A stretch of DNA of 64,000 nt from Proteiniborus ethanoligenes (lineage in GTDB: Bacteria; Bacillota; Clostridia; Tissierellales; Proteiniboraceae), in assembly GCF_900107485.1 (NCBI RefSeq), contig NZ_FNQE01000018.1:1-64000 (forward strand), read 5' to 3'. Below, one piece after another: positions 1-64,000 of this stretch. The position numbers were made by a program, and so were the translations under genes. Each line of letters opens with the position of its first letter. Within the stretch, counting starts at the first letter, position 1. Under the pieces are notes generated by a model, which was not told the DNA's origin, made no database searches, and was given only the letters and a program-made list of their open reading frames with translations.

Positions 1-1
1 C

Positions 2-199
2 CTGATTGAGGCTGCTAACAGTGTTCGAAACCATATACCAGAGTATAAACAATTTTATTACAAGAAGTACGGTGAAGTAACTACCCACCAACATAAAAGA
101 GCACTCGCACTTACATCTCGTAAATTAGTACGACTGATTTTTGGATTGCTGACTAAAAATCAAATCTACTCCACCGATAAAGTTGGAGAGATTCAATAA
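2..199 (+). pseudogene. IS110-type transposase, C-terminal end only (runs off window)
   Basis: An open frame enters from the window edge and stops at 197-199, giving 66 codons. It contains the segments NSVRNHIPEYKQFYYKKYGE and HKRALALTSRKLVRLIFGLL, which look like the extreme C-terminus of IS110/transposase_20 proteins: a predicted helical tail rich in K/R with the usual ALTSRKLVR-like stretch. The 5' part lies outside the window, so it cannot be told whether the element is intact. It ends 124 bases before the stop of the convergent B12 permease gene. Confidence 0.7.
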
Positions 200-322
200 A
201 ATATTTTCCCTTCTCAAACCTATTTTTCTCAAAAAAATTATAGGTTCTATTAAGATTACTCTTTTTTAATTGTTTCTTTTATTTTCTTTAAAAATCATCT
301 CTTGACATATTACCAGATTGCT

Positions 323-1363
323 CTATATTAGCTTTCTACTCTTTGATCTTTTTAGTAAGTATAGGAAAAATGGTCCTCCAAAAATTGAAGTAATTATTCC
401 TACGGGTATTTCAAAACCAGGTACTATAGTCCTAGCTAATGTGTCGCTAATCAATAAAAATATGCCTCCACCTATGGCAGATACAGGTAAAAGCAGCTTG
501 TGATCTGCTCCAAACAAAAGTCTAAATAAATGTGGCACTATTATACCTACAAAACCTATTATACCACTTACAGATACAACACATGCTGAAAGTAAGGAGG
601 CTGTTATTAAAATCATCTTCTTTACTCTCTCCACATTTACCCCAATATTTTGAGCATCTTCCTCTCCCATAACTATGGCATTCATCTCTCTTGATATACT
701 AATAAGAAATAATAAGCCTACAATAATAGGGATGACTATAATACTAATTTGATTCCAGCTAGCTCCATTAAAGCTTCCCATGGTCCAAGATACAATCCTT
801 GATAGCTCTTCATGGTTAAATATCATCATTATAGATATTCCAGAGGATAAAATAGAGCTCATTACTATGCCCGCAAGTAGTATAGATGTAGTAGATATTT
901 TGTTTCCACTTATGGCTAGATTGTAAACTATTATGGTTGTAATTAATGCACCTACAAAGGCAAATATAGATGTGAGTCCAAATCCAATTATTCCTTTATT
1001 AAGTCCTAGTATGATTCCTATAGTTGCTCCAAAGGCTGCTCCTGAAGACACGCCCATTACATATGGGTCTGCCATCGGATTTTTAAATATTGCCTGATAT
1101 GAGCTCCCTACTACAGCTAGTACACTTCCAACTAAAACAGCAAGTAGTATTCTAGGAAGCCTTATACTCCATACAATGAATATATTTGACTCTTTTATAC
1201 TGCTTATATCTATTTTAGAACTTAGAAAGCTAACATTTTTAAATAATATTTTCACCGTATCCTCTATAGGAATATTTACTGCTCCTACTGTTATAGAAAA
1301 AATTATTGACACAACTAAAATTACTAGTAGCACTATAAATTTTATCTTACTGTTTTTTTTCAT
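323..1363 (-). CDS. btuC: BtuC-type ABC transporter permease (FecCD family), probably cobamide uptake
   Basis: 346 residues with about ten hydrophobic segments and the FecCD/BtuC pattern: an N-terminal membrane helix, the GSVLAVVGSSYQAIFKNPMA segment near residue 75, PYVMGVSSGAAFG, and the cytoplasmic loop GEEDAQNIGV that contacts the ATPase. The C-terminus has GFVGIIVPHLFRLLFGADHK, typical of the family. It would form the membrane channel for corrinoid (or heme/siderophore) import. The substrate is inferred from position: it is the last gene of a B12-riboswitch operon, after the binding protein. The ribosome binding site is weak. No ATPase (btuD) follows in the window; an IS110-type end lies there instead. 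Confidence 0.85.
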   Translation of the reverse strand: MKKNSKIKFIVLLVILVVSIIFSITVGAVNIPIEDTVKILFKNVSFLSSKIDISSIKESNIFIVWSIRLPRILLAVLVGSVLAVVGSSYQAIFKNPMADPYVMGVSSGAAFGATIGIILGLNKGIIGFGLTSIFAFVGALITTIIVYNLAISGNKISTTSILLAGIVMSSILSSGISIMMIFNHEELSRIVSWTMGSFNGASWNQISIIVIPIIVGLLFLISISREMNAIVMGEEDAQNIGVNVERVKKMILITASLLSACVVSVSGIIGFVGIIVPHLFRLLFGADHKLLLPVSAIGGGIFLLISDTLARTIVPGFEIPVGIITSIFGGPFFLYLLKRSKSRKLI

Positions 1364-1411
1364 GTATTATCACGCTCTTAATCTATTTTGTTGTGCTATT
1401 TACTCATTTAT

Positions 1412-1454
1412 GAGCTACTATTGAGGAGAACAAAACTTCCTCCCAATAGTAGCT
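1412..1454 (-). other. Strong intergenic stem-loop between btuF and btuC
   Basis: The arms GCTACTATTG and CAATAGTAGC flank a further GGAG/CTCC pairing and an A-rich loop. No U-run follows on the minus strand, so this is more likely an mRNA-stabilising or processing hairpin that sets different levels of binding protein and permease than a full terminator. Confidence 0.55.
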
Positions 1455-1463
1455 TGTTTATTA

Positions 1464-2705
1464 CTAAAAGCTTAGTTTTTTTACTATATCCTTATGGAAC
1501 ATTTCAACAAGAATTTTCAATCCTTCATCTATTGCCCTTGCTGAAGGCCTACTAAATATATCTACATTTACTACTTTAAAATTACTGTTTTTAATAGCTT
1601 TTAATCCCTGATAATTATTGCTCGTAGTCATTGTTTCATAATCCCACTGCGCTCCAAATAAATAATCTGGATTTCTATCTATAAGCTTTTCCAGACTATA
1701 TTTCCAGCCTGTTACATCATCAGCGGCATTTATTCCACCTGCTATTCTGATTATCTCTGCTACAAAAGTATCTTTACCGGCTGTGTATTCTCCATATTGA
1801 CCTGTCCCTACAACATAATAAGCAGTAGGTTTACTTTTAATATTTCTTGTATGCATTTGAACAGTTTCCACTTTTGATTTCATAGATGACACTAGTGCCC
1901 TAGCTTCATAGTTTCTATTTACTACTGCACCTATTTTTAATGTGTCTGTGTACATTTCGTCTAAAGTTTTTGGCGATTCCTTAGCCAGTATAGCTATTTT
2001 CCCTTCCTTAAGCTTGTTTAAGACCTCTTCTTTATAGTGAGTAGCAGCTATTACGAGCTCTGGCCCTATATCGATTATAGTTTCTATGCTTGGCTCTGTC
2101 ATTGAGCCTACTTCCTTTATTCCTTCAACTTCTTTAGGATAGTTACAATATTTAGTTCTACCCTTTACCTTCTCTCCTGCTCCTATAGCAAACAGGGTTT
2201 CAGTTACGTCTGGTGCTAAGGAAACTATAGTCCCAGGCTCTTTTGATACAGTATATTTTACTCCATTGCTTTCGATGGTTACAGGATAAGATATCTTTTT
2301 TTGTTTATCTGCTTTTATTCCCTTAGTGCTATTATCCCATTTTACATCATAGCCTAATGTTTCAAGGATAAATCTAAATGGTAAATAAACCTCTTGTCCT
2401 TTTTTATATGATTTTGAATCTAGTATGAAGTCTGTATTATTTACCTTTACTTTATTTGTGTTTAGTGTGAATTTAAACTCTACTTCCTTATTTTTTGCTA
2501 CTATTGTATTCCCGCTAGTACTAATATCTAATCCAAAACCTTTTAAGCTATTTCCCGATATATATGTTCTGCCATCCTTAGATTCTGTAGCTATAGCTTT
2601 TGTTGCCCCGTCTATTTTAAAGCTTACACCTGATGCAAAAACAAGGTTTGAAAATAATGCAGTTAATAAGATTGTAACTAAAAGCAATCTAGATATTTTT
2701 TTCAT
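1464..2705 (-). CDS. btuF: Corrinoid ABC transporter substrate-binding protein with copper-amine-oxidase-like N-terminal domain
   Basis: 413 residues from the ATG at 2705, chosen over an upstream ATG because GGAGGG at 2713-2718 lies 7 bases before it. A Sec signal peptide ends near VFA-SG; there is no lipobox cysteine, unlike most Gram-positive binding proteins. Residues about 25-130 match the copper amine oxidase N-terminal-like (stalk) domain (PFRFILETLGYDVKWDN). The rest is a BtuF/FepB helical-backbone binding domain with IVSLAPDVTETLFAIGAGEK and VGSMTEPSIETIIDIGPELV. It would capture cobamide outside the cell and pass it to the permease. The stalk domain may hold it in the wall. It lies in the B12 riboswitch operon. 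Confidence 0.85.
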   Translation of the reverse strand: MKKISRLLLVTILLTALFSNLVFASGVSFKIDGATKAIATESKDGRTYISGNSLKGFGLDISTSGNTIVAKNKEVEFKFTLNTNKVKVNNTDFILDSKSYKKGQEVYLPFRFILETLGYDVKWDNSTKGIKADKQKKISYPVTIESNGVKYTVSKEPGTIVSLAPDVTETLFAIGAGEKVKGRTKYCNYPKEVEGIKEVGSMTEPSIETIIDIGPELVIAATHYKEEVLNKLKEGKIAILAKESPKTLDEMYTDTLKIGAVVNRNYEARALVSSMKSKVETVQMHTRNIKSKPTAYYVVGTGQYGEYTAGKDTFVAEIIRIAGGINAADDVTGWKYSLEKLIDRNPDYLFGAQWDYETMTTSNNYQGLKAIKNSNFKVVNVDIFSRPSARAIDEGLKILVEMFHKDIVKKLSF

Positions 2706-2756
2706 ATTGTGTCCCTCCACATTTTTAGTATTTATCAATAGGTTTTAATGACTTTA

Positions 2757-3812
2757 TTAAGAACTTAACTTTTCGAAGTACTCTCTAATTTCTGACACTA
2801 GCTTAATATTTTCTTCTCTATTTCTTACTGCCACCCTTATATATTCATTGGATAGCCCTATGAAATCGTCACAGGTTCTAATATACACATCTTTGCTTAG
2901 CAAATAATTTTTTAATGAATAGGAGTCTTTTTGTAAAAGCTTAATTAGAAAAAAGTTTGCTTTTCCATAAAATACTTTGATGTCTTTAATCTTATCTAAT
3001 TCTTGAAATAAAATTTTTTTCTCTTCCTCATACCACTTTTTTGTTTTCATTGTGTATTCCACATCATTTAATAGAATAGGTACACTACTGAGAGCAAGAC
3101 TATTTATAGTCCAAGGCTCCTTCATATGATAAAGTCTTGATATGGTCTCTTCATTTGCCACACCATATCCCAATCTTAGGCCTGGTACTGCAAATATTTT
3201 TGTCATAGATCTTAGTATGAAAATATTGTATTCATATATTAAGGATAAATATGGTACCTCATCTGTAAAATCGATAAATGACTCATCTATAAACAAATAC
3301 CCACCTATTTCCTTTAGTTTGTTTAATACAGGAATTAAATCATTCATATTTGTGAACGTTCCTGTAGGATTGTTTGGATTACAAAGCACTAATACATCTG
3401 GTTTTAAAGAATCTAACTCAGCAACTAAATCTCCTATATGGATAGTAAAATTGTCTTCTTCTTTAGTAACAAAGCTGTATATACTGCTACCTACTAGTTC
3501 AAAGGCTTTTTTATATTCTGTGAATGTAGGCTGGACTATAAGTACTTTTTTAGGATTTATGCTTCTCGCGAATAAATATATTAATTCAGTAGCTCCATTT
3601 CCTAGTATTATTTTTTCGCTTTTTGTGGATAAATGCTTTGCTAGGATTTCCTTTGCACTTATTCCATCTATTTCTGGATATCTCTCCATTTTTTCTAGCT
3701 CTTTCTTCAGTGCTTCTACTAAGTTTTTTGATACTCCTAATGGATTTATATTCACACTAAAATCTATTACATTATTTTGATCTTCTCCATAATATCCGCC
3801 ATGCTTATTCAT
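2757..3812 (-). CDS. cobD: L-threonine-O-3-phosphate decarboxylase (CobD, PLP-dependent)
   Basis: 351 residues from the ATG at 3812, which has a GGAGGA ribosome binding site just upstream; an in-frame ATG 16 codons earlier has none. Class I/II aminotransferase fold of the HisC/CobD group: HGGYYGEDQ at the start, LGNGATELIYLFA, VLCNPNNPTGTFTN, the Schiff-base lysine in ILRSMTKIFAVPGLRLGY, and the arginine in YIRVAVRNREEN. CobD makes (R)-1-aminopropan-2-ol phosphate for the cobamide nucleotide loop. HisC is the main alternative, but the neighbours cbiB and cobQ decide for CobD. Confidence 0.88.
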   Translation of the reverse strand: MNKHGGYYGEDQNNVIDFSVNINPLGVSKNLVEALKKELEKMERYPEIDGISAKEILAKHLSTKSEKIILGNGATELIYLFARSINPKKVLIVQPTFTEYKKAFELVGSSIYSFVTKEEDNFTIHIGDLVAELDSLKPDVLVLCNPNNPTGTFTNMNDLIPVLNKLKEIGGYLFIDESFIDFTDEVPYLSLIYEYNIFILRSMTKIFAVPGLRLGYGVANEETISRLYHMKEPWTINSLALSSVPILLNDVEYTMKTKKWYEEEKKILFQELDKIKDIKVFYGKANFFLIKLLQKDSYSLKNYLLSKDVYIRTCDDFIGLSNEYIRVAVRNREENIKLVSEIREYFEKLSS

Positions 3813-3828
3813 ATCTGTTCCTCCTGTT

Positions 3829-4800
3829 TTATAGTGTGAATTCGCATATTGTAAAGCCAATTATCATAACAAGAACTACTATGGCTTCAGCTCCATACAT
3901 TATCCTTATAGTGTCTTTTATATATTCTGGTTTTAGTTTTTTAATAGCATTTCCTATGGTTGGCTTGTAGACAACTTCTCCAAAATAAGTATTAGTCCCT
4001 CCGAGCTGTACCTCTAATAGCCCAGCCACTGCAGACTCCGGATATCCACAGTTAGGACTTTTATGGTTTCTCCTATCTTTTTTAAGTATTCTAATACCAT
4101 TTCTCCAGTTGTAGCCTAAAATCATACCTGATAATATCATGATTATGCTTCCTAATCTTGCAGGAATATAGTTAGCTATATCATCGAGCTTTGCTGATGC
4201 ATAGCCTATTTCTCTATAAGGCTCCTGCACATATCCTACCATTGAGTCTAAGGTATTTATCGTTTTGTACAAAAGAATTCCTTGAACTGGAATCCTAAAA
4301 TAAAATCCTAAAGCTAAATAAAATAGGGGAGCAAGAACACCGTCTATTGTATTTTCAGCAACTGTTTCAACAGCTCCTCTTATTATTTCTTCATTACTAA
4401 GCTGTGAAGTATGTCTGCCAACTAAGTAGGATAGCATTTGCCTACCTTTTTGCAAATCATTTTCTTCTAATGCATTGTATACCTTCATAGTTTCCACATC
4501 TAAGCATTTACCTGCTAATAATGAATAAACAAGATAAATCTCTATAATTATTTTAAAAGCAAAGTGAATATTTTCAGCTATATAGAGTATTACATATGAT
4601 ACTCCTACTACTGTAATCAGTGTCCCTCCTGTAAGTAAAAAACCTCCAAATCTTAAATTCATCCACTTAGTGCTTCTAATAAGCTTCTCGTATTTTTTTA
4701 TAATATATCCTATAAAGCGTACTGGATGAGGCCAGTTTGGTGGATCTCCTAATATATAATCTAAGACTACGGATACAATAAGAATAGTTGAGTTTAGCAT
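3829..4800 (-). CDS. cbiB: Adenosylcobinamide-phosphate synthase (CbiB family)
   Basis: 323 residues, usual length for the family, with several membrane segments. Family motifs seen: DYILGDPPNWPHPVRFIG at the N-terminus, VAENTIDGVLAPLFYLALGF near residue 150, NTLDSMVGY, and SPNCGYPESAVAGLLEVQLGG near 250. CbiB joins the aminopropanol (phosphate) made with CobD to adenosylcobyric acid in the membrane. The ATG lies one base after the cobQ stop region, so the two genes are translationally coupled. Confidence 0.93.
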   Translation of the reverse strand: MLNSTILIVSVVLDYILGDPPNWPHPVRFIGYIIKKYEKLIRSTKWMNLRFGGFLLTGGTLITVVGVSYVILYIAENIHFAFKIIIEIYLVYSLLAGKCLDVETMKVYNALEENDLQKGRQMLSYLVGRHTSQLSNEEIIRGAVETVAENTIDGVLAPLFYLALGFYFRIPVQGILLYKTINTLDSMVGYVQEPYREIGYASAKLDDIANYIPARLGSIIMILSGMILGYNWRNGIRILKKDRRNHKSPNCGYPESAVAGLLEVQLGGTNTYFGEVVYKPTIGNAIKKLKPEYIKDTIRIMYGAEAIVVLVMIIGFTICEFTL

Positions 4801-4801
4801 T

Positions 4802-5704
4802 TTATAACCCCATTATTTCTTTTATTTTATTTATATCTGTATTTGCTCTAACTGCTAGGGCTATTTTATCAAATTCTTTACTTCTCAAATTTTTATATTC
4901 TTGTTCCACGTCTTTTTCAAGATTGCTGCACTTCTCCTTTAAGCTTTGGAGCATTCCATGGTCTTTAAGAAGATTCTCCTTTCCTTTGTCTATAAGGCTA
5001 TCCTCTTCCTCAAGGTTAATATCTATATATGGAATTACTCCAAGACAAGGCTTTTCTACTAGCTCTTCAATCATCTTAATTCCTGGCTTTAATAGCTCTA
5101 CATCTCCTCTGAATTTGTTTATAATAAATCCCTTTACTCTTTCTCTTTCACTTTGAGACATGAGCATTATAGTTCCGTATATGGAAGCAAATACTCCACC
5201 TTTATCTATATCTCCTACAAGAACAACAGGAGCATCTACTAGCTCTGCCAACCCCATATTTACGATATCATTTTCTCTAAGATTTATTTCTGCTGGGCTA
5301 CCTGCCCCTTCAATAACTACTATATCAAAGGTTGAGGAAAGTCTATCATAGGCTTGCTTTATTATACTTTTAAGCTTTGGCTTTTTTTCATGATATTCAC
5401 TAGCTGTCATGTGCTTAAAAAGTTCTCCATTTATGATGACCTGACTTCCAATATCACTCATAGGCTTAAGTAAGATTGGATTCATCTCTACTAACGGAGT
5501 CATCTCAGCCGCCTCTGCCTGAATTGCTTGAGCTATTGAAATTTCTCTTCCATATGGTAAGGTCCAAGATTTTGAGGACATATTTTGTGATTTAAAGGGT
5601 ACTACTTTATAGCCATCTTGTTTAAATATTCTGCACAATGCAGCTGTTAAAATACTTTTCCCAACAGATGAGCCAGTTCCTTGAAGCATAATATTATGTG
5701 ACAA
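4802..5704 (-). CDS. cbiP: Cobyric acid synthase lacking its glutamine amidotransferase domain
   Basis: TTG start at 5704 with GGAGGTGA at 5709-5716. The first about 235 residues are a normal CobQ/CbiP ATP-dependent amide synthase domain: [20 protein letters not shown] (nucleotide loop), [46 protein letters not shown]. Full-length enzymes (about 490-510 residues) continue with a glutaminase domain holding a catalytic Cys and His. Here that domain is missing: EDSL runs into a charged helical linker and then a tail ([20 protein letters not shown]) resembling the C-terminus of full-length CobQ. The protein is 300 residues. It may use free ammonia or a separate glutaminase, or be inactive. It is the first gene after the B12 riboswitch. 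Confidence 0.82.
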
Positions 5705-5722
5705 AAAATCACCTCCCTATTT

Positions 5723-5785
5723 TAGTTGTTAGTTGCTAGTTGCTAGTTGTTAGCTAAGAGCTAGGAACTAAGATCTAACTGCTAG
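5723..5785. repeat. Degenerate 7-bp tandem repeat (about nine units)
   Basis: Units of seven bases follow each other: TAGTTGT, TAGTTGC, TAGTTGC, TAGTTGT, TAGCTAA and then weaker copies. The array lies between the riboswitch terminator and the ribosome binding site of the first operon gene. Confidence 0.7.
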
Positions 5786-5813
5786 GGGATTTACTATGTA
5801 AGAATTTAAGAAC

Positions 5814-5848
5814 AAAAAAAATTAAACACATAGGGTGCCCTATGTGTT
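5814..5848 (-). terminator. Intrinsic terminator, expression platform of the B12 riboswitch
   Basis: Minus-strand RNA would form AACACATAGGG / CCCTATGTGTT with a two-base loop, followed by a run of eight U (plus-strand A at 5814-5821). It lies just downstream of the aptamer and upstream of the coding region, as expected for transcriptional control. Confidence 0.88.
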
Positions 5849-5865
5849 AAATTCATACAATGAAG

Positions 5866-6064
5866 TTAACATGCTCCCCTCCGGAACAGTTAGTTGCTTG
5901 TTTCATGGCAGGTATCCTGACTCACAGATCACTTTACTTTCTTCCCCTTCCCAGTTTCCTAGTGGTATATGGAAGATTTCATCCCTGTTTACAGTAGCGG
6001 GGGCTGTAGAGGCTTTTCACCTCTTTCCCTTTTAACTTCTATTTAGAAGCACCCTGAAACTATT
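5866..6064 (-). promoter_or_regulatory. Cobalamin riboswitch
   Basis: Read on the minus strand, the segment has the conserved parts of the B12 aptamer: the 5' paired region near 6060, AAGCCTCTACAGCCCCCGC then TACTGTAA, a GGGAAG stretch, and the B12-box form AGTCAGGATACCTGCC (plus-strand 5907-5922). The terminator hairpin follows. Adenosylcobalamin binding would stop transcription of the cobQ-cbiB-cobD-btuF-btuC operon. Confidence 0.95.
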
Positions 6065-6163
6065 TAATTTTATCTTCGTAATAATTATATTTAAAGAATA
6101 TACTTTTGTCAATGGTTTTGAAATTATGGATGAATATTTAGATTACTCTAAAATAATTATGTT

Positions 6164-7045
6164 TCAAAATCTCTTTAATTGATTTAATTCAAATATCCAT
6201 TCTGGAGTTATTAGCTTTTCACAATCCTTTAGAGAATACCAAGGACTCATGTTTTCTTCATTAGGATTTATAAGTATTTGAGTTTGCTGGGCAGGCATAT
6301 ATGATTGGGCCAATATAAATATTTTTTCATTATTTTGGTTTACAGCCATATCCATTACAACCACTGCATGACCTGGGGAACCTCCAACTATAAATACATC
6401 CCCTATTTTCATATCATCTATATGAACACTTTCTAATTCCTTTTCCAAGGATAAGGTCCCTGAATAAGCAAACACCATATCCATGAATTTCCTAAAGTCT
6501 TCATAGGTATTAGATGGCTCTGTTGCCTTATAATAGCTTACATTATTCCCCTCAACTTTTATTCTATATCCTTCCATCCATTTATTATATTCAGCCTTAA
6601 AGCCAGATACAAAGTTAAAATTTATTTTAGCATAAGCACCAATTGAGTATAAGTATTCTCCTCGTAAAAGCATAATAGCATCTGCACATTGATGTAAATC
6701 TCTATGCCCAATATCCACATCTATTACACTATCATAGATTCCCTTTGGAGATTTTTCCCTACCATCATAATATAAAGCCTTTTCTCCATAGGGCTTTAGC
6801 CTTTGATTGCGCAAAAATTCTTCAAAGCTTCCTTTTACCACTTCCACCTTTGTATATCCTTCTGGGGGTAAGTATCTAGTTTCAATAGTAATACCATCAG
6901 AAATTATATGGCTAGTATTTTTAACCACTTTAGATTCTGATGGCCTATTAATAGATTCTGATAGTTCAATACTGTTTTTATCTGTTGCACAGCCTGTAAG
7001 AGATAATATTACAAGTAAGAAAATAACAGCCATTCTGTTCATCAT
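6164..7045 (-). CDS. DUF4846 family lipoprotein
   Basis: 293 residues. A lipoprotein signal ends in LSLTGC (Cys about 19), so the protein should be anchored on the outer face of the membrane. The body matches the DUF4846 family: RYLPPEGYTKVEV, SFEEFLRNQRLKPYG, VIDVDIGHRDLHQCADAIMLLRGEYLY, MKIGDVFIVGGSPGHAVVVMDM near residue 225. The GSPGHAVVV segment recalls papain-like/NlpC-type folds with a conserved His, but no function is established. It stands alone between the riboswitch leader and a dispersed palindromic element. Confidence 0.8.
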   Translation of the reverse strand: MMNRMAVIFLLVILSLTGCATDKNSIELSESINRPSESKVVKNTSHIISDGITIETRYLPPEGYTKVEVVKGSFEEFLRNQRLKPYGEKALYYDGREKSPKGIYDSVIDVDIGHRDLHQCADAIMLLRGEYLYSIGAYAKINFNFVSGFKAEYNKWMEGYRIKVEGNNVSYYKATEPSNTYEDFRKFMDMVFAYSGTLSLEKELESVHIDDMKIGDVFIVGGSPGHAVVVMDMAVNQNNEKIFILAQSYMPAQQTQILINPNEENMSPWYSLKDCEKLITPEWIFELNQLKRF

Positions 7046-7088
7046 ATCACTCCTATTGATTTCAGAGGTTAGAAAAATACATTATTAT

Positions 7089-7160
7089 GACAAAGTCTCA
7101 AAGCCTATACTATGCCACAAGCATAAAAGCTTGCAGAAATTTAATGCTTTGAGACTTTGC
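7089..7160. repeat. Dispersed palindromic element, copy 1
   Basis: A 72-bp element with inverted ends: GACAAAGTCTCAAAGC at 7089-7104 and GCTTTGAGACTTTGC at 7146-7160 (14 bases pair exactly). The same end sequence occurs at 43945 and, diverged, at 36811. No coding capacity. Confidence 0.75.
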
Positions 7161-7197
7161 TAAAATTCTTAAACTATTTTAATATATCCAGAACAAA

Positions 7198-9315
7198 TTA
7201 TTTTACATTCAAATAATTAAATACTACAACTGCTGCCTGTTCCCTGGTTAAATTTGTCTTTGGATTAAAGTTCCCATCATATCCTTGTAATATACCTAAG
7301 CCTGTAGCTATTGCTACATGTCCCTTAAGGTCTTTTGTTATCTTGTCAGCATCTTTGAAACTTAAGCTGTAAATACCTTCTATGCTTGCCACTTTGTCAT
7401 AGCCTAAAGCCCTTACAATAAATTTTGTAGCTTCTTCTCTAGTAACTATAGCTTCGGGAGACTTTTCATTTTCTTTTATAATGCTTTCTCTTACTAAATA
7501 TCTATAAAGCTTTTCAATAAAATCTTTATCTTCATAGGATAAATCATAGTAATACCCTTTTGCTTTTAGCATTAGATATAAAAGGTCCTTTTGCTTTATA
7601 CCTTCTTTTGGATTAAACTTATCCCCAGGGAATGATATACCATATTTAGCTAATGCTTCTATTTCCATTTTAGCAAAGCTATCTTCTATATCCTTGTATT
7701 GAGATATGTCACTTTCTTTATATGGTCTTCCTAAGCCATATAAAAGCTCACCAGTAAATGGGTCTATATTTAATGGTTTACCTTGTTTTATGGAATAAAC
7801 AAGCTTAGCATTCTTAGCTTCGCCTTGCTCCCCGTACTCTTCAAAATATCTATGATCGCTATCCCCTATATATTGTAGCTCCATACCTATTTCTCTAAAC
7901 AAAATACCATATGCTTTTTCAAGGCTCATTACCTTATCTGTTGATGGAAGCTGTCCTTTATACCAACTATAGTTATAGCTAGTTATCTCTCCTGTTGCTG
8001 CATCTAAATTCAAGCTAAAGCCATTGCCTGGGAAATAGGCATCTTTTACCTTTCTAGTAAATGTAAAGTAATATTGTCTTGGCTCCTCTCCCTCTAGTAA
8101 AGGTCTTACTATTGGCTCATTTATTTCTACAAGCTCTACTATATTAAACTTATCCCCCTGGACTTTCTTTATAAAATCCTCTGCCTTCTTTTGTAATTGG
8201 TCTTTTGTGTACTTTACTGTTTCCTTTTCTAAATATGGGTTGTATCTGTAAAAGCTCTTAAGCTCTTTGTTTTTTGCATCTATAGTTACACTAATATTAC
8301 TATTGTCTTTGTTTGAAAAATACATGTTCCATGTATGGTCATTTTTGTTATACCAGTCATTATATAGGTTTATTCCATCTAGCTTATAATCAGTGCTTAT
8401 ATTTAAAAGCTGTCTTGCAGTTTTTTCTGCTTCTTCTTTGCTTATTATATCCTTCATCTTGTCTATAGCATCTAATTCCTCTGGTGAAAGAACTATTTCG
8501 CCACTATCGTTTGCCACAGAGGAGTCTTTAGTCATTTCTTCTCCAGCAGCATATCTATAATAGCTATATATGCTCACAGGCTCTCCTGTTTTAGCATCAA
8601 TAGCCTTATTAGTATCTAGGCTTGTATATACGACATAAGGCTTATATTCCCTATTGCTGTAATCCAGTTTATATACTAGCTTTAATCCTATTTTTTCTAT
8701 AAATGCCTTTTGACCAGCTTCTATTCCTATAATGTTGTCCTTGTCATCAAACTTAAGAACTTTATCCCAATAGCATCCATAGCTTTGCACTTCACCAGTT
8801 TTATTGTTTACACTTAAGTATATATTATTTTGATAAAAGGGTATTCCATTTTCTACTCTATAATAATTGTAATAGTACATTCTGTCATAAATATTTAATG
8901 GCTCATTATTTTCTTCATATTTCACCTTAGAATATAGCTCTGGATTTATCTTCTTCAAAAATTCATTTGCAGCTTTTAATCCTTCTTCCTTACTTACCTT
9001 TGGAAAAGTATTAGTACCCATTTCCTCATTGTAATTATATTTATAGTAATTTCTTACCATGCCGTCTGAGTCAATGGTTACTTCCATTCCTCCTAGCTTT
9101 TCTTTGCTATCATACCATCTTAAATAATATTCCACCGTTGATGAATAGCTGTTTATGTAGGATTCAAACTTATCATATTGAGTTGTGTCAAATAATGTTT
9201 TTGCTTTTTTTATAGCATTTTCTAGCTCTTTATCATAACCCTCTAAAGCACTGACTGGTAAAATGAATGTAAAGAGCAATAGCATTGATAAGATTAAAGA
9301 TATACTTCGTTTCAT
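7198..9315 (-). CDS. YcdB/YcdC-repeat protein with S-layer homology domains
   Basis: 705 residues with a Sec signal peptide (ends near VSALEG), start supported by GGAGGG. Two long YcdB/YcdC (PepSY-like) repeat regions fill about residues 30-520, with recurring phrases such as GEVQSYGCYWDK, GEITSYNYSWYKG and a processing-of-Y-rich beta pattern. Three S-layer homology motifs occupy about 540-705; the last reads ATGLGILQGYDGNFNPKTNL then TREQAAVVVF. It is probably exported and bound to secondary wall polymer. PepSY-type domains are thought to modulate proteases, but the role here is unknown. Confidence 0.85.
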   Translation of the reverse strand: MKRSISLILSMLLLFTFILPVSALEGYDKELENAIKKAKTLFDTTQYDKFESYINSYSSTVEYYLRWYDSKEKLGGMEVTIDSDGMVRNYYKYNYNEEMGTNTFPKVSKEEGLKAANEFLKKINPELYSKVKYEENNEPLNIYDRMYYYNYYRVENGIPFYQNNIYLSVNNKTGEVQSYGCYWDKVLKFDDKDNIIGIEAGQKAFIEKIGLKLVYKLDYSNREYKPYVVYTSLDTNKAIDAKTGEPVSIYSYYRYAAGEEMTKDSSVANDSGEIVLSPEELDAIDKMKDIISKEEAEKTARQLLNISTDYKLDGINLYNDWYNKNDHTWNMYFSNKDNSNISVTIDAKNKELKSFYRYNPYLEKETVKYTKDQLQKKAEDFIKKVQGDKFNIVELVEINEPIVRPLLEGEEPRQYYFTFTRKVKDAYFPGNGFSLNLDAATGEITSYNYSWYKGQLPSTDKVMSLEKAYGILFREIGMELQYIGDSDHRYFEEYGEQGEAKNAKLVYSIKQGKPLNIDPFTGELLYGLGRPYKESDISQYKDIEDSFAKMEIEALAKYGISFPGDKFNPKEGIKQKDLLYLMLKAKGYYYDLSYEDKDFIEKLYRYLVRESIIKENEKSPEAIVTREEATKFIVRALGYDKVASIEGIYSLSFKDADKITKDLKGHVAIATGLGILQGYDGNFNPKTNLTREQAAVVVFNYLNVK

Positions 9316-9435
9316 TATAAACCCTCCATTTAATATTTAATCTTATTATAAGACGAATCATTTTGAAAAAAGTTCCTTCTAATCCAATAAAATTTTCTAG
9401 AAGGATATGGTTCAATACTAAATGATTAGAAACAT

Positions 9436-9461
9436 AAAAGCTGCATTTAATGCAGCTTTTA
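9436..9461 (-). terminator. Intrinsic terminator after the SPFH/TM2 operon
   Basis: AAAAGCTGCATT pairs with AATGCAGCTTTT; on the minus strand a U-rich stretch follows. The hairpin lies 26 bases after the stop of the TM2 gene. Confidence 0.75.
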
Positions 9462-9486
9462 GTTTGTAGACAAAATCTTATCCTAT

Positions 9487-9915
9487 TTATTTAACATGTT
9501 TTCTATAAAAATCCTCATCGCTTTGGGTAAGATAAATAATGCCTTCTATTAACCCAACAATAGCTGGAATGTATGTCCAACAGAAAAGTATATATAATAT
9601 TCCTAAACCAATTTTTCCTAAGTAAAACTTATGTACTCCAAGACCTCCTAGTAAAATTGCAAGTATTCCTGCAGTAGTCTTGCTTTTAGTCTTAACAGGT
9701 GCACCAGTAGCATACATAGGCTGTCCTATAGGTGGTGTTCCCTGTGGGATAGCCTGATATTGAGGTCCTTGTGGCTGTTGATATTGAGGCTGTGCCTGAT
9801 ATTGGGGTGCTTGTGGCTGTTGTGGTGCAGCAGCTATAGCTTCTCCACAGTATTTACATTCTCTTGCACTTAAATCTAAAGAAGCACCACAGGATGGACA
9901 ATATTTCATACTCAT
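9487..9915 (-). CDS. TM2-domain membrane protein with N-terminal zinc ribbon
   Basis: 142 residues from the ATG at 9915 (GAGGAG 8 bases upstream). N-terminus MKYCPSCGASLDLSARECKYCG has two CxxC knuckles of a zinc ribbon. Residues about 28-65 are a Q/P/Y-rich flexible linker (repeated PQYQ). The C-terminal half is a TM2 domain: two membrane helices around ILLGGLGVHKFYLGKIGLGI and a DEDFYR motif. Function unknown. It is the last gene of a three-gene operon with an SPFH protein that also carries zinc ribbons. Confidence 0.83.
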   Translation of the reverse strand: MSMKYCPSCGASLDLSARECKYCGEAIAAAPQQPQAPQYQAQPQYQQPQGPQYQAIPQGTPPIGQPMYATGAPVKTKSKTTAGILAILLGGLGVHKFYLGKIGLGILYILFCWTYIPAIVGLIEGIIYLTQSDEDFYRKHVK

Positions 9916-9937
9916 TAAAATCACTCCTCTATAATAT

Positions 9938-10675
9938 CTATTTAATATTTAAGCTTTCTCTATTAATAACAAGATTTTTTGTGCTTTCAAGCAGTTTTTC
10001 AAGCTCTAATAAATTATCTTCATTTAAATCTATTTTAAGAATCTCTTCTATGGAAATTAAATTTCTCTTTATTTTCTCCTCTAAATCTAAAACCGCAAAA
10101 TTGTTGGTAATTCTTCCAAAGGGAGTAGATGCATTAATTCTTTCTTTTAAGGATTTAAACAATGTTAGAATTCTAGAAGCTTCTTCCCCATTTTCTTTTT
10201 CACCTAAAGCTGCTTCTATGTTCATTAAATATAGCTTAATTAAAGTTTTATCTCTTTGTTCCTTTTCATCTCTAATATTATCTTCCTCTACCTTACCTAC
10301 AAAAAACAATATTAAAGCAAAGATAACTAAATAAGCTGCAATTAAGATTAGCTGCCAAACTAAATATCCTACAAGAGCTCCCCCTATGAAGAGAATAGAA
10401 AGAGTATTAGATATAAGTACATAGAATACAGTTAATATTATCATAGAAATAGAATATGGCACTCCTAAGACTTTAAAGAATGGTCTTGGAAAAATAATTA
10501 CTGCATTTAAAAGCGCAAGTCCTAAAAGTAAAAATAAAAGCATTAAGGCTGATTTATCAGGAGCAATAATAAAAAACAAACCAAAGGCTCTATAAAATCC
10601 TAGTATTATAGCAATATCAAATATTATGCAGCCTAAAGCTTTGATGATAGAAGCAGACGAGGTCTTATTATTCAT
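9938..10675 (-). CDS. Membrane protein of unknown function, SPFH-operon member
   Basis: 245 residues. The first about 135 residues hold about five hydrophobic segments; the rest is a charged cytoplasmic helical region (EEDNIRDEKEQRDKTLIKLY to the end) likely to form coiled coils. The ATG follows the SPFH stop by two bases, with GGAGGG overlapping that gene's end, so translation is coupled. No family recognised with confidence; the tail resembles phosphatase-like or toxic-anion-type helical regions only loosely. Context suggests a membrane partner for the SPFH protein. Confidence 0.6.
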   Translation of the reverse strand: MNNKTSSASIIKALGCIIFDIAIILGFYRAFGLFFIIAPDKSALMLLFLLLGLALLNAVIIFPRPFFKVLGVPYSISMIILTVFYVLISNTLSILFIGGALVGYLVWQLILIAAYLVIFALILFFVGKVEEDNIRDEKEQRDKTLIKLYLMNIEAALGEKENGEEASRILTLFKSLKERINASTPFGRITNNFAVLDLEEKIKRNLISIEEILKIDLNEDNLLELEKLLESTKNLVINRESLNIK

Positions 10676-10677
10676 AA

Positions 10678-11823
10678 TTAACCCTCCAATTTAGTTCCAC
10701 ATTCTGGGCAAAACTTAACTCCAGGTGAACTTTCAACATTACAATTTGGGCATGCTTTCTTCTGCATTGAACTTCCACAATTAGGACAGAATTTAGCACT
10801 ATCATCTACTGGACTTTTACAAGAAAAACATTCTATCTTAATGATTGAAACTTTTTCACCACAATTTGGGCAAAACTTAGTTCCCTCTGGATTTGCAGTA
10901 CCACATTTATTACAGCTTATAGTCTTAGGCGGTGTATTAACAACACTCCCCGCTGCTGCTGCAAAAGTATTCCCTACAGCTATACCTGCTCCAGCACCAA
11001 GACCCAGTCCTATACCTGCAGAGGCAATACTTCCTCCGCCTTCATTGCCTGCTGCTGTTTCCATTACATCAAAGGATCTCTTTATATTGTAGCGATTGTC
11101 TCCTATGATATCAAAGGCTGCTTTTTCTCCAAGTATTCTATTGATAACGGCAAAGTCTTCATCTGGAAAATTAACAGATGATATGTAAAAGTTAATTATA
11201 TCAATTCCAAAGCGGTGAAATTCACCAGAAATACGTCTCATTGCTTCATTAGAAATATCTTCTAGCCTAGGAGTAATCTCTAAGACAGAAATCCTTTGAT
11301 TGATTATTATATCTGCAATGATGGTTTTAATTTTTGCTGCAATAACTCCTCTGAAATACCTAGTTACAATATCATATTTTACAACTTGTCCATCACCTAC
11401 TGCTCCTATAAGCTCTGTTAAAAATACACGGTAGTCAATAATTTTCATTGCAAATTGACCAAAAGCCCTTACTCTCAATCTAACAGTATATTTAGGGTCT
11501 ATTAAGCTTATAGGATCCGTAGTTCCCCATAAAATATCAAGCTTTGCAGTTGTATTTATGAAAAACACCTCAGCAGTAAAGGGTGTTCGACCTCCAAAGG
11601 GGATATTAATAAAAGACTTTAAAATAGGTATATTGTTAGTATTAAGGGTATAAGTGCCTGGAGAAAAATAATCTAAAGCCCTGCCACCTTTTACAAAAAC
11701 TGCTACTTGGCCTTCATTTACTATAAGCTGAGTACCTGTGGAAAAATTATCTCCTGGATATCGGTAAATAAGCCAATCCCTATTCTGTATGCCGTTAAAT
11801 TTAATAACATCTATAATAGCCAA
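10678..11823 (-). CDS. SPFH/Band-7 protein with C-terminal double zinc ribbon (YdjI-like)
   Basis: 381 residues, TTG start at 11823 with GGAGGTGA six bases upstream. Residues about 1-250 form a virion-core-protein/YdjI-type SPFH domain (AIIDVIKFNG, RDWLIYRYPGDNFSTGTQLI, YTVRLRVRAFGQFAMKIID). A Gly/Ala-rich stretch near 265-290 follows, then CxxC pairs: CNKCGTANPEGTKFCPNCG, CFSCKSPVDDSAKFCPNCG and CPNCNVESSPGVKFCPECG, i.e. three ribbon units. SPFH proteins scaffold membrane domains. In Bacillus the relative YdjI recruits PspA-family proteins; no PspA gene is seen here. Confidence 0.85.
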   Translation of the reverse strand: MAIIDVIKFNGIQNRDWLIYRYPGDNFSTGTQLIVNEGQVAVFVKGGRALDYFSPGTYTLNTNNIPILKSFINIPFGGRTPFTAEVFFINTTAKLDILWGTTDPISLIDPKYTVRLRVRAFGQFAMKIIDYRVFLTELIGAVGDGQVVKYDIVTRYFRGVIAAKIKTIIADIIINQRISVLEITPRLEDISNEAMRRISGEFHRFGIDIINFYISSVNFPDEDFAVINRILGEKAAFDIIGDNRYNIKRSFDVMETAAGNEGGGSIASAGIGLGLGAGAGIAVGNTFAAAAGSVVNTPPKTISCNKCGTANPEGTKFCPNCGEKVSIIKIECFSCKSPVDDSAKFCPNCGSSMQKKACPNCNVESSPGVKFCPECGTKLEG

Positions 11824-12000
11824 CTGTTGTCACCTCCAAAATCCATGTAATATTTTATATTTCTAAAGCTAGCCCTTTACTGAGCAAAATAGACGTAACA
11901 TAATTAATATCATTCTATATTTATTTCTTTTTCCCTCTATTTTTCGAATTTTTTTAAAAGCTTATATTCTATGGACAATTACTGCAAGGTTTGTAGCATT

Positions 12001-12675
12001 CTAAAGCATATTGAACATTCTAAGCCCTATTAACATAATAGCTGCATCAGCTAATATATGTACTATCCAGGAATTTATAAAGCTTTTAGATTTTGTGTCT
12101 ATATAATTAAATATAAAGCCTACTGAAATAAGGCCTGATACTGCTAGGATTATTAGCAATGGATTAAACCAATTTTTAAATATACCTATATGATATAGGG
12201 AAAACAAAATTGATGAAAATATATATGCTCCCTTTTTAAAGCCTAATTTATATAAATTCAAAAAAATAAATCCTCTGAAAAAAAATTCCTCTAAAAAAGA
12301 ATTAATAAAAGTTATGTAGAATGCAACAAAAAGAAAGTTCCTTGGATTTACTTTAGATTTAGTTTGTAGTTCATTAGCAATAGATTTTAAATCTATTGTA
12401 TCCTTTAAGATAGCATATGCAGCAATAATAACCATAAAGGAAAACAATCCTAAACCTACCCCTAAATATAAGTCTTTTTTATTAGGCTTAATCCTATTTC
12501 TCTCATAGTCTTGGCTAATTAGACGAATATAGCTATATGGTAAAATGGTGAAAAAAAGTATTTTTGACAAGGTTTTAACTAGATAGCTCATAACTAAAAC
12601 CTGTTCAATAAAATACAGGATAATACAGGCAATGATTGATGAAATAATTATAAAACTTCTATTTTTATATTTCAT
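12001..12675 (-). CDS. CPBP-family intramembrane metalloprotease
   Basis: 224 residues from the ATG at 12675 (AAGGTG upstream), preferred over an ORF start 12 codons earlier. About six membrane helices. Family motifs: EEFFFRGF (the EExxxR motif), then LLIILAVSGLISVGFIFNY and the His of SWIVHILADAAIM near the C-terminus. CPBP/ABI proteases cleave within membranes; bacterial members act in bacteriocin immunity or peptide processing, but the substrate here is unknown. Single gene. Confidence 0.85.
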   Translation of the reverse strand: MKYKNRSFIIISSIIACIILYFIEQVLVMSYLVKTLSKILFFTILPYSYIRLISQDYERNRIKPNKKDLYLGVGLGLFSFMVIIAAYAILKDTIDLKSIANELQTKSKVNPRNFLFVAFYITFINSFLEEFFFRGFIFLNLYKLGFKKGAYIFSSILFSLYHIGIFKNWFNPLLIILAVSGLISVGFIFNYIDTKSKSFINSWIVHILADAAIMLIGLRMFNML

Positions 12676-12824
12676 AATGCACCTTCTTTTTAGCCTTAAT
12701 AAGTATAGCAATCATATATTTAATATTATCAATTATGAGTTTATTCTTCAATAGCATAAAAATATATAACTTCTTTACAGTCATTGTTTATGGACTATTT
12801 TATTATAATGGTTTCTCTCCTTGC

Positions 12825-12854
12825 TTGATAATAAACTTAGATTAAAGATATAAT
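12825..12854 (+). promoter_or_regulatory. Probable promoter of the hydantoinase/HDAC operon
   Basis: TTGATA at 12825-12830 and TATAAT at 12849-12854 are 18 bases apart and lie 41 bases before the chosen start codon. Confidence 0.6.
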
Positions 12855-12895
12855 GGTGTTAGAATCCCAAATATAAAATGCAAGGAGGATTTAAA

Positions 12896-14563
12896 TTGAT
12901 TGTAGGATTAGATATGGGGGGAACCCATATAGATGCAGTAATTATTGAAGATGGGCGGATTATTAAAACAGTTAAAAAACCTAATGACAGGGATAATGTA
13001 TTTCAATCTATCTGGACTACTTTAAAAGAGCTTCTTTTAGGACATGATAAGTCTAAAATTAGTAGAATTAATTTAAGCACTACTGTATCTACTAATGCAA
13101 TTGTTGAAAACAATACTTCCTCTGTAGGTATGATTATTCAAAGCGGTCCTGGCCTTCCACATGATTTTTTAGCCTGCGGTGATGAGAATGTATTTATCTC
13201 TGGATATGTAAATCATGGTGGAAAATTAGTTAGAGAGTTGGAGTTAAAAGAAATAGAGGAGGCTGTCTCTCTATTTAAAGAAAAAAATATAGAAGCTTGC
13301 GCTGTAGTTACTAAATTTTCTAATAGAAATCCAAATCATGAAATAAAGATTAAAGAGCTACTATCTAAAGATTTTTCAAATATTACTATGGGACATACTA
13401 TGTCTGGAAAGTTAAATTTCCCTAGGAGAGTATTCACTTCTTATTTAAATGCTGCTGTACATAATACCTTTATGAACTTTTCAAATAATATAAGAAGATC
13501 CTGTCAAAAAGAAGGAATCCATGCACCCTTATTCATACTTAAAGCTGATGGAGGTACTATGAGTCTTGAGGCAGCTGAAAAAAAACCTGTTGAAACTATT
13601 CTTTCAGGTCCAGCTGCTAGCTTTATGGGAATAAGTGCTATGCTTGAAACTGATAAGGATGCTATTTTATTAGATATAGGTGGAACAACTACAGATATAT
13701 TTTTTCTAGCTGATGGAGTACCGCTATTTGAACCTTTAGGCATCCAGATAAACAGCTACAAAACCTTAGTAAGGTCAGTTTATAGTGTTTCCATCGGCTT
13801 AGGTGGAGACAGTAGTATCAATATAGATAAAGGAAATATCAGAATAGGTCCACATCGAGAAGGTAAGCCTTATGCTTTTGGTGGTCCAAAGCCTACTCCA
13901 ACTGATGCCATGATAGTACTAGGAGAAATACAAGCAGGAGATAGGAAATTAGCTTATGATTCCATGAATATACTAGGTAAACAATTAGGCTTATCAGAAT
14001 TAGATACAGCTAAGTTAATTCTTGAAACTATGGGAGATATGGTTAAAGATAAGATTAGTGAGCTTTTGTATGAAATAAATAGCAGACCAGTTTATACCGT
14101 AAAAGAGCTGCTACATGGAAAAAAACTTAATCCTAAGCTTATCCATATTATTGGTGGTCCTGCTAAGGTTTTAGCTCCATATTTAGAAAAGAAGCTCAGT
14201 ATTCCATGCCATTGTCCGAAAAACTACCATATAGCTAATGCAGTAGGTGCTGCCCTAGCTAAGCCTACTGCTGAAATAAATATGCTGGCAGACACTTCTC
14301 AAGGGATATTATCTGTTTCTGAGCTAGGAATATACGAAAAGATTAATAAGGATTTCTCTTTAGATTCTGCAAGAAAAAAAGCTATAGAATTGCTTAAGGA
14401 GCATGCCAAATCTATAGGTGCCTATGCGGAAGAAATAGAGGCTGAAATAGTAGAGGAAAGCTTCTTTAATAAAGTAAGTGGATTTTACACTACTGGTAAA
14501 AATATAAGAATAAAGGCTCAAATTAAACCTGGTCTTTTGGAGGTGTTAAACCATGAAGGCTAA
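12896..14563 (+). CDS. Hydantoinase/oxoprolinase A-family protein
   Basis: 555 residues from TTG at 12896: AAGGAGG at 12882-12888 lies 7 bases upstream, inside the longer frame that begins at an ATG 18 bases earlier, so the ATG is unlikely. Residues 1-170 hold the N-terminal ASKHA nucleotide-binding part (IVGLDMGGTHIDAV, LSTTVSTNAIVE). The second ATPase lobe has ILLDIGGTTTDIFFLADG near 260 and IHIIGGPAKVLAPYL plus NYHIANAVGAALAKP near 420-460. Family members open cyclic amides with ATP, usually with a HyuB partner. No HyuB is adjacent; instead it overlaps an HDAC-fold amidohydrolase by 11 bases. Confidence 0.87.
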   Translation: MIVGLDMGGTHIDAVIIEDGRIIKTVKKPNDRDNVFQSIWTTLKELLLGHDKSKISRINLSTTVSTNAIVENNTSSVGMIIQSGPGLPHDFLACGDENVFISGYVNHGGKLVRELELKEIEEAVSLFKEKNIEACAVVTKFSNRNPNHEIKIKELLSKDFSNITMGHTMSGKLNFPRRVFTSYLNAAVHNTFMNFSNNIRRSCQKEGIHAPLFILKADGGTMSLEAAEKKPVETILSGPAASFMGISAMLETDKDAILLDIGGTTTDIFFLADGVPLFEPLGIQINSYKTLVRSVYSVSIGLGGDSSINIDKGNIRIGPHREGKPYAFGGPKPTPTDAMIVLGEIQAGDRKLAYDSMNILGKQLGLSELDTAKLILETMGDMVKDKISELLYEINSRPVYTVKELLHGKKLNPKLIHIIGGPAKVLAPYLEKKLSIPCHCPKNYHIANAVGAALAKPTAEINMLADTSQGILSVSELGIYEKINKDFSLDSARKKAIELLKEHAKSIGAYAEEIEAEIVEESFFNKVSGFYTTGKNIRIKAQIKPGLLEVLNHEG

Positions 14564-15860
14564 AAATAAATTAGGATTAGTTTTTTTCCCTGCATTTGAC
14601 TGGGCTATTAGCCCTACTCATCCTGAAAGAGAAGAAAGACTCCTTTATACACAGGATCAGTTATTTGAGGAAGGAATTGGGGATATTGAAGGTATACAAT
14701 TTTATAATCCCATTATAGCTACTGAAAAGGATATTGAGAGAGTACATTTTTGCGTGCCTAATGTTAAGGCGAGAGTTACCCAATCTCATTTAATATCTGT
14801 TGGCGGTGCTATAAAGGCTTTTGAAGCAGTTATAGAAAAAGAAGTAGATAAATCCTTTGCTTTAGTCCGCCCACCAGGACATCATGCACAAAGAGTTGTA
14901 TACGGTGATAGAGGCTTTTGCGTTGTAAATATTGAGGCAGTAATGCTAGAAAGGATAAGACAGGAGTATGGACCATTACGAGTAGCTATTATTGACAGTG
15001 ATTGTCATCATGGGGATGGGACTCAAGATATATATTGGAATGACAAGGACACATTATTTATTTCCTTTCATCAGGATGGAAGAACTCTTTACCCTGGAAC
15101 AGGCTCTATAGATGAGTTTGGTGGGCCTGCTGCCTACGGATACAATATAAACATTCCTTTACCTCCACAAACAGGAGACGAAGGTTTTTTATATGTGTTA
15201 GATAATGTTGTATTGCCTATATTAGATGACTATAAGCCAGATATAATAATAAACTCTGCCGGTCAAGATAATCATTACACAGACCCTATTACTAATATGA
15301 ATTTCTCAGCTCAAGGCTATGCAGAGCTTAATCGTAAATTAAATCCACATATGGCTGTTCTTGAAGGTGGTTATTCTATTGAAGGAGCATTGCCCTATGT
15401 TAACTTAGGTATAATACTAGCCATGGCCGGACTAGATTATTCTCATGTAGTGGAGCCAGACTATAATCCGGATAAATTAAGGCAATCAGACGAGATTACA
15501 GAATATATTAAAAAGCTATCACAGGTAGTATATAATCGTTGGAAGAATAGAGATGCTTTGAGATTAGACCATGTTAAAGGTTTAGATTATATAGATATGT
15601 CTAGACAGGTATATTATGATACTGATGGTATTTTAGAAAAACAAGTTCAAAGCTTTTCAATTTGTAAAAAATGCTCTGGAATAAATACAATAAAGTCTAA
15701 AAGTGATATAGGCTACAATATATATGCCATAACCATACCTAGAGATGCTTGTTCCTCCTGTATTGATAAAGGCCATAAGCTATACAAAACCATTTCCACT
15801 GGAAGCTACTCTAAGGTCTATCTTCAAGACAGAGTAAATGACATGTACTACTCCAAATAA
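14553..15860 (+). CDS. Histone-deacetylase-family amidohydrolase with C-terminal zinc ribbon
   Basis: 435 residues. The HDAC/acetylpolyamine amidohydrolase fold is clear: HPERE at 23-27, catalytic pair in RPPGHHA (His110, His111), zinc ligands Asp150 and His152 in IDSDCHHGDGT, third ligand Asp239 in SAGQDNH, and LEGGY near 270. After residue about 350 an extension carries CKKC and CSSC knuckles, likely a structural zinc ribbon, absent from ordinary HDAC-like enzymes. Bacterial members deacetylate polyamines or other small amides. The 11-base overlap with the hydantoinase-like gene implies one pathway. Substrate unknown. Confidence 0.88.
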   Translation: MKAKNKLGLVFFPAFDWAISPTHPEREERLLYTQDQLFEEGIGDIEGIQFYNPIIATEKDIERVHFCVPNVKARVTQSHLISVGGAIKAFEAVIEKEVDKSFALVRPPGHHAQRVVYGDRGFCVVNIEAVMLERIRQEYGPLRVAIIDSDCHHGDGTQDIYWNDKDTLFISFHQDGRTLYPGTGSIDEFGGPAAYGYNINIPLPPQTGDEGFLYVLDNVVLPILDDYKPDIIINSAGQDNHYTDPITNMNFSAQGYAELNRKLNPHMAVLEGGYSIEGALPYVNLGIILAMAGLDYSHVVEPDYNPDKLRQSDEITEYIKKLSQVVYNRWKNRDALRLDHVKGLDYIDMSRQVYYDTDGILEKQVQSFSICKKCSGINTIKSKSDIGYNIYAITIPRDACSSCIDKGHKLYKTISTGSYSKVYLQDRVNDMYYSK

Positions 15861-15863
15861 GTA

Positions 15864-15907
15864 AAGCCTAGGCAAGATTATTACTCTTACCTAGGCTTGT
15901 ATTTTCT
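15864..15907 (+). terminator. Intrinsic terminator after the hydantoinase/HDAC operon
   Basis: AAGCCTAGG pairs with CCTAGGCTT across a 17-base loop, followed by a T-rich run (TGTATTTTCT). Confidence 0.75.
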
Positions 15908-15912
15908 ATATA

Positions 15913-16299
15913 TTATATATACTTTATTGAAACTACTTTGTTTTTATTTACATAAAACTCGTCACTAAGACCATCTACTAAAACTAAGCCTCTACCACAG
16001 CATCTAAGCTCTAAGGGATCATAAGAATCTTTATCATACACGAATCCGCAACCTTCGTCTATTATTTCTATTTTAACTAGCTTATCCTGCACCTCTAAGA
16101 CTAATTTAATAAGCTTGTTCTTATCACAATGGTTACCATGTAATGCACTATTTACTATAAGTTCATTTAATATGAGTCTTATATCAAATAATAAAGACTC
16201 GTCCTTTATTATCTGACAAAGTCTTTCAAGGATATCATCCATAGTTGATTTTATCTCATATAAATCGCTTTTTATTGTGTGCTTGATTGCAAAATTCAA
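15913..16299 (-). CDS. Anti-sigma-factor-like ATP-binding protein (RsbW/SpoIIAB type)
   Basis: 128 residues forming a single GHKL ATPase domain: N box LILNELIVNSALHGN, G1 box IDEGCGF, G2 box CCGRGLVLVDGL. This is the compact HATPase_c_2 form found in serine kinases such as RsbW and SpoIIAB, which bind and inhibit sigma factors or phosphorylate anti-anti-sigma proteins. No partner STAS protein or sigma gene lies next to it, so its target is unknown. Confidence 0.85.
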   Translation of the reverse strand: MNFAIKHTIKSDLYEIKSTMDDILERLCQIIKDESLLFDIRLILNELIVNSALHGNHCDKNKLIKLVLEVQDKLVKIEIIDEGCGFVYDKDSYDPLELRCCGRGLVLVDGLSDEFYVNKNKVVSIKYI

Positions 16300-16481
16300 T
16301 TTGAATCCCTTCTATCTATATATAGTAATTACAAAACTATTTAGGTATTCTCATTATGATTTTACCCTAAATAACTAGTTCTAATCAAATTTAGGAACAC
16401 TTATTTAACATTTTGCAATATTTTATACTACTATTATAGTATATATTAATAGTTTTACAAATATAGCTACATTTTTTTATA

Positions 16482-16510
16482 AATTTGTTATATAATATTA
16501 GAAACAAATT
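16482..16510 (+). promoter_or_regulatory. -10 element within an inverted repeat, upstream of rubredoxin
   Basis: AATTTGTT (16482-16489) and AACAAATT (16503-16510) form a perfect 8-bp dyad around TATAAT at 16491-16496. This would suit a repressor that covers the rubredoxin promoter. Confidence 0.45.
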
Positions 16511-16581
16511 AAGTTTAGAATTTGTTTTTAAGGGTATCATTAAGATGTATTTAAAATTATGTGTGAAAGGGGATTATTTTT

Positions 16582-16743
16582 ATGGACAAATATGTATGTA
16601 TGCCATGTGGGTATGTTTATGATCCTGCTGAAGGGGATCCAGATAACGGTATAGCTCCAGGAACTCCTTTTGAAGAATTACCAGAGGACTGGGTATGTCC
16701 AGTATGTGGTGCAGAAAAGGATATGTTTGAAAAAGAAGAATAA
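16582..16743 (+). CDS. Rubredoxin
   Basis: 53 residues. Two CxxCG metal knuckles, CMPCGY and CPVCGA, bind one iron; the middle [20 protein letters not shown] and the LPEDWVCP segment are diagnostic of rubredoxin. The first knuckle is [10 protein letters not shown], as in clostridial proteins. It is a small electron carrier of anaerobes, often used in oxygen or peroxide detoxification. Ribosome binding site GAAAGGGG upstream. It is a single-gene unit with its own hairpin after it. Confidence 0.96.
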
Positions 16744-16751
16744 TATTACAT

Positions 16752-16780
16752 AAACCCCTGAATTTTCAGGGGTTTTAAAC
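16752..16780 (+). terminator. Intrinsic terminator after rubredoxin
   Basis: AACCCCTGAA pairs with TTCAGGGGTT and is followed by TTTT. It may also end transcripts of the converging engB gene. Confidence 0.75.
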
Positions 16781-16806
16781 TTTACGAGGTTTATCTTGAG
16801 AGCATT

Positions 16807-17400
16807 TTATTCAACTAATTCTAGTATGCTACCAAGCTTCTCCCACACCTTATCTACATTTAATTTCTTAGCTGCTGAAAATGGTATAATTAAATCAGTA
16901 TTTGACACCTCCAGCTTTTTCTTAATAATTCCTGCATGCTTTTGCCATTGTCCTTTAGATATTTTATCTGCCTTTGTAGCTATTATATAGCCACTGTATC
17001 CAAAGGATTTTATCCAATCATACATCATTTTGTCATGCTCTCCAGGCTCATGTCTTATATCTAAAAGCAGCACCACTTCCTTAAGGCTTTTCCTACTGGT
17101 TAGATATGTTTCTATCATGTTTGCCCATCGTTGTCTATCAGCCATGGATACCTTTGCATATCCATACCCAGGTAAGTCAACTATTCTAAATTCTCCATTA
17201 ATATTATAAAAGTTTATGGTCTGAGTTTTGCCAGGCTGAGAACTAGTTCTAGCAAAATTGTTTCTATTTATTAATGTATTAATTAATGAAGATTTACCTA
17301 CATTAGATCTGCCTGCCAACGCAATTTCAACTAAGCCTTCCTCCGGATATTGGTTTGGCTTTGCAGCTACTGACTCTAATTCTACTTTTTTAATTTTCAT
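16807..17400 (-). CDS. engB: Ribosome-biogenesis GTPase YsxC/EngB
   Basis: 197 residues, normal length. GTPase motifs: G1 [11 protein letters not shown]2 around [15 protein letters not shown]3 DLPGYG, G4 ATKADK, G5 PFSAAK. EngB helps assemble the large ribosomal subunit. It overlaps the lon gene end by 11 bases, the order lon-engB seen across Firmicutes. Confidence 0.95.
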
Positions 17401-19744
17401 TATTATGCTCCTCTTTTACTAAGGCATGGCTTAAAACCTCATCCATAGTCCTTACGAATACAAAATCCATCTTTTTCTTAACTTTTTCTGGGATCTCTTC
17501 TGCGTCCTTTTTGTTATCCATAGGAAGAAGTACCTTTGTGATTCCTGCTCTGTTTGCGGCTAATACCTTTTCTTTTATGCCTCCAACAGGTAAAACTCTT
17601 CCTCTTAATGTAATCTCTCCAGTCATAGCAACATTTCTGTTTACTGGTACATCGGAAAGTGCTGAAATAACAGCTGTTGCTATAGTTATTCCTGCAGATG
17701 GTCCATCTTTTGGAATAGCTCCCTCTGGTACATGTACGTGAATATCCTTATCCTTATAAAAGTTTTCATCTATTTTAAAATTTGAAACCTTTGACCTTAT
17801 ATAGCTTATTCCAGCCATGGCAGATTCCTTCATTACATCTCCTAATTGTCCAGTAAGCTGAAGCTTTCCAGTTCCAATCATAGGTGTTACCTCTATGGAC
17901 AGAGTTTCACCGCCTACAGCAGTCCAAGCTAATCCTGTTGCTATGCCTACTTGGTGCTCTTCATGTGCTTTTTCGTGTCTATATTTTGGTATGCCCAGAT
18001 ATTTATCTAAGTTTCCGCTGTTGATTCTAACTATTTTAATTTTATCTTCCACTATTCTTTTTGCCGCTTTTCTGCATAGATTTGCTATATTTCTTTCTAG
18101 GTTTCTTACACCTGATTCCCTAGTATAGCTGTTTATTATATCTCTTAAAGTATTTTCAGATATGTGAATATTTGCTTCTTTTAATCCATGCTCTTTAATT
18201 TGCTTTGGAAGTAAATATCTAAGAGCTATTTCAAGCTTTTCTTCTTCCGTATAGCCTGATATTCTAATAACTTCCATTCTATCAAGAAGTGGTGCTGGTA
18301 TGGAAGCAGTAGTATTGGCTGTAGTTATGAACATGACCTTGGACAAATCAAAGGGTGCTTCTAAAAAATGATCTGTAAAGGTATTGTTTTGTTCAGGGTC
18401 TAATACTTCTAACAGTGCTGATGCTGGATCTCCTCTAAAGTCACTACTCAATTTATCTATTTCATCAAATAGAAATACTGGGTTCTTAGAACCAACCTTT
18501 CTAATAGATGATATAACTCTTCCAGGAATTGCACCTACATAAGTTCTCCTATGTCCTCTTATTTCAGCTTCATCCCTTACTCCGCCTAGGGACATTCTGA
18601 CGAACTTTCTATTAAGAGACTTTGCTATAGACCTAGCTATAGAAGTTTTCCCTACTCCAGGAGGTCCTACTAAGCAAATAATAGGTCCTTTTATTCCCTT
18701 TGCCAGCTTTCGAACTGCTAAATATTCAAGTATTCTTTCTTTTACGTCCTCAAGGCCAAAATGATCTTCGTCAAGTATTTCTCTTGATTTCTTAATATCT
18801 ACTCTATCCTTAGTTTCTTTATCCCAAGGCAAGTCTACTATCCAGTCTAGATAAGTTCTTATAACGCCTGTTTCAGCTGATGATGGAGATAGCTTTAATA
18901 GCCTATCTACCTCTTTAAGAGCCTTTTCCTTTACTTCTTCAGGCATTTTTATACTCTCAATCTTTTCCCTATAGTTTTCTACTTCTTCTAGTAGCTCATC
19001 ATCTTCTCCAAGCTCATATTGTATTGCCTTTAACTGCTCCTTTAGATAGTATTCCTTTTGAACCTTGTTTATTTGCTTTTTAACTCTTTGATTTATTTTT
19101 TCTTCTAGCTTTAGTATTTCTATTTCTTCTCTTAATATTATCTGTAATGTTTCCAAGCGCTTATACGGATGTAGTGCTTCTAATATTTTCTGCTTGTTCT
19201 CAAGACTAAGAAATATATAAGATGCAATAACATCGGCTAACCTACCAGGCTCCTGGATTTCTGATATGTTTAAAAGAGCTTCTGTTGATAATTTGTTGCC
19301 TACAGAAACATATTCTTCAAATGAATCTACAACCATTCTCATAAGAGCTTCCGTTTTCTTATCTTTTTTTATTTCTTCATCATATATCAGCTCTTCTATT
19401 TGAACTTCAAAAAAAGGTTCCTCCATTAAAATTTGGGTTATCCTTCCCCTATTGATGCCTTCCACCAATACTCTAATAGAGTCTCCCGGAAGCTTTAATA
19501 GTTGCTTTATTTTACATACGGTTCCAATGTGATAAAAGTCCTCTGGTCCAGGCATATCTGTACTTGCTTCTTTTTGAGATGCTAAAAAAACCAAAGAATC
19601 ATTTACCATAGCTTCCTCTAAGGCATTTATAGATTTATCTCTACCTACATCAAAATGTACAACCATATATGGAAATATAGAAAGTCCTCTTAATGGTATC
19701 AATGGTATTTTTCTTTTTTCCACTTTATAATTTTGCTTTTCCAT
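17390..19744 (-). CDS. lon: ATP-dependent protease LonA
   Basis: 784 residues from ATG 19744 (AAAGGAG nine bases upstream); an in-frame TTG at 19753 abuts that site and is less likely. LonA layout: N-terminal substrate domain (about 10-205), long coiled coil with [23 protein letters not shown]+ module with Walker [10 protein letters not shown] and Walker [10 protein letters not shown], and the serine protease domain with [14 protein letters not shown] (catalytic Ser) and the Lys in [10 protein letters not shown]. Cytosolic degradation of damaged and regulatory proteins. It forms a pair with engB. Confidence 0.97.
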
Positions 19745-20013
19745 CTTGCTCAACTCCTTTTGCTACTATGTTCATAATATAAACCTTATTTAATAAGTAA
19801 TTTTGTATATATTATATTAAATATCCAGTTTTCATTAAAGCTATTATACATGTTACCCTAAATACTGGTCTATAGTCAACATTTGTTTGTATTATTCTAA
19901 CCTTATTCTAACCTTTATTCTAACATATATATTCCATTTTTTCATAAATCTATTGTTAATTTAATAACATGTTTTTAGTTCTTTTATTTTAATCCCATAG
20001 TAAAATATCTAAT

Positions 20014-20910
20014 CTATATTTCTCTTAAATATGGCAGGGAGCTTTGAGCTCCTATTCTAGTAACAGTTATGCTTGCTGCTTTTACAGCTAGTTTAATTGC
20101 AGATTCCTTATCTAGTCCCTTAGCTAGGAATGTGGCAAAGGCTCCTACAAATGAGTCTCCTGCTGCCGTAGTATCTACTGCCTTTACCTTAATAGCAGGA
20201 ATATGTTGAATGCTGTTCTCTTTATTAAACCATACTCCCTGTTCTCCTACAGTCATCAAAACATTTTTAAATCCCATGCTCAATAAGCTTTCTACTAGCT
20301 CTCTATGATTATTCTCTTGGACTTTTGATATTTGCTTTGCTTCAATTTCATTTACAATTAAATAATCTACATATTTATATATCTTTTCATCAAGCTCCTG
20401 TACTGGCGCAGGATTAAATATTATAGTCTTATCCTTTTTTTTCCCTTCAATTATAGATTCTATTACAGTGTCTAGGGGAATCTCAAGCTGTAAAACAATG
20501 GTATTACACCAATTAATTAATTCTTTACTTTTATGAAGCCTTTCAGTAGATACTAAAGCATTGGCTCCCGGAACTACTACAATAGAATTGTTGCCTTTTT
20601 CATCTACTATGATAGTGGCTATACCTGTAGGTGTGTCTTTAATTTTCTCTATCCTTTCTACATTTATATTTTCTTTTGATAAAGTTTCTACAAGAGTGTT
20701 ACCGTATACATCATCTCCTACACATCCTATAAATGCTACGTTTGCTCCCATTCTAGCACTGGCAACTGCTTGATTAGCACCTTTACCTCCAGGTATGGTA
20801 TTAAAGCCAGTTCCAGATATGGTTTCACCTATAGCTGGCATTCTCTCTGCCCTAGTTACTAAATCCATATTCATGCTACCTACAACTAATATATTTGGTA
20901 TTATCTCCAT
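20014..20910 (-). CDS. rbsK: Ribokinase (PfkB family)
   Basis: 298 residues. PfkB signatures: NILVVGSMNMDLV and PGGKGANQAVASARMGA at the N-terminus, IIFNPAPVQEL mid-protein, VNEIEA, and the C-terminal DTTAAGDSFVGAFA with the catalytic Asp. It phosphorylates ribose to ribose-5-phosphate. No ribose transporter or regulator is adjacent, so it probably handles internal ribose, e.g. from nucleosides. Single minus-strand gene inside the lon/clpX gap. Confidence 0.92.
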   Translation of the reverse strand: MEIIPNILVVGSMNMDLVTRAERMPAIGETISGTGFNTIPGGKGANQAVASARMGANVAFIGCVGDDVYGNTLVETLSKENINVERIEKIKDTPTGIATIIVDEKGNNSIVVVPGANALVSTERLHKSKELINWCNTIVLQLEIPLDTVIESIIEGKKKDKTIIFNPAPVQELDEKIYKYVDYLIVNEIEAKQISKVQENNHRELVESLLSMGFKNVLMTVGEQGVWFNKENSIQHIPAIKVKAVDTTAAGDSFVGAFATFLAKGLDKESAIKLAVKAASITVTRIGAQSSLPYLREI

Positions 20911-21303
20911 TTGTTTAGTGCTCCTTTCTATTTAAATTATATTAAACATAGCTTAACTAAATTATCCACATGTATATATGTAATTTCTATTGCCATTATG
21001 GTTTCCTACTTAATACATTTTACTATAAAAATTGCTATTGCAATAGGACTTTACCTATGTAATATATAACTTATTATTTAATAGCATTTCTATATATTAA
21101 GCTCTTTTCCTTCTTTTCAATAATCCTTTAATCTAGATTATTATTCTTATTAGTTTGATTAGAATAATAATAGTTTAATGAAGAAAAATAAGATTTAAGT
21201 AGCTTTAACCACTTTAAAACATTTGACATTTTTTTCATAATGAGATGCTTAGACAATCATAGCCGAACTCCTACAATTGCTCATATTTACCTAGAAAAAT
21301 CAC
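20911..21303. other. AT-rich divergent spacer between rbsK and the spe operon
   Basis: No gene seen. Holds the rbsK leader and a hairpin-forming dyad TTATTATTCT / AGAATAATAA near 21140-21172. Confidence 0.5.
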
Positions 21304-21333
21304 TTGACATATTTTTGTATTTGTATATATAAT
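21304..21333 (+). promoter_or_regulatory. Promoter of the spe operon
   Basis: TTGACA at 21304-21309 and TATAAT at 21328-21333, spacer 18 bases. Transcription should start near 21340, about 100 bases before the speD start. Confidence 0.75.
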
Positions 21334-21346
21334 TATCTAGAATTTC

Positions 21347-21405
21347 AATAAATACAATCTATCTAAAGACAGAATTTGAATTCTGTTTTTAGGTCTGTAT
21401 TTATT
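21347..21405 (+). promoter_or_regulatory. Structured leader with terminator-like hairpin before speD
   Basis: An outer stem AATAAATACA (21347-21356) pairs perfectly with TGTATTTATT (21396-21405). Inside, ACAGAATT and AATTCTGT form a hairpin directly followed by five T. The inner hairpin looks like an intrinsic terminator and may attenuate the operon. Confidence 0.55.
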
Positions 21406-21441
21406 AAGCAATATAAACAAATTAAAAAAGAAAGGTTGCTG

Positions 21442-22260
21442 ATGTTAGGGTTGAAAGAAAAAATAACACTTTACGGTTTTAATAACCTTACAAAGACACT
21501 TAGTTTCAACATTTATGATGTCTGCTATGCAAAAACCGAAAGAGAGAAACAGGATTATATTGCATATATTGATGAGCAGTATAATTCTGAGCGTTTAACA
21601 AAAATTTTGTGCGATGTGACTGAAATAATTGGAGCACATGTGTTAAATATTTCGAAACAGGATTATGATCCTCAGGGAGCAAGTGTTACTATTTTAATAA
21701 CTGAAGAAGCTATTCCAGTTCATGTAATTGATCCAACCTGTAATAAAGGTAAATTGACTTATGCTTCTTTAAAAGATAGTGTTGTAGGGCACTTAGACAA
21801 AAGTCATGTAACAGTGCATACCTATCCTGAATTTCACCCTGATAACGATATAACAACTTTTAGAGTTGATATTGACGTATCCACTTGTGGTAGAATTTCG
21901 CCACTTAACGCTTTGGATTATCTTATATCAAGCTTTGATTCAGATATAATAACTATTGACTATCGTGTAAGAGGATTTACAAGAGATGTTGAAGGTAATA
22001 AATACTATATGGATCACGATATTACTTCAATTCAAAATTATATAGATGCAAAAACCTTACGAAGATATGATGCAATTGATGTTAATGTTTATCAATCAAA
22101 TATTTTTCATACTAAAATGATGCTGAACGAAATAAATCTAAACAACTATTTATTTAACAAAGACCCCTATGAATTATCTCCAGATGAACGTCGTGATATT
22201 AGAGATAAAATCTCTCGTGAAATGATTGAGATTTTTTATGGAATGAATGTTTACAGGTAA
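21442..22260 (+). CDS. speD: S-adenosylmethionine decarboxylase proenzyme (Escherichia coli SpeD type)
   Basis: 272 residues from ATG 21442 (GAAAGG upstream); a longer frame starting at 21376 would run through the leader hairpin. Closely follows the enterobacterial class: [55 protein letters not shown], self-cleavage site DVSTCG where Ser becomes the pyruvoyl group, [27 protein letters not shown]. It supplies decarboxylated AdoMet for spermidine. The long E. coli-type form, not the short Bacillus SpeH form, is notable in this lineage. Confidence 0.95.
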
Positions 22261-22278
22261 TATGGAGGGGATGATAAA

Positions 22279-23733
22279 ATGACTAAGCTTATGCATGAAT
22301 CAGCACCTATCCATGATGCATTAATCCAGTATAGAAATACTAGAATAGTATCCTTTGACGTTCCAGGTCATAAGCAGGGAAAAGGCAATACTATGCTTAG
22401 AGATTTTCTAGGAGATAAATGTCTTTCTGTAGATGTTAATTCAATGAAACCACTTGATAATTTAAACCACCCTACCTCTGTAATTAAAGAAGCAGAAGAA
22501 TTAGCAGCAGATGCTTTTAATTGTGACAGAGCTTTTTTCATGGTAGGTGGTACATCTTCTTCTGTACAAGGGATGATTATGAGCGTTTGTAAAGAAGGAG
22601 ATAAAATAATTATGCCTAGAAATGTTCACAGAAGTGCAATAAGTGCCATTATTTTAAGTGGTTCTATTCCTGTATATGTTAGCCCTGGAATAAGCAAAAA
22701 TCTTGGAATACCTCTAGGTATGTCTTTAAAGGATGTGGAGAAAGCAATCAATGAAAATCCTGATGCTAAGGCTGTTTTCGTAAACAATCCCACATACTAT
22801 GGTATTTGCTCAGACTTAAAAAGCATTATAGACCTTGCACACAAGAACAATATGCTAGTCCTTGTAGATGAAGCCCATGGAACACATTTTTATTTTGGAG
22901 AAAATCTCCCTCCTGCGGCCATGCATTTAGGTGCAGATATGTCTGCAGTTAGCGTCCATAAAACTGGGGGGTCACTTACTCAAAGCTCCCTTTTGTTAGC
23001 AAACACAGAAAGAGTAAATCCTGATTATGTAAGGACTATAATTAATTTAACACAAACCACTAGCGGCTCTTATCTTTTACTTTCTTCCCTAGATATTGCT
23101 CGAAAAAACTTGGCACTAAACGGCAGGGAAATTTTTTCAAGGATATTAGAGCTTTCAGAATATGCAAGAAATGAAATCAACTCAATAGGTGGATATTATG
23201 CTTTTTCAAGGGAAATCATAAATGGTGATAGTATTTATGATTTCGATAGGACCAAGCTTAGTGTCCATACCCTAGATATAGGTCTTGCTGGCATAGAGGT
23301 ATACGATATGCTCCGTGATGATTATTCTATACAGTTAGAGTTTGGAGATTTAGCTAATTTTCTAGCAATTATTTCTGTAGGTGATACTTATTTTGCAATC
23401 GAAAGACTTGTTTCGGCCCTTGCAGAAATTAAACGTACTCATGCTAAAAATAAGGCTAATATGATTGATCATGAATATATTTCTCCAGTTGTAAAGGTTT
23501 CACCTAAGACAGCATTTTACTCAAAAAAGAAAAAAGTGGAGTTGAAAAATAGCATAGGTCAGATTAGCGGAGAATCTATAATGTGCTATCCGCCAGGAAT
23601 ACCGATCTTAGCTCCAGGAGAAATGATAACCAAGGAGTCCATTGATTATATTTTATATTCAAAGGAAAAGGGATGTTTGCTTACTGGAGTAGAGGATATG
23701 AATATAGAACATATAAATATTTTAGATGCATAG
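22279..23733 (+). CDS. speA: Arginine decarboxylase (Orn/Lys/Arg decarboxylase, Bacillus SpeA type)
   Basis: 484 residues, matching the about 490-residue Bacillus-type enzyme. PLP fold type I decarboxylase: FDVPGHKQGKG near 30, FMVGGTSSSVQGMI, NPTYYG, VDEAHGTHF and the PLP-binding Lys in SVHKTGGSLTQSS; C-terminal domain with CYPPGIPILAPGE. Lysine or ornithine decarboxylase are alternatives by fold, but the downstream agmatinase makes arginine the likely substrate. Ribosome binding site GGAGGGG; it lies 18 bases after speD. Confidence 0.9.
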   Translation: MTKLMHESAPIHDALIQYRNTRIVSFDVPGHKQGKGNTMLRDFLGDKCLSVDVNSMKPLDNLNHPTSVIKEAEELAADAFNCDRAFFMVGGTSSSVQGMIMSVCKEGDKIIMPRNVHRSAISAIILSGSIPVYVSPGISKNLGIPLGMSLKDVEKAINENPDAKAVFVNNPTYYGICSDLKSIIDLAHKNNMLVLVDEAHGTHFYFGENLPPAAMHLGADMSAVSVHKTGGSLTQSSLLLANTERVNPDYVRTIINLTQTTSGSYLLLSSLDIARKNLALNGREIFSRILELSEYARNEINSIGGYYAFSREIINGDSIYDFDRTKLSVHTLDIGLAGIEVYDMLRDDYSIQLEFGDLANFLAIISVGDTYFAIERLVSALAEIKRTHAKNKANMIDHEYISPVVKVSPKTAFYSKKKKVELKNSIGQISGESIMCYPPGIPILAPGEMITKESIDYILYSKEKGCLLTGVEDMNIEHINILDA

Positions 23734-23746
23734 GAAGGTGTAGTTT

Positions 23747-24601
23747 ATGGAATTATGGTATACTGAGGAACATACTGAAAATGTAAGGTTTTCAATTAAA
23801 ATCAAAAAACAGCTCTATAGTGCTAATAGTCCCTATCAGAAAATAGATGTTTTTGACTCAGAAGAATTCGGTAGATTTTTTACTCTTGATGGACTTATGA
23901 TGGTAACTGAAAAGGATGAATTTATCTATCATGATATGATTGTTCATGTTCCTATGGCAGCAAAGCCAGACACTAAAAAAGTACTTGTAATTGGTGGTGG
24001 CGACGGGGGAACAGTTAGAGAATTAACTCGTTACAGCTCTATTGAGGAAATCCATATGGTTGAAATAGATAAAATGGTCGTAGACGTATGTAGAGAATTT
24101 TTGCCGCAAACTGCTCTAAAGCTTGATGACCCAAGAGTTTCTCTTTATTTTGAAGATGGCCTTAAATTTGTTCGTTCAAGGCAAAATGAATACGACCTTA
24201 TAATTGTAGATTCTACTGACCCTTTTGGTCCTGGTGAAGGTCTTTTTACAAAAGAGTTTTATGGTAATTGCTTTAAAGCACTTAGCGAAGAAGGCATTTT
24301 AGTAAATCAACATGAAAGTCCATATTACCAAAGCTATGCTAACGCAATGAAAAGAGCTCACAAGAGAATAAAGGAATATTTCCCTAATTGTAGAGTATAT
24401 CAAGCTCATATTCCAACATATCCTTCTGGACATTGGCTTTTTGGTTTTGCATCTAAAAAGGTTGACCCTATACTTGACCTAGATGCAGAAAAATGGAACT
24501 CTCTAGGAATTGAAACCAAGTATTATAATACAGAACTTCACAAAGGCTCATTTGCATTGCCAAATTATGTAAAGGAAATGATAGAGTATGAAAACAAATA
24601 A
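23747..24601 (+). CDS. speE: Spermidine synthase
   Basis: 284 residues, usual length. Motifs: LWYTEEHTENVRFSIKIKK at the start, LDGLMMVTEKDEFIYHDMIVH, VLVIGGGDGGTVRELTRY (AdoMet pocket), and the catalytic region DLIIVDSTDPFGPGEGLF. It transfers aminopropyl from decarboxylated AdoMet to putrescine. It follows speA by 13 bases. Confidence 0.97.
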   Translation: MELWYTEEHTENVRFSIKIKKQLYSANSPYQKIDVFDSEEFGRFFTLDGLMMVTEKDEFIYHDMIVHVPMAAKPDTKKVLVIGGGDGGTVRELTRYSSIEEIHMVEIDKMVVDVCREFLPQTALKLDDPRVSLYFEDGLKFVRSRQNEYDLIIVDSTDPFGPGEGLFTKEFYGNCFKALSEEGILVNQHESPYYQSYANAMKRAHKRIKEYFPNCRVYQAHIPTYPSGHWLFGFASKKVDPILDLDAEKWNSLGIETKYYNTELHKGSFALPNYVKEMIEYENK

Positions 24602-25439
24602 AAACATACAAAACTTTATCGGTTGTGACAAGGAATACGAAGAAGCAGATATTGTTCTTTTTGGTGCTCCTTACGATGGCACTACCTCCTATAGACCAGG
24701 AACAAGATTTGCAGCTAAAGCCATGAGAATGGAAAGTAGCCTTGGCTTTGAAACCTATAGTCCTTATCAAGACAAGGATTTAACCCAAATATCTGTATTT
24801 GATCATGGGGATTTAGTTCTTCCTTATGGAGGCCCTGAGCAGATTTTAGATATAATCTCCGATTTTACTAGGGATGTAATAAAAGATAATAAAATTCCTA
24901 TTATGATTGGAGGGGAGCATTTAGTTACTTTAGGTACTATTAGACCTATAGTTGAAAAATATCCTGATTTGCATATTATTCATTTTGATGCTCACACAGA
25001 TTTACGTCATGAGTTTTTTGACAAAGAGCTATCTCATGCAACTGTAATGAGGAGAGTTTGGGACCTTGTAGGAGACGGTAAAATATTTCAGATGGGCATT
25101 CGCTCAGGGGATAAAACAGAATTTGAATGGGCTAAGGAGCATTTGTATCAAAATAAATATAATTGTAATGATATAGATTATATTATAGAGAAAACGAAAG
25201 GCAAGCCTGTTTATGTAACTATTGATCTTGATGTATTGGACCCTTCTGTTTTTCCAGGCACTGGAACTCCTGAGCCTGGTGGAATAGATTTCACTACATT
25301 ATTAAACTGTATCTTGAAGATGTCAGAATTAAATATTGTAGGTGCAGATATTAATGAGCTATCTCCTCATTATGACCCTAGCGGTGCTTCCACTGCTGTA
25401 GCTATTAAAACATTGAGGGAATTGCTTTTAGTATTATAA
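24588..25439 (+). CDS. speB: Agmatinase
   Basis: 283 residues. Ureohydrolase signatures with dinuclear Mn ligands: MIGGEHLVTLGT, IIHFDAHTDLR, and VTIDLDVLDPSVFPGTGTPE; FGAPYDGTTSYRPGTRF near the N-terminus. It hydrolyses agmatine to putrescine and urea, linking SpeA to SpeE. The gene overlaps the speE end by 14 bases. Confidence 0.96.
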   Translation: MKTNKNIQNFIGCDKEYEEADIVLFGAPYDGTTSYRPGTRFAAKAMRMESSLGFETYSPYQDKDLTQISVFDHGDLVLPYGGPEQILDIISDFTRDVIKDNKIPIMIGGEHLVTLGTIRPIVEKYPDLHIIHFDAHTDLRHEFFDKELSHATVMRRVWDLVGDGKIFQMGIRSGDKTEFEWAKEHLYQNKYNCNDIDYIIEKTKGKPVYVTIDLDVLDPSVFPGTGTPEPGGIDFTTLLNCILKMSELNIVGADINELSPHYDPSGASTAVAIKTLRELLLVL

Positions 25440-25450
25440 TTTTACCATCT

Positions 25451-25480
25451 AAAATAGGGGATGAAATCATCCCCTATTCC
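25451..25480. terminator. Hairpin between convergent speB and zinc-ribbon genes
   Basis: AATAGGGGATGA pairs with TCATCCCCTATT. T-tracts on either side are short, so termination strength is uncertain; it could serve both converging units. Confidence 0.5.
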
Positions 25481-25517
25481 CATAAAAAGGTCTTATTTAA
25501 ACCCTAGTCCTTCATCC

Positions 25518-26012
25518 TTATTTTAAAATCGTGAATTTTCCTATAATTGGAAGCTCCTTTTCTTTTCCCTGTGAAGCATTTATAATTCCCATTACAGCTA
25601 GAACAAAGAAAACTAAACCTATAAGTCCGAGGATTGGGCTTATAAACAACCCTAAACGCCATGAAATAGCAAGTAACATTTGTGTTACAATTGTATAAGC
25701 AACGCTATAGACAATCCCACATATGGCTAGAATCAAGCCTTGATTTGTATGGTATCTCGCAAATTTAGATTCTTTGGCTGCAAAAAGTGGGATTAATACT
25801 AAAATACCTATATATGCTAATATGGCCATAAGCTTATTTTGTTCTATATCACTAGCTTCATATGCTGCAGTATTTGTAGCCATATTCGCCCTAGAACTTT
25901 GTATGTTTTCTTCCATAGGCTGCGTGTCTTCTAAATAGGTGCTTGCTCCGCATCCTGGACAAAACTTTACTTCCTCGCTTAATTTTGTTCCACATTTTCC
26001 ACAGAAAGCCAT
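25518..26012 (-). CDS. Zinc-ribbon membrane protein, DUF4870-like
   Basis: 164 residues from ATG 26012, with AGGAGG eight bases upstream; the longer frame has no such site. N-terminal ribbon CGKCG and CPGCG, then a polar linker rich in N/T/A, then about four hydrophobic segments with ILAYIGILVLIPLFAAKES and KFARYHTNQGLIL, typical of the DUF4870/Tic20-like family. Function unknown. Zinc-ribbon plus membrane domains resemble the TM2 protein at 9.5 kb in design, not in sequence. Confidence 0.8.
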   Translation of the reverse strand: MAFCGKCGTKLSEEVKFCPGCGASTYLEDTQPMEENIQSSRANMATNTAAYEASDIEQNKLMAILAYIGILVLIPLFAAKESKFARYHTNQGLILAICGIVYSVAYTIVTQMLLAISWRLGLFISPILGLIGLVFFVLAVMGIINASQGKEKELPIIGKFTILK

Positions 26013-26068
26013 TATAATATCCTCCTTTAAATTAAATATTATTATTTTTGGACTTATTGCCTTATTTA

Positions 26069-26440
26069 CTATTGAATTGCCCTGCCACATAATGTACAAA
26101 AGCAATTTTCCTCTTCTATATATGTTCCACATTTTTTACATTTTCGAGTATTTTTAAGATTTTTCTTAATTTGTTTACGAGTCTTTAGTGCTGAGCATTC
26201 AACACATTCCATGACACTTTCATCGTAATGCTCATCACATATCCACTTCCCACATTTATGGCATTTATTAAAATATAAATATGCCACACTTTGTGCTTTT
26301 TGTAGAGCTTCTGTAAAGGATTCTGTTTTAATCTCTTCCGTTTCATAGCTTCTTTGGCAAAGATCACAGTAGAAAGTGAAACTGAATCCATCTTTTATGC
26401 GTTGAGTTACATACCTTTGTGTAAAAGCTTTATTCATCAC
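26069..26440 (-). CDS. Small multi-zinc-knuckle protein of unknown function
   Basis: 123 residues, no membrane segment. Five cysteine pairs are visible: CDLC, CHKC, CVEC, CKKC, CTLC, plus ICDEHY, so two or three zinc sites are likely. The N-terminus (TQRYVTQRIKDGFSFTFYCD) resembles clostridial zinc-ribbon hypothetical proteins. It lies upstream of the zinc-ribbon membrane protein with a 56-base gap and is probably co-transcribed with it. Confidence 0.7.
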   Translation of the reverse strand: MMNKAFTQRYVTQRIKDGFSFTFYCDLCQRSYETEEIKTESFTEALQKAQSVAYLYFNKCHKCGKWICDEHYDESVMECVECSALKTRKQIKKNLKNTRKCKKCGTYIEEENCFCTLCGRAIQ

Positions 26441-26631
26441 ACCTCCCCCTTTTGCTTTAGATTAAGTCTAAAATTATTTTACTTATAAACCTAGAGCCTC
26501 GGTTATTTTAAATACTCGAGCATAGACATAGTATAATTTCTGTCATATAATAATTATAGATGTACTTCCTTGTTTTACCATGCTTTCATGTTTTGTCCTG
26601 ATATCATTATATAATTTTCACAAATATATGT

Positions 26632-26650
26632 AATCACCCTTAGGGTGATT
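26632..26650. promoter_or_regulatory. Perfect 19-bp palindrome upstream of the binding-protein/LuxR operon
   Basis: AATCACCCTTAGGGTGATT has 9-bp arms around a single central base, an operator-like design, 41 bases before the solute-binding protein start. Confidence 0.5.
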
Positions 26651-26691
26651 TTAGAGTGTTTTTATAATTTTTATTTGATTGGTGGTGCTTT

Positions 26692-28050
26692 ATGAGAAGA
26701 ACTGTGATTTTTCTCTTAACCTTAATTATTTTATCCTGCACTATACTTTTTGGGTGTAGTAACAAGGTTAGAATCGCTCCTGAAAATTATATTACTTTAA
26801 CTTTATGGCATAATTATGGTGGCATGATGCAGGCTACAATGGATGAGCTGATAGATGTTTTTAATGCTAGTATTGGAAAGGACAGAGGTATTATCGTAAA
26901 TGTAACTTCTATTAATAGCTCTTCAGCATTACAAGAAAAACTATTTATGGCGGCAAGTGATGAGCCAGGTGCCCCTAAGCTTCCTGACATTACTACATGC
27001 TATCCTAAAGTAGCTGTTGTTCTTGCAGAAAAAAATTTGCTTGTAGATTTAAATGAATATTTTTCAGATCATGAGCTTTCTAATTATGTAACATCTTTTG
27101 TAGAAGAAGGTAAAATCAATGACAAGCTATATGTGTTCCCAATTGCTAAATCAACAGAAGTTTTGTTCGTCAATCAAACGCTTTTTAACCGCTTTTCTAA
27201 TGCTACTGGCATAACCTTAGATAAACTTTCTACTTTTGAAGGAATTAGCGAAGTAGCTATGATTTACTATGACTGGACTGATGCTCAGACTCCTCATGTG
27301 CCAAATGACGGTAAAAGCTTTTATGCTGTAGATTCTCTATTCAATCTGGCTCAAGTAGGAATGAAGCAGCTTGGTAGCTCTTTTGTAGAAAATGAACAGT
27401 TGAACACATCAGGTGATACCTACAATCACATATATGAAACCATATTGAAACCTGCAGTAAAAGGAGGCTATGCTATTTATGATGGGTATTCCTCTGACCT
27501 GTCTAAAACTGGGGATATTGTTTGTTCCGCAGGATCTACTGCTGGCATATTATTTTATGGAGATACAATTACTTATGATGATAACACAATAGAAAAAGTC
27601 CAATATACTGTTCTGCCTTATCCTGTATTTAAAGGAGGAAAGCAAATAGCAATCCAACGAGGTGGAGGTATGTCGGTTATTAGCTCTAATAAGCAAAGAG
27701 AAAATGCAGCAGTCCTATTCCTTAAATGGTTTACTGAGGCAGAGCAAAATATGAAATTCATCTCTGAAACAGGTTACTTGCCCGTTACAAACTCTGCTTA
27801 TAGCACAATAATGAAAAACGAAGTTGATTCAATCCATAATGACAACATAAAAAAGCTACTGAACGTAGCAATTTCCATGCACAAGGACTATAATTTTTAT
27901 ATTCCACCTACCTTTCAAGCCTTCGATGCCCTTGGAGATGAATACGAAAAAGAGTTCAAATCTACAGCACGCTCTATTCGCAACAGGTATATTCAGTTAC
28001 TCAGCATCAAGGAGCCTAATGAAGCATATACCCAAGCTATAACTAAGTAA
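26692..28050 (+). CDS. Extracellular solute-binding lipoprotein (family 1-like) paired with a LuxR sensor
   Basis: 452 residues. Lipoprotein signal with ILFGC (Cys about 22). Family 1 (sugar-type) binding protein features: LTLWHNYGGMMQATMDELID, LPDITTCYPKVAVVLAEKNLLVDL, INDKLYVFPIAKSTEVLFVNQ, and the C-terminal AAVLFLKWFTEAEQNMKFIS then ETGYLPV. No permease or ATPase genes are nearby. The next gene, 38 bases on, is a membrane-anchored transcription factor, so it may act as a ligand receptor feeding the sensor rather than as a transporter part. Confidence 0.85.
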   Translation: MRRTVIFLLTLIILSCTILFGCSNKVRIAPENYITLTLWHNYGGMMQATMDELIDVFNASIGKDRGIIVNVTSINSSSALQEKLFMAASDEPGAPKLPDITTCYPKVAVVLAEKNLLVDLNEYFSDHELSNYVTSFVEEGKINDKLYVFPIAKSTEVLFVNQTLFNRFSNATGITLDKLSTFEGISEVAMIYYDWTDAQTPHVPNDGKSFYAVDSLFNLAQVGMKQLGSSFVENEQLNTSGDTYNHIYETILKPAVKGGYAIYDGYSSDLSKTGDIVCSAGSTAGILFYGDTITYDDNTIEKVQYTVLPYPVFKGGKQIAIQRGGGMSVISSNKQRENAAVLFLKWFTEAEQNMKFISETGYLPVTNSAYSTIMKNEVDSIHNDNIKKLLNVAISMHKDYNFYIPPTFQAFDALGDEYEKEFKSTARSIRNRYIQLLSIKEPNEAYTQAITK

Positions 28051-28088
28051 TTTATTAATAAACATATAACTCAATAGGAGATGTAAGC

Positions 28089-29693
28089 ATGAAAAGCAGG
28101 TTTAGCACTCTAAAAAAAGAATTAATTGAGACTAATAAAAACGGTATATCCCTTGAATTGCGTCTTATCTTCTTTTTTCTAATTTTTCTAATCACTATCA
28201 TGTTAGGCATATCCTTAATTTTAGTTTCTACAGGTGTTTTTGATGCATCTATGAAGGAAAATACTGCTTTATTTGAAAAGGAATTATCTCACATATATAA
28301 TAAAATATATGTTGATTTTAGTAATATATCTCTTAGCAGCATCTCTCTTGCGGAACAGCTATCTATGAGTATAGAAAACACCTTGTTAGAAAATGGGATT
28401 AGCCCTGATAAACTATCCCAAAATCCTCATCTCCTTAATACTATTCTCTCAAAAGAATATGATAATCTACTTCAAGGATTGAAAACCACAAAAAGTAGCG
28501 GTGTATTTTTAATACTTGACGCAACTATAAATCCTAATATTGAAGGATCTGAAGATTCAAGAGCAGGCTTGTTTTTAAAAAATTTAGAAGCAACTGCCGT
28601 TAATTCTGTTTATTATGATATTCGTTATATGCGTGGTCCTGCGGCTATTGGACGAAGTAATGGGATGACCTTTCTTCCACAATGGAAAATGGAGTTTGAC
28701 GTGAAGGATGCAGATTTTTTTACGGTTCCTATGTATACAGCTGAGAAATCAAATCTTTCCTTATCTCGATTATATTATTGGTGTCCTAAAACAAGGTTTG
28801 ACAATAGCGACAGTGCCATGCTATGTAGTGTGCCTCTTATAGCATCAGATGGAACAGTAATGGGCGTTGCAGGCTATGAGATTAGAACAATGCTCTTTAA
28901 ATTAATATATTCTCCTCATAGCTCCATTCAAAACCCTATCTTTTGTATGCTTTCTCCCTCTGACCATACTTATTTGTATATGGAGAAAGGAATGTTTGCT
29001 GGAAACTATTCAGTTAGCAATGCTATTCCAACTACTAATATGAAGGTTGTTTCTAAAGAAAATGAATTAAATCAATATATTTGTGCCAACAACAACTCTT
29101 ATTTTGGTCTTGATAAAAAGATACAGCTTTATTCAACGGGCTCACCCTATGAAGAAAAAGAATGGAGTGTTGTACTTTTAGTTCCCGAAGCAGATATGAA
29201 TGAATACATATCCGAACAAAATAAAACTATCATTTTATTGCTTGTTTTGCTTACCGCCATATGTATTATTCTTTCTGTTCTTATTAGTCATAAGTACCTT
29301 TATCCCGTTATTGAAGCATTTGACACAATAAAAATGAAAAAGCTATCAGAGCATAAGAAAACAAAAATCCCCGAAATTGATGACCTAATTGAATATTTAG
29401 AAAAACAAGATGATAAGGCAGAAAAAATTAATGTGGATTCTGCTGCTCATAATACAACCATGTTTGAAAATTTTGTAGAAAATATAAAAACTCTTTCATT
29501 TGCTGAAAAAGCCGTCTTTGATTTGTATTTAAAGGAGCATACAGCTCAAGAAATAGCAAAAATTCTTTGCCTATCTATTAATACAATCAAAACTCATAAT
29601 AAGAGGATATATATGAAGCTAAATGTGTCTTCTCGAAAAGAGCTTCTTGTCTATATACAGATGATGAATGAGCTAAATGAGAACACCTATTGA
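28089..29693 (+). CDS. Membrane-anchored LuxR-type transcriptional regulator with large extracellular sensor domain
   Basis: 534 residues. One membrane helix at about 24-48, an extracytoplasmic region about 50-380 of Cache-like layout (YYDIRYMRGPAAIG, SAMLCSVPLIASDGTVMGVAGYEI), a second helix about 383-405, a charged linker with coiled-coil character, then a C-terminal LuxR/GerE helix-turn-helix: LSFAEKAVFDLYLKEHTAQE, IAKILCLSINTIKTHNKRIY, MKLNVSSRKEL. It lacks kinase and receiver domains, so it would be a one-component transmembrane regulator. The target could be its own operon. Confidence 0.85.
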   Translation: MKSRFSTLKKELIETNKNGISLELRLIFFFLIFLITIMLGISLILVSTGVFDASMKENTALFEKELSHIYNKIYVDFSNISLSSISLAEQLSMSIENTLLENGISPDKLSQNPHLLNTILSKEYDNLLQGLKTTKSSGVFLILDATINPNIEGSEDSRAGLFLKNLEATAVNSVYYDIRYMRGPAAIGRSNGMTFLPQWKMEFDVKDADFFTVPMYTAEKSNLSLSRLYYWCPKTRFDNSDSAMLCSVPLIASDGTVMGVAGYEIRTMLFKLIYSPHSSIQNPIFCMLSPSDHTYLYMEKGMFAGNYSVSNAIPTTNMKVVSKENELNQYICANNNSYFGLDKKIQLYSTGSPYEEKEWSVVLLVPEADMNEYISEQNKTIILLLVLLTAICIILSVLISHKYLYPVIEAFDTIKMKKLSEHKKTKIPEIDDLIEYLEKQDDKAEKINVDSAAHNTTMFENFVENIKTLSFAEKAVFDLYLKEHTAQEIAKILCLSINTIKTHNKRIYMKLNVSSRKELLVYIQMMNELNENTY

Positions 29694-29701
29694 AAGGGAT
29701 T

Positions 29702-29736
29702 AAAAAATGCGGCGATGTTTTTTCGCCGCATTTTTT
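29702..29736. terminator. Bidirectional terminator between the LuxR regulator and clpX
   Basis: AAAAAATGCGGCGA pairs with TCGCCGCATTTTTT, giving a GC-rich stem with U-runs in both directions. The stem overlaps the last bases of clpX. Confidence 0.9.
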
Positions 29737-31009
29737 ATGCTGTTTCTTCTTTATTAGTTTTTTTCCCCTTCTTTTTCTTTCTTTTATCTGAAAGAACAAG
29801 AGTAGGCTCTTTTTTGTTTATTATTGTATCCTTTGTTATGACACATTTTTCAATATCTTCTCTAGAAGGTATTTCATACATTATGTCTAGCATTATTTCT
29901 TCAAGGATTCCTCTTAAGCCTCTTGCACCTGATTTTCTTTCTATTGCTTTTTCAGCAACTACTTCTAAGGCTTCATTATCTATTTCTAGCTCTACTCCAT
30001 CCATGTTAAATAGCTCCTTGTATTGCTTAACAAGAGCATTCTTAGGTGTTGTAAGTATCTCTATTAAGGCTTCCTTGTCTAATTGACTTAGTGTAACTAG
30101 TACTGGAAGTCTACCTACAAACTCTGGTATCAAACCAAATTTAAGTAAATCCTCAGACTGTAGGTGTTTTAGAACCTCTCCAACATCTGTTATTTCTTTA
30201 CTTTGTATTTGAGCACCAAAGCCCATAGATTTCTTACCTATTCTTCTTTGAATGATTTTTTCTAAGCCATCAAAAGCTCCGCCTACTATAAACAAAATGT
30301 TTGTAGTATCTATTTGAATAAACTCTTGATGCGGATGCTTTCTTCCTCCTTGTGGAGGAACGCTAGCTACTGTTCCTTCTAATATTTTAAGTAGAGCTTG
30401 CTGAACGCCTTCACCACTTACATCCCTGGTAATAGAAGGATTTTCTGATTTTCTAGCTATTTTATCTATCTCATCTATATATACTATTCCTTTTTCTGCT
30501 CTCTCTATATCATAATCTGCTGCTTGGATTAGCTTTAACAGTATATTCTCAACATCCTCACCTACATAACCAGCCTCAGTAAGAGATGTAGCATCTGCTA
30601 TGGCAAAAGGAACATTCAGTATTCTAGCTAAGGTTTGAGCTAATAGTGTCTTTCCAGAACCAGTAGGCCCTATCATGACAATATTACTTTTCTGCAATTC
30701 TATATCATCTGTTAAAGTTTTTCTATTAATTCTTTTGTAGTGATTATATACTGCAACTGCTAAAGCTCTCTTAGCTCTATCTTGCTTAACTACATATTCA
30801 TCCAAAACCTTTTTAATATCTGCAGGTTTAGGAAGTTCTTTCATGTCAAGCTCGAAATTGTCTTCGAACTCTTCATCAATTATTTCCTGGCACAACTCAA
30901 TACACTCATCACATATATATACATTAGGGCCTGCAACAAGTCTTCTTACCTGCTCTTGAGATTTGCCACAAAATGAGCATTTAAGCTGCTTTTCTTCGTA
31001 CTTAGCCAT
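29735..31009 (-). CDS. clpX: ClpX, ATP-dependent unfoldase of ClpXP
   Basis: 424 residues from ATG 31009 (GGAGAGG five bases upstream; an in-frame GTG two codons earlier sits on that site). N-terminal zinc finger CSFCGKS...CDEC; Walker [22 protein letters not shown], Walker [22 protein letters not shown]-terminal [12 protein letters not shown] sensor 2. It unfolds tagged proteins and threads them into ClpP. The C-terminus ends in a Lys-rich tail. Last gene of tig-clpP-clpX. Confidence 0.98.
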
Positions 31010-31024
31010 GGTCACCTCTCCTAA

Positions 31025-31609
31025 CTATTTCCTAAATACTATCACTTCATCTATTATACCATATTCCTTGGCTTCTTCTGCAGTCATAAAATTATCTCTA
31101 TCAGTGTCCTTTGCAATTTTTTCCAAAGGCTGACCAGTTCTATCACTTAATATCTTATTTATCTGATCTCTTGCTTTAAGTATTCTTTCTGCTTGAATCT
31201 TAATATCCTCTGCCTGCCCTCTTGCTCCTCCTAAAGGCTGATGTATCATTATTTCAGCATTTGGAAGCGCAAATCTTTTACCCTTAGCTCCTGCTGTAAG
31301 TAAAAAAGCACCCATACTTGCTGCCATACCAATACATATAGTTGATACGTCTGGCTTGATGTATTGCATAGTATCATATATTGCAAAGCCTGAAGTAATA
31401 GAGCCACCAGGACTATTTATATAAAGTTGAATGTCTTTATCTGGATCTTCGGCTTCTAGGAATAAAAGCTGTGCTACTACTAAGCTAGCAGTAACATCAT
31501 TTATTTCATCACTTATAAATATGATTCTTTCCTTAAGTAGCCTAGAATAAATATCATATGACCTTTCACCTCTATTTGTTTGTTCAACAACCATTGGTAC
31601 TAAAGCCAT
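31025..31609 (-). CDS. clpP: ClpP serine protease subunit
   Basis: 194 residues, normal length. Catalytic Ser in [11 protein letters not shown], His in [10 protein letters not shown], Asp in [28 protein letters not shown] marks the oxyanion region. N-terminal about 12 residues ([11 protein letters not shown]) are a short propeptide. It sits 15 bases before clpX. Confidence 0.98.
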
Positions 31610-31633
31610 GTAATCTCCTCCTGTTTTACATAA

Positions 31634-32920
31634 TTAAGACAATTTAGCTTCTTTTACTAAAAGTTCAACTGTCTTTCTCTTAATTATACCCATTTTAATA
31701 TACTCTAAATCCTCATCTTTTATGCTAGACTTGAATTTGTCTACATCTTGGTTGTACTGCTTAGCAATACTTTCTAGCTCTTCATTTAATTCTTCTTCTG
31801 AAGCATCTATTCCTTCTTTTTCTGAAATTGCTTCTAATACTAAATCAGTTCTTACTAATATCTCAGCATTTGGTCTAAATTGCTCTCTTATTTCTTCAAT
31901 TTCCATGCCTGTTAATTCTAGATATTTTTCAAATTCTAATCCTTGGTATCTTAATCTATAAGCAAAATCATTGATATCATCATCAATTTGTTTTTCTATC
32001 ATAACTTCCGGTATGTCTATTTCACAGCCTTCTACTACTTTTTCAATTACTTTGTTTTCTTGCTCTGCTTTCATTTTTGCTTCTGCTTGCTTTTGGAGCT
32101 TGTTCATTGTATCATTCCTTAGCTCTTCTAATGTATCAAATTCACTTACATCTTTTGCAAATTCGTCATCAAGCTCTGGTAATTCCTTTTCTTTAATTTC
32201 ATGAATTACAACTTTAAATATTGCATCTTTTCCGGCTAAATCTTCTGCATGGTATTCTTCAGGGAATTTAACATTTACTTCTACTTCTTCGTCTTTATTT
32301 TTTCCTATCAGTTGTTCTTCAAAGCCAGGTATGAATCTACCTGAACCAATTTCTAGAGGTTGGTTTTGAGCTGTACCACCTTCAAATTGCTCTCCATCAG
32401 CAAATCCTGAATAGTCTATAGTTAACATATCGCCTTGTTTAACTGGTCTATGTCCAGCATCAACTATTCTTGCATTTCTTTCTTGCATTCCCTTTATTTC
32501 TTTTTCTAAATCTTCTTCTGTAACATTATACTCTACCTTTTCAACTTCTATACTTTTGTATTCCCCTAGTTTTACTTCAGGTTTTACTGTAACATCAGCA
32601 GTAAACACTACTGGCTTTCCTTTTTCAATTTCTTCAATGTCAATTGTAGGTCTGTCTACTGGATTCAGCTTATGTTCTTCTATAGCTTTATCATATGCTT
32701 CTGGAAACACAATGTTTATTGCATCTTCATAAAAAACTCCTTCTCCATAATTCATTTCAATTATTTTTCTAGGAGTCTTTCCCTTTCTAAATCCAGGAAC
32801 ATTAAATCTGTGTCTGTTTTTTGTATATGCCTGTTGAATACCCTTTTCAAAAGTTTCTGCATCTACTTGGATTTGTAAAGTTACAATATTGTTTTCTTTT
32901 TTTACAATTGTTGAACTCAT
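31634..32920 (-). CDS. tig: Trigger factor, ribosome-associated chaperone
   Basis: 428 residues. N-terminal ribosome-binding domain with the signature FNVPGFRKGKTPRKIIE, a middle FKBP-type prolyl isomerase domain (QGDMLTIDYSGFADGEQFEG, IPGFEEQLIG), and a helical C-terminal chaperone domain. Ribosome binding site AAGGAGG. First gene of tig-clpP-clpX. Confidence 0.98.
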   Translation of the reverse strand: MSSTIVKKENNIVTLQIQVDAETFEKGIQQAYTKNRHRFNVPGFRKGKTPRKIIEMNYGEGVFYEDAINIVFPEAYDKAIEEHKLNPVDRPTIDIEEIEKGKPVVFTADVTVKPEVKLGEYKSIEVEKVEYNVTEEDLEKEIKGMQERNARIVDAGHRPVKQGDMLTIDYSGFADGEQFEGGTAQNQPLEIGSGRFIPGFEEQLIGKNKDEEVEVNVKFPEEYHAEDLAGKDAIFKVVIHEIKEKELPELDDEFAKDVSEFDTLEELRNDTMNKLQKQAEAKMKAEQENKVIEKVVEGCEIDIPEVMIEKQIDDDINDFAYRLRYQGLEFEKYLELTGMEIEEIREQFRPNAEILVRTDLVLEAISEKEGIDASEEELNEELESIAKQYNQDVDKFKSSIKDEDLEYIKMGIIKRKTVELLVKEAKLS

Positions 32921-33132
32921 TTGTTTATTCCTCCTTAAAACTTTGTATTATTCTTTAGATCCACAACTATTTCTTTTATAGAGAATAGATTAGTATCAGA
33001 CCCAATTCAAAATCTTTTACACTGATAGTTTGTGAATATATACATTAATATACTACAGTATACTAAAAGTCTATAAATCTTATCTTAACGCTGAAATAAG
33101 TAGAAAATTCTATTCACATAATTAACCATTAT

Positions 33133-33161
33133 ATTATATCATAAATATTTTTTATGTCCAA
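33133..33161 (-). promoter_or_regulatory. Probable promoter of tig-clpP-clpX
   Basis: On the minus strand TTGGAC (33156-33161) and TATAAT (33133-33138) are 17 bases apart. The rest of the spacer 32921-33269 shows no gene, only AT-rich leader. Confidence 0.6.
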
Positions 33162-33269
33162 TTGTAGCATACATTTTTTTAAAAAATATATTAGATAGGC
33201 TATACTAAATAGGACAAATAAATTCCGAACAATGGTATAATATTAATATATCACTAGGGAGGAATTTAA

Positions 33270-33587
33270 ATGGCAAAACATTATGAAGAACCATTCAAAA
33301 AGCAAATAGTAGCCTTGTATAATAACGGGAAGACTTTAGCAGACATTAATAGGGAATATGGAATAGCTAAATCTACAGTTAAAACATGGATTGAAAGATA
33401 TAATAATTCAGGTTCATTTGATGTTAATGACAATAGGACTGAAGAAGAAATAGAGTTAATTGAATTAAGGAAAAAGGTAAAACAGCTTGAAATGGAGAAT
33501 GATATTTTAAAGCAGGCAGCGTTAATACTAGGCAAAAAGAGAATTTACATGAATACAAAGAAAGTTCCCACATATTCCCGCAGATGA
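33270..33587 (+). pseudogene. IS3-family OrfA remnant, no OrfB
   Basis: 105 residues with GGGAGGA ribosome binding site. The N-terminal HTH_28/transposase_8 domain is intact ([30 protein letters not shown]) followed by the usual leucine zipper ([27 protein letters not shown]). IS3 elements then shift frame into OrfB, which holds the DDE integrase. Here the sequence diverges after ILGKK and no OrfB follows, so the element is broken and probably immobile. Confidence 0.8.
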
Positions 33588-33588
33588 A

Positions 33589-33708
33589 TTACATAGATGA
33601 TTGTCCCTTTACTGTTTCATATTTTGAATTTATCATAACTGCTTTAATCTTATCCACGAACCCTAAATTGACACCTCCTAAGCGACGTCCATGGATACTA
33701 TAGTTCAT
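33589..33708 (-). CDS. Small ORF, 39 residues, unknown
   Basis: ATG at 33708 with GGGGAG seven bases upstream and a stop at 33589-33591. The product begins MNYSIHGRRLGGVNLGFVDK and ends KGQSSM. No family recognised. It converges on the IS3 remnant with one base between stops, and lies in a decayed zone after tRNA-Leu, so it may be a fragment that keeps a ribosome binding site by chance. Confidence 0.35.
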   Translation of the reverse strand: MNYSIHGRRLGGVNLGFVDKIKAVMINSKYETVKGQSSM

Positions 33709-33747
33709 AGGCTATCTCCCCTGTTAATTATGTCAAGTTAGTTATTA

Positions 33748-33852
33748 TTAGTATATTACAGCTTCACAGTTTATTATTCCCAATCCTTTTTTACGAGCAA
33801 AATCTAATAGGATGAATTGAGAATTTTTTTTAAAAAAACTTTTATATATATT
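33748..33852 (-). pseudogene. Possible C-terminal gene relic beside tRNA-Leu
   Basis: An open minus-strand frame with no start codon ends at 33748. It reads SQFILLDFARKKGLGIINCE then AVIY and stop, with protein-like composition and codon use. Not recognised. Likely the tail of a gene lost by deletion. Confidence 0.3.
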
Positions 33853-33860
33853 TCATGGCA

Positions 33861-33900
33861 TTATAAAAGCCTTGATTAAGATTTTACTCTAATCAAGGCT
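33861..33900 (-). terminator. Intrinsic terminator after tRNA-Leu
   Basis: AGCCTTGATTA pairs with TAATCAAGGCT; on the minus strand TTTTATAA follows. It lies 10 bases after the tRNA 3' end. Confidence 0.75.
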
Positions 33901-33909
33901 CTTTGTTTT

Positions 33910-33993
33910 TGGTGCGGGAGAGAGGACTTGAACCCCCACGTCAATGACACTAGATCCTAAGTCTAGCGCGTCTGCCAGTTCCGCCACTCCCGC
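33910..33993 (-). tRNA. tRNA-Leu (anticodon TAG)
   Basis: Minus-strand cloverleaf with GCGGGAG acceptor paired to CTCCCGC, a variable arm typical of class II tRNA, anticodon stem CTAGA/TCTAG around loop CTTAGGA, T-loop GGTTCAAGTCC, and encoded CCA. Confidence 0.95.
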
Positions 33994-34102
33994 ATATTTT
34001 AAATTATCTTACCGACAAAATCTATTATACCACGTATAGAATTAATGTCAACACTATTTTAAAAAATTTTTTTTGGAAATAAACAGCAGCATTTATATGC
34101 TT

Positions 34103-36454
34103 CTAGCCATGTCTATCCCAAAATTCGTCTAGATATTTGACTATATTATTGTTTGTTGTTCTTATATTTGGAAACCATTCCTTGGGTAAGAGACCTTGAT
34201 AAGTCTTATAAGAAAATCTTTCATCAATAAGAAGTATAATTCCCTTATCATCATCAGTACGGATTAATCTGCCTGCAGCTTGAAGTACCTTGTTCATTCC
34301 TGGATACATATAAGAATATTCGAAGCCTAAATTGTTTTTATTCTGAAAATAATCTTTAATTATATTTCTTTCTAGGCAAATCTGAGGTAATCCTACTCCA
34401 ACAACTATAACTCCTATTAATCTATCTTCCTTCAGATCTATCCCCTCAGAAAAAACTCCACCTAAGACACAAAAGCCTATAGTATTCCCCTGAGGATTTA
34501 TTCTAAATAAGCTTAAAAAATCCTCTCTTTCATCTTCAGACATATTAGGTGATTGGATATATGCTTGCAGCTCTGGATACTTGTGGGTAAAAACATCATA
34601 TACTGAATTCATGTATTTGTATGATGGAAAAAATATTAAATAGTTTCCTGACTTAGCCATTAATACTGAATTAATATATTGAGCTATATGAGTGTAGCTC
34701 TTATCTCTTTCTTTATATCTAGTGGAAATATTGTCTCCTATTAGTACGCATTTGTTCCTATCTGGAAAAGGAGAATCTAAATATATCCTATAGTCGTCTT
34801 CGTCACCACCTAGTATGTTATGATGATATTCCATAGGTAATAAGGTTGCTGAAAAAAATACAGCAGACTTTCCTTTCACTAATGTATCCCTTAATAATTT
34901 AGATGGGTCAAGGCAAAATAGCTTTATTTTCACGTCATCATTGACTTTTTCTACATAGGTAATATACCTTTCATCATATATCTCATATATTCTTGTGAAG
35001 GAAATAGCATCAAAGTATAATTTTAAAAAGTCCTCATTTATTTCGGTGCCTTGCTCTTTTATTAAATATTCCTCACATTCACTAATAAATTTTCTTAGGA
35101 GGTAATATATATCATTATCTAATTCCTCTTTAATATAGTACTCTTCATTTTCACATAGTTTTTTTAAGCTTAGCATATATTGATTAACCTTATTAAGAGC
35201 CTTAGATAGCTTAGGATAAGTATTTTTCACCCCTTTTTTAAAATCTAAAAAAGGCTTTTTATAAAGCTCTGCTGAAAACATTTCTCTTGACCTATCTACT
35301 AGATTATGAGCTTCATCAATTAAAAAAGCATAATCTCCTCCCTTTTCAGCAAAAAATCTTTTAAGCTGTACCCTAGGGTCGAAAACATAATTATAGTCAC
35401 AAATTACAGCATCTGCCCAGATAGTCAGGTCTAAAGAATATTCAAAGGGGCATACCCAATGTGTCTTTGCATACTTTTCTATTGTTTCTCTATTAAAATC
35501 ATCTTCATTTTTCAATATATCTTGTATTGCAGCATTTACCCTGTCAAAATGTCCCTTAGCATATTCACACACATCAGGGCTACAGTTTGTTTTTTCTTTA
35601 AAGCATATTTTTTCCTTAGCTGTAATAGTGACTGTCTTTAGTCTAAGTTTATTTTGCCTCATTAAAGCAAACGCATCCTGAGCAACGGTACGTGTAATAG
35701 TTTTGGCTGTCAAATAGAATATTTTTGAAATATGCCCTTCCCCCATTGCCTTAACTGCTGGAAATACTGTAGATATGGTTTTTCCTATTCCTGTAGGAGC
35801 TTGGGCATAAAGCTTTTTCTCATTTACAATAGTCCTGTATACTGCTACAGCTAATTTTCTCTGTCCTTTTCTATAGCTTTCATAGGGGAAGTTTAAGTTT
35901 TTTATAGATTCATCTCTTTCAATATCCCATTGATATTGAAGCTCTAACCATATGGAATACTTTTGAATTAAACGTAAGAAAAACTCCCTTAACTCTTCAA
36001 AGGTATATTCTTTGACTATATACTTAATCTCATCTGTATCTATATTATAATATGTTAGCTGAACATTTATATTGGAAAGGCTATTCTCATCTGCGTAAAT
36101 AAAAGCATAGCATTTTGCCTGTGCCCAATGAAGCGGGTTAAAGTCTTCATCTATTATTTCAATAGGTGCTGTAGTGCTTTTTATTTCGTCTATGGTTATT
36201 ACATCACCTTCTTTGATGATTCCATCTGCCCTACCTTCAACTGCCAAAACATAGTTATTGTATTCTATTTCATATTTTAAAGTAACCTCTGGCTCATAGC
36301 TTTCATCACTAGAGCCTTGTATTTTTTTGTGTATTCTAGTGCCTTCCACAGCCCTGTTGCTACTACGAACAAAGCCTGAATCTATATCTCCAGATCTTAG
36401 TATAAATTCAACTAAATTTCGAACAGATATTTTTATTTCTTGCTTTATAGCCAT
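34103..36454 (-). CDS. Cas4/RecB-like nuclease fused to XPD/DinG-type Fe-S helicase
   Basis: 783 residues from ATG 36454; the ORF extends 23 codons further without a ribosome binding site (this one is weak too). N-terminus about 1-150 is a PD-(D/E)XK nuclease module: VEGRADGII, IDEIKST, and QAKCYAF (QxxxY). From about 195 comes a superfamily 2 helicase: Walker A QAPTGIGKT near 220, DEAH-type LIDEAHNL, and four Cys (CFKEKTNCSPDVC and WVC, about 290-335) positioned like the iron-sulfur cluster of XPD/DinG; motif VI QAAGRLIRTDDDKG. Probably repairs or processes branched DNA. Single gene. Confidence 0.88.
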   Translation of the reverse strand: MAIKQEIKISVRNLVEFILRSGDIDSGFVRSSNRAVEGTRIHKKIQGSSDESYEPEVTLKYEIEYNNYVLAVEGRADGIIKEGDVITIDEIKSTTAPIEIIDEDFNPLHWAQAKCYAFIYADENSLSNINVQLTYYNIDTDEIKYIVKEYTFEELREFFLRLIQKYSIWLELQYQWDIERDESIKNLNFPYESYRKGQRKLAVAVYRTIVNEKKLYAQAPTGIGKTISTVFPAVKAMGEGHISKIFYLTAKTITRTVAQDAFALMRQNKLRLKTVTITAKEKICFKEKTNCSPDVCEYAKGHFDRVNAAIQDILKNEDDFNRETIEKYAKTHWVCPFEYSLDLTIWADAVICDYNYVFDPRVQLKRFFAEKGGDYAFLIDEAHNLVDRSREMFSAELYKKPFLDFKKGVKNTYPKLSKALNKVNQYMLSLKKLCENEEYYIKEELDNDIYYLLRKFISECEEYLIKEQGTEINEDFLKLYFDAISFTRIYEIYDERYITYVEKVNDDVKIKLFCLDPSKLLRDTLVKGKSAVFFSATLLPMEYHHNILGGDEDDYRIYLDSPFPDRNKCVLIGDNISTRYKERDKSYTHIAQYINSVLMAKSGNYLIFFPSYKYMNSVYDVFTHKYPELQAYIQSPNMSEDEREDFLSLFRINPQGNTIGFCVLGGVFSEGIDLKEDRLIGVIVVGVGLPQICLERNIIKDYFQNKNNLGFEYSYMYPGMNKVLQAAGRLIRTDDDKGIILLIDERFSYKTYQGLLPKEWFPNIRTTNNNIVKYLDEFWDRHG

Positions 36455-36614
36455 AATAATCAACCCACTATCATATCTAATTTCTATAATTATTATAGTA
36501 TTGAAAAAATGGATACTTTGCAAGGATTATTAGGCTTATTCTTTAAAAGCATAATATTTCGGGATTAGAACAAACTAAAACAAAGTGAAAACTAATGAGA
36601 AAAGAGGTGAGAAT

Positions 36615-36785
36615 ATGAAATTCAATAATAAAATTGATGGCTTTCGTGAAAAAAATGTGATTAGGAAAAGAATTATTCCTGACATAGTTGGCTTTAAGGA
36701 TATGGAAAATGTTTTAGAAAATAATCAAGTTCTTAATAATAAAGTCCACCCTATAAATGACAATAATAATACTAAGCTAGAATAA
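36615..36785 (+). CDS. Small hydrophilic protein, unknown
   Basis: 56 residues from ATG 36615, chosen because AGAGGTGAG lies just upstream. It is charged and Asn-rich (MKFNNKIDGFREKNVIRKRI, DNNNTKLE) with no cysteine and no membrane segment. No family recognised. A dispersed palindromic element follows 25 bases after the stop. Confidence 0.5.
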   Translation: MKFNNKIDGFREKNVIRKRIIPDIVGFKDMENVLENNQVLNNKVHPINDNNNTKLE

Positions 36786-36810
36786 TGAAAAAAGATTGCA
36801 TTAAGGCTAT

Positions 36811-36884
36811 AGACCAAGTCTTAAAGTATAGAGTAAATCTAAAGGCATCAAGGCTTGGAGAGTGAGTACTTTGAAACTTGGTCT
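36811..36884. repeat. Dispersed palindromic element, copy 2 (diverged)
   Basis: 74 bp with ends AGACCAAGTCTTAAAGTA (36811-36828) and TACTTTGAAACTTGGTCT (36867-36884), 16 of 18 bases paired. The ends resemble those at 7089 and 43945. Confidence 0.65.
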
Positions 36885-36943
36885 TAGGCTGCTGCATCTA
36901 GCTCTTTTTTATAAAGAACAGAAAATTTCTACTTAAATATTTT

Positions 36944-38287
36944 TTATATCCTTATAGACTTCCATCGTCCTTTTTTATATCTTATTATCATCAAAATAGC
37001 CTCTACAATAAATTGTATGGAAGTAGCCCACCAAACAAATACTATATTCCATTTCAGTATATAAACTATAGTAAAGATTAGAGGAAGTCTTACTGCAAGA
37101 TTTGTAACTAAGGATATTTTAAAAGGACCCTTAGTATCTCCAGCACCTTTAAGAGCTCCCGAAACAGACATAGCTATTGCAATAGGTATCTGCTCTACTG
37201 CAGCTACTCGTAAGCACTTTGAGGCTAAGGCTACTGTTTCTAAATCATTACTAAAAAGCCTCATAATTCCATAAGGTAAAATTAAAAAGACAGAGGCAAC
37301 TGTACCCATCAATAATGAAGAATAAATTACTGATTTTTTAACACTGATTTCTGCTCTTTTTATATTTTTAGCACCTAAGCTTTGACCTACCATTGTAGTG
37401 GTAGCCACTGCAAATCCATAGCCTGGCATGAAGGATATAGATTCGGCTGCATTAGCTAATGAATGTGCGGCAAAGGCAACTGTGCCTAATTGAGCTGTCC
37501 AAAATGATGATAATAATCTACTTCCTTCGTTCATGAATGTTTCAAGGGTAGCAGGTACACTTAAATCAATTATGCTCTTGAATCTAGCTTTATTTAATTT
37601 AAATACTTTGCTAATATGGAGCTTAACTCCAGATTTGCCTCTTATCAAGAATGTAAAGGTTATAATTGCACCTAATATCTGTGCTCCTCCAGTTGCTATG
37701 GCAGCCCCTTTAACTCCTAGCTCTGGAAATCCAAACTTCCCAAATATTAGTACATAATCCCCCACTATATTAAATGCATTGGCAACGGCTGCAGATATGA
37801 GCGGAACCACTGTATTTCCTGAACCTCTCAAAATAGAATTACCTATCTGTAGGGGTATTAAAAAGAAGGCCCCTATAAAAACAATTCTTAAATAACTGCT
37901 TCCTAAAGATATTACCTTAGGGTCATCTAATATTAAGTTGAACACACCCTTTGCAGATAAAATTCCTAGTGTGCCAATAATAAAACTAATAATAAAGCCT
38001 ATCCCTATTGCTTGTGCTGCAATATCCTCAGCTTCCTCTCTGTTTTTTGCCCCTATTTGCCTAGATACCATAGCTGTAGCGCCTATTCCAAGTGCTCCAA
38101 AAATATTGCTTATGGTAAACATTATCTGCGCACCCAGATTAACCGCTGATATTGAAGCAGGATTTAGTCTACCTACCATTGCCATATCTGCTGTCCATAC
38201 AAGGGTATGAAGTGTCATCTCCATTATTGCTGGTATAGCTAATTTAAAAATATGATTTCTAATATCTCTATTCTCTAGTCTTTCCAT
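36944..38287 (-). CDS. MATE-family multidrug/cation exporter
   Basis: 447 residues with about twelve membrane helices in two homologous halves. NorM/DinF-type features: LAIPAIMEMTLHTLVWTADM, AMVGRLNPASISAVNLGAQI, AMVSRQIGAKNREEAE, and in the second half ATTTMVGQSLGAKNIKRAE. It exports drugs or metabolites using sodium or proton gradients; substrate unknown. Ribosome binding site AAAGGA. Single gene. Confidence 0.92.
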   Translation of the reverse strand: MERLENRDIRNHIFKLAIPAIMEMTLHTLVWTADMAMVGRLNPASISAVNLGAQIMFTISNIFGALGIGATAMVSRQIGAKNREEAEDIAAQAIGIGFIISFIIGTLGILSAKGVFNLILDDPKVISLGSSYLRIVFIGAFFLIPLQIGNSILRGSGNTVVPLISAAVANAFNIVGDYVLIFGKFGFPELGVKGAAIATGGAQILGAIITFTFLIRGKSGVKLHISKVFKLNKARFKSIIDLSVPATLETFMNEGSRLLSSFWTAQLGTVAFAAHSLANAAESISFMPGYGFAVATTTMVGQSLGAKNIKRAEISVKKSVIYSSLLMGTVASVFLILPYGIMRLFSNDLETVALASKCLRVAAVEQIPIAIAMSVSGALKGAGDTKGPFKISLVTNLAVRLPLIFTIVYILKWNIVFVWWATSIQFIVEAILMIIRYKKGRWKSIRI

Positions 38288-38465
38288 AATCCTTTCACCA
38301 AGCCTTCTATTCTACATGTAAATACTAGATAACATTATACATTATTATTTTGTGTAAAAACAATACTAATAATTTACTTTTCATCTTAGAATAAAAGCTG
38401 ATGTCTTTACTCATAACTACAGTTGGTATATAATATCTTCAAACCTTAACCTAGGAGATGATTTT

Positions 38466-39500
38466 ATGAGAGTAATTGATTTTAGAAGCGACACCTTAAC
38501 CCAGCCTACAGTAGAAATGAGACAGGCAATGTTAAATGCAGAATTAGGTGATGATGTATATGGGGAAGATCCTACAATTAACAAGCTAGAAGAAATGGGA
38601 GCCAAATTAGTGGGTAAAGAAGCAGCCTTATTCGTTCCCAGTGGAACTATGGGGAATCAGCTTGCAGTACTTTGCCATACGCAAAGAGGAGATGAAATAA
38701 TCCTAGAGGAAAGATCACATATTTATAATTATGAAGCTGGAGGGATTGCTTTTTTATCAGGTGTACAGCCTCGAATTGTAAAGGGAGATAATGGAATAAT
38801 GAGTGCAGGTGACGTAGAAAAAGCAATTGTTACGGATAAAGATATCCATCATCCTCAAACAGGACTTATATGCATAGAAAATACTCATAACATGGCTGGA
38901 GGTATTGTAGTCCCCCTAGAGGCTATGGAGGAAATTTATGAATTAGGAAGAAAATATAGCTTACCTATTCATTTAGATGGGGCTAGGGTATTTAATGCTA
39001 GTACAGCATTAGGCTGTGATGTAAGAGATATTACAAAATATTGTGATAGTATAATGTTTTGTTTATCTAAGGGATTATGTGCTCCAGTAGGTTCAATACT
39101 TGCAGGAAGTAAGGATTTTATAGACAAGGCTAGGAGATATAGAAAAATGCTTGGTGGAGGAATGAGACAGGCTGGTATTCTAGCCGCAGCAGGGATTATC
39201 GCTCTTACTGATATGATTCAAAGGCTTTCCGAAGACCATGGAAACGCAAAGCTTCTAGCAAAAGGTCTTAAATATATAGAAGGCATCCACATAAGTATGG
39301 ATACTGTTCAATCAAATATTGTAATGGTAGATATAAGTTCCCCCAAATACAGTAGCTATAGCTTAGTTGACAAATTAAAAGAAAAGGGAATACTTGCATC
39401 AGATATAAATAGTAGCAGAATTAGGTTTGTTACTCATAAATATATATCAAAGGATGATATAGAGCACACTATATCTGTGTTCAAAGAAATTTTACAATAA
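38466..39500 (+). CDS. ltaE: Low-specificity L-threonine aldolase
   Basis: 344 residues. PLP fold type I: VIDFRSDTLTQPTVEMRQAM at the start, GDDVYGEDPTINKLEE, LFVPSGTMGNQLA, LHLDGAR-like IHLDGARVFNA, and the Schiff-base Lys in MFCLSKGLCAPVGS. It cleaves threonine to glycine and acetaldehyde. Ribosome binding site AGGAGATGA; single gene with its own terminator. Confidence 0.94.
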   Translation: MRVIDFRSDTLTQPTVEMRQAMLNAELGDDVYGEDPTINKLEEMGAKLVGKEAALFVPSGTMGNQLAVLCHTQRGDEIILEERSHIYNYEAGGIAFLSGVQPRIVKGDNGIMSAGDVEKAIVTDKDIHHPQTGLICIENTHNMAGGIVVPLEAMEEIYELGRKYSLPIHLDGARVFNASTALGCDVRDITKYCDSIMFCLSKGLCAPVGSILAGSKDFIDKARRYRKMLGGGMRQAGILAAAGIIALTDMIQRLSEDHGNAKLLAKGLKYIEGIHISMDTVQSNIVMVDISSPKYSSYSLVDKLKEKGILASDINSSRIRFVTHKYISKDDIEHTISVFKEILQ

Positions 39501-39511
39501 TCCAAATATTA

Positions 39512-39551
39512 AAAGCCTCCATTACTCCATTGAGTAGTGTAGGCTTTGTTT
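39512..39551 (+). terminator. Intrinsic terminator after ltaE
   Basis: AAAGCCT ... TTACTC pairs with GAGTA ... AGGCTTT with small bulges, followed by GTTTC. It lies between convergent genes. Confidence 0.6.
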
Positions 39552-40489
39552 CAATACTTATCTAATATTTCTTTACACATGGTCTTTAAAATATGAATGC
39601 AGGACTTAGGTTCAATAATCCTTATTTCTTGATAATTTTGAAATGCTAAATTAATAACTTCATCCATATCATCTGTATAAAATTTTAATCTTACTTTATC
39701 TTCCTTAAGCTTTTTTTCTGCATGGATGAACATACGATCATTCTTCACAGTTTCATATAAAAATCTATCCATTTCTAAGTTAACTTCTTTAGTATCTTTT
39801 TTCCTATCAACATTTTTTAAGTATTCGTCTATAAAGGATTTAGGATGCACCTTCTCAGAAATCCCTATGCTTTTTATTCTATCAATTCTAAATAATCTCT
39901 TTGATTTCCTTAAGTGGCAATATGCTTCTATGTACCATCCTCCACTATAAAAGCTTAAGGTATAGGGAGTAATCATTCTTTCTATGCATTCATCTTTTTT
40001 AGGATTATAATACTCTATTGTTAAATCTCTATATTCAAAAAAGCTTTCAATTATCTTTTTAGTTACATCTGGCTTATAGTTTTCTGGATATATTTTATTT
40101 ATTCCTAGAATAATTCTAGATAACAAATCCAGATATCTTTCCTTTTTATCCTCATCAAGAATATTTAAAAGCTTATATTTAAGAGACTCATAATCCTCCT
40201 TCATATTTGGTACTTTTATTATCTCACCTAGCTTTAAGCAAATGAGCAAGTACAATACTTCATTTTCTAAAAAAGCTATTGTAGGAACAAAGTAGCTTTC
40301 GTTAATTTCATATCCGCCACTAAAGCCTTGAAGTGCAATAATAGGAACATTCATCTGACATAATGCCTCTATGTCCCTATAAATAGTCCTCTCGCTTACC
40401 TCAAAAATATCCCCTATTTCCTTCGCTGTCAGCCTTTTATTCTGTTTAAGTGCGTATATAATGCCTACTAATCGCTCAAGCTTTTTCAC
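39551..40489 (-). CDS. YafY-type HTH/WYL-domain transcriptional regulator
   Basis: 312 residues, GTG start at 40489 with GGGGGA upstream. N-terminal HTH_11 (ERLVGIIYALKQNKRLTAKE, FEVSERTIYRDIEAL), then a WYL domain about 140-220 (ITPYTLSFYSGGWYIEAYCH, LRKSKRLFRIDRI) and a WCX C-terminal extension. WYL domains sense ligands, often nucleic acids. No obvious target next door. Confidence 0.9.
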   Translation of the reverse strand: MKKLERLVGIIYALKQNKRLTAKEIGDIFEVSERTIYRDIEALCQMNVPIIALQGFSGGYEINESYFVPTIAFLENEVLYLLICLKLGEIIKVPNMKEDYESLKYKLLNILDEDKKERYLDLLSRIILGINKIYPENYKPDVTKKIIESFFEYRDLTIEYYNPKKDECIERMITPYTLSFYSGGWYIEAYCHLRKSKRLFRIDRIKSIGISEKVHPKSFIDEYLKNVDRKKDTKEVNLEMDRFLYETVKNDRMFIHAEKKLKEDKVRLKFYTDDMDEVINLAFQNYQEIRIIEPKSCIHILKTMCKEILDKY

Positions 40490-40589
40490 AATTTATCCCC
40501 CTAAAATCTACACTTTAACCCTAATACCAATGAACAAACCACCTTTTTGTTAATATTCTCCATAAATCGTTTCCTCCCTTCATATCCCA

Positions 40590-40631
40590 CAAAAATAAAA
40601 GACTCCCTCTCCGAATGATAAAAGAGGGAGT
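40590..40631 (-). terminator. Intrinsic terminator downstream of the DUF2785 gene
   Basis: ACTCCCTCT pairs with AGAGGGAGT; on the minus strand CTTTTATTTTTG follows. It lies about 100 bases after the gene. Confidence 0.65.
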
Positions 40632-40640
40632 AAAGTTATA

Positions 40641-40722
40641 AGTTTCTGAAAACAACAGCTCTGAGGAATAGAGCTATGATTTGCTCATATAGACTTGTGG
40701 CTTTCAGAAAGCTTGGGGAAAA
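40641..40722. other. Nested inverted repeats in the 3' region of the DUF2785 gene
   Basis: Outer arms TTTCTGAAA (about 40642) and TTTCAGAAA (about 40704) enclose an inner hairpin AGCTCT / AGAGCT. It could be an RNA structure in the 3' UTR. No family recognised. Confidence 0.35.
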
Positions 40723-40731
40723 ACTGATTAA

Positions 40732-41577
40732 TTACTTAAATGCTTTAGAAGTCGTCTCATTTAGCACTTCTTCTATTGCATCAAAAAATTCCTTTGATTC
40801 ATTTCTTCTTTTCAGCCTAAAATATAATGCAGATAGAAAGTTCCTTTGATTACCCACTAAATACTGATCTCTTTCAGGCAGTCCTGTCTTATTAATATTT
40901 TTAAAATCCTTTATCCAGTTTATAATTTCATCATTATGAAGCACTCTTCTCTGGATTATATTTATAACTACACTTACTAGCCTCTCATCCTCTAGATTTA
41001 TGTATGCATATTCATGTATACATATCTTCTCTTTTACTGCTTCTAATATTTCCATTAGCTCATGGTTATTTAGTTCTTCACACAATGCAATTTCCTTTAA
41101 TGCATCTGCTGTATGCGCTACTGAGTGTGCCCAGCCTTTATTTTCTACATATCCTCTTAAATCTTTTTCCTCTCTTGCATATTTCAATATTTCTCTATGT
41201 ACTCTTTTTATTTCTTCCTCAGTGAATATCTTCTCTTCGCCTTTATTGTGTCTATATATAATCCCTCCTATGATTAGCATAGTAAAGGTTCTATTAAATA
41301 TGGAATCATCTTTTTTTTCTCCTATATTATAGAATAAATGTCCTTCACTTAAGGATAATTCTAGAAGCCCTTTTACTTCCTTATCCGTTAATTCATTATT
41401 TACTATCATTCTAAAAAGAAGCTCTAAAATAAGACCATCCCTTAACTCTGAGTCTACGCTTCCAATTTTCCACATCATTTCATATGATAATTCATACTTA
41501 TTTATTTCTTCTGGAATTGACCAAGCACTATCTCTAATATATAACAACAGTTCCTTTAAATCTTTTTCACTCTTCAT
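40732..41577 (-). CDS. DUF2785 domain protein
   Basis: 281 residues, soluble and mostly helical, with GGAGGA ribosome binding site. Matches the DUF2785 family: IPEEINKYELSYEMMWKIGS near 20, RTFTMLIIGGIIYRHNKGE, ENKGWAHSVAHTADALKEIA near 145 with two conserved His, and NFLSALYFRLKR near the C-terminus. Function unknown. Confidence 0.85.
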   Translation of the reverse strand: MKSEKDLKELLLYIRDSAWSIPEEINKYELSYEMMWKIGSVDSELRDGLILELLFRMIVNNELTDKEVKGLLELSLSEGHLFYNIGEKKDDSIFNRTFTMLIIGGIIYRHNKGEEKIFTEEEIKRVHREILKYAREEKDLRGYVENKGWAHSVAHTADALKEIALCEELNNHELMEILEAVKEKICIHEYAYINLEDERLVSVVINIIQRRVLHNDEIINWIKDFKNINKTGLPERDQYLVGNQRNFLSALYFRLKRRNESKEFFDAIEEVLNETTSKAFK

Positions 41578-41630
41578 TAATTAGTCCTCCTAATTTTTAC
41601 GCACATCCAATTTAAGTTAAATATAACATA

Positions 41631-41660
41631 AAAAACCTGACATATACCTGTCAGGTTTTA
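41631..41660 (-). terminator. Hairpin terminator after a probable gene relic
   Basis: AAAACCTGACA pairs with TGTCAGGTTTT, with a U-rich run on the minus strand and a weaker one on the plus strand. No intact gene precedes it. Confidence 0.6.
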
Positions 41661-41701
41661 ATATTTCTTTTATTTAATATTTTACAAAACAGTTTCATTT
41701 A

Positions 41702-41773
41702 TTAATCCCTTAGCTTATTTAAGTCTGGCTTTTCAAAGAAAAACTTCTCTCCAAGGTAAATACAGATATAATC
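41702..41773 (-). pseudogene. Possible C-terminal gene relic
   Basis: A minus-strand frame with no start reads DYICIYLGEKFFFEKPDLNK then LRD and stop, closely followed by a terminator. Composition looks protein-like, but it is closed upstream by a stop, so it can only be a remnant. Family not recognised. Confidence 0.3.
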
Positions 41774-41870
41774 TTAGCATTTACAAAATATTTATGTAAC
41801 TTTATCTCTATCTGCTATAATTGTATTATAATTATAATTAGAATTTTAGTCCAGAAAAAGGGTGATTCTG

Positions 41871-42965
41871 TTGAAAAAAAAGAAAGGTATTAACAGTCTT
41901 TGGCTCGTAGTATTAGCACCTATGGGAGCTATTTTAGTATCTTTGTCTCTCAAAAATCCACACCTGGTTGAGAAGCTATACTCAAATGGAATATACCGAT
42001 ACATAGGTATATTTTTAAGCAATGTAACGGGAATCGTTCCCTTTTCTCTAGGAGAATTTATAGTGATTTTTACTTTTTTATTTATTCTTATCTATGCAAT
42101 TAAGATACTGATTAAAATAATTACACGCCATATTAGTCTACAGAATTTCTACAGACATTTCAAAAATGTAATCATTGCTATAAGCGTTGTTTATTTTGCA
42201 TTTATCATCCTATGGGGATTAAATTATTATAGATTACCACTCTCCAAAATAATCGGACTAGATACTAAGCCTGCATCTATAAATGAGCTTAAGTCCCTTT
42301 GTATAAATTTAATAGAGGAAACAAACAGCTTAAGAAAGGAACTAGACCTAAATAGCCAGAACTTAAATAAAGATACATATTCTCAGACTTTAAAAAGAGC
42401 TTATAAGGGTTATGATAAAGTAGGCCAGCTATATCCAGTGCTGGATGGTAAATACGGGACTCCCAAGGCTGTGCTTTTTTCTAAGGGTATGTCCTACACT
42501 GGCATAACAGGAATATATTTTCCCTTTACTGCAGAAGCAAATGTTAATGTCCATATTCCATATGTATCTATTCCTTCTACTGCTACACATGAAATGGCAC
42601 ATCAAAGGGGATTTGCTCGTGAAGATGAAGCAAATTATATAGCTTATCTAGCTTGTAAGCTACACCCAGATGTAGATTTTCAATATTCAGGATACTTACT
42701 TGCCCTTATTCATTCTATGAACGCATTATACAGCAGCGATATAGAAGCATACTATGAGCTGAATAACAGGTACAGCCCAGAGCTTAAAAAGGACTTAATA
42801 GCTATGAATGAGTATTGGAAAAGATTTGAAGGTCCTATAGAAAAAGCCTCTAATAAAGTAAACAATACTTACCTGAAATCTAATAATCAGAAGGATGGTA
42901 TAAAAAGCTATGGGAGAATGGTTGATTTACTTATAGCAGAATATAGGGAGGAGCATAAGAAGTAA
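41871..42965 (+). CDS. DUF3810 membrane protein with HExxH metallopeptidase motif
   Basis: 365 residues; the best start is TTG 41871, five bases after AAGGGTGA, rather than an in-frame GTG at 41862 inside that site. Three N-terminal membrane helices (about 10-30, 60-85, 105-125), then an extracytoplasmic domain with ATHEMAHQRGFAREDEANYI: the HExxH zinc motif plus a downstream Glu, as in gluzincin-like peptidases. GMSYTGITGIYFPFTAEANV precedes it. Probable membrane-anchored peptidase of unknown substrate. Confidence 0.85.
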   Translation: MKKKKGINSLWLVVLAPMGAILVSLSLKNPHLVEKLYSNGIYRYIGIFLSNVTGIVPFSLGEFIVIFTFLFILIYAIKILIKIITRHISLQNFYRHFKNVIIAISVVYFAFIILWGLNYYRLPLSKIIGLDTKPASINELKSLCINLIEETNSLRKELDLNSQNLNKDTYSQTLKRAYKGYDKVGQLYPVLDGKYGTPKAVLFSKGMSYTGITGIYFPFTAEANVNVHIPYVSIPSTATHEMAHQRGFAREDEANYIAYLACKLHPDVDFQYSGYLLALIHSMNALYSSDIEAYYELNNRYSPELKKDLIAMNEYWKRFEGPIEKASNKVNNTYLKSNNQKDGIKSYGRMVDLLIAEYREEHKK

Positions 42966-42999
42966 TAAAACCCTGTAATTTATAATCACAAGGTCTTTA

Positions 43000-43075
43000 T
43001 GGCACACCCGAGAGGACTCGAACCCCCAACACCCTGATCCGAAGTCAGGTGCTCTATCCGTTGAGCTACGGGTGT
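43000..43075 (-). tRNA. tRNA-Arg (anticodon TCG)
   Basis: Minus-strand cloverleaf: acceptor ACACCCG/CGGGTGT, D-arm TAGCTCAACGGATAGAGCA, anticodon stem CCTGA/TCAGG around loop CTTCGGA, T-arm GGTTCGAGTCC, encoded CCA at 43000-43002. Confidence 0.94.
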
Positions 43076-43178
43076 ATAATAATATTTTTAATAGTTCCTA
43101 TGTTATTATTTTAAAGGCAAGTATCTGCCTTTAAAATAATAACATATTACAATCCTATTTACAATATACTTTACTTTC

Positions 43179-43883
43179 CTATAATCTACCCATAATAACT
43201 AGCTGTGTGCTTCTTTCTATGCCAAAGTTGTCAAAGTTTTTCTTTACATCTTCAGCCATTTTCATAAATTTATCAAATTCAGGATAATCCTTAATCTTAG
43301 CTACTTTTTGTGGTAGCTTATGAACTCTTTCAATTAATCTCTTATGTATCCCCTCGTCAGTTTCATAATCTTCAAAAATCTCATCTATTTGTATTCCCAT
43401 ATTTTTAATTAAATCAATTGTTTCCTGCTTTTTAAGTGTCTTACTATGATGTTCTCCTAACAATGTATCTATAAGTCCCCCTAGTTCATGTAGCATTACA
43501 TGTGTCATCTGAGCAGGTGATTGTTCTTCACTAAATAGTTCACTTATAATAAATATACCGCCTGGTTTTAATACTCTTTTCATTTCAGAAAGCATTTTAT
43601 TCTTATTAGGTAAATGATGAAGGGTATTTGACATGCACACCATATCGAAGGTATTATCTTCAAAATCCATGTTTTCTGCATCCATCACCAAGTATTTTAT
43701 GTTAGGATAAGTATTTGTTTTATTGTTTTTCTCAATTATCTCTTCATCATTATCTATACCTATTATTTCAGTATAGCTTTTAAGCCCGTCTTTAAGCTTC
43801 ATAATAAATGCTCCATCCCTAGTTGCTACATCTAGTACCTTTCCACCTTCTACGTCTTTTAGCTTACTCCTTAGTTTTTTCAT
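43179..43883 (-). CDS. Class I SAM-dependent methyltransferase
   Basis: 234 residues, GGAGTGA ribosome binding site. Methyltransf_11 fold: motif I VLDVATRDGAF (a variant of the usual GxGxG), acidic residue in IIGIDNDEE, DAENMDFEDNTFDMVCMSNT and LHHLPNK, then MKRVLKPGGIFIISELFSE. Substrate unknown; small-molecule methylation is likely. A dispersed palindromic element lies just upstream. Confidence 0.88.
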   Translation of the reverse strand: MKKLRSKLKDVEGGKVLDVATRDGAFIMKLKDGLKSYTEIIGIDNDEEIIEKNNKTNTYPNIKYLVMDAENMDFEDNTFDMVCMSNTLHHLPNKNKMLSEMKRVLKPGGIFIISELFSEEQSPAQMTHVMLHELGGLIDTLLGEHHSKTLKKQETIDLIKNMGIQIDEIFEDYETDEGIHKRLIERVHKLPQKVAKIKDYPEFDKFMKMAEDVKKNFDNFGIERSTQLVIMGRL

Positions 43884-43944
43884 TTGTTGTCACTCCTTGT
43901 ATTTTAAATATAATATAATACTATATCATATTTTATCAAAATAT

Positions 43945-44014
43945 GACAAAGTCTCAAAGCATTTCTTCCCGTAAGCTATTAAAATTTTTTCGTCTCATGC
44001 TAAGAAACTTTGTC
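43945..44014. repeat. Dispersed palindromic element, copy 3
   Basis: 70 bp with left end GACAAAGTCTCAAAGC, identical to the copy at 7089, and right end GCTAAGAAACTTTGTC, an imperfect complement. It lies between the methyltransferase and the first opp operon. Confidence 0.7.
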
Positions 44015-44086
44015 CTTAATATAGCTTATCCCTTGTATAAACTAGCAAAATCCAGTTTAGATTCCCGTAATATTCATATTTGTTAT

Positions 44087-45049
44087 CTATATTCCATTTA
44101 TGGCTCTAACATAATGGCATGCAACTAAATGTTCAGGTGCAATTTGCTCTAATTGAGGCTCTTCAACATGACACTTATCCCCAGCGTAAGGACATCTTGC
44201 GGCAAATCTGCATCCTGGTTTTGGGCTAATAGGAGAAGCTATCTCTCCCTTTAGCAAAACAACCTTTCTTTTATGCTTTAAGCTAGGCACTGGTATTGCA
44301 GATAATAATGCCTTTGTATATGGATGGTATGGCATTTGAAATAGCTTCTTTGATGGTGCCTTTTCTACCATTTTGCCTACATACATAACCCCTATATCAT
44401 CTGATATGTGCTTTACAACAGATAAATCATGAGTAATAAACATATATGTAAGTCCTAATTCTTTTTGTAGGTCCTGCATCAAGTTTAATATTTGTGCTTG
44501 TATGGATACATCTAAAGCAGATACAGGTTCATCACATACTATAAAGCTAGGATTAAGAGCTAGTGCTCTAGCTATCCCAATTCTTTGCCTTCTTCCTCCA
44601 TCTAGCTCATGTGGATAGGTGTTTATTAGTCTATCTGCTAAACCTACTATTCCCATTAGCTCAGCAACTTTCTTTTCTAGTTCTACTCTACCTTTTATCG
44701 CCTTATGAATGATAAGTGGTTCACCAATTATTTCACTTACACTCATTCTAGGATTTAGAGATGAAAAAGGGTCCTGGAATATAATCTGCATTTTTTTTCT
44801 TAACTCTCTTAGTCTCTGTCCTTTAACTTCGCCTATATCTTTTCCTTCAAATAAAATGTTTCCATCTGTTGCAGGTAAAAGCTTTAAAACAACTCTTCCC
44901 ATAGTTGATTTTCCACAACCAGACTCGCCAACAATACCTAAGGTTTGTCCCCTATTAATCCATAAGTCTACTCCATCTACTGCGTGAAGCATTCCCTTGG
45001 GAGTTTTAAAATATTTCTTCAGGTTTTTAACTTCTAAAATCTTTTCCAT
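44087..45049 (-). CDS. oppF: Oligopeptide ABC transporter ATPase OppF (system 1)
   Basis: 320 residues. Walker A GESGCGKST, Q-loop QIIFQDPFSSLNPRM, Walker B FIVCDEPVSALD, switch His in FITHD; C-terminal oligo_HPY domain with the cysteine motif CRFAARCPYAGDKC that can hold an iron-sulfur cluster. The ABC signature reads LDGGRRQR rather than LSGGQRQR, a departure at the ATP-contacting Ser. It pairs with OppD two bases upstream. Last gene of the operon. Confidence 0.93.
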   Translation of the reverse strand: MEKILEVKNLKKYFKTPKGMLHAVDGVDLWINRGQTLGIVGESGCGKSTMGRVVLKLLPATDGNILFEGKDIGEVKGQRLRELRKKMQIIFQDPFSSLNPRMSVSEIIGEPLIIHKAIKGRVELEKKVAELMGIVGLADRLINTYPHELDGGRRQRIGIARALALNPSFIVCDEPVSALDVSIQAQILNLMQDLQKELGLTYMFITHDLSVVKHISDDIGVMYVGKMVEKAPSKKLFQMPYHPYTKALLSAIPVPSLKHKRKVVLLKGEIASPISPKPGCRFAARCPYAGDKCHVEEPQLEQIAPEHLVACHYVRAINGI

Positions 45050-45050
45050 A

Positions 45051-46034
45051 TTAAAAATCCCCCTTTGCTTCTAATACATCTTCATATAAAATGCATCTAA
45101 CCATATGTCCTTCTTCAACTTCTGAAATGTTTAGCTCAATTGTCTCACATTCGTCTCTTCTATTTGGACATCTTGGATGGAATTTACAGCCTGTTGGCAA
45201 ATTAGTTGGGTCTGGCATTAAGCCCCTTATAGGTGTTAATCTTTCAACATCTTCGTCTAGGTTAGGTATAGAGCCAAAAAGCCCTACTGTATAAGGATGC
45301 TTAGGATTTTCAAATAGCTGTTCTATTGTAGCAGTTTCAACGATTTCTCCTGCATACATTATAGCTACTCTATCACAAACCTCTGCCACTACCCCCAGAT
45401 CATGAGTAATAAGAAGCATAGATGTGTCAAACTCTTTCTTTAATTTTTGCATCATATGAAGAACTTGGGCTTGTATAGTAACATCTAGTGCCGTTGTAGG
45501 CTCATCTGCTATTAATAGCTGCGGATTACAAGCTAAAGCTATGGCTATTATAACTCTTTGCTTCATTCCCCCTGAAAATTGATGCGGATAGTCCATAGCT
45601 CTTTGGCTAGGTATACCTACTAATTCTAGCATATCATTAGCTTTTTCAAGCGCTTCCTTATAAGATGCATTTTGATGAATTTCTATAACTTCTGCTATTT
45701 GATCACCTACTGTCATTACAGGATTCAGAGAAGTCATAGGATCTTGAAAAATCATAGAAATTTTATTACCTCTAATTCCTCTCATTTCTTCCTCTGAAAG
45801 CTTTAATAAGTCATTATCTTCAAAATATATTTCACCCTTAATTATCTTACCAGGTGGATTAGGAACAAGTCTCAAGATTCCTAAGGCAGTAGTGGTTTTA
45901 CCTGCTCCTGTTTCACCGACTAAGCCTAGGGTTTCACCCTTGTTAAGGGTAATGTCTATACCATTTACTGCCCTAACTACTCCATCTTCAGTAATATAAT
46001 GTATGTGCAAGTTTTTAATATTTAATAGTTCCAT
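45051..46034 (-). CDS. oppD: Oligopeptide ABC transporter ATPase OppD (system 1)
   Basis: 327 residues. Walker [11 protein letters not shown]-loop [14 protein letters not shown], signature FSGGMKQR, Walker [13 protein letters not shown], and a C-terminal oligo_HPY segment with [14 protein letters not shown]. It powers import with OppF. GGGGGGAG ribosome binding site. Confidence 0.95.
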
Positions 46035-46048
46035 ATAGCTCCCCCCTT

Positions 46049-46966
46049 TTACTGCTTAAGCCTTGGATCTAGCGCATCTCTAAGACCATCACCCAGTAGA
46101 TTTAATGCTAAAATAGTTATCATGATAGCTAGCCCAGGAAACGTGGTAATATGCCATGCATCTCTTATGTATTTCCTACCTCCAGCTAGCATAGAGCCCC
46201 ATTCAGGTGCAGGTCTTTCAATACCTAAACCAATAAAGCTAAGTCCAGCAGTAGATAGTATTGCACCAGCAACTCCAAGAGTCCCTTGAACAATTACAGG
46301 CGCTAACGCATTTGGTATTACATGACGTAAAATTATTCTAACATCACTTGCTCCTATAGCTCTTGCAGCTTCAACAAATTCTTGGTCTTTAATAGTTAAT
46401 ACAGAAGCTCTGACTATTCTAGCATAGGATGGCACAGAGGAAACACCTATAGCTACCATGAGGTTGAATAAGCTTGAGCCCATTGCTGAAACTATTGCTA
46501 TAGCCAGTAGTATACTTGGTATGGCTAAAAATATATCCATCACTCTCATTATTATATTATCAAGTCTTCCTCCATAAAATCCTGCAATGGCACCGAAAAT
46601 ACCACCTACTAAAATTGATATGCTTACCGCTACAATTCCTACTTGCAAAGATACCCTTGCCCCGTGTATCATTCTGGCAAACATATCTCTACCATATTCA
46701 TCAGTACCTAGCAAATGATTTCTACTTGGTCCCTGAAGCCTTATGGATGTATTCTGCTTTATTGCTACCTCATCATAATCGGCAATTACATTTGCAAAAA
46801 TTGCTAATAGAATCAATATTATTAATATGGTTAAGCCTACCATAGCCATTTTATTTCTCTTTAATCTTCTCCATACCTCTCTCCATTGGCTCCTTTTTTT
46901 GTTTCTACTATTTTCAACTGTTTGTTGTTCTGTTTTAGAGTCATCCTTTAAAGCAACATTAGACAT
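46049..46966 (-). CDS. oppC: Oligopeptide ABC transporter permease OppC (system 1)
   Basis: 305 residues from ATG 46966 (AAGGAGG eight bases upstream; two earlier in-frame ATG or near-starts are too close to it). N-terminal OppC_N helix near 40-60, then a binding-protein-dependent permease domain; [20 protein letters not shown] and the coupling [20 protein letters not shown] are typical of DppC/OppC. Confidence 0.94.
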
Positions 46967-47013
46967 TGTCATACCTCCTTTTTGCAATACTTACACCAAT
47001 CTGTATTTGTTAT

Positions 47014-47940
47014 CTATTTATACTGAGACTTAATTCTTGGGTCTATAAAAGCATATAATATATCTACAAAAAGATTTACTATGCTAAAAGTTACTGATAT
47101 GAAAATAACAGAGCCTAGTACGGTGGGTGTATCTTTAGATCTAATGGCTTCAACCATGAATCTGCCCACACCAGGCCAAGAAAATACAGTTTCAGTAAGT
47201 ACAGCTCCACCTAATAAAGAGCCAAACTGCAAGCCAACAATTGTTACTACAGGTATAAGTGCATTTTTCAACGCATGCCTATTAATTACCTTTTTTTCAA
47301 GAACGCCTTTTGCTCTTGCAGTTCTAATATAATCTTGTCTAATGACTTCAAGCATAGAGGATCTAGTCATCCGGGTTATTATTGCTGCTGCGCTTGTCCC
47401 TAAGGTTAGTGCAGGTAATATCAAGTGTTTGAAACTATCTGCCCCTGAAGAAGGTAGTAGTCCAAAACCCACTGAAAATATCAATATTAACATTAGACCT
47501 TGCCAAAAGTTTGGCATGGATACCCCTAACAAAGCTAATATCATACTGACACTATCCGTAAGTGAATATTGCTTTGTAGCAGAAATTATACCTACAGGTA
47601 TACCAATTAATATAGCCAATATCATTCCTGCAATTGTAAGCTTTAATGTGGCTGGAAATCTTGAAAAAATTTCTTTAAAAACTTCCCTTTTAGTTGTGTA
47701 TGACCTCCCAAAATCACCTTTTAATGCATTCTTTATATATCTAAAGTATTGAACTATAAGAGGATCATTTAACCCCATGTCCTCTCTCAACTGTTCTAGA
47801 GCTTCTTTTGGTGCATTTTCTGCCAGCATAATTTGGGCTGGATCTCCGGGAGTAAAGTACATTATGCTATATACTATAAAAGTTACTCCTAAAATTACTG
47901 GTATTAAAAGAAGTATTCTTCTAAGAATATATTTAGCCAT
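47014..47940 (-). CDS. oppB: Oligopeptide ABC transporter permease OppB (system 1)
   Basis: 308 residues with six membrane helices. N-terminal YILRRILLLIPVILGVTFIV, FTPGDPAQ, and the coupling loop YIRTARAKGVLEKKVINRHA are diagnostic of DppB/OppB. GAGGAGGG ribosome binding site. Confidence 0.95.
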   Translation of the reverse strand: MAKYILRRILLLIPVILGVTFIVYSIMYFTPGDPAQIMLAENAPKEALEQLREDMGLNDPLIVQYFRYIKNALKGDFGRSYTTKREVFKEIFSRFPATLKLTIAGMILAILIGIPVGIISATKQYSLTDSVSMILALLGVSMPNFWQGLMLILIFSVGFGLLPSSGADSFKHLILPALTLGTSAAAIITRMTRSSMLEVIRQDYIRTARAKGVLEKKVINRHALKNALIPVVTIVGLQFGSLLGGAVLTETVFSWPGVGRFMVEAIRSKDTPTVLGSVIFISVTFSIVNLFVDILYAFIDPRIKSQYK

Positions 47941-47990
47941 TTTTTCCCTCCTCTAGATTGTGCATTTAGATAATCTCTACAATAATAGAA

Positions 47991-48016
47991 AAGCAGGACC
48001 TAGCGTGGTCCCACTT
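47991..48016 (-). other. Stem-loop between the binding protein and permease genes (opp system 1)
   Basis: GTGGGACC and GGTCCTGC pair around ACGCTA, with a short U-run on the minus strand. Placed right after oppA, it may reduce read-through so that the binding protein is made in excess. Confidence 0.55.
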
Positions 48017-48046
48017 TTTCTAAGACTGCTTCTAAATATCTGATAA

Positions 48047-49573
48047 TTACTTAAAGCTTACATCGTACACGGAGTGGTGTCCTGCAGGGTGTAATGTAAA
48101 GCCCTTAATATTCTTTTGTACACCAGCATTTTGCGTTGCAAAATAAAGGAATAATTGTGGAGCTTCCTCAACAATAATTTCTTGGGCTTCCTTATATGCT
48201 TTTAATCTCTTATTTGAGTCTACAGTAGTTTTCCCTTCATCAAGTAGCTTATCTACAGTTGGATTTGAGAAGAAGGTTCTGTTTCCGGAGCTACCATGTT
48301 GTGAGCTATGGAATAGAGCATATAAGCCATAGTCAGCATCTCCTGTTACGGCTACCCACCCAAGTATAAACATATCATGTTCACCATTAGCAGTTCTGTC
48401 TAAGTATGCACTCCATTCAACAACTTCTATACTCACATCAATTCCAACTTCTTTAAGCTGAGCTTGGACTATATCTGCAATTTGAACTCTTACAGGGTTC
48501 TCATTAGTCCATATAGTAGTTTTAAATCCTTTTTCATACCCAGCTTCTTTTAATAAGTCTTTAGCCTTTTGAACATTATATTCGTATCCTTTAATATCTG
48601 GGTTGTGTCCAAATACCATATCTGCCAAAGGTGAATTCGCTTTCTGTCCTGCACCTTCTAGCACTACATCTATTATTTCTTGAACATTTATTGCATGATT
48701 CAACGCTTTTCTTACTTTAACATTATTAAATGGTTCTTTATTAATGTTAAATCCTATGTATTGACTTGATAGAGAAGGTCCTTCGATTAATTCAAGGTTA
48801 TTATGAGTTTTAACCTTTTCTTTATCAATAGGGTCAATATCATATGCTATATCAATCTCACCAGTTTCTAGTCCTATTGCTCTGTTAGTTCCTTCTGGAA
48901 TACTTCTAAATACGACAGTTTTTAATTTTGCTGGTCCTCCAAAATACTCATCAAATCTTTCTATTATTACTTTATCACCAGCATCCCATTGAATAAACTT
49001 AAATGGGCCTGTTCCAATTGGATGTTGACCATAATCCTCTCCCGCTTCAGTTACAGCCTTTTCATTTAGTATTGATGATGCAGTATGAGATAAATGAGCT
49101 AGTAAAGGAGCAAATGGTTCAGATGTTTTAATAAGCACCTTATAATCATCTGCAATTTTTATTTCTTCAACTGGTCCTAGTATATGAGCTACAGTTTGTG
49201 AAGCCTTCATTCTTTCTAATGTAAACTTAACATCATTTGCTTTAAACTCTTCTCCATTGTGGAATTTAACACCTTTTCTTAGATTAAATTCCCATGTTAA
49301 ATCATCAATCTTATTCCAAGATTCAGCTAGCCCTGGGATGATTTCCATCTTTTCATTTGCTTCAACAAGTCTACTGTAAATCTGCTTGCTTATCCTGGAT
49401 GAAGGTTGATCGTTTGTTGCATGCGGGTCAAAGGACTTAGGGTCAGCACCTTGAGCAACAGTAAGAGTATCCTTTCCTCCTTTGCCTGATGTTGTAGTAG
49501 AGTTACAGCCAGTTGCTATTAAAGAAATTATCAACATAGCAATAACTAACCACACTATTTTTTTCTTTAACAT
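48047..49573 (-). CDS. oppA: Peptide-binding lipoprotein OppA/DppA (system 1)
   Basis: 508 residues. Lipobox IATGC (Cys about 23). SBP_bac_5 family: GADPKSFDPHATNDQPSSRI, WEFNLRKGVKFHNGEEFKAN, HPIGTGPFKFIQWDAGDKV, and VRKALNHAIN. First gene of the operon A-B-C-D-F. Closer to dipeptide/nickel-type than to large OppA proteins, so di- or tripeptides are likely substrates. Confidence 0.93.
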   Translation of the reverse strand: MLKKKIVWLVIAMLIISLIATGCNSTTTSGKGGKDTLTVAQGADPKSFDPHATNDQPSSRISKQIYSRLVEANEKMEIIPGLAESWNKIDDLTWEFNLRKGVKFHNGEEFKANDVKFTLERMKASQTVAHILGPVEEIKIADDYKVLIKTSEPFAPLLAHLSHTASSILNEKAVTEAGEDYGQHPIGTGPFKFIQWDAGDKVIIERFDEYFGGPAKLKTVVFRSIPEGTNRAIGLETGEIDIAYDIDPIDKEKVKTHNNLELIEGPSLSSQYIGFNINKEPFNNVKVRKALNHAINVQEIIDVVLEGAGQKANSPLADMVFGHNPDIKGYEYNVQKAKDLLKEAGYEKGFKTTIWTNENPVRVQIADIVQAQLKEVGIDVSIEVVEWSAYLDRTANGEHDMFILGWVAVTGDADYGLYALFHSSQHGSSGNRTFFSNPTVDKLLDEGKTTVDSNKRLKAYKEAQEIIVEEAPQLFLYFATQNAGVQKNIKGFTLHPAGHHSVYDVSFK

Positions 49574-50084
49574 AATTTTTCCCCCTTTTTTTTATTACTA
49601 GCCCGTTGCAGAATTTTGCAACAAGCATAAATAGTAAATTTAAATATGTTAAAGTAGCTGTTTTTCCCTTATATGGGATATAAATACATTAAAAAGTATG
49701 ACAAAACTAATGTTTAAAATAGGTATATACTTAAACACGTTTATCTAGAATTAAGTTATGCAATATTTTTTATAATCTAACAACTCTTCAAAACCAAAAT
49801 ATATTGATACGCTTGAATAGTTTGTTGATTATACATATTACAGTAATATCAGGTATAGCAAAAATTAAATTATGATTTATTCAGCAATGATAGGATACAA
49901 ACAAATGAACACTTAATATGATTATATTTTGTTCAATAATTGTATTTTCTTGCTATGATATGAGTTTTGAATGTGGTTTAATCTATGGAAAGTATGCTAA
50001 AATACTATTATCTTTATAACAATAAGTCAAAAGAATCTATTTTAGTCTTTATAGGAAGAATCTCAATCGATTTATAGTAAGATT
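49574..50084. other. AT-rich spacer upstream of opp operon 1
   Basis: No convincing gene on either strand. It must hold the opp promoter. A small dyad GTTGCA / TGCAAC occurs near 49604-49621. Confidence 0.5.
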
Positions 50085-50162
50085 TGGGGTGAATAATGGG
50101 ATTCGAACCCACGACCTCCAGAGCCACAATCTGGCGCTCTAACCAGCTGAGCTATACCCACC
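50085..50162 (-). tRNA. tRNA-His (anticodon GTG)
   Basis: Minus-strand cloverleaf: acceptor GTGGGTA with TATTCAC, an extra encoded G at position -1 (50162) opposite C73, anticodon stem CCAGA/TCTGG around loop TTGTGGC, CCA encoded. Confidence 0.94.
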
Positions 50163-50248
50163 ACGATATTAAATTTGTTACTTGTTATGATGAAATTCAA
50201 AATATGCTTTAGTGTTTTTTGCGATTATAAAACCTAATTTTAGGTTCT

Positions 50249-50322
50249 TGGAGCGGGTGAAGGGAATCGAACCCTCGTAGCCGGCTTGGGAAGCCGGTGC
50301 TCTACCACTGAGCTACACCCGC
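50249..50322 (-). tRNA. tRNA-Gly (anticodon CCC)
   Basis: Minus-strand cloverleaf: acceptor GCGGGTG/CACCCGC, anticodon stem CCGGC/GCCGG around loop TTCCCAA, T-arm GGTTCGATTCC, CCA encoded. It lies 86 bases from tRNA-His, likely co-transcribed. Confidence 0.94.
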
Positions 50323-50445
50323 AAAGGTCATTGTTCTTTTACCTTTGCACGCTTCAGTTGGTAATCGATAGTTTAGTAATTTGTCACTAACAATAATTAA
50401 TATATCATTATTAGGCGTATAAGTCAATGGTAAGCCTTTTATTAA

Positions 50446-50922
50446 TTATATATAAATTATTTCTCCTCTTATGCTATCTTCATCTATGTGTAAAAGACCT
50501 ATACTTTTATGAGTACCACCTCTAGGTAAAGATGGGCTTCCAGGATTCAGAAAAAGTATTCCATCATGTTCTACAGCTGTTGGCATATGACTATGACCGA
50601 ATAATGCAACAGCTGCTCCTAGCTCTTTTGCCCTATAATATATATCATTAAGCCCATGCTTTACTCTATATAGGTCTCCATGAGTCATAAATATTTTTTT
50701 CCCCATTATTTCAAGAATTCTATCGTCTAAAGTATGATTATCATAAACATCACAATTCCCTTTGACATTGATAACTTCTACTTCAACTCCATTTCTTATA
50801 CCTACTACATCCTTTGAATAGTCACCTAAATGTAAAATCAAATCTATATTTTTTATTTTCCTTAATGCTCCTATACAGCTATCTATATATCCATGTGTAT
50901 CACTTATTACCGCTACCTTCAT
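50446..50922 (-). CDS. Metallophosphoesterase, YfcE/YsnB family
   Basis: 158 residues. Calcineurin-like metal motifs: ISDTHGY, LHLGDY, VKGNCD, THGDLY, FGHSHMP. YfcE-family enzymes hydrolyse phosphodiesters with Mn. It overlaps rdgB by 23 bases, as in the Bacillus rph-ysnA-ysnB order. Confidence 0.93.
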   Translation of the reverse strand: MKVAVISDTHGYIDSCIGALRKIKNIDLILHLGDYSKDVVGIRNGVEVEVINVKGNCDVYDNHTLDDRILEIMGKKIFMTHGDLYRVKHGLNDIYYRAKELGAAVALFGHSHMPTAVEHDGILFLNPGSPSLPRGGTHKSIGLLHIDEDSIRGEIIYI

Positions 50923-51538
50923 TTTCCTCGTCCTCTATAATGTTTTTTAACTCTTCCTTTAAATTAAATAATGCTTTTGCTCTATGACTGATTTTGTTTT
51001 TTACTTCATCCCCAAGCTCTGCAAAAGTTTTATCATAGCCATCAACAATAAATAAAGGGTCATAGCCAAAGCCATTTTCTCCCCTTAGCTCAAAGCCTAT
51101 CCTTCCGATGCACTCTCCACAAACTGTTCTTATACTTTTATCCTCTAGTACTATTGCAATTACAGTTTTAAACTTTGCTGTTCTTTCCTCTAAAGGAATA
51201 CCTCCAAGTTCTTTTAATAGCTTTATATTATTATCGCTATAGGTTGCACTTTCCCCACTATATCTGGATGAATAAACTCCAGGCTCCCCATGAAGCTTAT
51301 CAACAAAAAGACCTGTATCATCTGCTATAACTATTGCGTCTGTTTTTTTAGCTAATTCTAAAGCCTTTTTTATTGCATTTTCCTCAAGAGTACTACCATC
51401 CTCAATAACTTCAATATGTCCAAGTCCTGCTTCTTTTTTAGACAACACTCTTATAGGCATGTCCTTCATAATATCTTGTATTTCTGATATTTTATGATTA
51501 TTATCCGTTGAAACTACAAGGATTTTTTCACTCATCAT
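50900..51538 (-). CDS. rdgB: XTP/dITP diphosphatase (RdgB/HAM1 family)
   Basis: 212 residues; ATG 51538 or the next codon. HAM1 motifs: [62 protein letters not shown]. It clears non-canonical purine nucleotides. A GAGGGG site lies inside the overlapping rph end (11 bases). C-terminus ends in an acidic tail. Confidence 0.95.
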
Positions 51539-52301
51539 CTGCTTCCCCTCTTTCTGGCTTGTTCATGCCTATTAAGTTACTTATATCTCCAAGAGCTTCT
51601 TTTTGCAAGCTAATAAGCTCTTCATTACCTTTTTGTCCTAAGGCTATTAGCTCGTTTAAATCCTTAAATGAAAAAGGAGATTTTTCTCCAGTGCCTTGAA
51701 GCTCAACAAATTCTCCATCACTAGTCATAACTACATTCATGTCTACCTTTGCATTTGAGTCCTCTATATAACATAAGTCCAGCATAGGCTTTTCATCTAC
51801 AACTCCAACGCTTACAGCAGATAAAAATCCTTTCAGCGGTATGTAGGATAAGATTCCTTCTTCATATAGTTTATAAAATGCATCAGCTAATGCAATAAAA
51901 GAGCCTGTTATGGAGGCTGTTCTAGTACCACCATCGGCTTGAATTACATCGCAATCTATCCATATAGTTCTTTCCCCTACATCCTCTAAATTAACTATAG
52001 ATCTTAATGCCCTACCAATTAATCTTTGTATCTCTTGACTTCTCCCCTCTACCTTTCCTCTACTGGATTCTCTAATCTTTCTAGAACCAGTTGAGCCAGG
52101 AAGCATGGAGTATTCTGCAGTTATCCATCCAAGACCACTACCTTTTAAAAATGGTGGTACCTTGTCCTCTATCATAGCTGTACATATTACTTTTGTATCT
52201 CCCATTTGGATAAGAACTGACCCCTGAGGATGTTTAAGATAATTTCTAGTGACTTTAACCTTTCTAAGCTCGTTATAATTTCTTCCATCTACTCTAATCA
52301 T
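51528..52301 (-). CDS. rph: Ribonuclease PH
   Basis: 257 residues from ATG 52301 (GAGAGG upstream), five codons inside the longest frame. RNase PH motifs: [75 protein letters not shown]. It trims tRNA 3' ends using phosphate. Middle gene of the gerM-rph-rdgB-yfcE cluster. Confidence 0.96.
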
Positions 52302-52392
52302 ATAATCGCCTCTCAATTATTTTTACATGTATTATTGTTTCCTACTATTCAATATAATAACAAAGATTTTGTTTTTTTTCTATAATGATGAT

Positions 52393-52421
52393 AAAAAAAC
52401 TACCAGCTAAGTGGTAGTTTT
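52393..52421 (-). terminator. Intrinsic terminator after gerM
   Basis: AAACTACCA pairs with TGGTAGTTT around GCTAAG; on the minus strand TTTTTTAT follows. It overlaps the gene's last base, so rph likely has its own promoter. Confidence 0.75.
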
Positions 52422-53437
52422 TAATATTCATTTGCAAATACAGGCATAGCATCTTGGGAGTTTATGTCTAATCCTGCTTCTTCTACGGTCTTACCATCAA
52501 GTAGAATTTCTACATATTCAACTCCAGAGAATTCTTTAAGGGTCAATCCAATATTTTTAACCATTTTATTGAATACTGTTTGTTCAGATAATGTGCTAAT
52601 GTCCTGTGCTATTATATCTACATAAGCTACTCCATTGCTTATCTCTACTCCTTGGAATTCAACTCCATATGGTATATCTGTATAGAGCCCTGAAAGTTCT
52701 GGTGCCCCGTCAAATAATATTTCAAGGGATGTATTAATATCTGCATTAGGAGCTAAAGTAGGTACTGTTACTGGAACATAATATTCATATTCTCCATTGC
52801 TGGTTCCTTTGTAGTAAACAGTTATTTTAGATGCTGCATCTTTAAGGTTTTCTACTACATTTATATCCTTTCTAGCTAAAGGGGTATTAATTTTTGTTCC
52901 ATATTTTAATTCTGATACCATTTTTCCATCAATCATAATCTGTACTTCCTTGATGTTTGCAAATTCTGTTAAGGTATATACTACACCCTTTATCATGTTT
53001 TCTTCATCTTTTTTTGATTGACAGTTCATTATTCCATTGCTGAAATCAACCTTACAAAGACCCGTATCCTGGTTAATTGACATGCCGATTATTTCTGTGC
53101 CTGACGGGATTATTGGGTTTAGTCCTATGCTTCCTATATCCTCTCTTACAATTGGACTATCCATAATGTTTTTAAGTGCAGCCTTAGCTATGCCTTCCTC
53201 CCAAGGAATTTTTCTTTTTACAGGAACTAAATACCCATTTTCGTTCTGATAATAAAGAACTGTGTTCCTTAAACTAGCATCTTCTAAAATGTTTTCATCT
53301 TCATCACTTCTTATTATCTCTATATCCGGATCTTCATTAGTTATTAAATCCTTCATTGTGTCTATTGTCTTACAGCCAAATAAGCTCACTGCTAAAACTA
53401 AGACTATTGCAAGTATAAACAACCTTTTAATATACAT
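52421..53437 (-). CDS. gerM: GerM-type sporulation/germination lipoprotein with two GerMN domains
   Basis: 338 residues. Lipobox SLFGC (Cys about 22), GGAGGG ribosome binding site. Two GerMN repeats: about 60-180 (NTVLYYQNENGYLVPVKRKI, GLCKVDFSNG, IDGK) and about 205-320 (ITVYYKGTSNGEYEYYVPVT, GVAYVDIIAQ, LLDGKTVEE). In Bacillus GerM contributes to sporulation septation and germination. The neighbour order gerM-rph-rdgB-yfcE supports this. Confidence 0.88.
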   Translation of the reverse strand: MYIKRLFILAIVLVLAVSLFGCKTIDTMKDLITNEDPDIEIIRSDEDENILEDASLRNTVLYYQNENGYLVPVKRKIPWEEGIAKAALKNIMDSPIVREDIGSIGLNPIIPSGTEIIGMSINQDTGLCKVDFSNGIMNCQSKKDEENMIKGVVYTLTEFANIKEVQIMIDGKMVSELKYGTKINTPLARKDINVVENLKDAASKITVYYKGTSNGEYEYYVPVTVPTLAPNADINTSLEILFDGAPELSGLYTDIPYGVEFQGVEISNGVAYVDIIAQDISTLSEQTVFNKMVKNIGLTLKEFSGVEYVEILLDGKTVEEAGLDINSQDAMPVFANEY

Positions 53438-53515
53438 TAGTTACCCTCCCTTTGCTAAAACTACTTAATAAAGTATATTAAAAACAAAGAGAGACTATGA
53501 TAACTTTGTAGAATT

Positions 53516-54055
53516 CTACTTTCTTTTAATATTTGGAAAATATCCTCCACTGATAAGCTTTGTTGTACTTACTGTTATAAAAGCCTCTTTGTCAAGATTA
53601 GCAAGTAACTTATGAAGCTTATCTAAATCTTTTCTTTTCAGACCAATATTTAATATGCTTTTGGGCCCTTCTTTTCCTTGTCCTACTATTACCGTTACAC
53701 CAAAACCATTAGCTCTAAGCTCGTCTATAATACTGATTTCTTTTTCACTGTTATTAGCAACATCCTTTAATATGACTTGAGCTGTTAAATTACCTAAGGC
53801 TATTTTTTCTTCTATGTAGCTCCCTATAAAGTTTCCGCTAGCATATCCTAATGCATAGGCTAGTAGATTTCCTGGATTAGTTAAACCATTTACAACTCTA
53901 TTTAATGCTACTATATAAACAATAACTTCAAAAAATCCTATTATTGCTGCCTGCTTTCTCCTACCCTGTACTACCATAAGCATTCTAATAGTAGACATTG
54001 AAACATCCACTATTCTAGCTCCAAATATGAATAAATATCCTAAAATAGCCTCCAT
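53516..54055 (-). CDS. UPF0316/DUF2179 membrane protein (YebE-like)
   Basis: 179 residues, AGGAGG ribosome binding site. Three membrane helices in the first about 90 residues (DUF5698: RIVDVSMSTIRMLMVVQGRR, FFEVIVYIVALNRV, ALGYASGNFIGSYIEEKIAL) and a soluble DUF2179 domain after about 105 (LRANGFGVTVIVGQGKEGPK). Function unknown. An 11-bp tandem repeat lies immediately upstream. Confidence 0.9.
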   Translation of the reverse strand: MEAILGYLFIFGARIVDVSMSTIRMLMVVQGRRKQAAIIGFFEVIVYIVALNRVVNGLTNPGNLLAYALGYASGNFIGSYIEEKIALGNLTAQVILKDVANNSEKEISIIDELRANGFGVTVIVGQGKEGPKSILNIGLKRKDLDKLHKLLANLDKEAFITVSTTKLISGGYFPNIKRK

Positions 54056-54068
54056 ATACTTCCTCCTT

Positions 54069-54134
54069 GTTGAACAATAGTTGAACAGTAGTTAAACAAT
54101 CGTTACACTACCGTTAAACTACTGTTACACTATC
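54069..54134. repeat. 11-bp tandem repeat, six units
   Basis: Six consecutive 11-base units with no indels: GTTGAACAATA, GTTGAACAGTA, GTTAAACAATC, GTTACACTACC, GTTAAACTACT, GTTACACTATC. It fills the gap between the amidase stop and the ribosome binding site of the UPF0316 gene. Confidence 0.9.
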
Positions 54135-54142
54135 ATTTTATA

Positions 54143-56197
54143 TTATTTCCCTATTTCATTAAAGTATTTCACTATACCATTAGCTATAGCTTGAGCTGCT
54201 TTTTCATGGTATGCATCTGTTATTAGAAGCTGTTCTTCTGCTGGATTAGTGACAAAGCCAAGCTCTAACAACACAGCAACCATTTTAGTTTCTCTAACAA
54301 CTACAAATTCCGGTTTCTTGATAATGTCCTTATCCTTAGAATTAAGACCGCTTAGCATTGCATCATGGATAGCTTTAGCAAAAGGATAATTGTCTCCCTC
54401 TTTCATCTCACTACTAAAGGCTGGACAGTAGTAGGTTTGTATCCCTGCTATTTCTTTGTCTTTATTTGAATTAAAGTGTATACTAACAAACGCATCTGCG
54501 TCATTTCTATTAGCAATATCTGCCCTTTCATAAAGGTCTATCCATTCATCCTTATCCCTTGTCAATATAGTTCTAAAACCTAGCTCTCTGAGCTTTCGAT
54601 CAAGCTTTAATGCAACTTTTAAGTTTAGGTCTTTTTCTTTTACCTTAGAAATTGGCCCTGTAGTTCCAGGGTCCTTTCCTCCATGTCCTGCATCTATTAC
54701 AATAAGCTTAGAACCATTGTTTTCTTCTATCTTCTTAAATAGTATTTTTATGATAGAGCTATCTAATTCTGAAGATAGATTATAATCTATTTTCCCTTTA
54801 AAGCTTATTGTTATTTTTTTATATTCTTCCTCTTCATCTACTATTATGCTTGAAATATTTTCATCGTTTATTGTCATTATTCCATTTTCTATATCTACAG
54901 CATCCTTGTCTATTTTGATTTCCATATGTCTGCTTTTTTCATTGTAGTCAATTGCATAATCCCTATTTTTTTCTAAGGATATTTCTATGATGCCTTCATC
55001 CTTACTTTCATTAGAATAAGCAATATTCTTATAGTTCCCATCATCTACAAATACGACAATGTCTTTATTTCTATAATCTACCATAACATTTGCATTTTCT
55101 TCAATTTCTTTAATATCTAGTACTACTCTTACAATCTTATCATTGTTAGACCCATTATTAGGTTTAAATTGTGAAGAACGAATCCTATGAATAAATTCAT
55201 TGTCCACATCTATTTGAAGACTGTCTGTCCACAATTTCGAATCTAAAATATCTATTACTACTCTTTCTGGGTTTGAAAGTCTAAACATATTATATTTAGC
55301 TTCCTCTGTATTTTCTATAACTACAGCATTTCGACCATTAATCCTCTTTGAGCTAATATTTTTTACATTATTTAAAAATGAAATTGTCACTAACTTCTCG
55401 TCATCAGATGCTATAATATTGTAATCTATTTTCCCATCTAAATCAATGACTAATCTAATGATTTGAGGATTATCTGAAAACTGAGCCAATCTTACGCTTT
55501 TTACAGGCGATTTGTTTACGTTTATATGTACCAAACCATTGGAATCCACTATGCTTTTATCACTAATGCTCAACCTGCTATTGTTTATATCTATAACTAG
55601 TCTATCCGGCTCTGACATAAACCTTTCACTATATTCTATAGCAGCATTTGTGGTTAGTATGATTTTAGGGTTACCATCTTGAGAGCTTTCAACAGAAATG
55701 CCTGTTATCTCATTTGTAGAAGTAGTTATAATGCCTGTCCTAGTGCTTTGCTCCCAATCTACATTACATCCTAATACTTCTGATACAAATCTTAATGGAA
55801 CCATGATTCTTGCATCATTTACTAGCATTGCTGGAATTCCATAGGGTATTTCCTTTTGTACTCCATTTACTAGAACCATAGGACTGTTTACCTTCAATAT
55901 AATCTCTTGATTTGTTGTTTTTATAGTAGCCTCCTTACTTTCCTGATTCCAGCCTACATCAGCATTTAGATGGTTTCCTATAGCTCTTATAGGAACTAAT
56001 ATCCTGTCATTGACAATCATTGGAGGTATGTCTGATTCAATAGGTGCTCCATTAAATGTTACGTTAGCAGTAGCTACACTAACCTGCTTGCCATTAATAC
56101 TAACCTTCATAGATGCTTGTTGAGTTTGGGCTATTACACTATTTCCTACTCCTATAACCATAACAAACACCATAAGAACTGCAATTAATTTCTTCAT
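54143..56197 (-). CDS. N-acetylmuramoyl-L-alanine amidase with stalk and AMIN domains
   Basis: 684 residues with a Sec signal peptide (about 1-23) and GGAGG ribosome binding site. Order of domains: copper-amine-oxidase-like stalk about 30-150 (PMIVNDRILVPIRAIGNHLN, MVPLRFVSEVLGCNVDWEQS), then about three AMIN-type repeats about 170-460 (RLVIDINNSRL, VVIDILDSKLW, VRVVLDIKEI), and Amidase_3 about 490-684 with IVIDAGHGGKDPGTTG, VSIHFNSNKDKE, and the Glu in VLLELGFVTNPAEE. It cleaves peptide stems from peptidoglycan at the cell surface. Confidence 0.95.
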   Translation of the reverse strand: MKKLIAVLMVFVMVIGVGNSVIAQTQQASMKVSINGKQVSVATANVTFNGAPIESDIPPMIVNDRILVPIRAIGNHLNADVGWNQESKEATIKTTNQEIILKVNSPMVLVNGVQKEIPYGIPAMLVNDARIMVPLRFVSEVLGCNVDWEQSTRTGIITTSTNEITGISVESSQDGNPKIILTTNAAIEYSERFMSEPDRLVIDINNSRLSISDKSIVDSNGLVHINVNKSPVKSVRLAQFSDNPQIIRLVIDLDGKIDYNIIASDDEKLVTISFLNNVKNISSKRINGRNAVVIENTEEAKYNMFRLSNPERVVIDILDSKLWTDSLQIDVDNEFIHRIRSSQFKPNNGSNNDKIVRVVLDIKEIEENANVMVDYRNKDIVVFVDDGNYKNIAYSNESKDEGIIEISLEKNRDYAIDYNEKSRHMEIKIDKDAVDIENGIMTINDENISSIIVDEEEEYKKITISFKGKIDYNLSSELDSSIIKILFKKIEENNGSKLIVIDAGHGGKDPGTTGPISKVKEKDLNLKVALKLDRKLRELGFRTILTRDKDEWIDLYERADIANRNDADAFVSIHFNSNKDKEIAGIQTYYCPAFSSEMKEGDNYPFAKAIHDAMLSGLNSKDKDIIKKPEFVVVRETKMVAVLLELGFVTNPAEEQLLITDAYHEKAAQAIANGIVKYFNEIGK

Positions 56198-56402
56198 AGT
56201 CTACCTCCTAAATCTTTTTAGAATATTTCGTGATTATGTAAACATATTTAAACAGTAGTTCTACATATATTTACATTTTTCTTTGCTCTGTATAGTATAT
56301 ATATATCATCTCGTAAAATATTATGTCAATCGATTTAGAATTTTGTAATATTCTTTTAATATAGACCATGTACTTTATAGGTATATAATAATTTGTTTCC
56401 GC

Positions 56403-57044
56403 TTATGTACCTTTGTAAAGCTCTATGCATTCTTTTACAGTCATTGTTCTATGATCAGAAATTACTCTTAAAAGAGTTATGTCCTCAGGCTCTATGTCAT
56501 GAAATATCATAACCTCTTCGTCATATCCTACTTCTTTATCACGCCTTAGACTTAAGTTGTCACAAAAGCTTAAGGAGGTGTTCCAATATTGAGCTATAAC
56601 GTCTTTACCCTTACTATCTAAGTATTCCTTTGCCACTTCAAAGCCTTTTATACTTTTTAAAATAAAAGGCTCATAAAGCATGTTTGCTAAATTCTCATTT
56701 GCAATCCAGCATTTTCTTTTATTTATTTTAACAGCCAACACAGCAGTATGGGAGTGCCAATTATGATTTCTTGGATAATTCATGCTAGCAAATATAGCTT
56801 TTTCTCTATTTACCCAGTCCGGGATAGCCTTTGGCTTAAAGGAATTAATGTATTTGTGAAATTCTAGGTAATTATTATAATATGTAGCTTTGTCATCATA
56901 CCTTATTCCGTTTTTTAATATATTTTTAAGGTCTGTTATACAAGCGACGTGGTATACGACCTCTGTTTCTATAAAATCTGGAAAAAATACTATAATCACC
57001 TTCTTTTTTTGTTTTAAAAAATAATAGCATAAGCAGTTGGGCAA
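56403..57044 (-). CDS. Protein of unknown function, possible ADP-ribosyltransferase fold (DarT/DUF4433-like)
   Basis: Up to 213 residues. The start is unclear: the frame opens with TTG 57044 without a ribosome binding site, while AAGAAGGTGA at about 56996-57005 precedes no ATG, so a rare start just after it (near residue 16-20) is possible. The conserved core begins VVYHVACITDLKNILKNGIR, reminiscent of the N-terminal strand-helix of DarT-like ART folds, and ends with GYDEEVMIFHDIEPEDITLL, a place where such enzymes carry their catalytic Glu. The similarity is by eye only. No DarG-like macrodomain partner is adjacent. Confidence 0.45.
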   Translation of the reverse strand: MPNCLCYYFLKQKKKVIIVFFPDFIETEVVYHVACITDLKNILKNGIRYDDKATYYNNYLEFHKYINSFKPKAIPDWVNREKAIFASMNYPRNHNWHSHTAVLAVKINKRKCWIANENLANMLYEPFILKSIKGFEVAKEYLDSKGKDVIAQYWNTSLSFCDNLSLRRDKEVGYDEEVMIFHDIEPEDITLLRVISDHRTMTVKECIELYKGT

Positions 57045-57079
57045 AATAAGTTTAGTTTCAGAAAAGGAGTTGTTTAATA

Positions 57080-57232
57080 ATGAGTATAAACTGCTCAGAA
57101 AAATGCATTTATGAAAATGAAGGAATATGTACCTTAAACCACATAATCATATCATCAGGAAATATATCTTCTGGATGTCCCTATTTTAAAAATAAAACTA
57201 GTTCTAAAAGCTTAGATAATTCAAAATCATAA
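57080..57232 (+). CDS. Small cysteine-containing protein, 50 residues
   Basis: ATG at 57080 with AAAAGGAG upstream. Cysteines in NCSEKCIYENEGICTLNHI and GCPYF suggest a small metal site (C-x3-C-x8-C-x19-C). Short proteins of this pattern are common in Clostridia but have no known role. Divergent from the ART-like gene. Confidence 0.65.
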   Translation: MSINCSEKCIYENEGICTLNHIIISSGNISSGCPYFKNKTSSKSLDNSKS

Positions 57233-57325
57233 AAGCTCTATAGTATTATTATTCTTTACTCCTTAATCTATTCAGTATATAAACATTTAACAAAAGCTTC
57301 TAAAACAGAAACTTATTATCTCCAT

Positions 57326-57360
57326 AAAAAACAGCGATATGTTTCATATCGCTGTTTTTT
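57326..57360. terminator. Terminator of opp operon 2, bidirectional
   Basis: AAAAAACAGCGATATG pairs perfectly with CATATCGCTGTTTTTT around TTT, with U-runs both ways. It lies nine bases after the oppA stop. Confidence 0.92.
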
Positions 57361-57368
57361 GATATCTT

Positions 57369-58991
57369 TTAATGCTCTTCTATATATGCCCATTTATATT
57401 CAGTATCACAACCAACTGCGTATCTGGCAATGCCTTTAACATAATCTCTTTGTACAAATACCCTTGCTGGATGATATAGCGGATGTATTGGTAGATCCTT
57501 TGCTAATGCTTTTTCAGCTTCTAGCATAGCATCTATTCTTTCGTCTCCTTCACCTTCCATAGCTTTTTTAATAGCAGCATCATATTCTGGACTTGAATAG
57601 TATGCATCATTGTTACCGCCATTTGTTACAAATAAATCCATAAATGTCATTGGGTCGTTATAGTCTCCACCCCAACCAGCAACACTTATTGTATAGTCTT
57701 TCTTATTATATCTTTCAAGACGCATAGCAAATGTCATTTCTTCTATTGGAATTTCTACTCCTAAATTCTCTTTCCACATTTGTTGGAATGTTTGAGTTAT
57801 TCTATTCCATGTAGTAGTATTACCTGCTACGATAGATACGTGCTTTTCAAAATCTGCTTTAGTAATTCCAAGCTCTTTTAATCCTAATTCAAAATGTTCC
57901 TTCGCCTTTGCAGGGTCAAAAGGTAATGTTAAATCTCCACGATTTTCCGCAAAGTCTTTTCCACCTTTTCCCAATAGCAATGGTGGTGTTAAGCCTCCTG
58001 CTACTATGGAGCCATTTGCTAGAACATTATCAACAAATGATTGTCTATCTGCAGCATAAGCAAATGCTTTTCTAATATTAAGGTTTTGGAAGTATTTATC
58101 CTCCATATTAAATTGGAAGTACCAAGTTGTAGCATCTGCTGCTGAGCCAAACTCTGGAGAATCCTTATATTTATCCATAAATTCTCCTGGAACTGCGATT
58201 ACATCAAGTCCACCAGTTTCATAAAGGTTAACCATAGTGTTATTATCTGTAATCATGTCTCCTTCTATTTTATCTAGTTTAACTGAAGCTGCGTCCCAAT
58301 AATCCTGGTTCTTAGCTAGGTATAATCTTTGTTCTTTTTCCCATAATTCAATTACAAATGGTCCACTATATACCATTTTATCTGGAGCTGATGCAAACTC
58401 ATCGCCATACTTTTCTACAGCTGCTTTTTGAGCTGGTAAATAAGTTGCGAAGGATGTTAAGCTCAAGAAGAATGGAGTTGGTCTTAAAAGTTTTACTTCT
58501 AATGTCTTCTCATCTAATGCTTTAATGCCAACTTTTTCTTTATCTGTTATAACCTCAGTATTATATTCTTCTGCACCAACAATATGATAAAACTGATAAG
58601 CATATTCTGATGCTACTTCTGGATCTATAGCTCTAAACCAAGCATATTCAAAATCATATGCAGTTATCGGAGTACCGTCAGACCATTTAGCATCTTTTAG
58701 CTTAAATGTATAAGTTAATTCATCTTCACTAATTGTCCAATCTTCTGCTAGACCAGAGCCTTTTTTAATAGTTCCATCTGGCTGCTGCCTTACTAATCCA
58801 TCATAGATAGCATTAACTATCCACATTGAAACCTGGTCTGTTGTAGTTTGTGGATCTAGATCCGGTGGGTCCTGTTGCCAGTTTATTCTTAATGTTTGAT
58901 CTGCAGCTAACTTTTCTTTTTTACCACACCCAGTCAGTCCTAATGATAACACCATCACTAAAACTAGCATTAACACTATAAGCTTTTTCAT
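57369..58991 (-). CDS. oppA: Oligopeptide-binding lipoprotein OppA (system 2)
   Basis: 540 residues. Lipobox LGLTGC (Cys about 22). OppA-type SBP_bac_5: RINWQQDPPDLDPQTTTDQV, YTFKLKDAKWSDGTPITAYD, YAWFRAIDPEVASEYAYQFY, and ISVAGWGGDYNDPMTFMDLF near 430. The length and these phrases match the Bacillus OppA class that binds longer peptides. Last gene of the operon, 280 bases after oppF. Confidence 0.95.
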   Translation of the reverse strand: MKKLIVLMLVLVMVLSLGLTGCGKKEKLAADQTLRINWQQDPPDLDPQTTTDQVSMWIVNAIYDGLVRQQPDGTIKKGSGLAEDWTISEDELTYTFKLKDAKWSDGTPITAYDFEYAWFRAIDPEVASEYAYQFYHIVGAEEYNTEVITDKEKVGIKALDEKTLEVKLLRPTPFFLSLTSFATYLPAQKAAVEKYGDEFASAPDKMVYSGPFVIELWEKEQRLYLAKNQDYWDAASVKLDKIEGDMITDNNTMVNLYETGGLDVIAVPGEFMDKYKDSPEFGSAADATTWYFQFNMEDKYFQNLNIRKAFAYAADRQSFVDNVLANGSIVAGGLTPPLLLGKGGKDFAENRGDLTLPFDPAKAKEHFELGLKELGITKADFEKHVSIVAGNTTTWNRITQTFQQMWKENLGVEIPIEEMTFAMRLERYNKKDYTISVAGWGGDYNDPMTFMDLFVTNGGNNDAYYSSPEYDAAIKKAMEGEGDERIDAMLEAEKALAKDLPIHPLYHPARVFVQRDYVKGIARYAVGCDTEYKWAYIEEH

Positions 58992-59271
58992 TAAGCTTCC
59001 CCCTTTTTATTTTGATCTTTTCAATAGCAACTTTAAATATATGGCTTTTCTTTATCACCTCCTCAATTGATCTTTAGAAATTTACAAGTCAGAATATTCA
59101 ATATTTTTTGAATGTTTTCTGCTTGTTTTGTAATATTAAAAACGGCTTGTATAGGTAATATTTATGTATATTCGATTATTTAAATTACTCTAAGTTTTTA
59201 TGTAAGGGGACAGGGGCTTTTAGTATCCCCTATTATCCCATCTTCTTCATTTTATATTCTATTAATTAATA

Positions 59272-60234
59272 TTATTTAACCATATGGCATGCTACAAAAT
59301 GGCCTGGTAGAGCCTCTCTTAATTCTGGTGCCTGGCTTCTGCATACATCTTGAGCTAGCTTACACCTTCCTTGAAATTTACAGCCTGGCGAAGGATTTAT
59401 AGGGCTTGGCACATCTCCCTCAAGCATTATTCTCCTTCTTTTTTGCTCAATATCTGGGTCTGGAATAGGAACCGCTGAAAGTAATGCTTGAGTATAAGGA
59501 TGAAGAGGATTGTCATATAGGTCACTACTACTTGCAAGCTCCACTATTGCCCCTAAATACATAACTGCAATTCTATCTGATATATGCTTTACCATACTCA
59601 GGTCGTGAGCAATAAATAAATATGTGAGCCCAAATTCACTTTGCAAATCTTCAAGAAGATTTACCACTTGAGCTTGGATAGAAACATCAAGGGCTGAAAT
59701 CGGCTCATCACAAACAATAAATCTAGGCTCAACAGCAAGGGCTCTAGCTATTCCTATACGCTGTCTTTGCCCACCGCTAAACTCATGTGGATATCTGTTA
59801 GCATGTTCCCTTCTTAATCCAACAAGCTCCAATAAATTATATATTCTCTTTTGTCTTTCTTGTCCTGAATAAAGTCCATGAATGTCTATGCCTTCTCCAA
59901 TAATATCTGTAACTGTCATTCTAGGGTTAAGAGATGCATATGGGTCTTGGAATATCATCTGTGCAGACCTAGTAAAATGTTTTTTTTCTGCATTATTAAG
60001 CTTATTTACACTCATTCCGTCAAAGATTATCTCCCCATCTGTAGCACTATATAGGCCTATTATTGTTCTTCCTGCAGTAGATTTACCACAGCCTGATTCT
60101 CCAACTAGGCCTAAGGTCTCTCCCTCTTTGATACTAAAGCTTATTCCATCTACAGCTTTTAAAGTTAAACCACTTCCTACATTAAAATGTTTTTTCAAAT
60201 TTCTAACTTCTATTAAAGTTTTTCTTTCATTCAT
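59272..60234 (-). CDS. oppF: Oligopeptide ABC transporter ATPase OppF (system 2)
   Basis: 320 residues. Walker A GESGCGKST, Q-loop MIFQDPYASLNPRM, standard signature FSGGQRQR (in contrast to system 1), Walker B FIVCDEPISALD, and C-terminal CKFQGRCKLAQDVC. It follows oppD by five bases. Confidence 0.95.
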   Translation of the reverse strand: MNERKTLIEVRNLKKHFNVGSGLTLKAVDGISFSIKEGETLGLVGESGCGKSTAGRTIIGLYSATDGEIIFDGMSVNKLNNAEKKHFTRSAQMIFQDPYASLNPRMTVTDIIGEGIDIHGLYSGQERQKRIYNLLELVGLRREHANRYPHEFSGGQRQRIGIARALAVEPRFIVCDEPISALDVSIQAQVVNLLEDLQSEFGLTYLFIAHDLSMVKHISDRIAVMYLGAIVELASSSDLYDNPLHPYTQALLSAVPIPDPDIEQKRRRIMLEGDVPSPINPSPGCKFQGRCKLAQDVCRSQAPELREALPGHFVACHMVK

Positions 60235-60239
60235 AATGG

Positions 60240-61265
60240 CTACATCCCCCTTTCAGTAATGGGATTTTTCACCTTAGGTGCATTTTCGTGCTTTAGCCAG
60301 CAATGAACATAATGAGCATCTGTTAAATTACTCTTATTAGGAAACTGCTCTTTGCATATTCTCATTGCATAATCACATCTATCAGCAAAGGGACATCCCT
60401 TAGGTGGAGCAAATAAATCCGGAGGAGTACCATCAATAGGCACAAGTCTTTCCTTTTGTCCCTTATCTAATCTAGGTACAGACTGTAAAAGTCCCCAAGT
60501 ATAAGGGTGCTGAGGATTGTGAAATATATCCTTAGATGTACCACTTTCTACTATAACTCCTGCATACATAACTGCTATCCTATCTGCTATTTTAGCCACA
60601 ACTCCAAGGTCGTGAGTTATCAGTATAATAGAAGTATTAAGTCTATTTTGTAGCTCTTGCATTAGCTCTATTATTTGAGCTTGAATAGTTACATCCAGAG
60701 CAGTAGTTGGCTCATCAGCAATTAACAGCTTAGGATTACATGCTAGGGCAATGGCAATCATAGCTCTTTGTCTCATCCCCCCACTAAATTCATGTGGATA
60801 TTGTTCAACACGCTTATCTGGATTCGGCATACCTACTAGCTTTAGCATTTCAATGGCTCTTTCCTTAGCGTCTGCCTTACTTAACTGCTGGTGCTTCATA
60901 AGTCCTTCCATAATCTGTTTGCCAACTCTCATAGTTGGATTTAATGAAGTCATAGGGTCTTGAAAAATCATACTTATTTCCTTTCCCCTAATTATTTCCA
61001 TTTGTCTATCTGTAAGCTTGGATAAGTCTTTTCCTTCAAAAAAAACATTTCCTTTTTTTATCCTTCCAGGAGGCATTGGAATAAGCTGCATTATAGTCTG
61101 TGCAGTAACTGATTTTCCACAGCCTGATTCGCCAACTATTGCTAGAGTTTCACCTTTATTTACATGAAATGTTGTTCCTCTGACTGCCTGGACTTCGCCT
61201 GCATATGTGTCAAAGGAAACAGTTAGATCTCTAACATCTAATAAAACACTATCTTTATTTTCCAA
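60240..61265 (-). CDS. oppD: Oligopeptide ABC transporter ATPase OppD (system 2)
   Basis: 341 residues, TTG start at 61265 supported by GGAGGGGGG upstream. Walker A GESGCGKSV, signature FSGGMRQR, Walker [14 protein letters not shown]-terminal CPFADRCDYAMRIC. Walker A ends in Ser-Val, the usual OppD form. Confidence 0.94.
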   Translation of the reverse strand: MENKDSVLLDVRDLTVSFDTYAGEVQAVRGTTFHVNKGETLAIVGESGCGKSVTAQTIMQLIPMPPGRIKKGNVFFEGKDLSKLTDRQMEIIRGKEISMIFQDPMTSLNPTMRVGKQIMEGLMKHQQLSKADAKERAIEMLKLVGMPNPDKRVEQYPHEFSGGMRQRAMIAIALACNPKLLIADEPTTALDVTIQAQIIELMQELQNRLNTSIILITHDLGVVAKIADRIAVMYAGVIVESGTSKDIFHNPQHPYTWGLLQSVPRLDKGQKERLVPIDGTPPDLFAPPKGCPFADRCDYAMRICKEQFPNKSNLTDAHYVHCWLKHENAPKVKNPITERGM

Positions 61266-61280
61266 CTTTTCTCCCCCCTC

Positions 61281-62204
61281 CTACTTTCTAAGTCTTGGGT
61301 CTAGTGAGTCCCTTAACCCATCACCTAAGATATTAAATGCAAGCATAGTAATAGATATTAGAACTGCTGGGAAAAACAATTGATAAGGATGTATTAATAG
61401 CATTAATGTTCCATCTTGTGCTAAACTGCCCCAGCTTGCAAGAGGTGGTCTAATGCCAAGTCCAATATAGCTTAGGAATGCCTCAGTAAATATGGCACCA
61501 GGAACTTGGAATGTGAGATTTATTATTATTGGTCCCATTGCATTTGGAATCAAATGCTTAAATATAATTCTTGACGTATCTGCACCAAGAGTTTGTGCCG
61601 CTAATACGAATTCCATTTGCTTTAGCTGTAGTACTTGCCCCCTAACTAGTCGGGCCATACCTCCCCAGCCTGTAATGGATATTGCTATTATTATAGTAGG
61701 TAACCCTGTACCCATAACCACCATTAGTAAAATTACCCATAATAGCTCTGGAATAGAATATATAATCTCTACAAAACGCATCATTATAATATCTACATAT
61801 CCACCTAAATAACCAGATATTCCACCATAAATAATTCCTATTGTAACATTAATAATCGCAGAGACTAGTCCTATAAAGAGTGAAACCTTTGCACCCTCCC
61901 AGCATCTAACGAATATATCTCTGCCTAATGAATCAGTTCCAAACCAATGAACAGCATCCGGACTTTTGTTTATTGCATTAAGATCCTGTCTATCATAAGG
62001 GAAAGGACGCATCTTCGGTCCAGCAAAGGCCATAAAAACTATTAACACTAAAACAATTAATGAAATAATAGCTAACTTGTTTTCTTTAAGCCTTCTCCAT
62101 GCATCTGACCAGTAGGTTAAGCTAGGTCTTACTATTTTTTGAGCATTTTCTACATCTTTCCCTATTATTTCAAACACATCTTTGTCTAATTCAACCTGTG
62201 ACAT
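61281..62204 (-). CDS. oppC: Oligopeptide ABC transporter permease OppC (system 2)
   Basis: 307 residues with six membrane helices. SYWSDAWRRLKENKLAIISL near 30 (OppC_N), WFGTDSLGRDIFVRCWEGAK, and the coupling loop LAAQTLGADTSRIIFKHLIP. GGGGGG-type ribosome binding site. Confidence 0.95.
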   Translation of the reverse strand: MSQVELDKDVFEIIGKDVENAQKIVRPSLTYWSDAWRRLKENKLAIISLIVLVLIVFMAFAGPKMRPFPYDRQDLNAINKSPDAVHWFGTDSLGRDIFVRCWEGAKVSLFIGLVSAIINVTIGIIYGGISGYLGGYVDIIMMRFVEIIYSIPELLWVILLMVVMGTGLPTIIIAISITGWGGMARLVRGQVLQLKQMEFVLAAQTLGADTSRIIFKHLIPNAMGPIIINLTFQVPGAIFTEAFLSYIGLGIRPPLASWGSLAQDGTLMLLIHPYQLFFPAVLISITMLAFNILGDGLRDSLDPRLRK

Positions 62205-62217
62205 TTCATTCCCCCCT

Positions 62218-63135
62218 TTAATCTAATCTAATTCTTGGGTCAATTAATCCATATACAATATCTATTAAATACATCATAACTATTAGAATAACTGCAAAAA
62301 ATATAGTTGTACCTAAAATCAGAGTATAATCATTTTGTTGAATACTTTGAACATAATATTTACCCATACCAGGAACAGCATATATGGACTCAATAACAAA
62401 TGAGCCTACAACAACTCCTGCTATCATAACACCAATAATAGTAACTACAGGAAGAATAGCATTTCTAACTGTATGCCTCCAGGTAACATCTTTTCTTGAA
62501 AGCCCCTTTGCCTTCGCAGTTCTTATATAATCTTGACTAAGAACATCTAGCATGCTAGTCCTCATCATTCGGGCAATATAGGCAATCATACTAAAGCCTA
62601 GAGCAGTAACTGGAAGAATATAATGCTCAAAGGAACCCCATCTAGCTACTGGTAGCCATTTTAGCTTTGCCCCAAATACATACTGAAACAATGCCGCAAA
62701 AACAAAGTTAGGGACTGAAACTCCTATAACAGCTAGAAAAATAACAAAATAGTCAAAGGTTTTTCCTCTATTTAGTGCAGCAATTATGCCAAAGGTAATT
62801 CCTAAGCCTGCTCCTATGCATACTGCTGCCATTCCCAGTTTGGCAGAAACAGGAAATGATGTTTTTAGCATATCGTTAACACTTCTATTTTTATATTTCA
62901 TCGAATCTCCTAGATCACCCTTAAGTAAGTTTTGGAGATACTTACCATACTGAACAATAAGAGGTTTGTCTAAGCCGTATTTTTTCTTCATGTTTTCCAT
63001 GATTTGTGGCTGTATTTTCTTTTCATTAGTAAATGGATCTCCAGGGATTGCATGCATTAGAAAAAAAGTAATTGTTATAATAATCCAAATTGTTAGTAAA
63101 GCAATAATTCCCCTTTTCAATGTATACTTTAACAT
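62218..63135 (-). CDS. oppB: Oligopeptide ABC transporter permease OppB (system 2)
   Basis: 305 residues from ATG 63135 (TAGGAGGTG upstream); the frame extends 17 codons further without support. LKRGIIALLTIWIIITITFF, MHAIPGDPF, and coupling loop YIRTAKAKGLSRKDVTWRHT. First gene of the operon B-C-D-F-A. Confidence 0.95.
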   Translation of the reverse strand: MLKYTLKRGIIALLTIWIIITITFFLMHAIPGDPFTNEKKIQPQIMENMKKKYGLDKPLIVQYGKYLQNLLKGDLGDSMKYKNRSVNDMLKTSFPVSAKLGMAAVCIGAGLGITFGIIAALNRGKTFDYFVIFLAVIGVSVPNFVFAALFQYVFGAKLKWLPVARWGSFEHYILPVTALGFSMIAYIARMMRTSMLDVLSQDYIRTAKAKGLSRKDVTWRHTVRNAILPVVTIIGVMIAGVVVGSFVIESIYAVPGMGKYYVQSIQQNDYTLILGTTIFFAVILIVMMYLIDIVYGLIDPRIRLD

Positions 63136-63769
63136 AATACACCTCCTAAATTTCTTATTAAAAATAAAATATATTGAACAATACACGCCCCCTTTAATTT
63201 AAGTAAAAAGCAAAAGCTTCTATACGAAAGCATTGACAAGATAGGTTTTGCTGACCACTTTTAGATCAAGTTCCTCAAATAAAGTAGTAAAGCAGAGCTT
63301 CCCTATTTATTGTCAAAAATAAAGGATTAATTAATTTTTATGCGGATATAACAATAAATAAATGTTGAATAGTGTCTAAAAAGAAAAAAATATGCAGATA
63401 AATAGGATGTGTCCACCAATTGTCAGAACTTTAAAATTTCTTTATATAATACATCAAAAAGACTAATATTACAATTAAATATGTTTTAACAATATGTTAA
63501 TAAACCGTAACATTTTTATCCCAAAAGCCTTTTCTAGCAATTATCTCGCTTTGAAAGCAGGTAGTCCTTTATATGCTAAACCCCTTAAAAAATTCCAATT
63601 GTAAGGTGGTTTATAAATATGCTTATATGTTTATAATTATTTGTAATTGCTTCATTTGAAAAGTGGTTGTACTCTTCTAATATAGACTTTATTTTATCTG
63701 TTTTTGTTTGTATATTTTTGAATGTTTTCCGAAATGCAAGCTGCCCCCGCGGAGGCATCAAGGTTTAGT
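63136..63769. other. Long AT-rich spacer before opp operon 2
   Basis: No intact gene seen. It should hold the opp operon 2 promoter on the minus strand. A minus-strand frame around 63536-63620 reads KPPYNWNFLRGLAYKGLPAF then KAR and stop, with no start; it may be a relic or chance. Confidence 0.4.
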
Positions 63770-63842
63770 AAAATGCAGGAAACGTTTTCCTATCCTGCAT
63801 TTTGTTGCGAAAAAAGAGATAAACTATAAGCTTATCTCTTTT
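63770..63842 (-). terminator. Tandem terminators after ligA
   Basis: First hairpin AAAAGAGATAA / TTATCTCTTTT (63812-63842) with a U6 run on the minus strand, then AAAATGCAGGA / TCCTGCATTTT (63770-63803). Confidence 0.8.
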
Positions 63843-63855
63843 ACTAATCCCTAAT

Positions 63856-64000
<145 letters not shown>

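Follow-up and report, generated by a model that had tools for sequence, protein, structure and literature searches.

A putative one-component signalling unit of a solute-binding lipoprotein and a membrane-held LuxR-type regulator in Proteiniborus ethanoligenes, with relatives across the phylum

In the NspS-MbaA systems of Vibrio cholerae and Sinorhizobium meliloti, a solute-binding protein (SBP) that has no transporter of its own docks on a membrane receptor with two helices, and the resulting output does not depend on transport (PMC8967002, PMC9993111). NspS-MbaA is the closest working analogue of the gene pair described here, which comes from a stretch of 64,000 nucleotides of Proteiniborus ethanoligenes DNA (the window); moreover, the GGDEF-EAL relatives of the pair that we found have the same domain order. 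The output of NspS-MbaA is turnover of c-di-GMP, whereas the window regulator carries a DNA-binding domain. The window SBP also differs, as it resembles sugar- and UgpB-type binding proteins, with no polyamine binder among the best 50 fold matches listed. In XylFII-LytS and CuaD-CuaSR of Clostridia, the SBP is needed for full sugar signalling (PMC10384115). There too, in Gram-positive anaerobes, the SBP gene adjoins a membrane sensor, but signalling there takes three components, the SBP being joined by a histidine kinase and a separate response regulator, whereas sensor and transcription factor are one protein in the window.

CadC and ToxR are membrane-held transcription factors acting directly on DNA (PMC6320335, PMC5430869), and the window regulator is likewise membrane-integrated and one-component. 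Unlike CadC and ToxR, in which an N-terminal winged HTH precedes one transmembrane (TM) helix, it has no N-terminal cytoplasmic Trans_reg_C domain followed by a single TM segment; instead, it combines two TM helices, a dCache domain, a C-terminal LuxR HTH and a cognate SBP. With LuxR/NarL regulators (GerE, VraR, NarL) it shares the GerE-type HTH and an inverted, heptamer-like predicted site with a short spacer, but it has no autoinducer-binding domain and no receiver in the same protein as a two-component response regulator would, and its input would come through the membrane. Transcription factors are absent from a 2022 survey of SBP-stimulated receptors, which comprises chemoreceptors, sensor kinases, diguanylate cyclases/phosphodiesterases and Ser/Thr kinases (PMC9602780); for this reason we place the pair among the SBP-coupled receptors as a variant. 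As in that class, an SBP without dedicated permease or ATPase lies adjacent, and an extracytoplasmic domain is held between two TM helices. In a literature search of partial coverage, no earlier description of an SBP coupled to a LuxR domain in one membrane regulator was found. If our reading is true, the pair adds the shortest SBP-receptor route, leading from outside ligand to binding protein, membrane protein and DNA.

An earlier note on this DNA had described a sugar-type binding lipoprotein and, 38 bases downstream, a two-helix regulator with about 330 extracellular residues and a C-terminal LuxR domain without kinase or receiver, with no transporter genes alongside. Both reading frames, the gap between them and each of these properties were recovered in our analysis, and the pair consists of the following parts:

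26692..28050, + strand: solute-binding lipoprotein (SBP), 452 aa, MBP/UgpB-like fold, lipobox-like sequence, Cys22
28089..29693, + strand: membrane-spanning one-component regulator, 534 aa, with TM1, dCache ectodomain, TM2, HAMP-like linker and LuxR HTH
28233..29222, + strand: extracytoplasmic dCache-fold sensor domain, about residues 49-378, between the two TM helices
29295..29438, + strand: HAMP-like juxtamembrane linker, about residues 403-450, from the family alignment
29484..29666, + strand: LuxR/GerE DNA-binding domain, about residues 466-526, recognition helix LSINTIKTH

Both genes are present in a single copy in the host genome. The SBP matched Pfam SBP_bac_8 (E 6.9e-23) and SBP_bac_1 (E 1e-9), and its N-terminus carries the lipobox-like ILFGC ending at Cys22. 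In the regulator, two hydrophobic segments (about residues 17-56 and 376-409) enclose some 330 residues. The structure model (pLDDT 81) comprises a dCache ectodomain (residues 47-379) and a helical linker; the ectodomain aligned with the ligand-binding domains of PctA, Tlp1, TlpQ and a Roseburia uracil chemoreceptor at VIA-align Z of 15-18. A Cache match was not found for the window regulator in Pfam; relatives L027, L158 and L171 matched MCP-like_PDC_1 above cut-off. Within the linker, P406 and E429-I430 are invariant across the family alignment, and relative L026 gave a HAMP match (PF00672, 2e-4, under cut-off) at this position. The GerE match reached E 9.9e-11 (41.6 bits against a curated cut-off of 23.5), while no Response_reg or kinase domain was found in the domain search.

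The AlphaFold2 model of the SBP (pLDDT 91.6) aligned with dinucleotide-, UgpB- and maltooligosaccharide-binding proteins at VIA Z of 31-35 over ~350-365 residues, and its best 50 fold matches listed were sugar, glycerophosphodiester and dinucleotide binders; a carbohydrate-like ligand is probable. The pair is flanked by polyamine-type genes upstream and by clpX, clpP and tig downstream. The polyamine-type cluster (21376-25439, just 5' of the pair) comprises, by resemblance, speD-like, ornithine/arginine decarboxylase-like, spermidine synthase (speE) and agmatinase (speB-like) genes. Given this cluster and the sensing of polyamines by NspS, a polyamine ligand was considered, but it is not favoured because of the fold matches and because L024 was the only one of the inspected pair loci to show such a genomic link. 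Apart from L024, speD-/speE-like genes also occur near palindrome sites in L085 and L087.

To the left of the SBP gene lies a putative operator, followed by a divergent transcription unit:

26633..26649, no strand: predicted operator, a perfect palindrome (ATCACCC-TTA-GGGTGAT) located 42 bp upstream of the SBP start codon
26069..26440, - strand: divergent Zn-ribbon protein, 123 aa, probable target, with the palindrome 192 bp from its start
25518..26132, - strand: Zn-ribbon and DUF4870 membrane protein, 204 aa, probable target, next gene of the divergent unit (DUF4870 8.7e-6)

The palindrome is the sole perfect site in its own genome. We surveyed ~1,000 genomes and collected 92 sensor loci, 86 of them scorable; the sensor was detected in 19 of 249 genomes of the same order (at 1e-15) and, with a profile at 1e-20 and all outputs counted, in 44 of 391 class genomes and 21 of 398 phylum genomes sampled. 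Of 39 loci with the recognition helix SINT[IV]KTH, 37 had the palindrome upstream of the pair when up to two mismatches were allowed (L114 and L136 being the exceptions), compared with none of 15 loci with other helices and none of 20 with GGDEF, EAL or kinase outputs. Fisher's test for this association (37/39 vs 0/35) gave 8e-19, which is an upper limit on significance and overstates independence, since the co-occurrence that connects palindrome and HTH was scored in related sequences. The helix rule does not hold strictly, as f39 (L290; helix SANTLKTH) has a palindrome, located downstream of the pair instead of before the SBP, 27 bp upstream of the Zn-ribbon gene start and in front of relatives of both window divergent genes. 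Many loci contain additional same-orientation half-sites at +23 and +34/35 bp (38 vs 3 in shuffled sequence). In the order, 28 perfect palindromes were found in 11 of 249 genomes (reversed control: 0). Among 26 pair-bearing genomes outside the order or near it, 25 had one to five perfect sites (control: 0), partly by construction, as most were chosen for holding the pair.

The cell envelope is the common theme of genes beside the predicted operator. Across the phylum, small DUF4870 membrane proteins adjoin perfect sites in L022, L049, L052, L101, L174, L175, L178, L180, L196, L274, L275, L286 and L290. Other recurrent neighbours are DUF6591 and other lipoproteins, NAGPA phosphodiester glycosidase, a CAP protein, and surface (S-layer) proteins with SLH domains (362, 1312 and 1609 aa). 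Genes for surface proteins are probably switched on or off by an outside molecule via the pair. A promoter scan downstream of the operator scored no better on average than shuffled sequence over all loci (mean 8.56 vs 8.28). In L024, L025, L050, L174, L175 and L180, TTGGAA-17-TATAAT puts the start site about 72-136 bp beyond the operator centre, an arrangement hinting at activation rather than repression.

Co-occurrence cannot name the binder of the palindrome, and one may ask if the signalling pair is real while the palindrome belongs to another, soluble regulator of the pair and envelope genes, with the LuxR domain acting elsewhere. This would agree with several perfect sites located far from the pair in f19, as well as with the single perfect site of G188 (L100, 3990-4006), which precedes an unrelated operon of two-component and ABC-transporter genes in a genome where the pair was not detected. 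However, perfect sites in the order are, G188 apart, limited to genomes that have a pair of the SINT type, or in which the contig ends at its SBP or target gene. Furthermore, upstream sites vanish when either the recognition helix or the output differs, and an inverted repeat of ~17 bp suits a dimer of LuxR type. We regard a separate soluble regulator as unlikely, and prefer the LuxR domain of the pair as the binder.

As for the pair itself, 84 of the 86 scorable loci have the SBP gene immediately before the sensor gene, in the same orientation; six of the 92 loci run off the contig edge before any SBP gene. In a few loci the reading frame of the SBP or the sensor is split, and the set holds at least one duplicate genome (G943, the UBA5500 record of L022). 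The SBP profile matched in 30 of 248 genomes of the order, where all full-length members at <=1e-90 adjoin a sensor, contig-end members (G044, G197) excepted; this reverse search also added three GGDEF-EAL members that had escaped the initial sensor search. Of the other SBPs examined, those nearest to the clade (E about 1e-31 to 1e-35) are encoded in operons with ABC permeases. Pairwise distances of SBPs and sensors correlated with r = 0.91 over 70 pairs and r = 0.94 over 49 LuxR pairs, a correlation that partly reflects shared species history. In genomes with two systems that differ in output, the two SBPs were mostly 32-37% identical, vs 60-83% identity with the SBPs of same-output relatives; one kinase/GGDEF-EAL pair of systems was less clear-cut (46% vs 47%).

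The same front end of SBP and dCache sensor was detected with i) GGDEF output (L026, L167), ii) PAS-GGDEF-EAL or GGDEF-EAL output (L062, L170), and iii) HisKA-HATPase-receiver output (L155, L158, L171). With the LuxR form included, it represents a modular part already joined in nature to four kinds of output: LuxR, GGDEF, GGDEF-EAL and HisKA-HATPase-REC. That the SBP is kept while the output changes argues that it belongs to the input. In L151/L171 and L158, the same SBP front end goes with very large sensors of ~1,315 aa, single polypeptides that comprise dCache, GGDEF-like, HisKA, HATPase and receiver domains.

It is generally known that orphan SBPs can use a shared permease. Accordingly, the window SBP might still serve an ABC importer encoded elsewhere, the regulator being merely adjacent and sensing via its own dCache domain. 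The SBP does keep the sugar-type fold of ABC binding proteins, and direct binding of small ligands is the usual mode of dCache domains. On the other hand, its operon holds no cognate permease genes, no importer permease was found at any pair locus (only a few unrelated ABC ATPases lie nearby), and an SBP otherwise so constantly placed beside the sensor across the phylum, confined within the order to sensor pairs and persisting through swaps of output, is not what an importer component would lead one to expect. In addition, frameshift or deletion has disrupted the sensor at both loci that lack the SBP gene (L122, L173). We therefore consider service to a distant importer improbable, and a dedicated signalling role of the SBP preferable. 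L122 (1001-1700) and L173 appear to be decaying systems, with the SBP gene lost or absent and the sensor frame broken; the palindrome persists in L122.

The idea that the palindrome acts at the RNA level, as a hairpin or terminator, instead of as a DNA operator, for which its 7-10 bp stem followed by some T residues and the placement of one f19 site (L087) between two converging genes might speak, was rejected as very improbable, because the arm letters are the same across the phylum and changes fall mainly in the central three positions, unlike in a structure-conserved hairpin, the loops would be of one or three bases, many sites lie between divergent genes, and same-strand half-sites recur at fixed spacing.

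Taken together, the comparison of genomes points to regular pairing of the two genes, their separation from transporters, their co-variation, the swapping of outputs and a link between recognition helix and operator. From this, the two genes probably form one signalling unit, namely an SBP-coupled, membrane-held one-component regulator with a predicted operator and envelope targets. The earlier note had suggested such a unit, to be doubted if the pair were not conserved or if the SBP partnered with transporter genes elsewhere; neither was observed, degraded sensors and contig ends apart. Its account of the SBP/regulator pair stands, but was incomplete, as it included neither the operator and the usual divergent envelope gene nor the non-transcriptional outputs of the same front end; the predicted dCache fold is likewise an addition to it. 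More broadly, it is likely that the pair belongs to a phylum-wide signalling cassette, with a dedicated SBP and a dCache sensor as the constant input and outputs that can be exchanged; its main form would be a transmembrane transcription factor triggered by the SBP, together with a predicted operator and a regulon of envelope genes.

According to the mechanism we propose, the SBP, located on the outer face of the membrane, would bind a probably carbohydrate-like ligand and, once loaded, dock on the dCache ectodomain of its partner. The change would pass via the two TM helices and the HAMP-like linker to the LuxR HTH, which would stay at the membrane. A dimer of this HTH may then bind the palindrome TAATCACCC-N3-GGGTGATTA, to which many relatives add same-strand half-sites 23 and 34-35 bp downstream. 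In this way, it could control its own operon together with the divergent Zn-ribbon/DUF4870 genes; relatives would also govern a small envelope regulon.

Two minor observations can be added. The f4 pairs (L055, L056, L057, L059, L060, L061, L063) have divergent helices (KSTAKHH, KESTVRFH) and no palindrome, and mostly adjoin SPFH/SHOCT and Zn-ribbon genes; three g66 loci have a common upstream inverted repeat, AGAGTAAC...GTTGCTCT, which may be a different operator. In the window, a small ORF resembling the IS3-type transposase OrfA is located at 33270-33587, between tig and a helicase-like gene.
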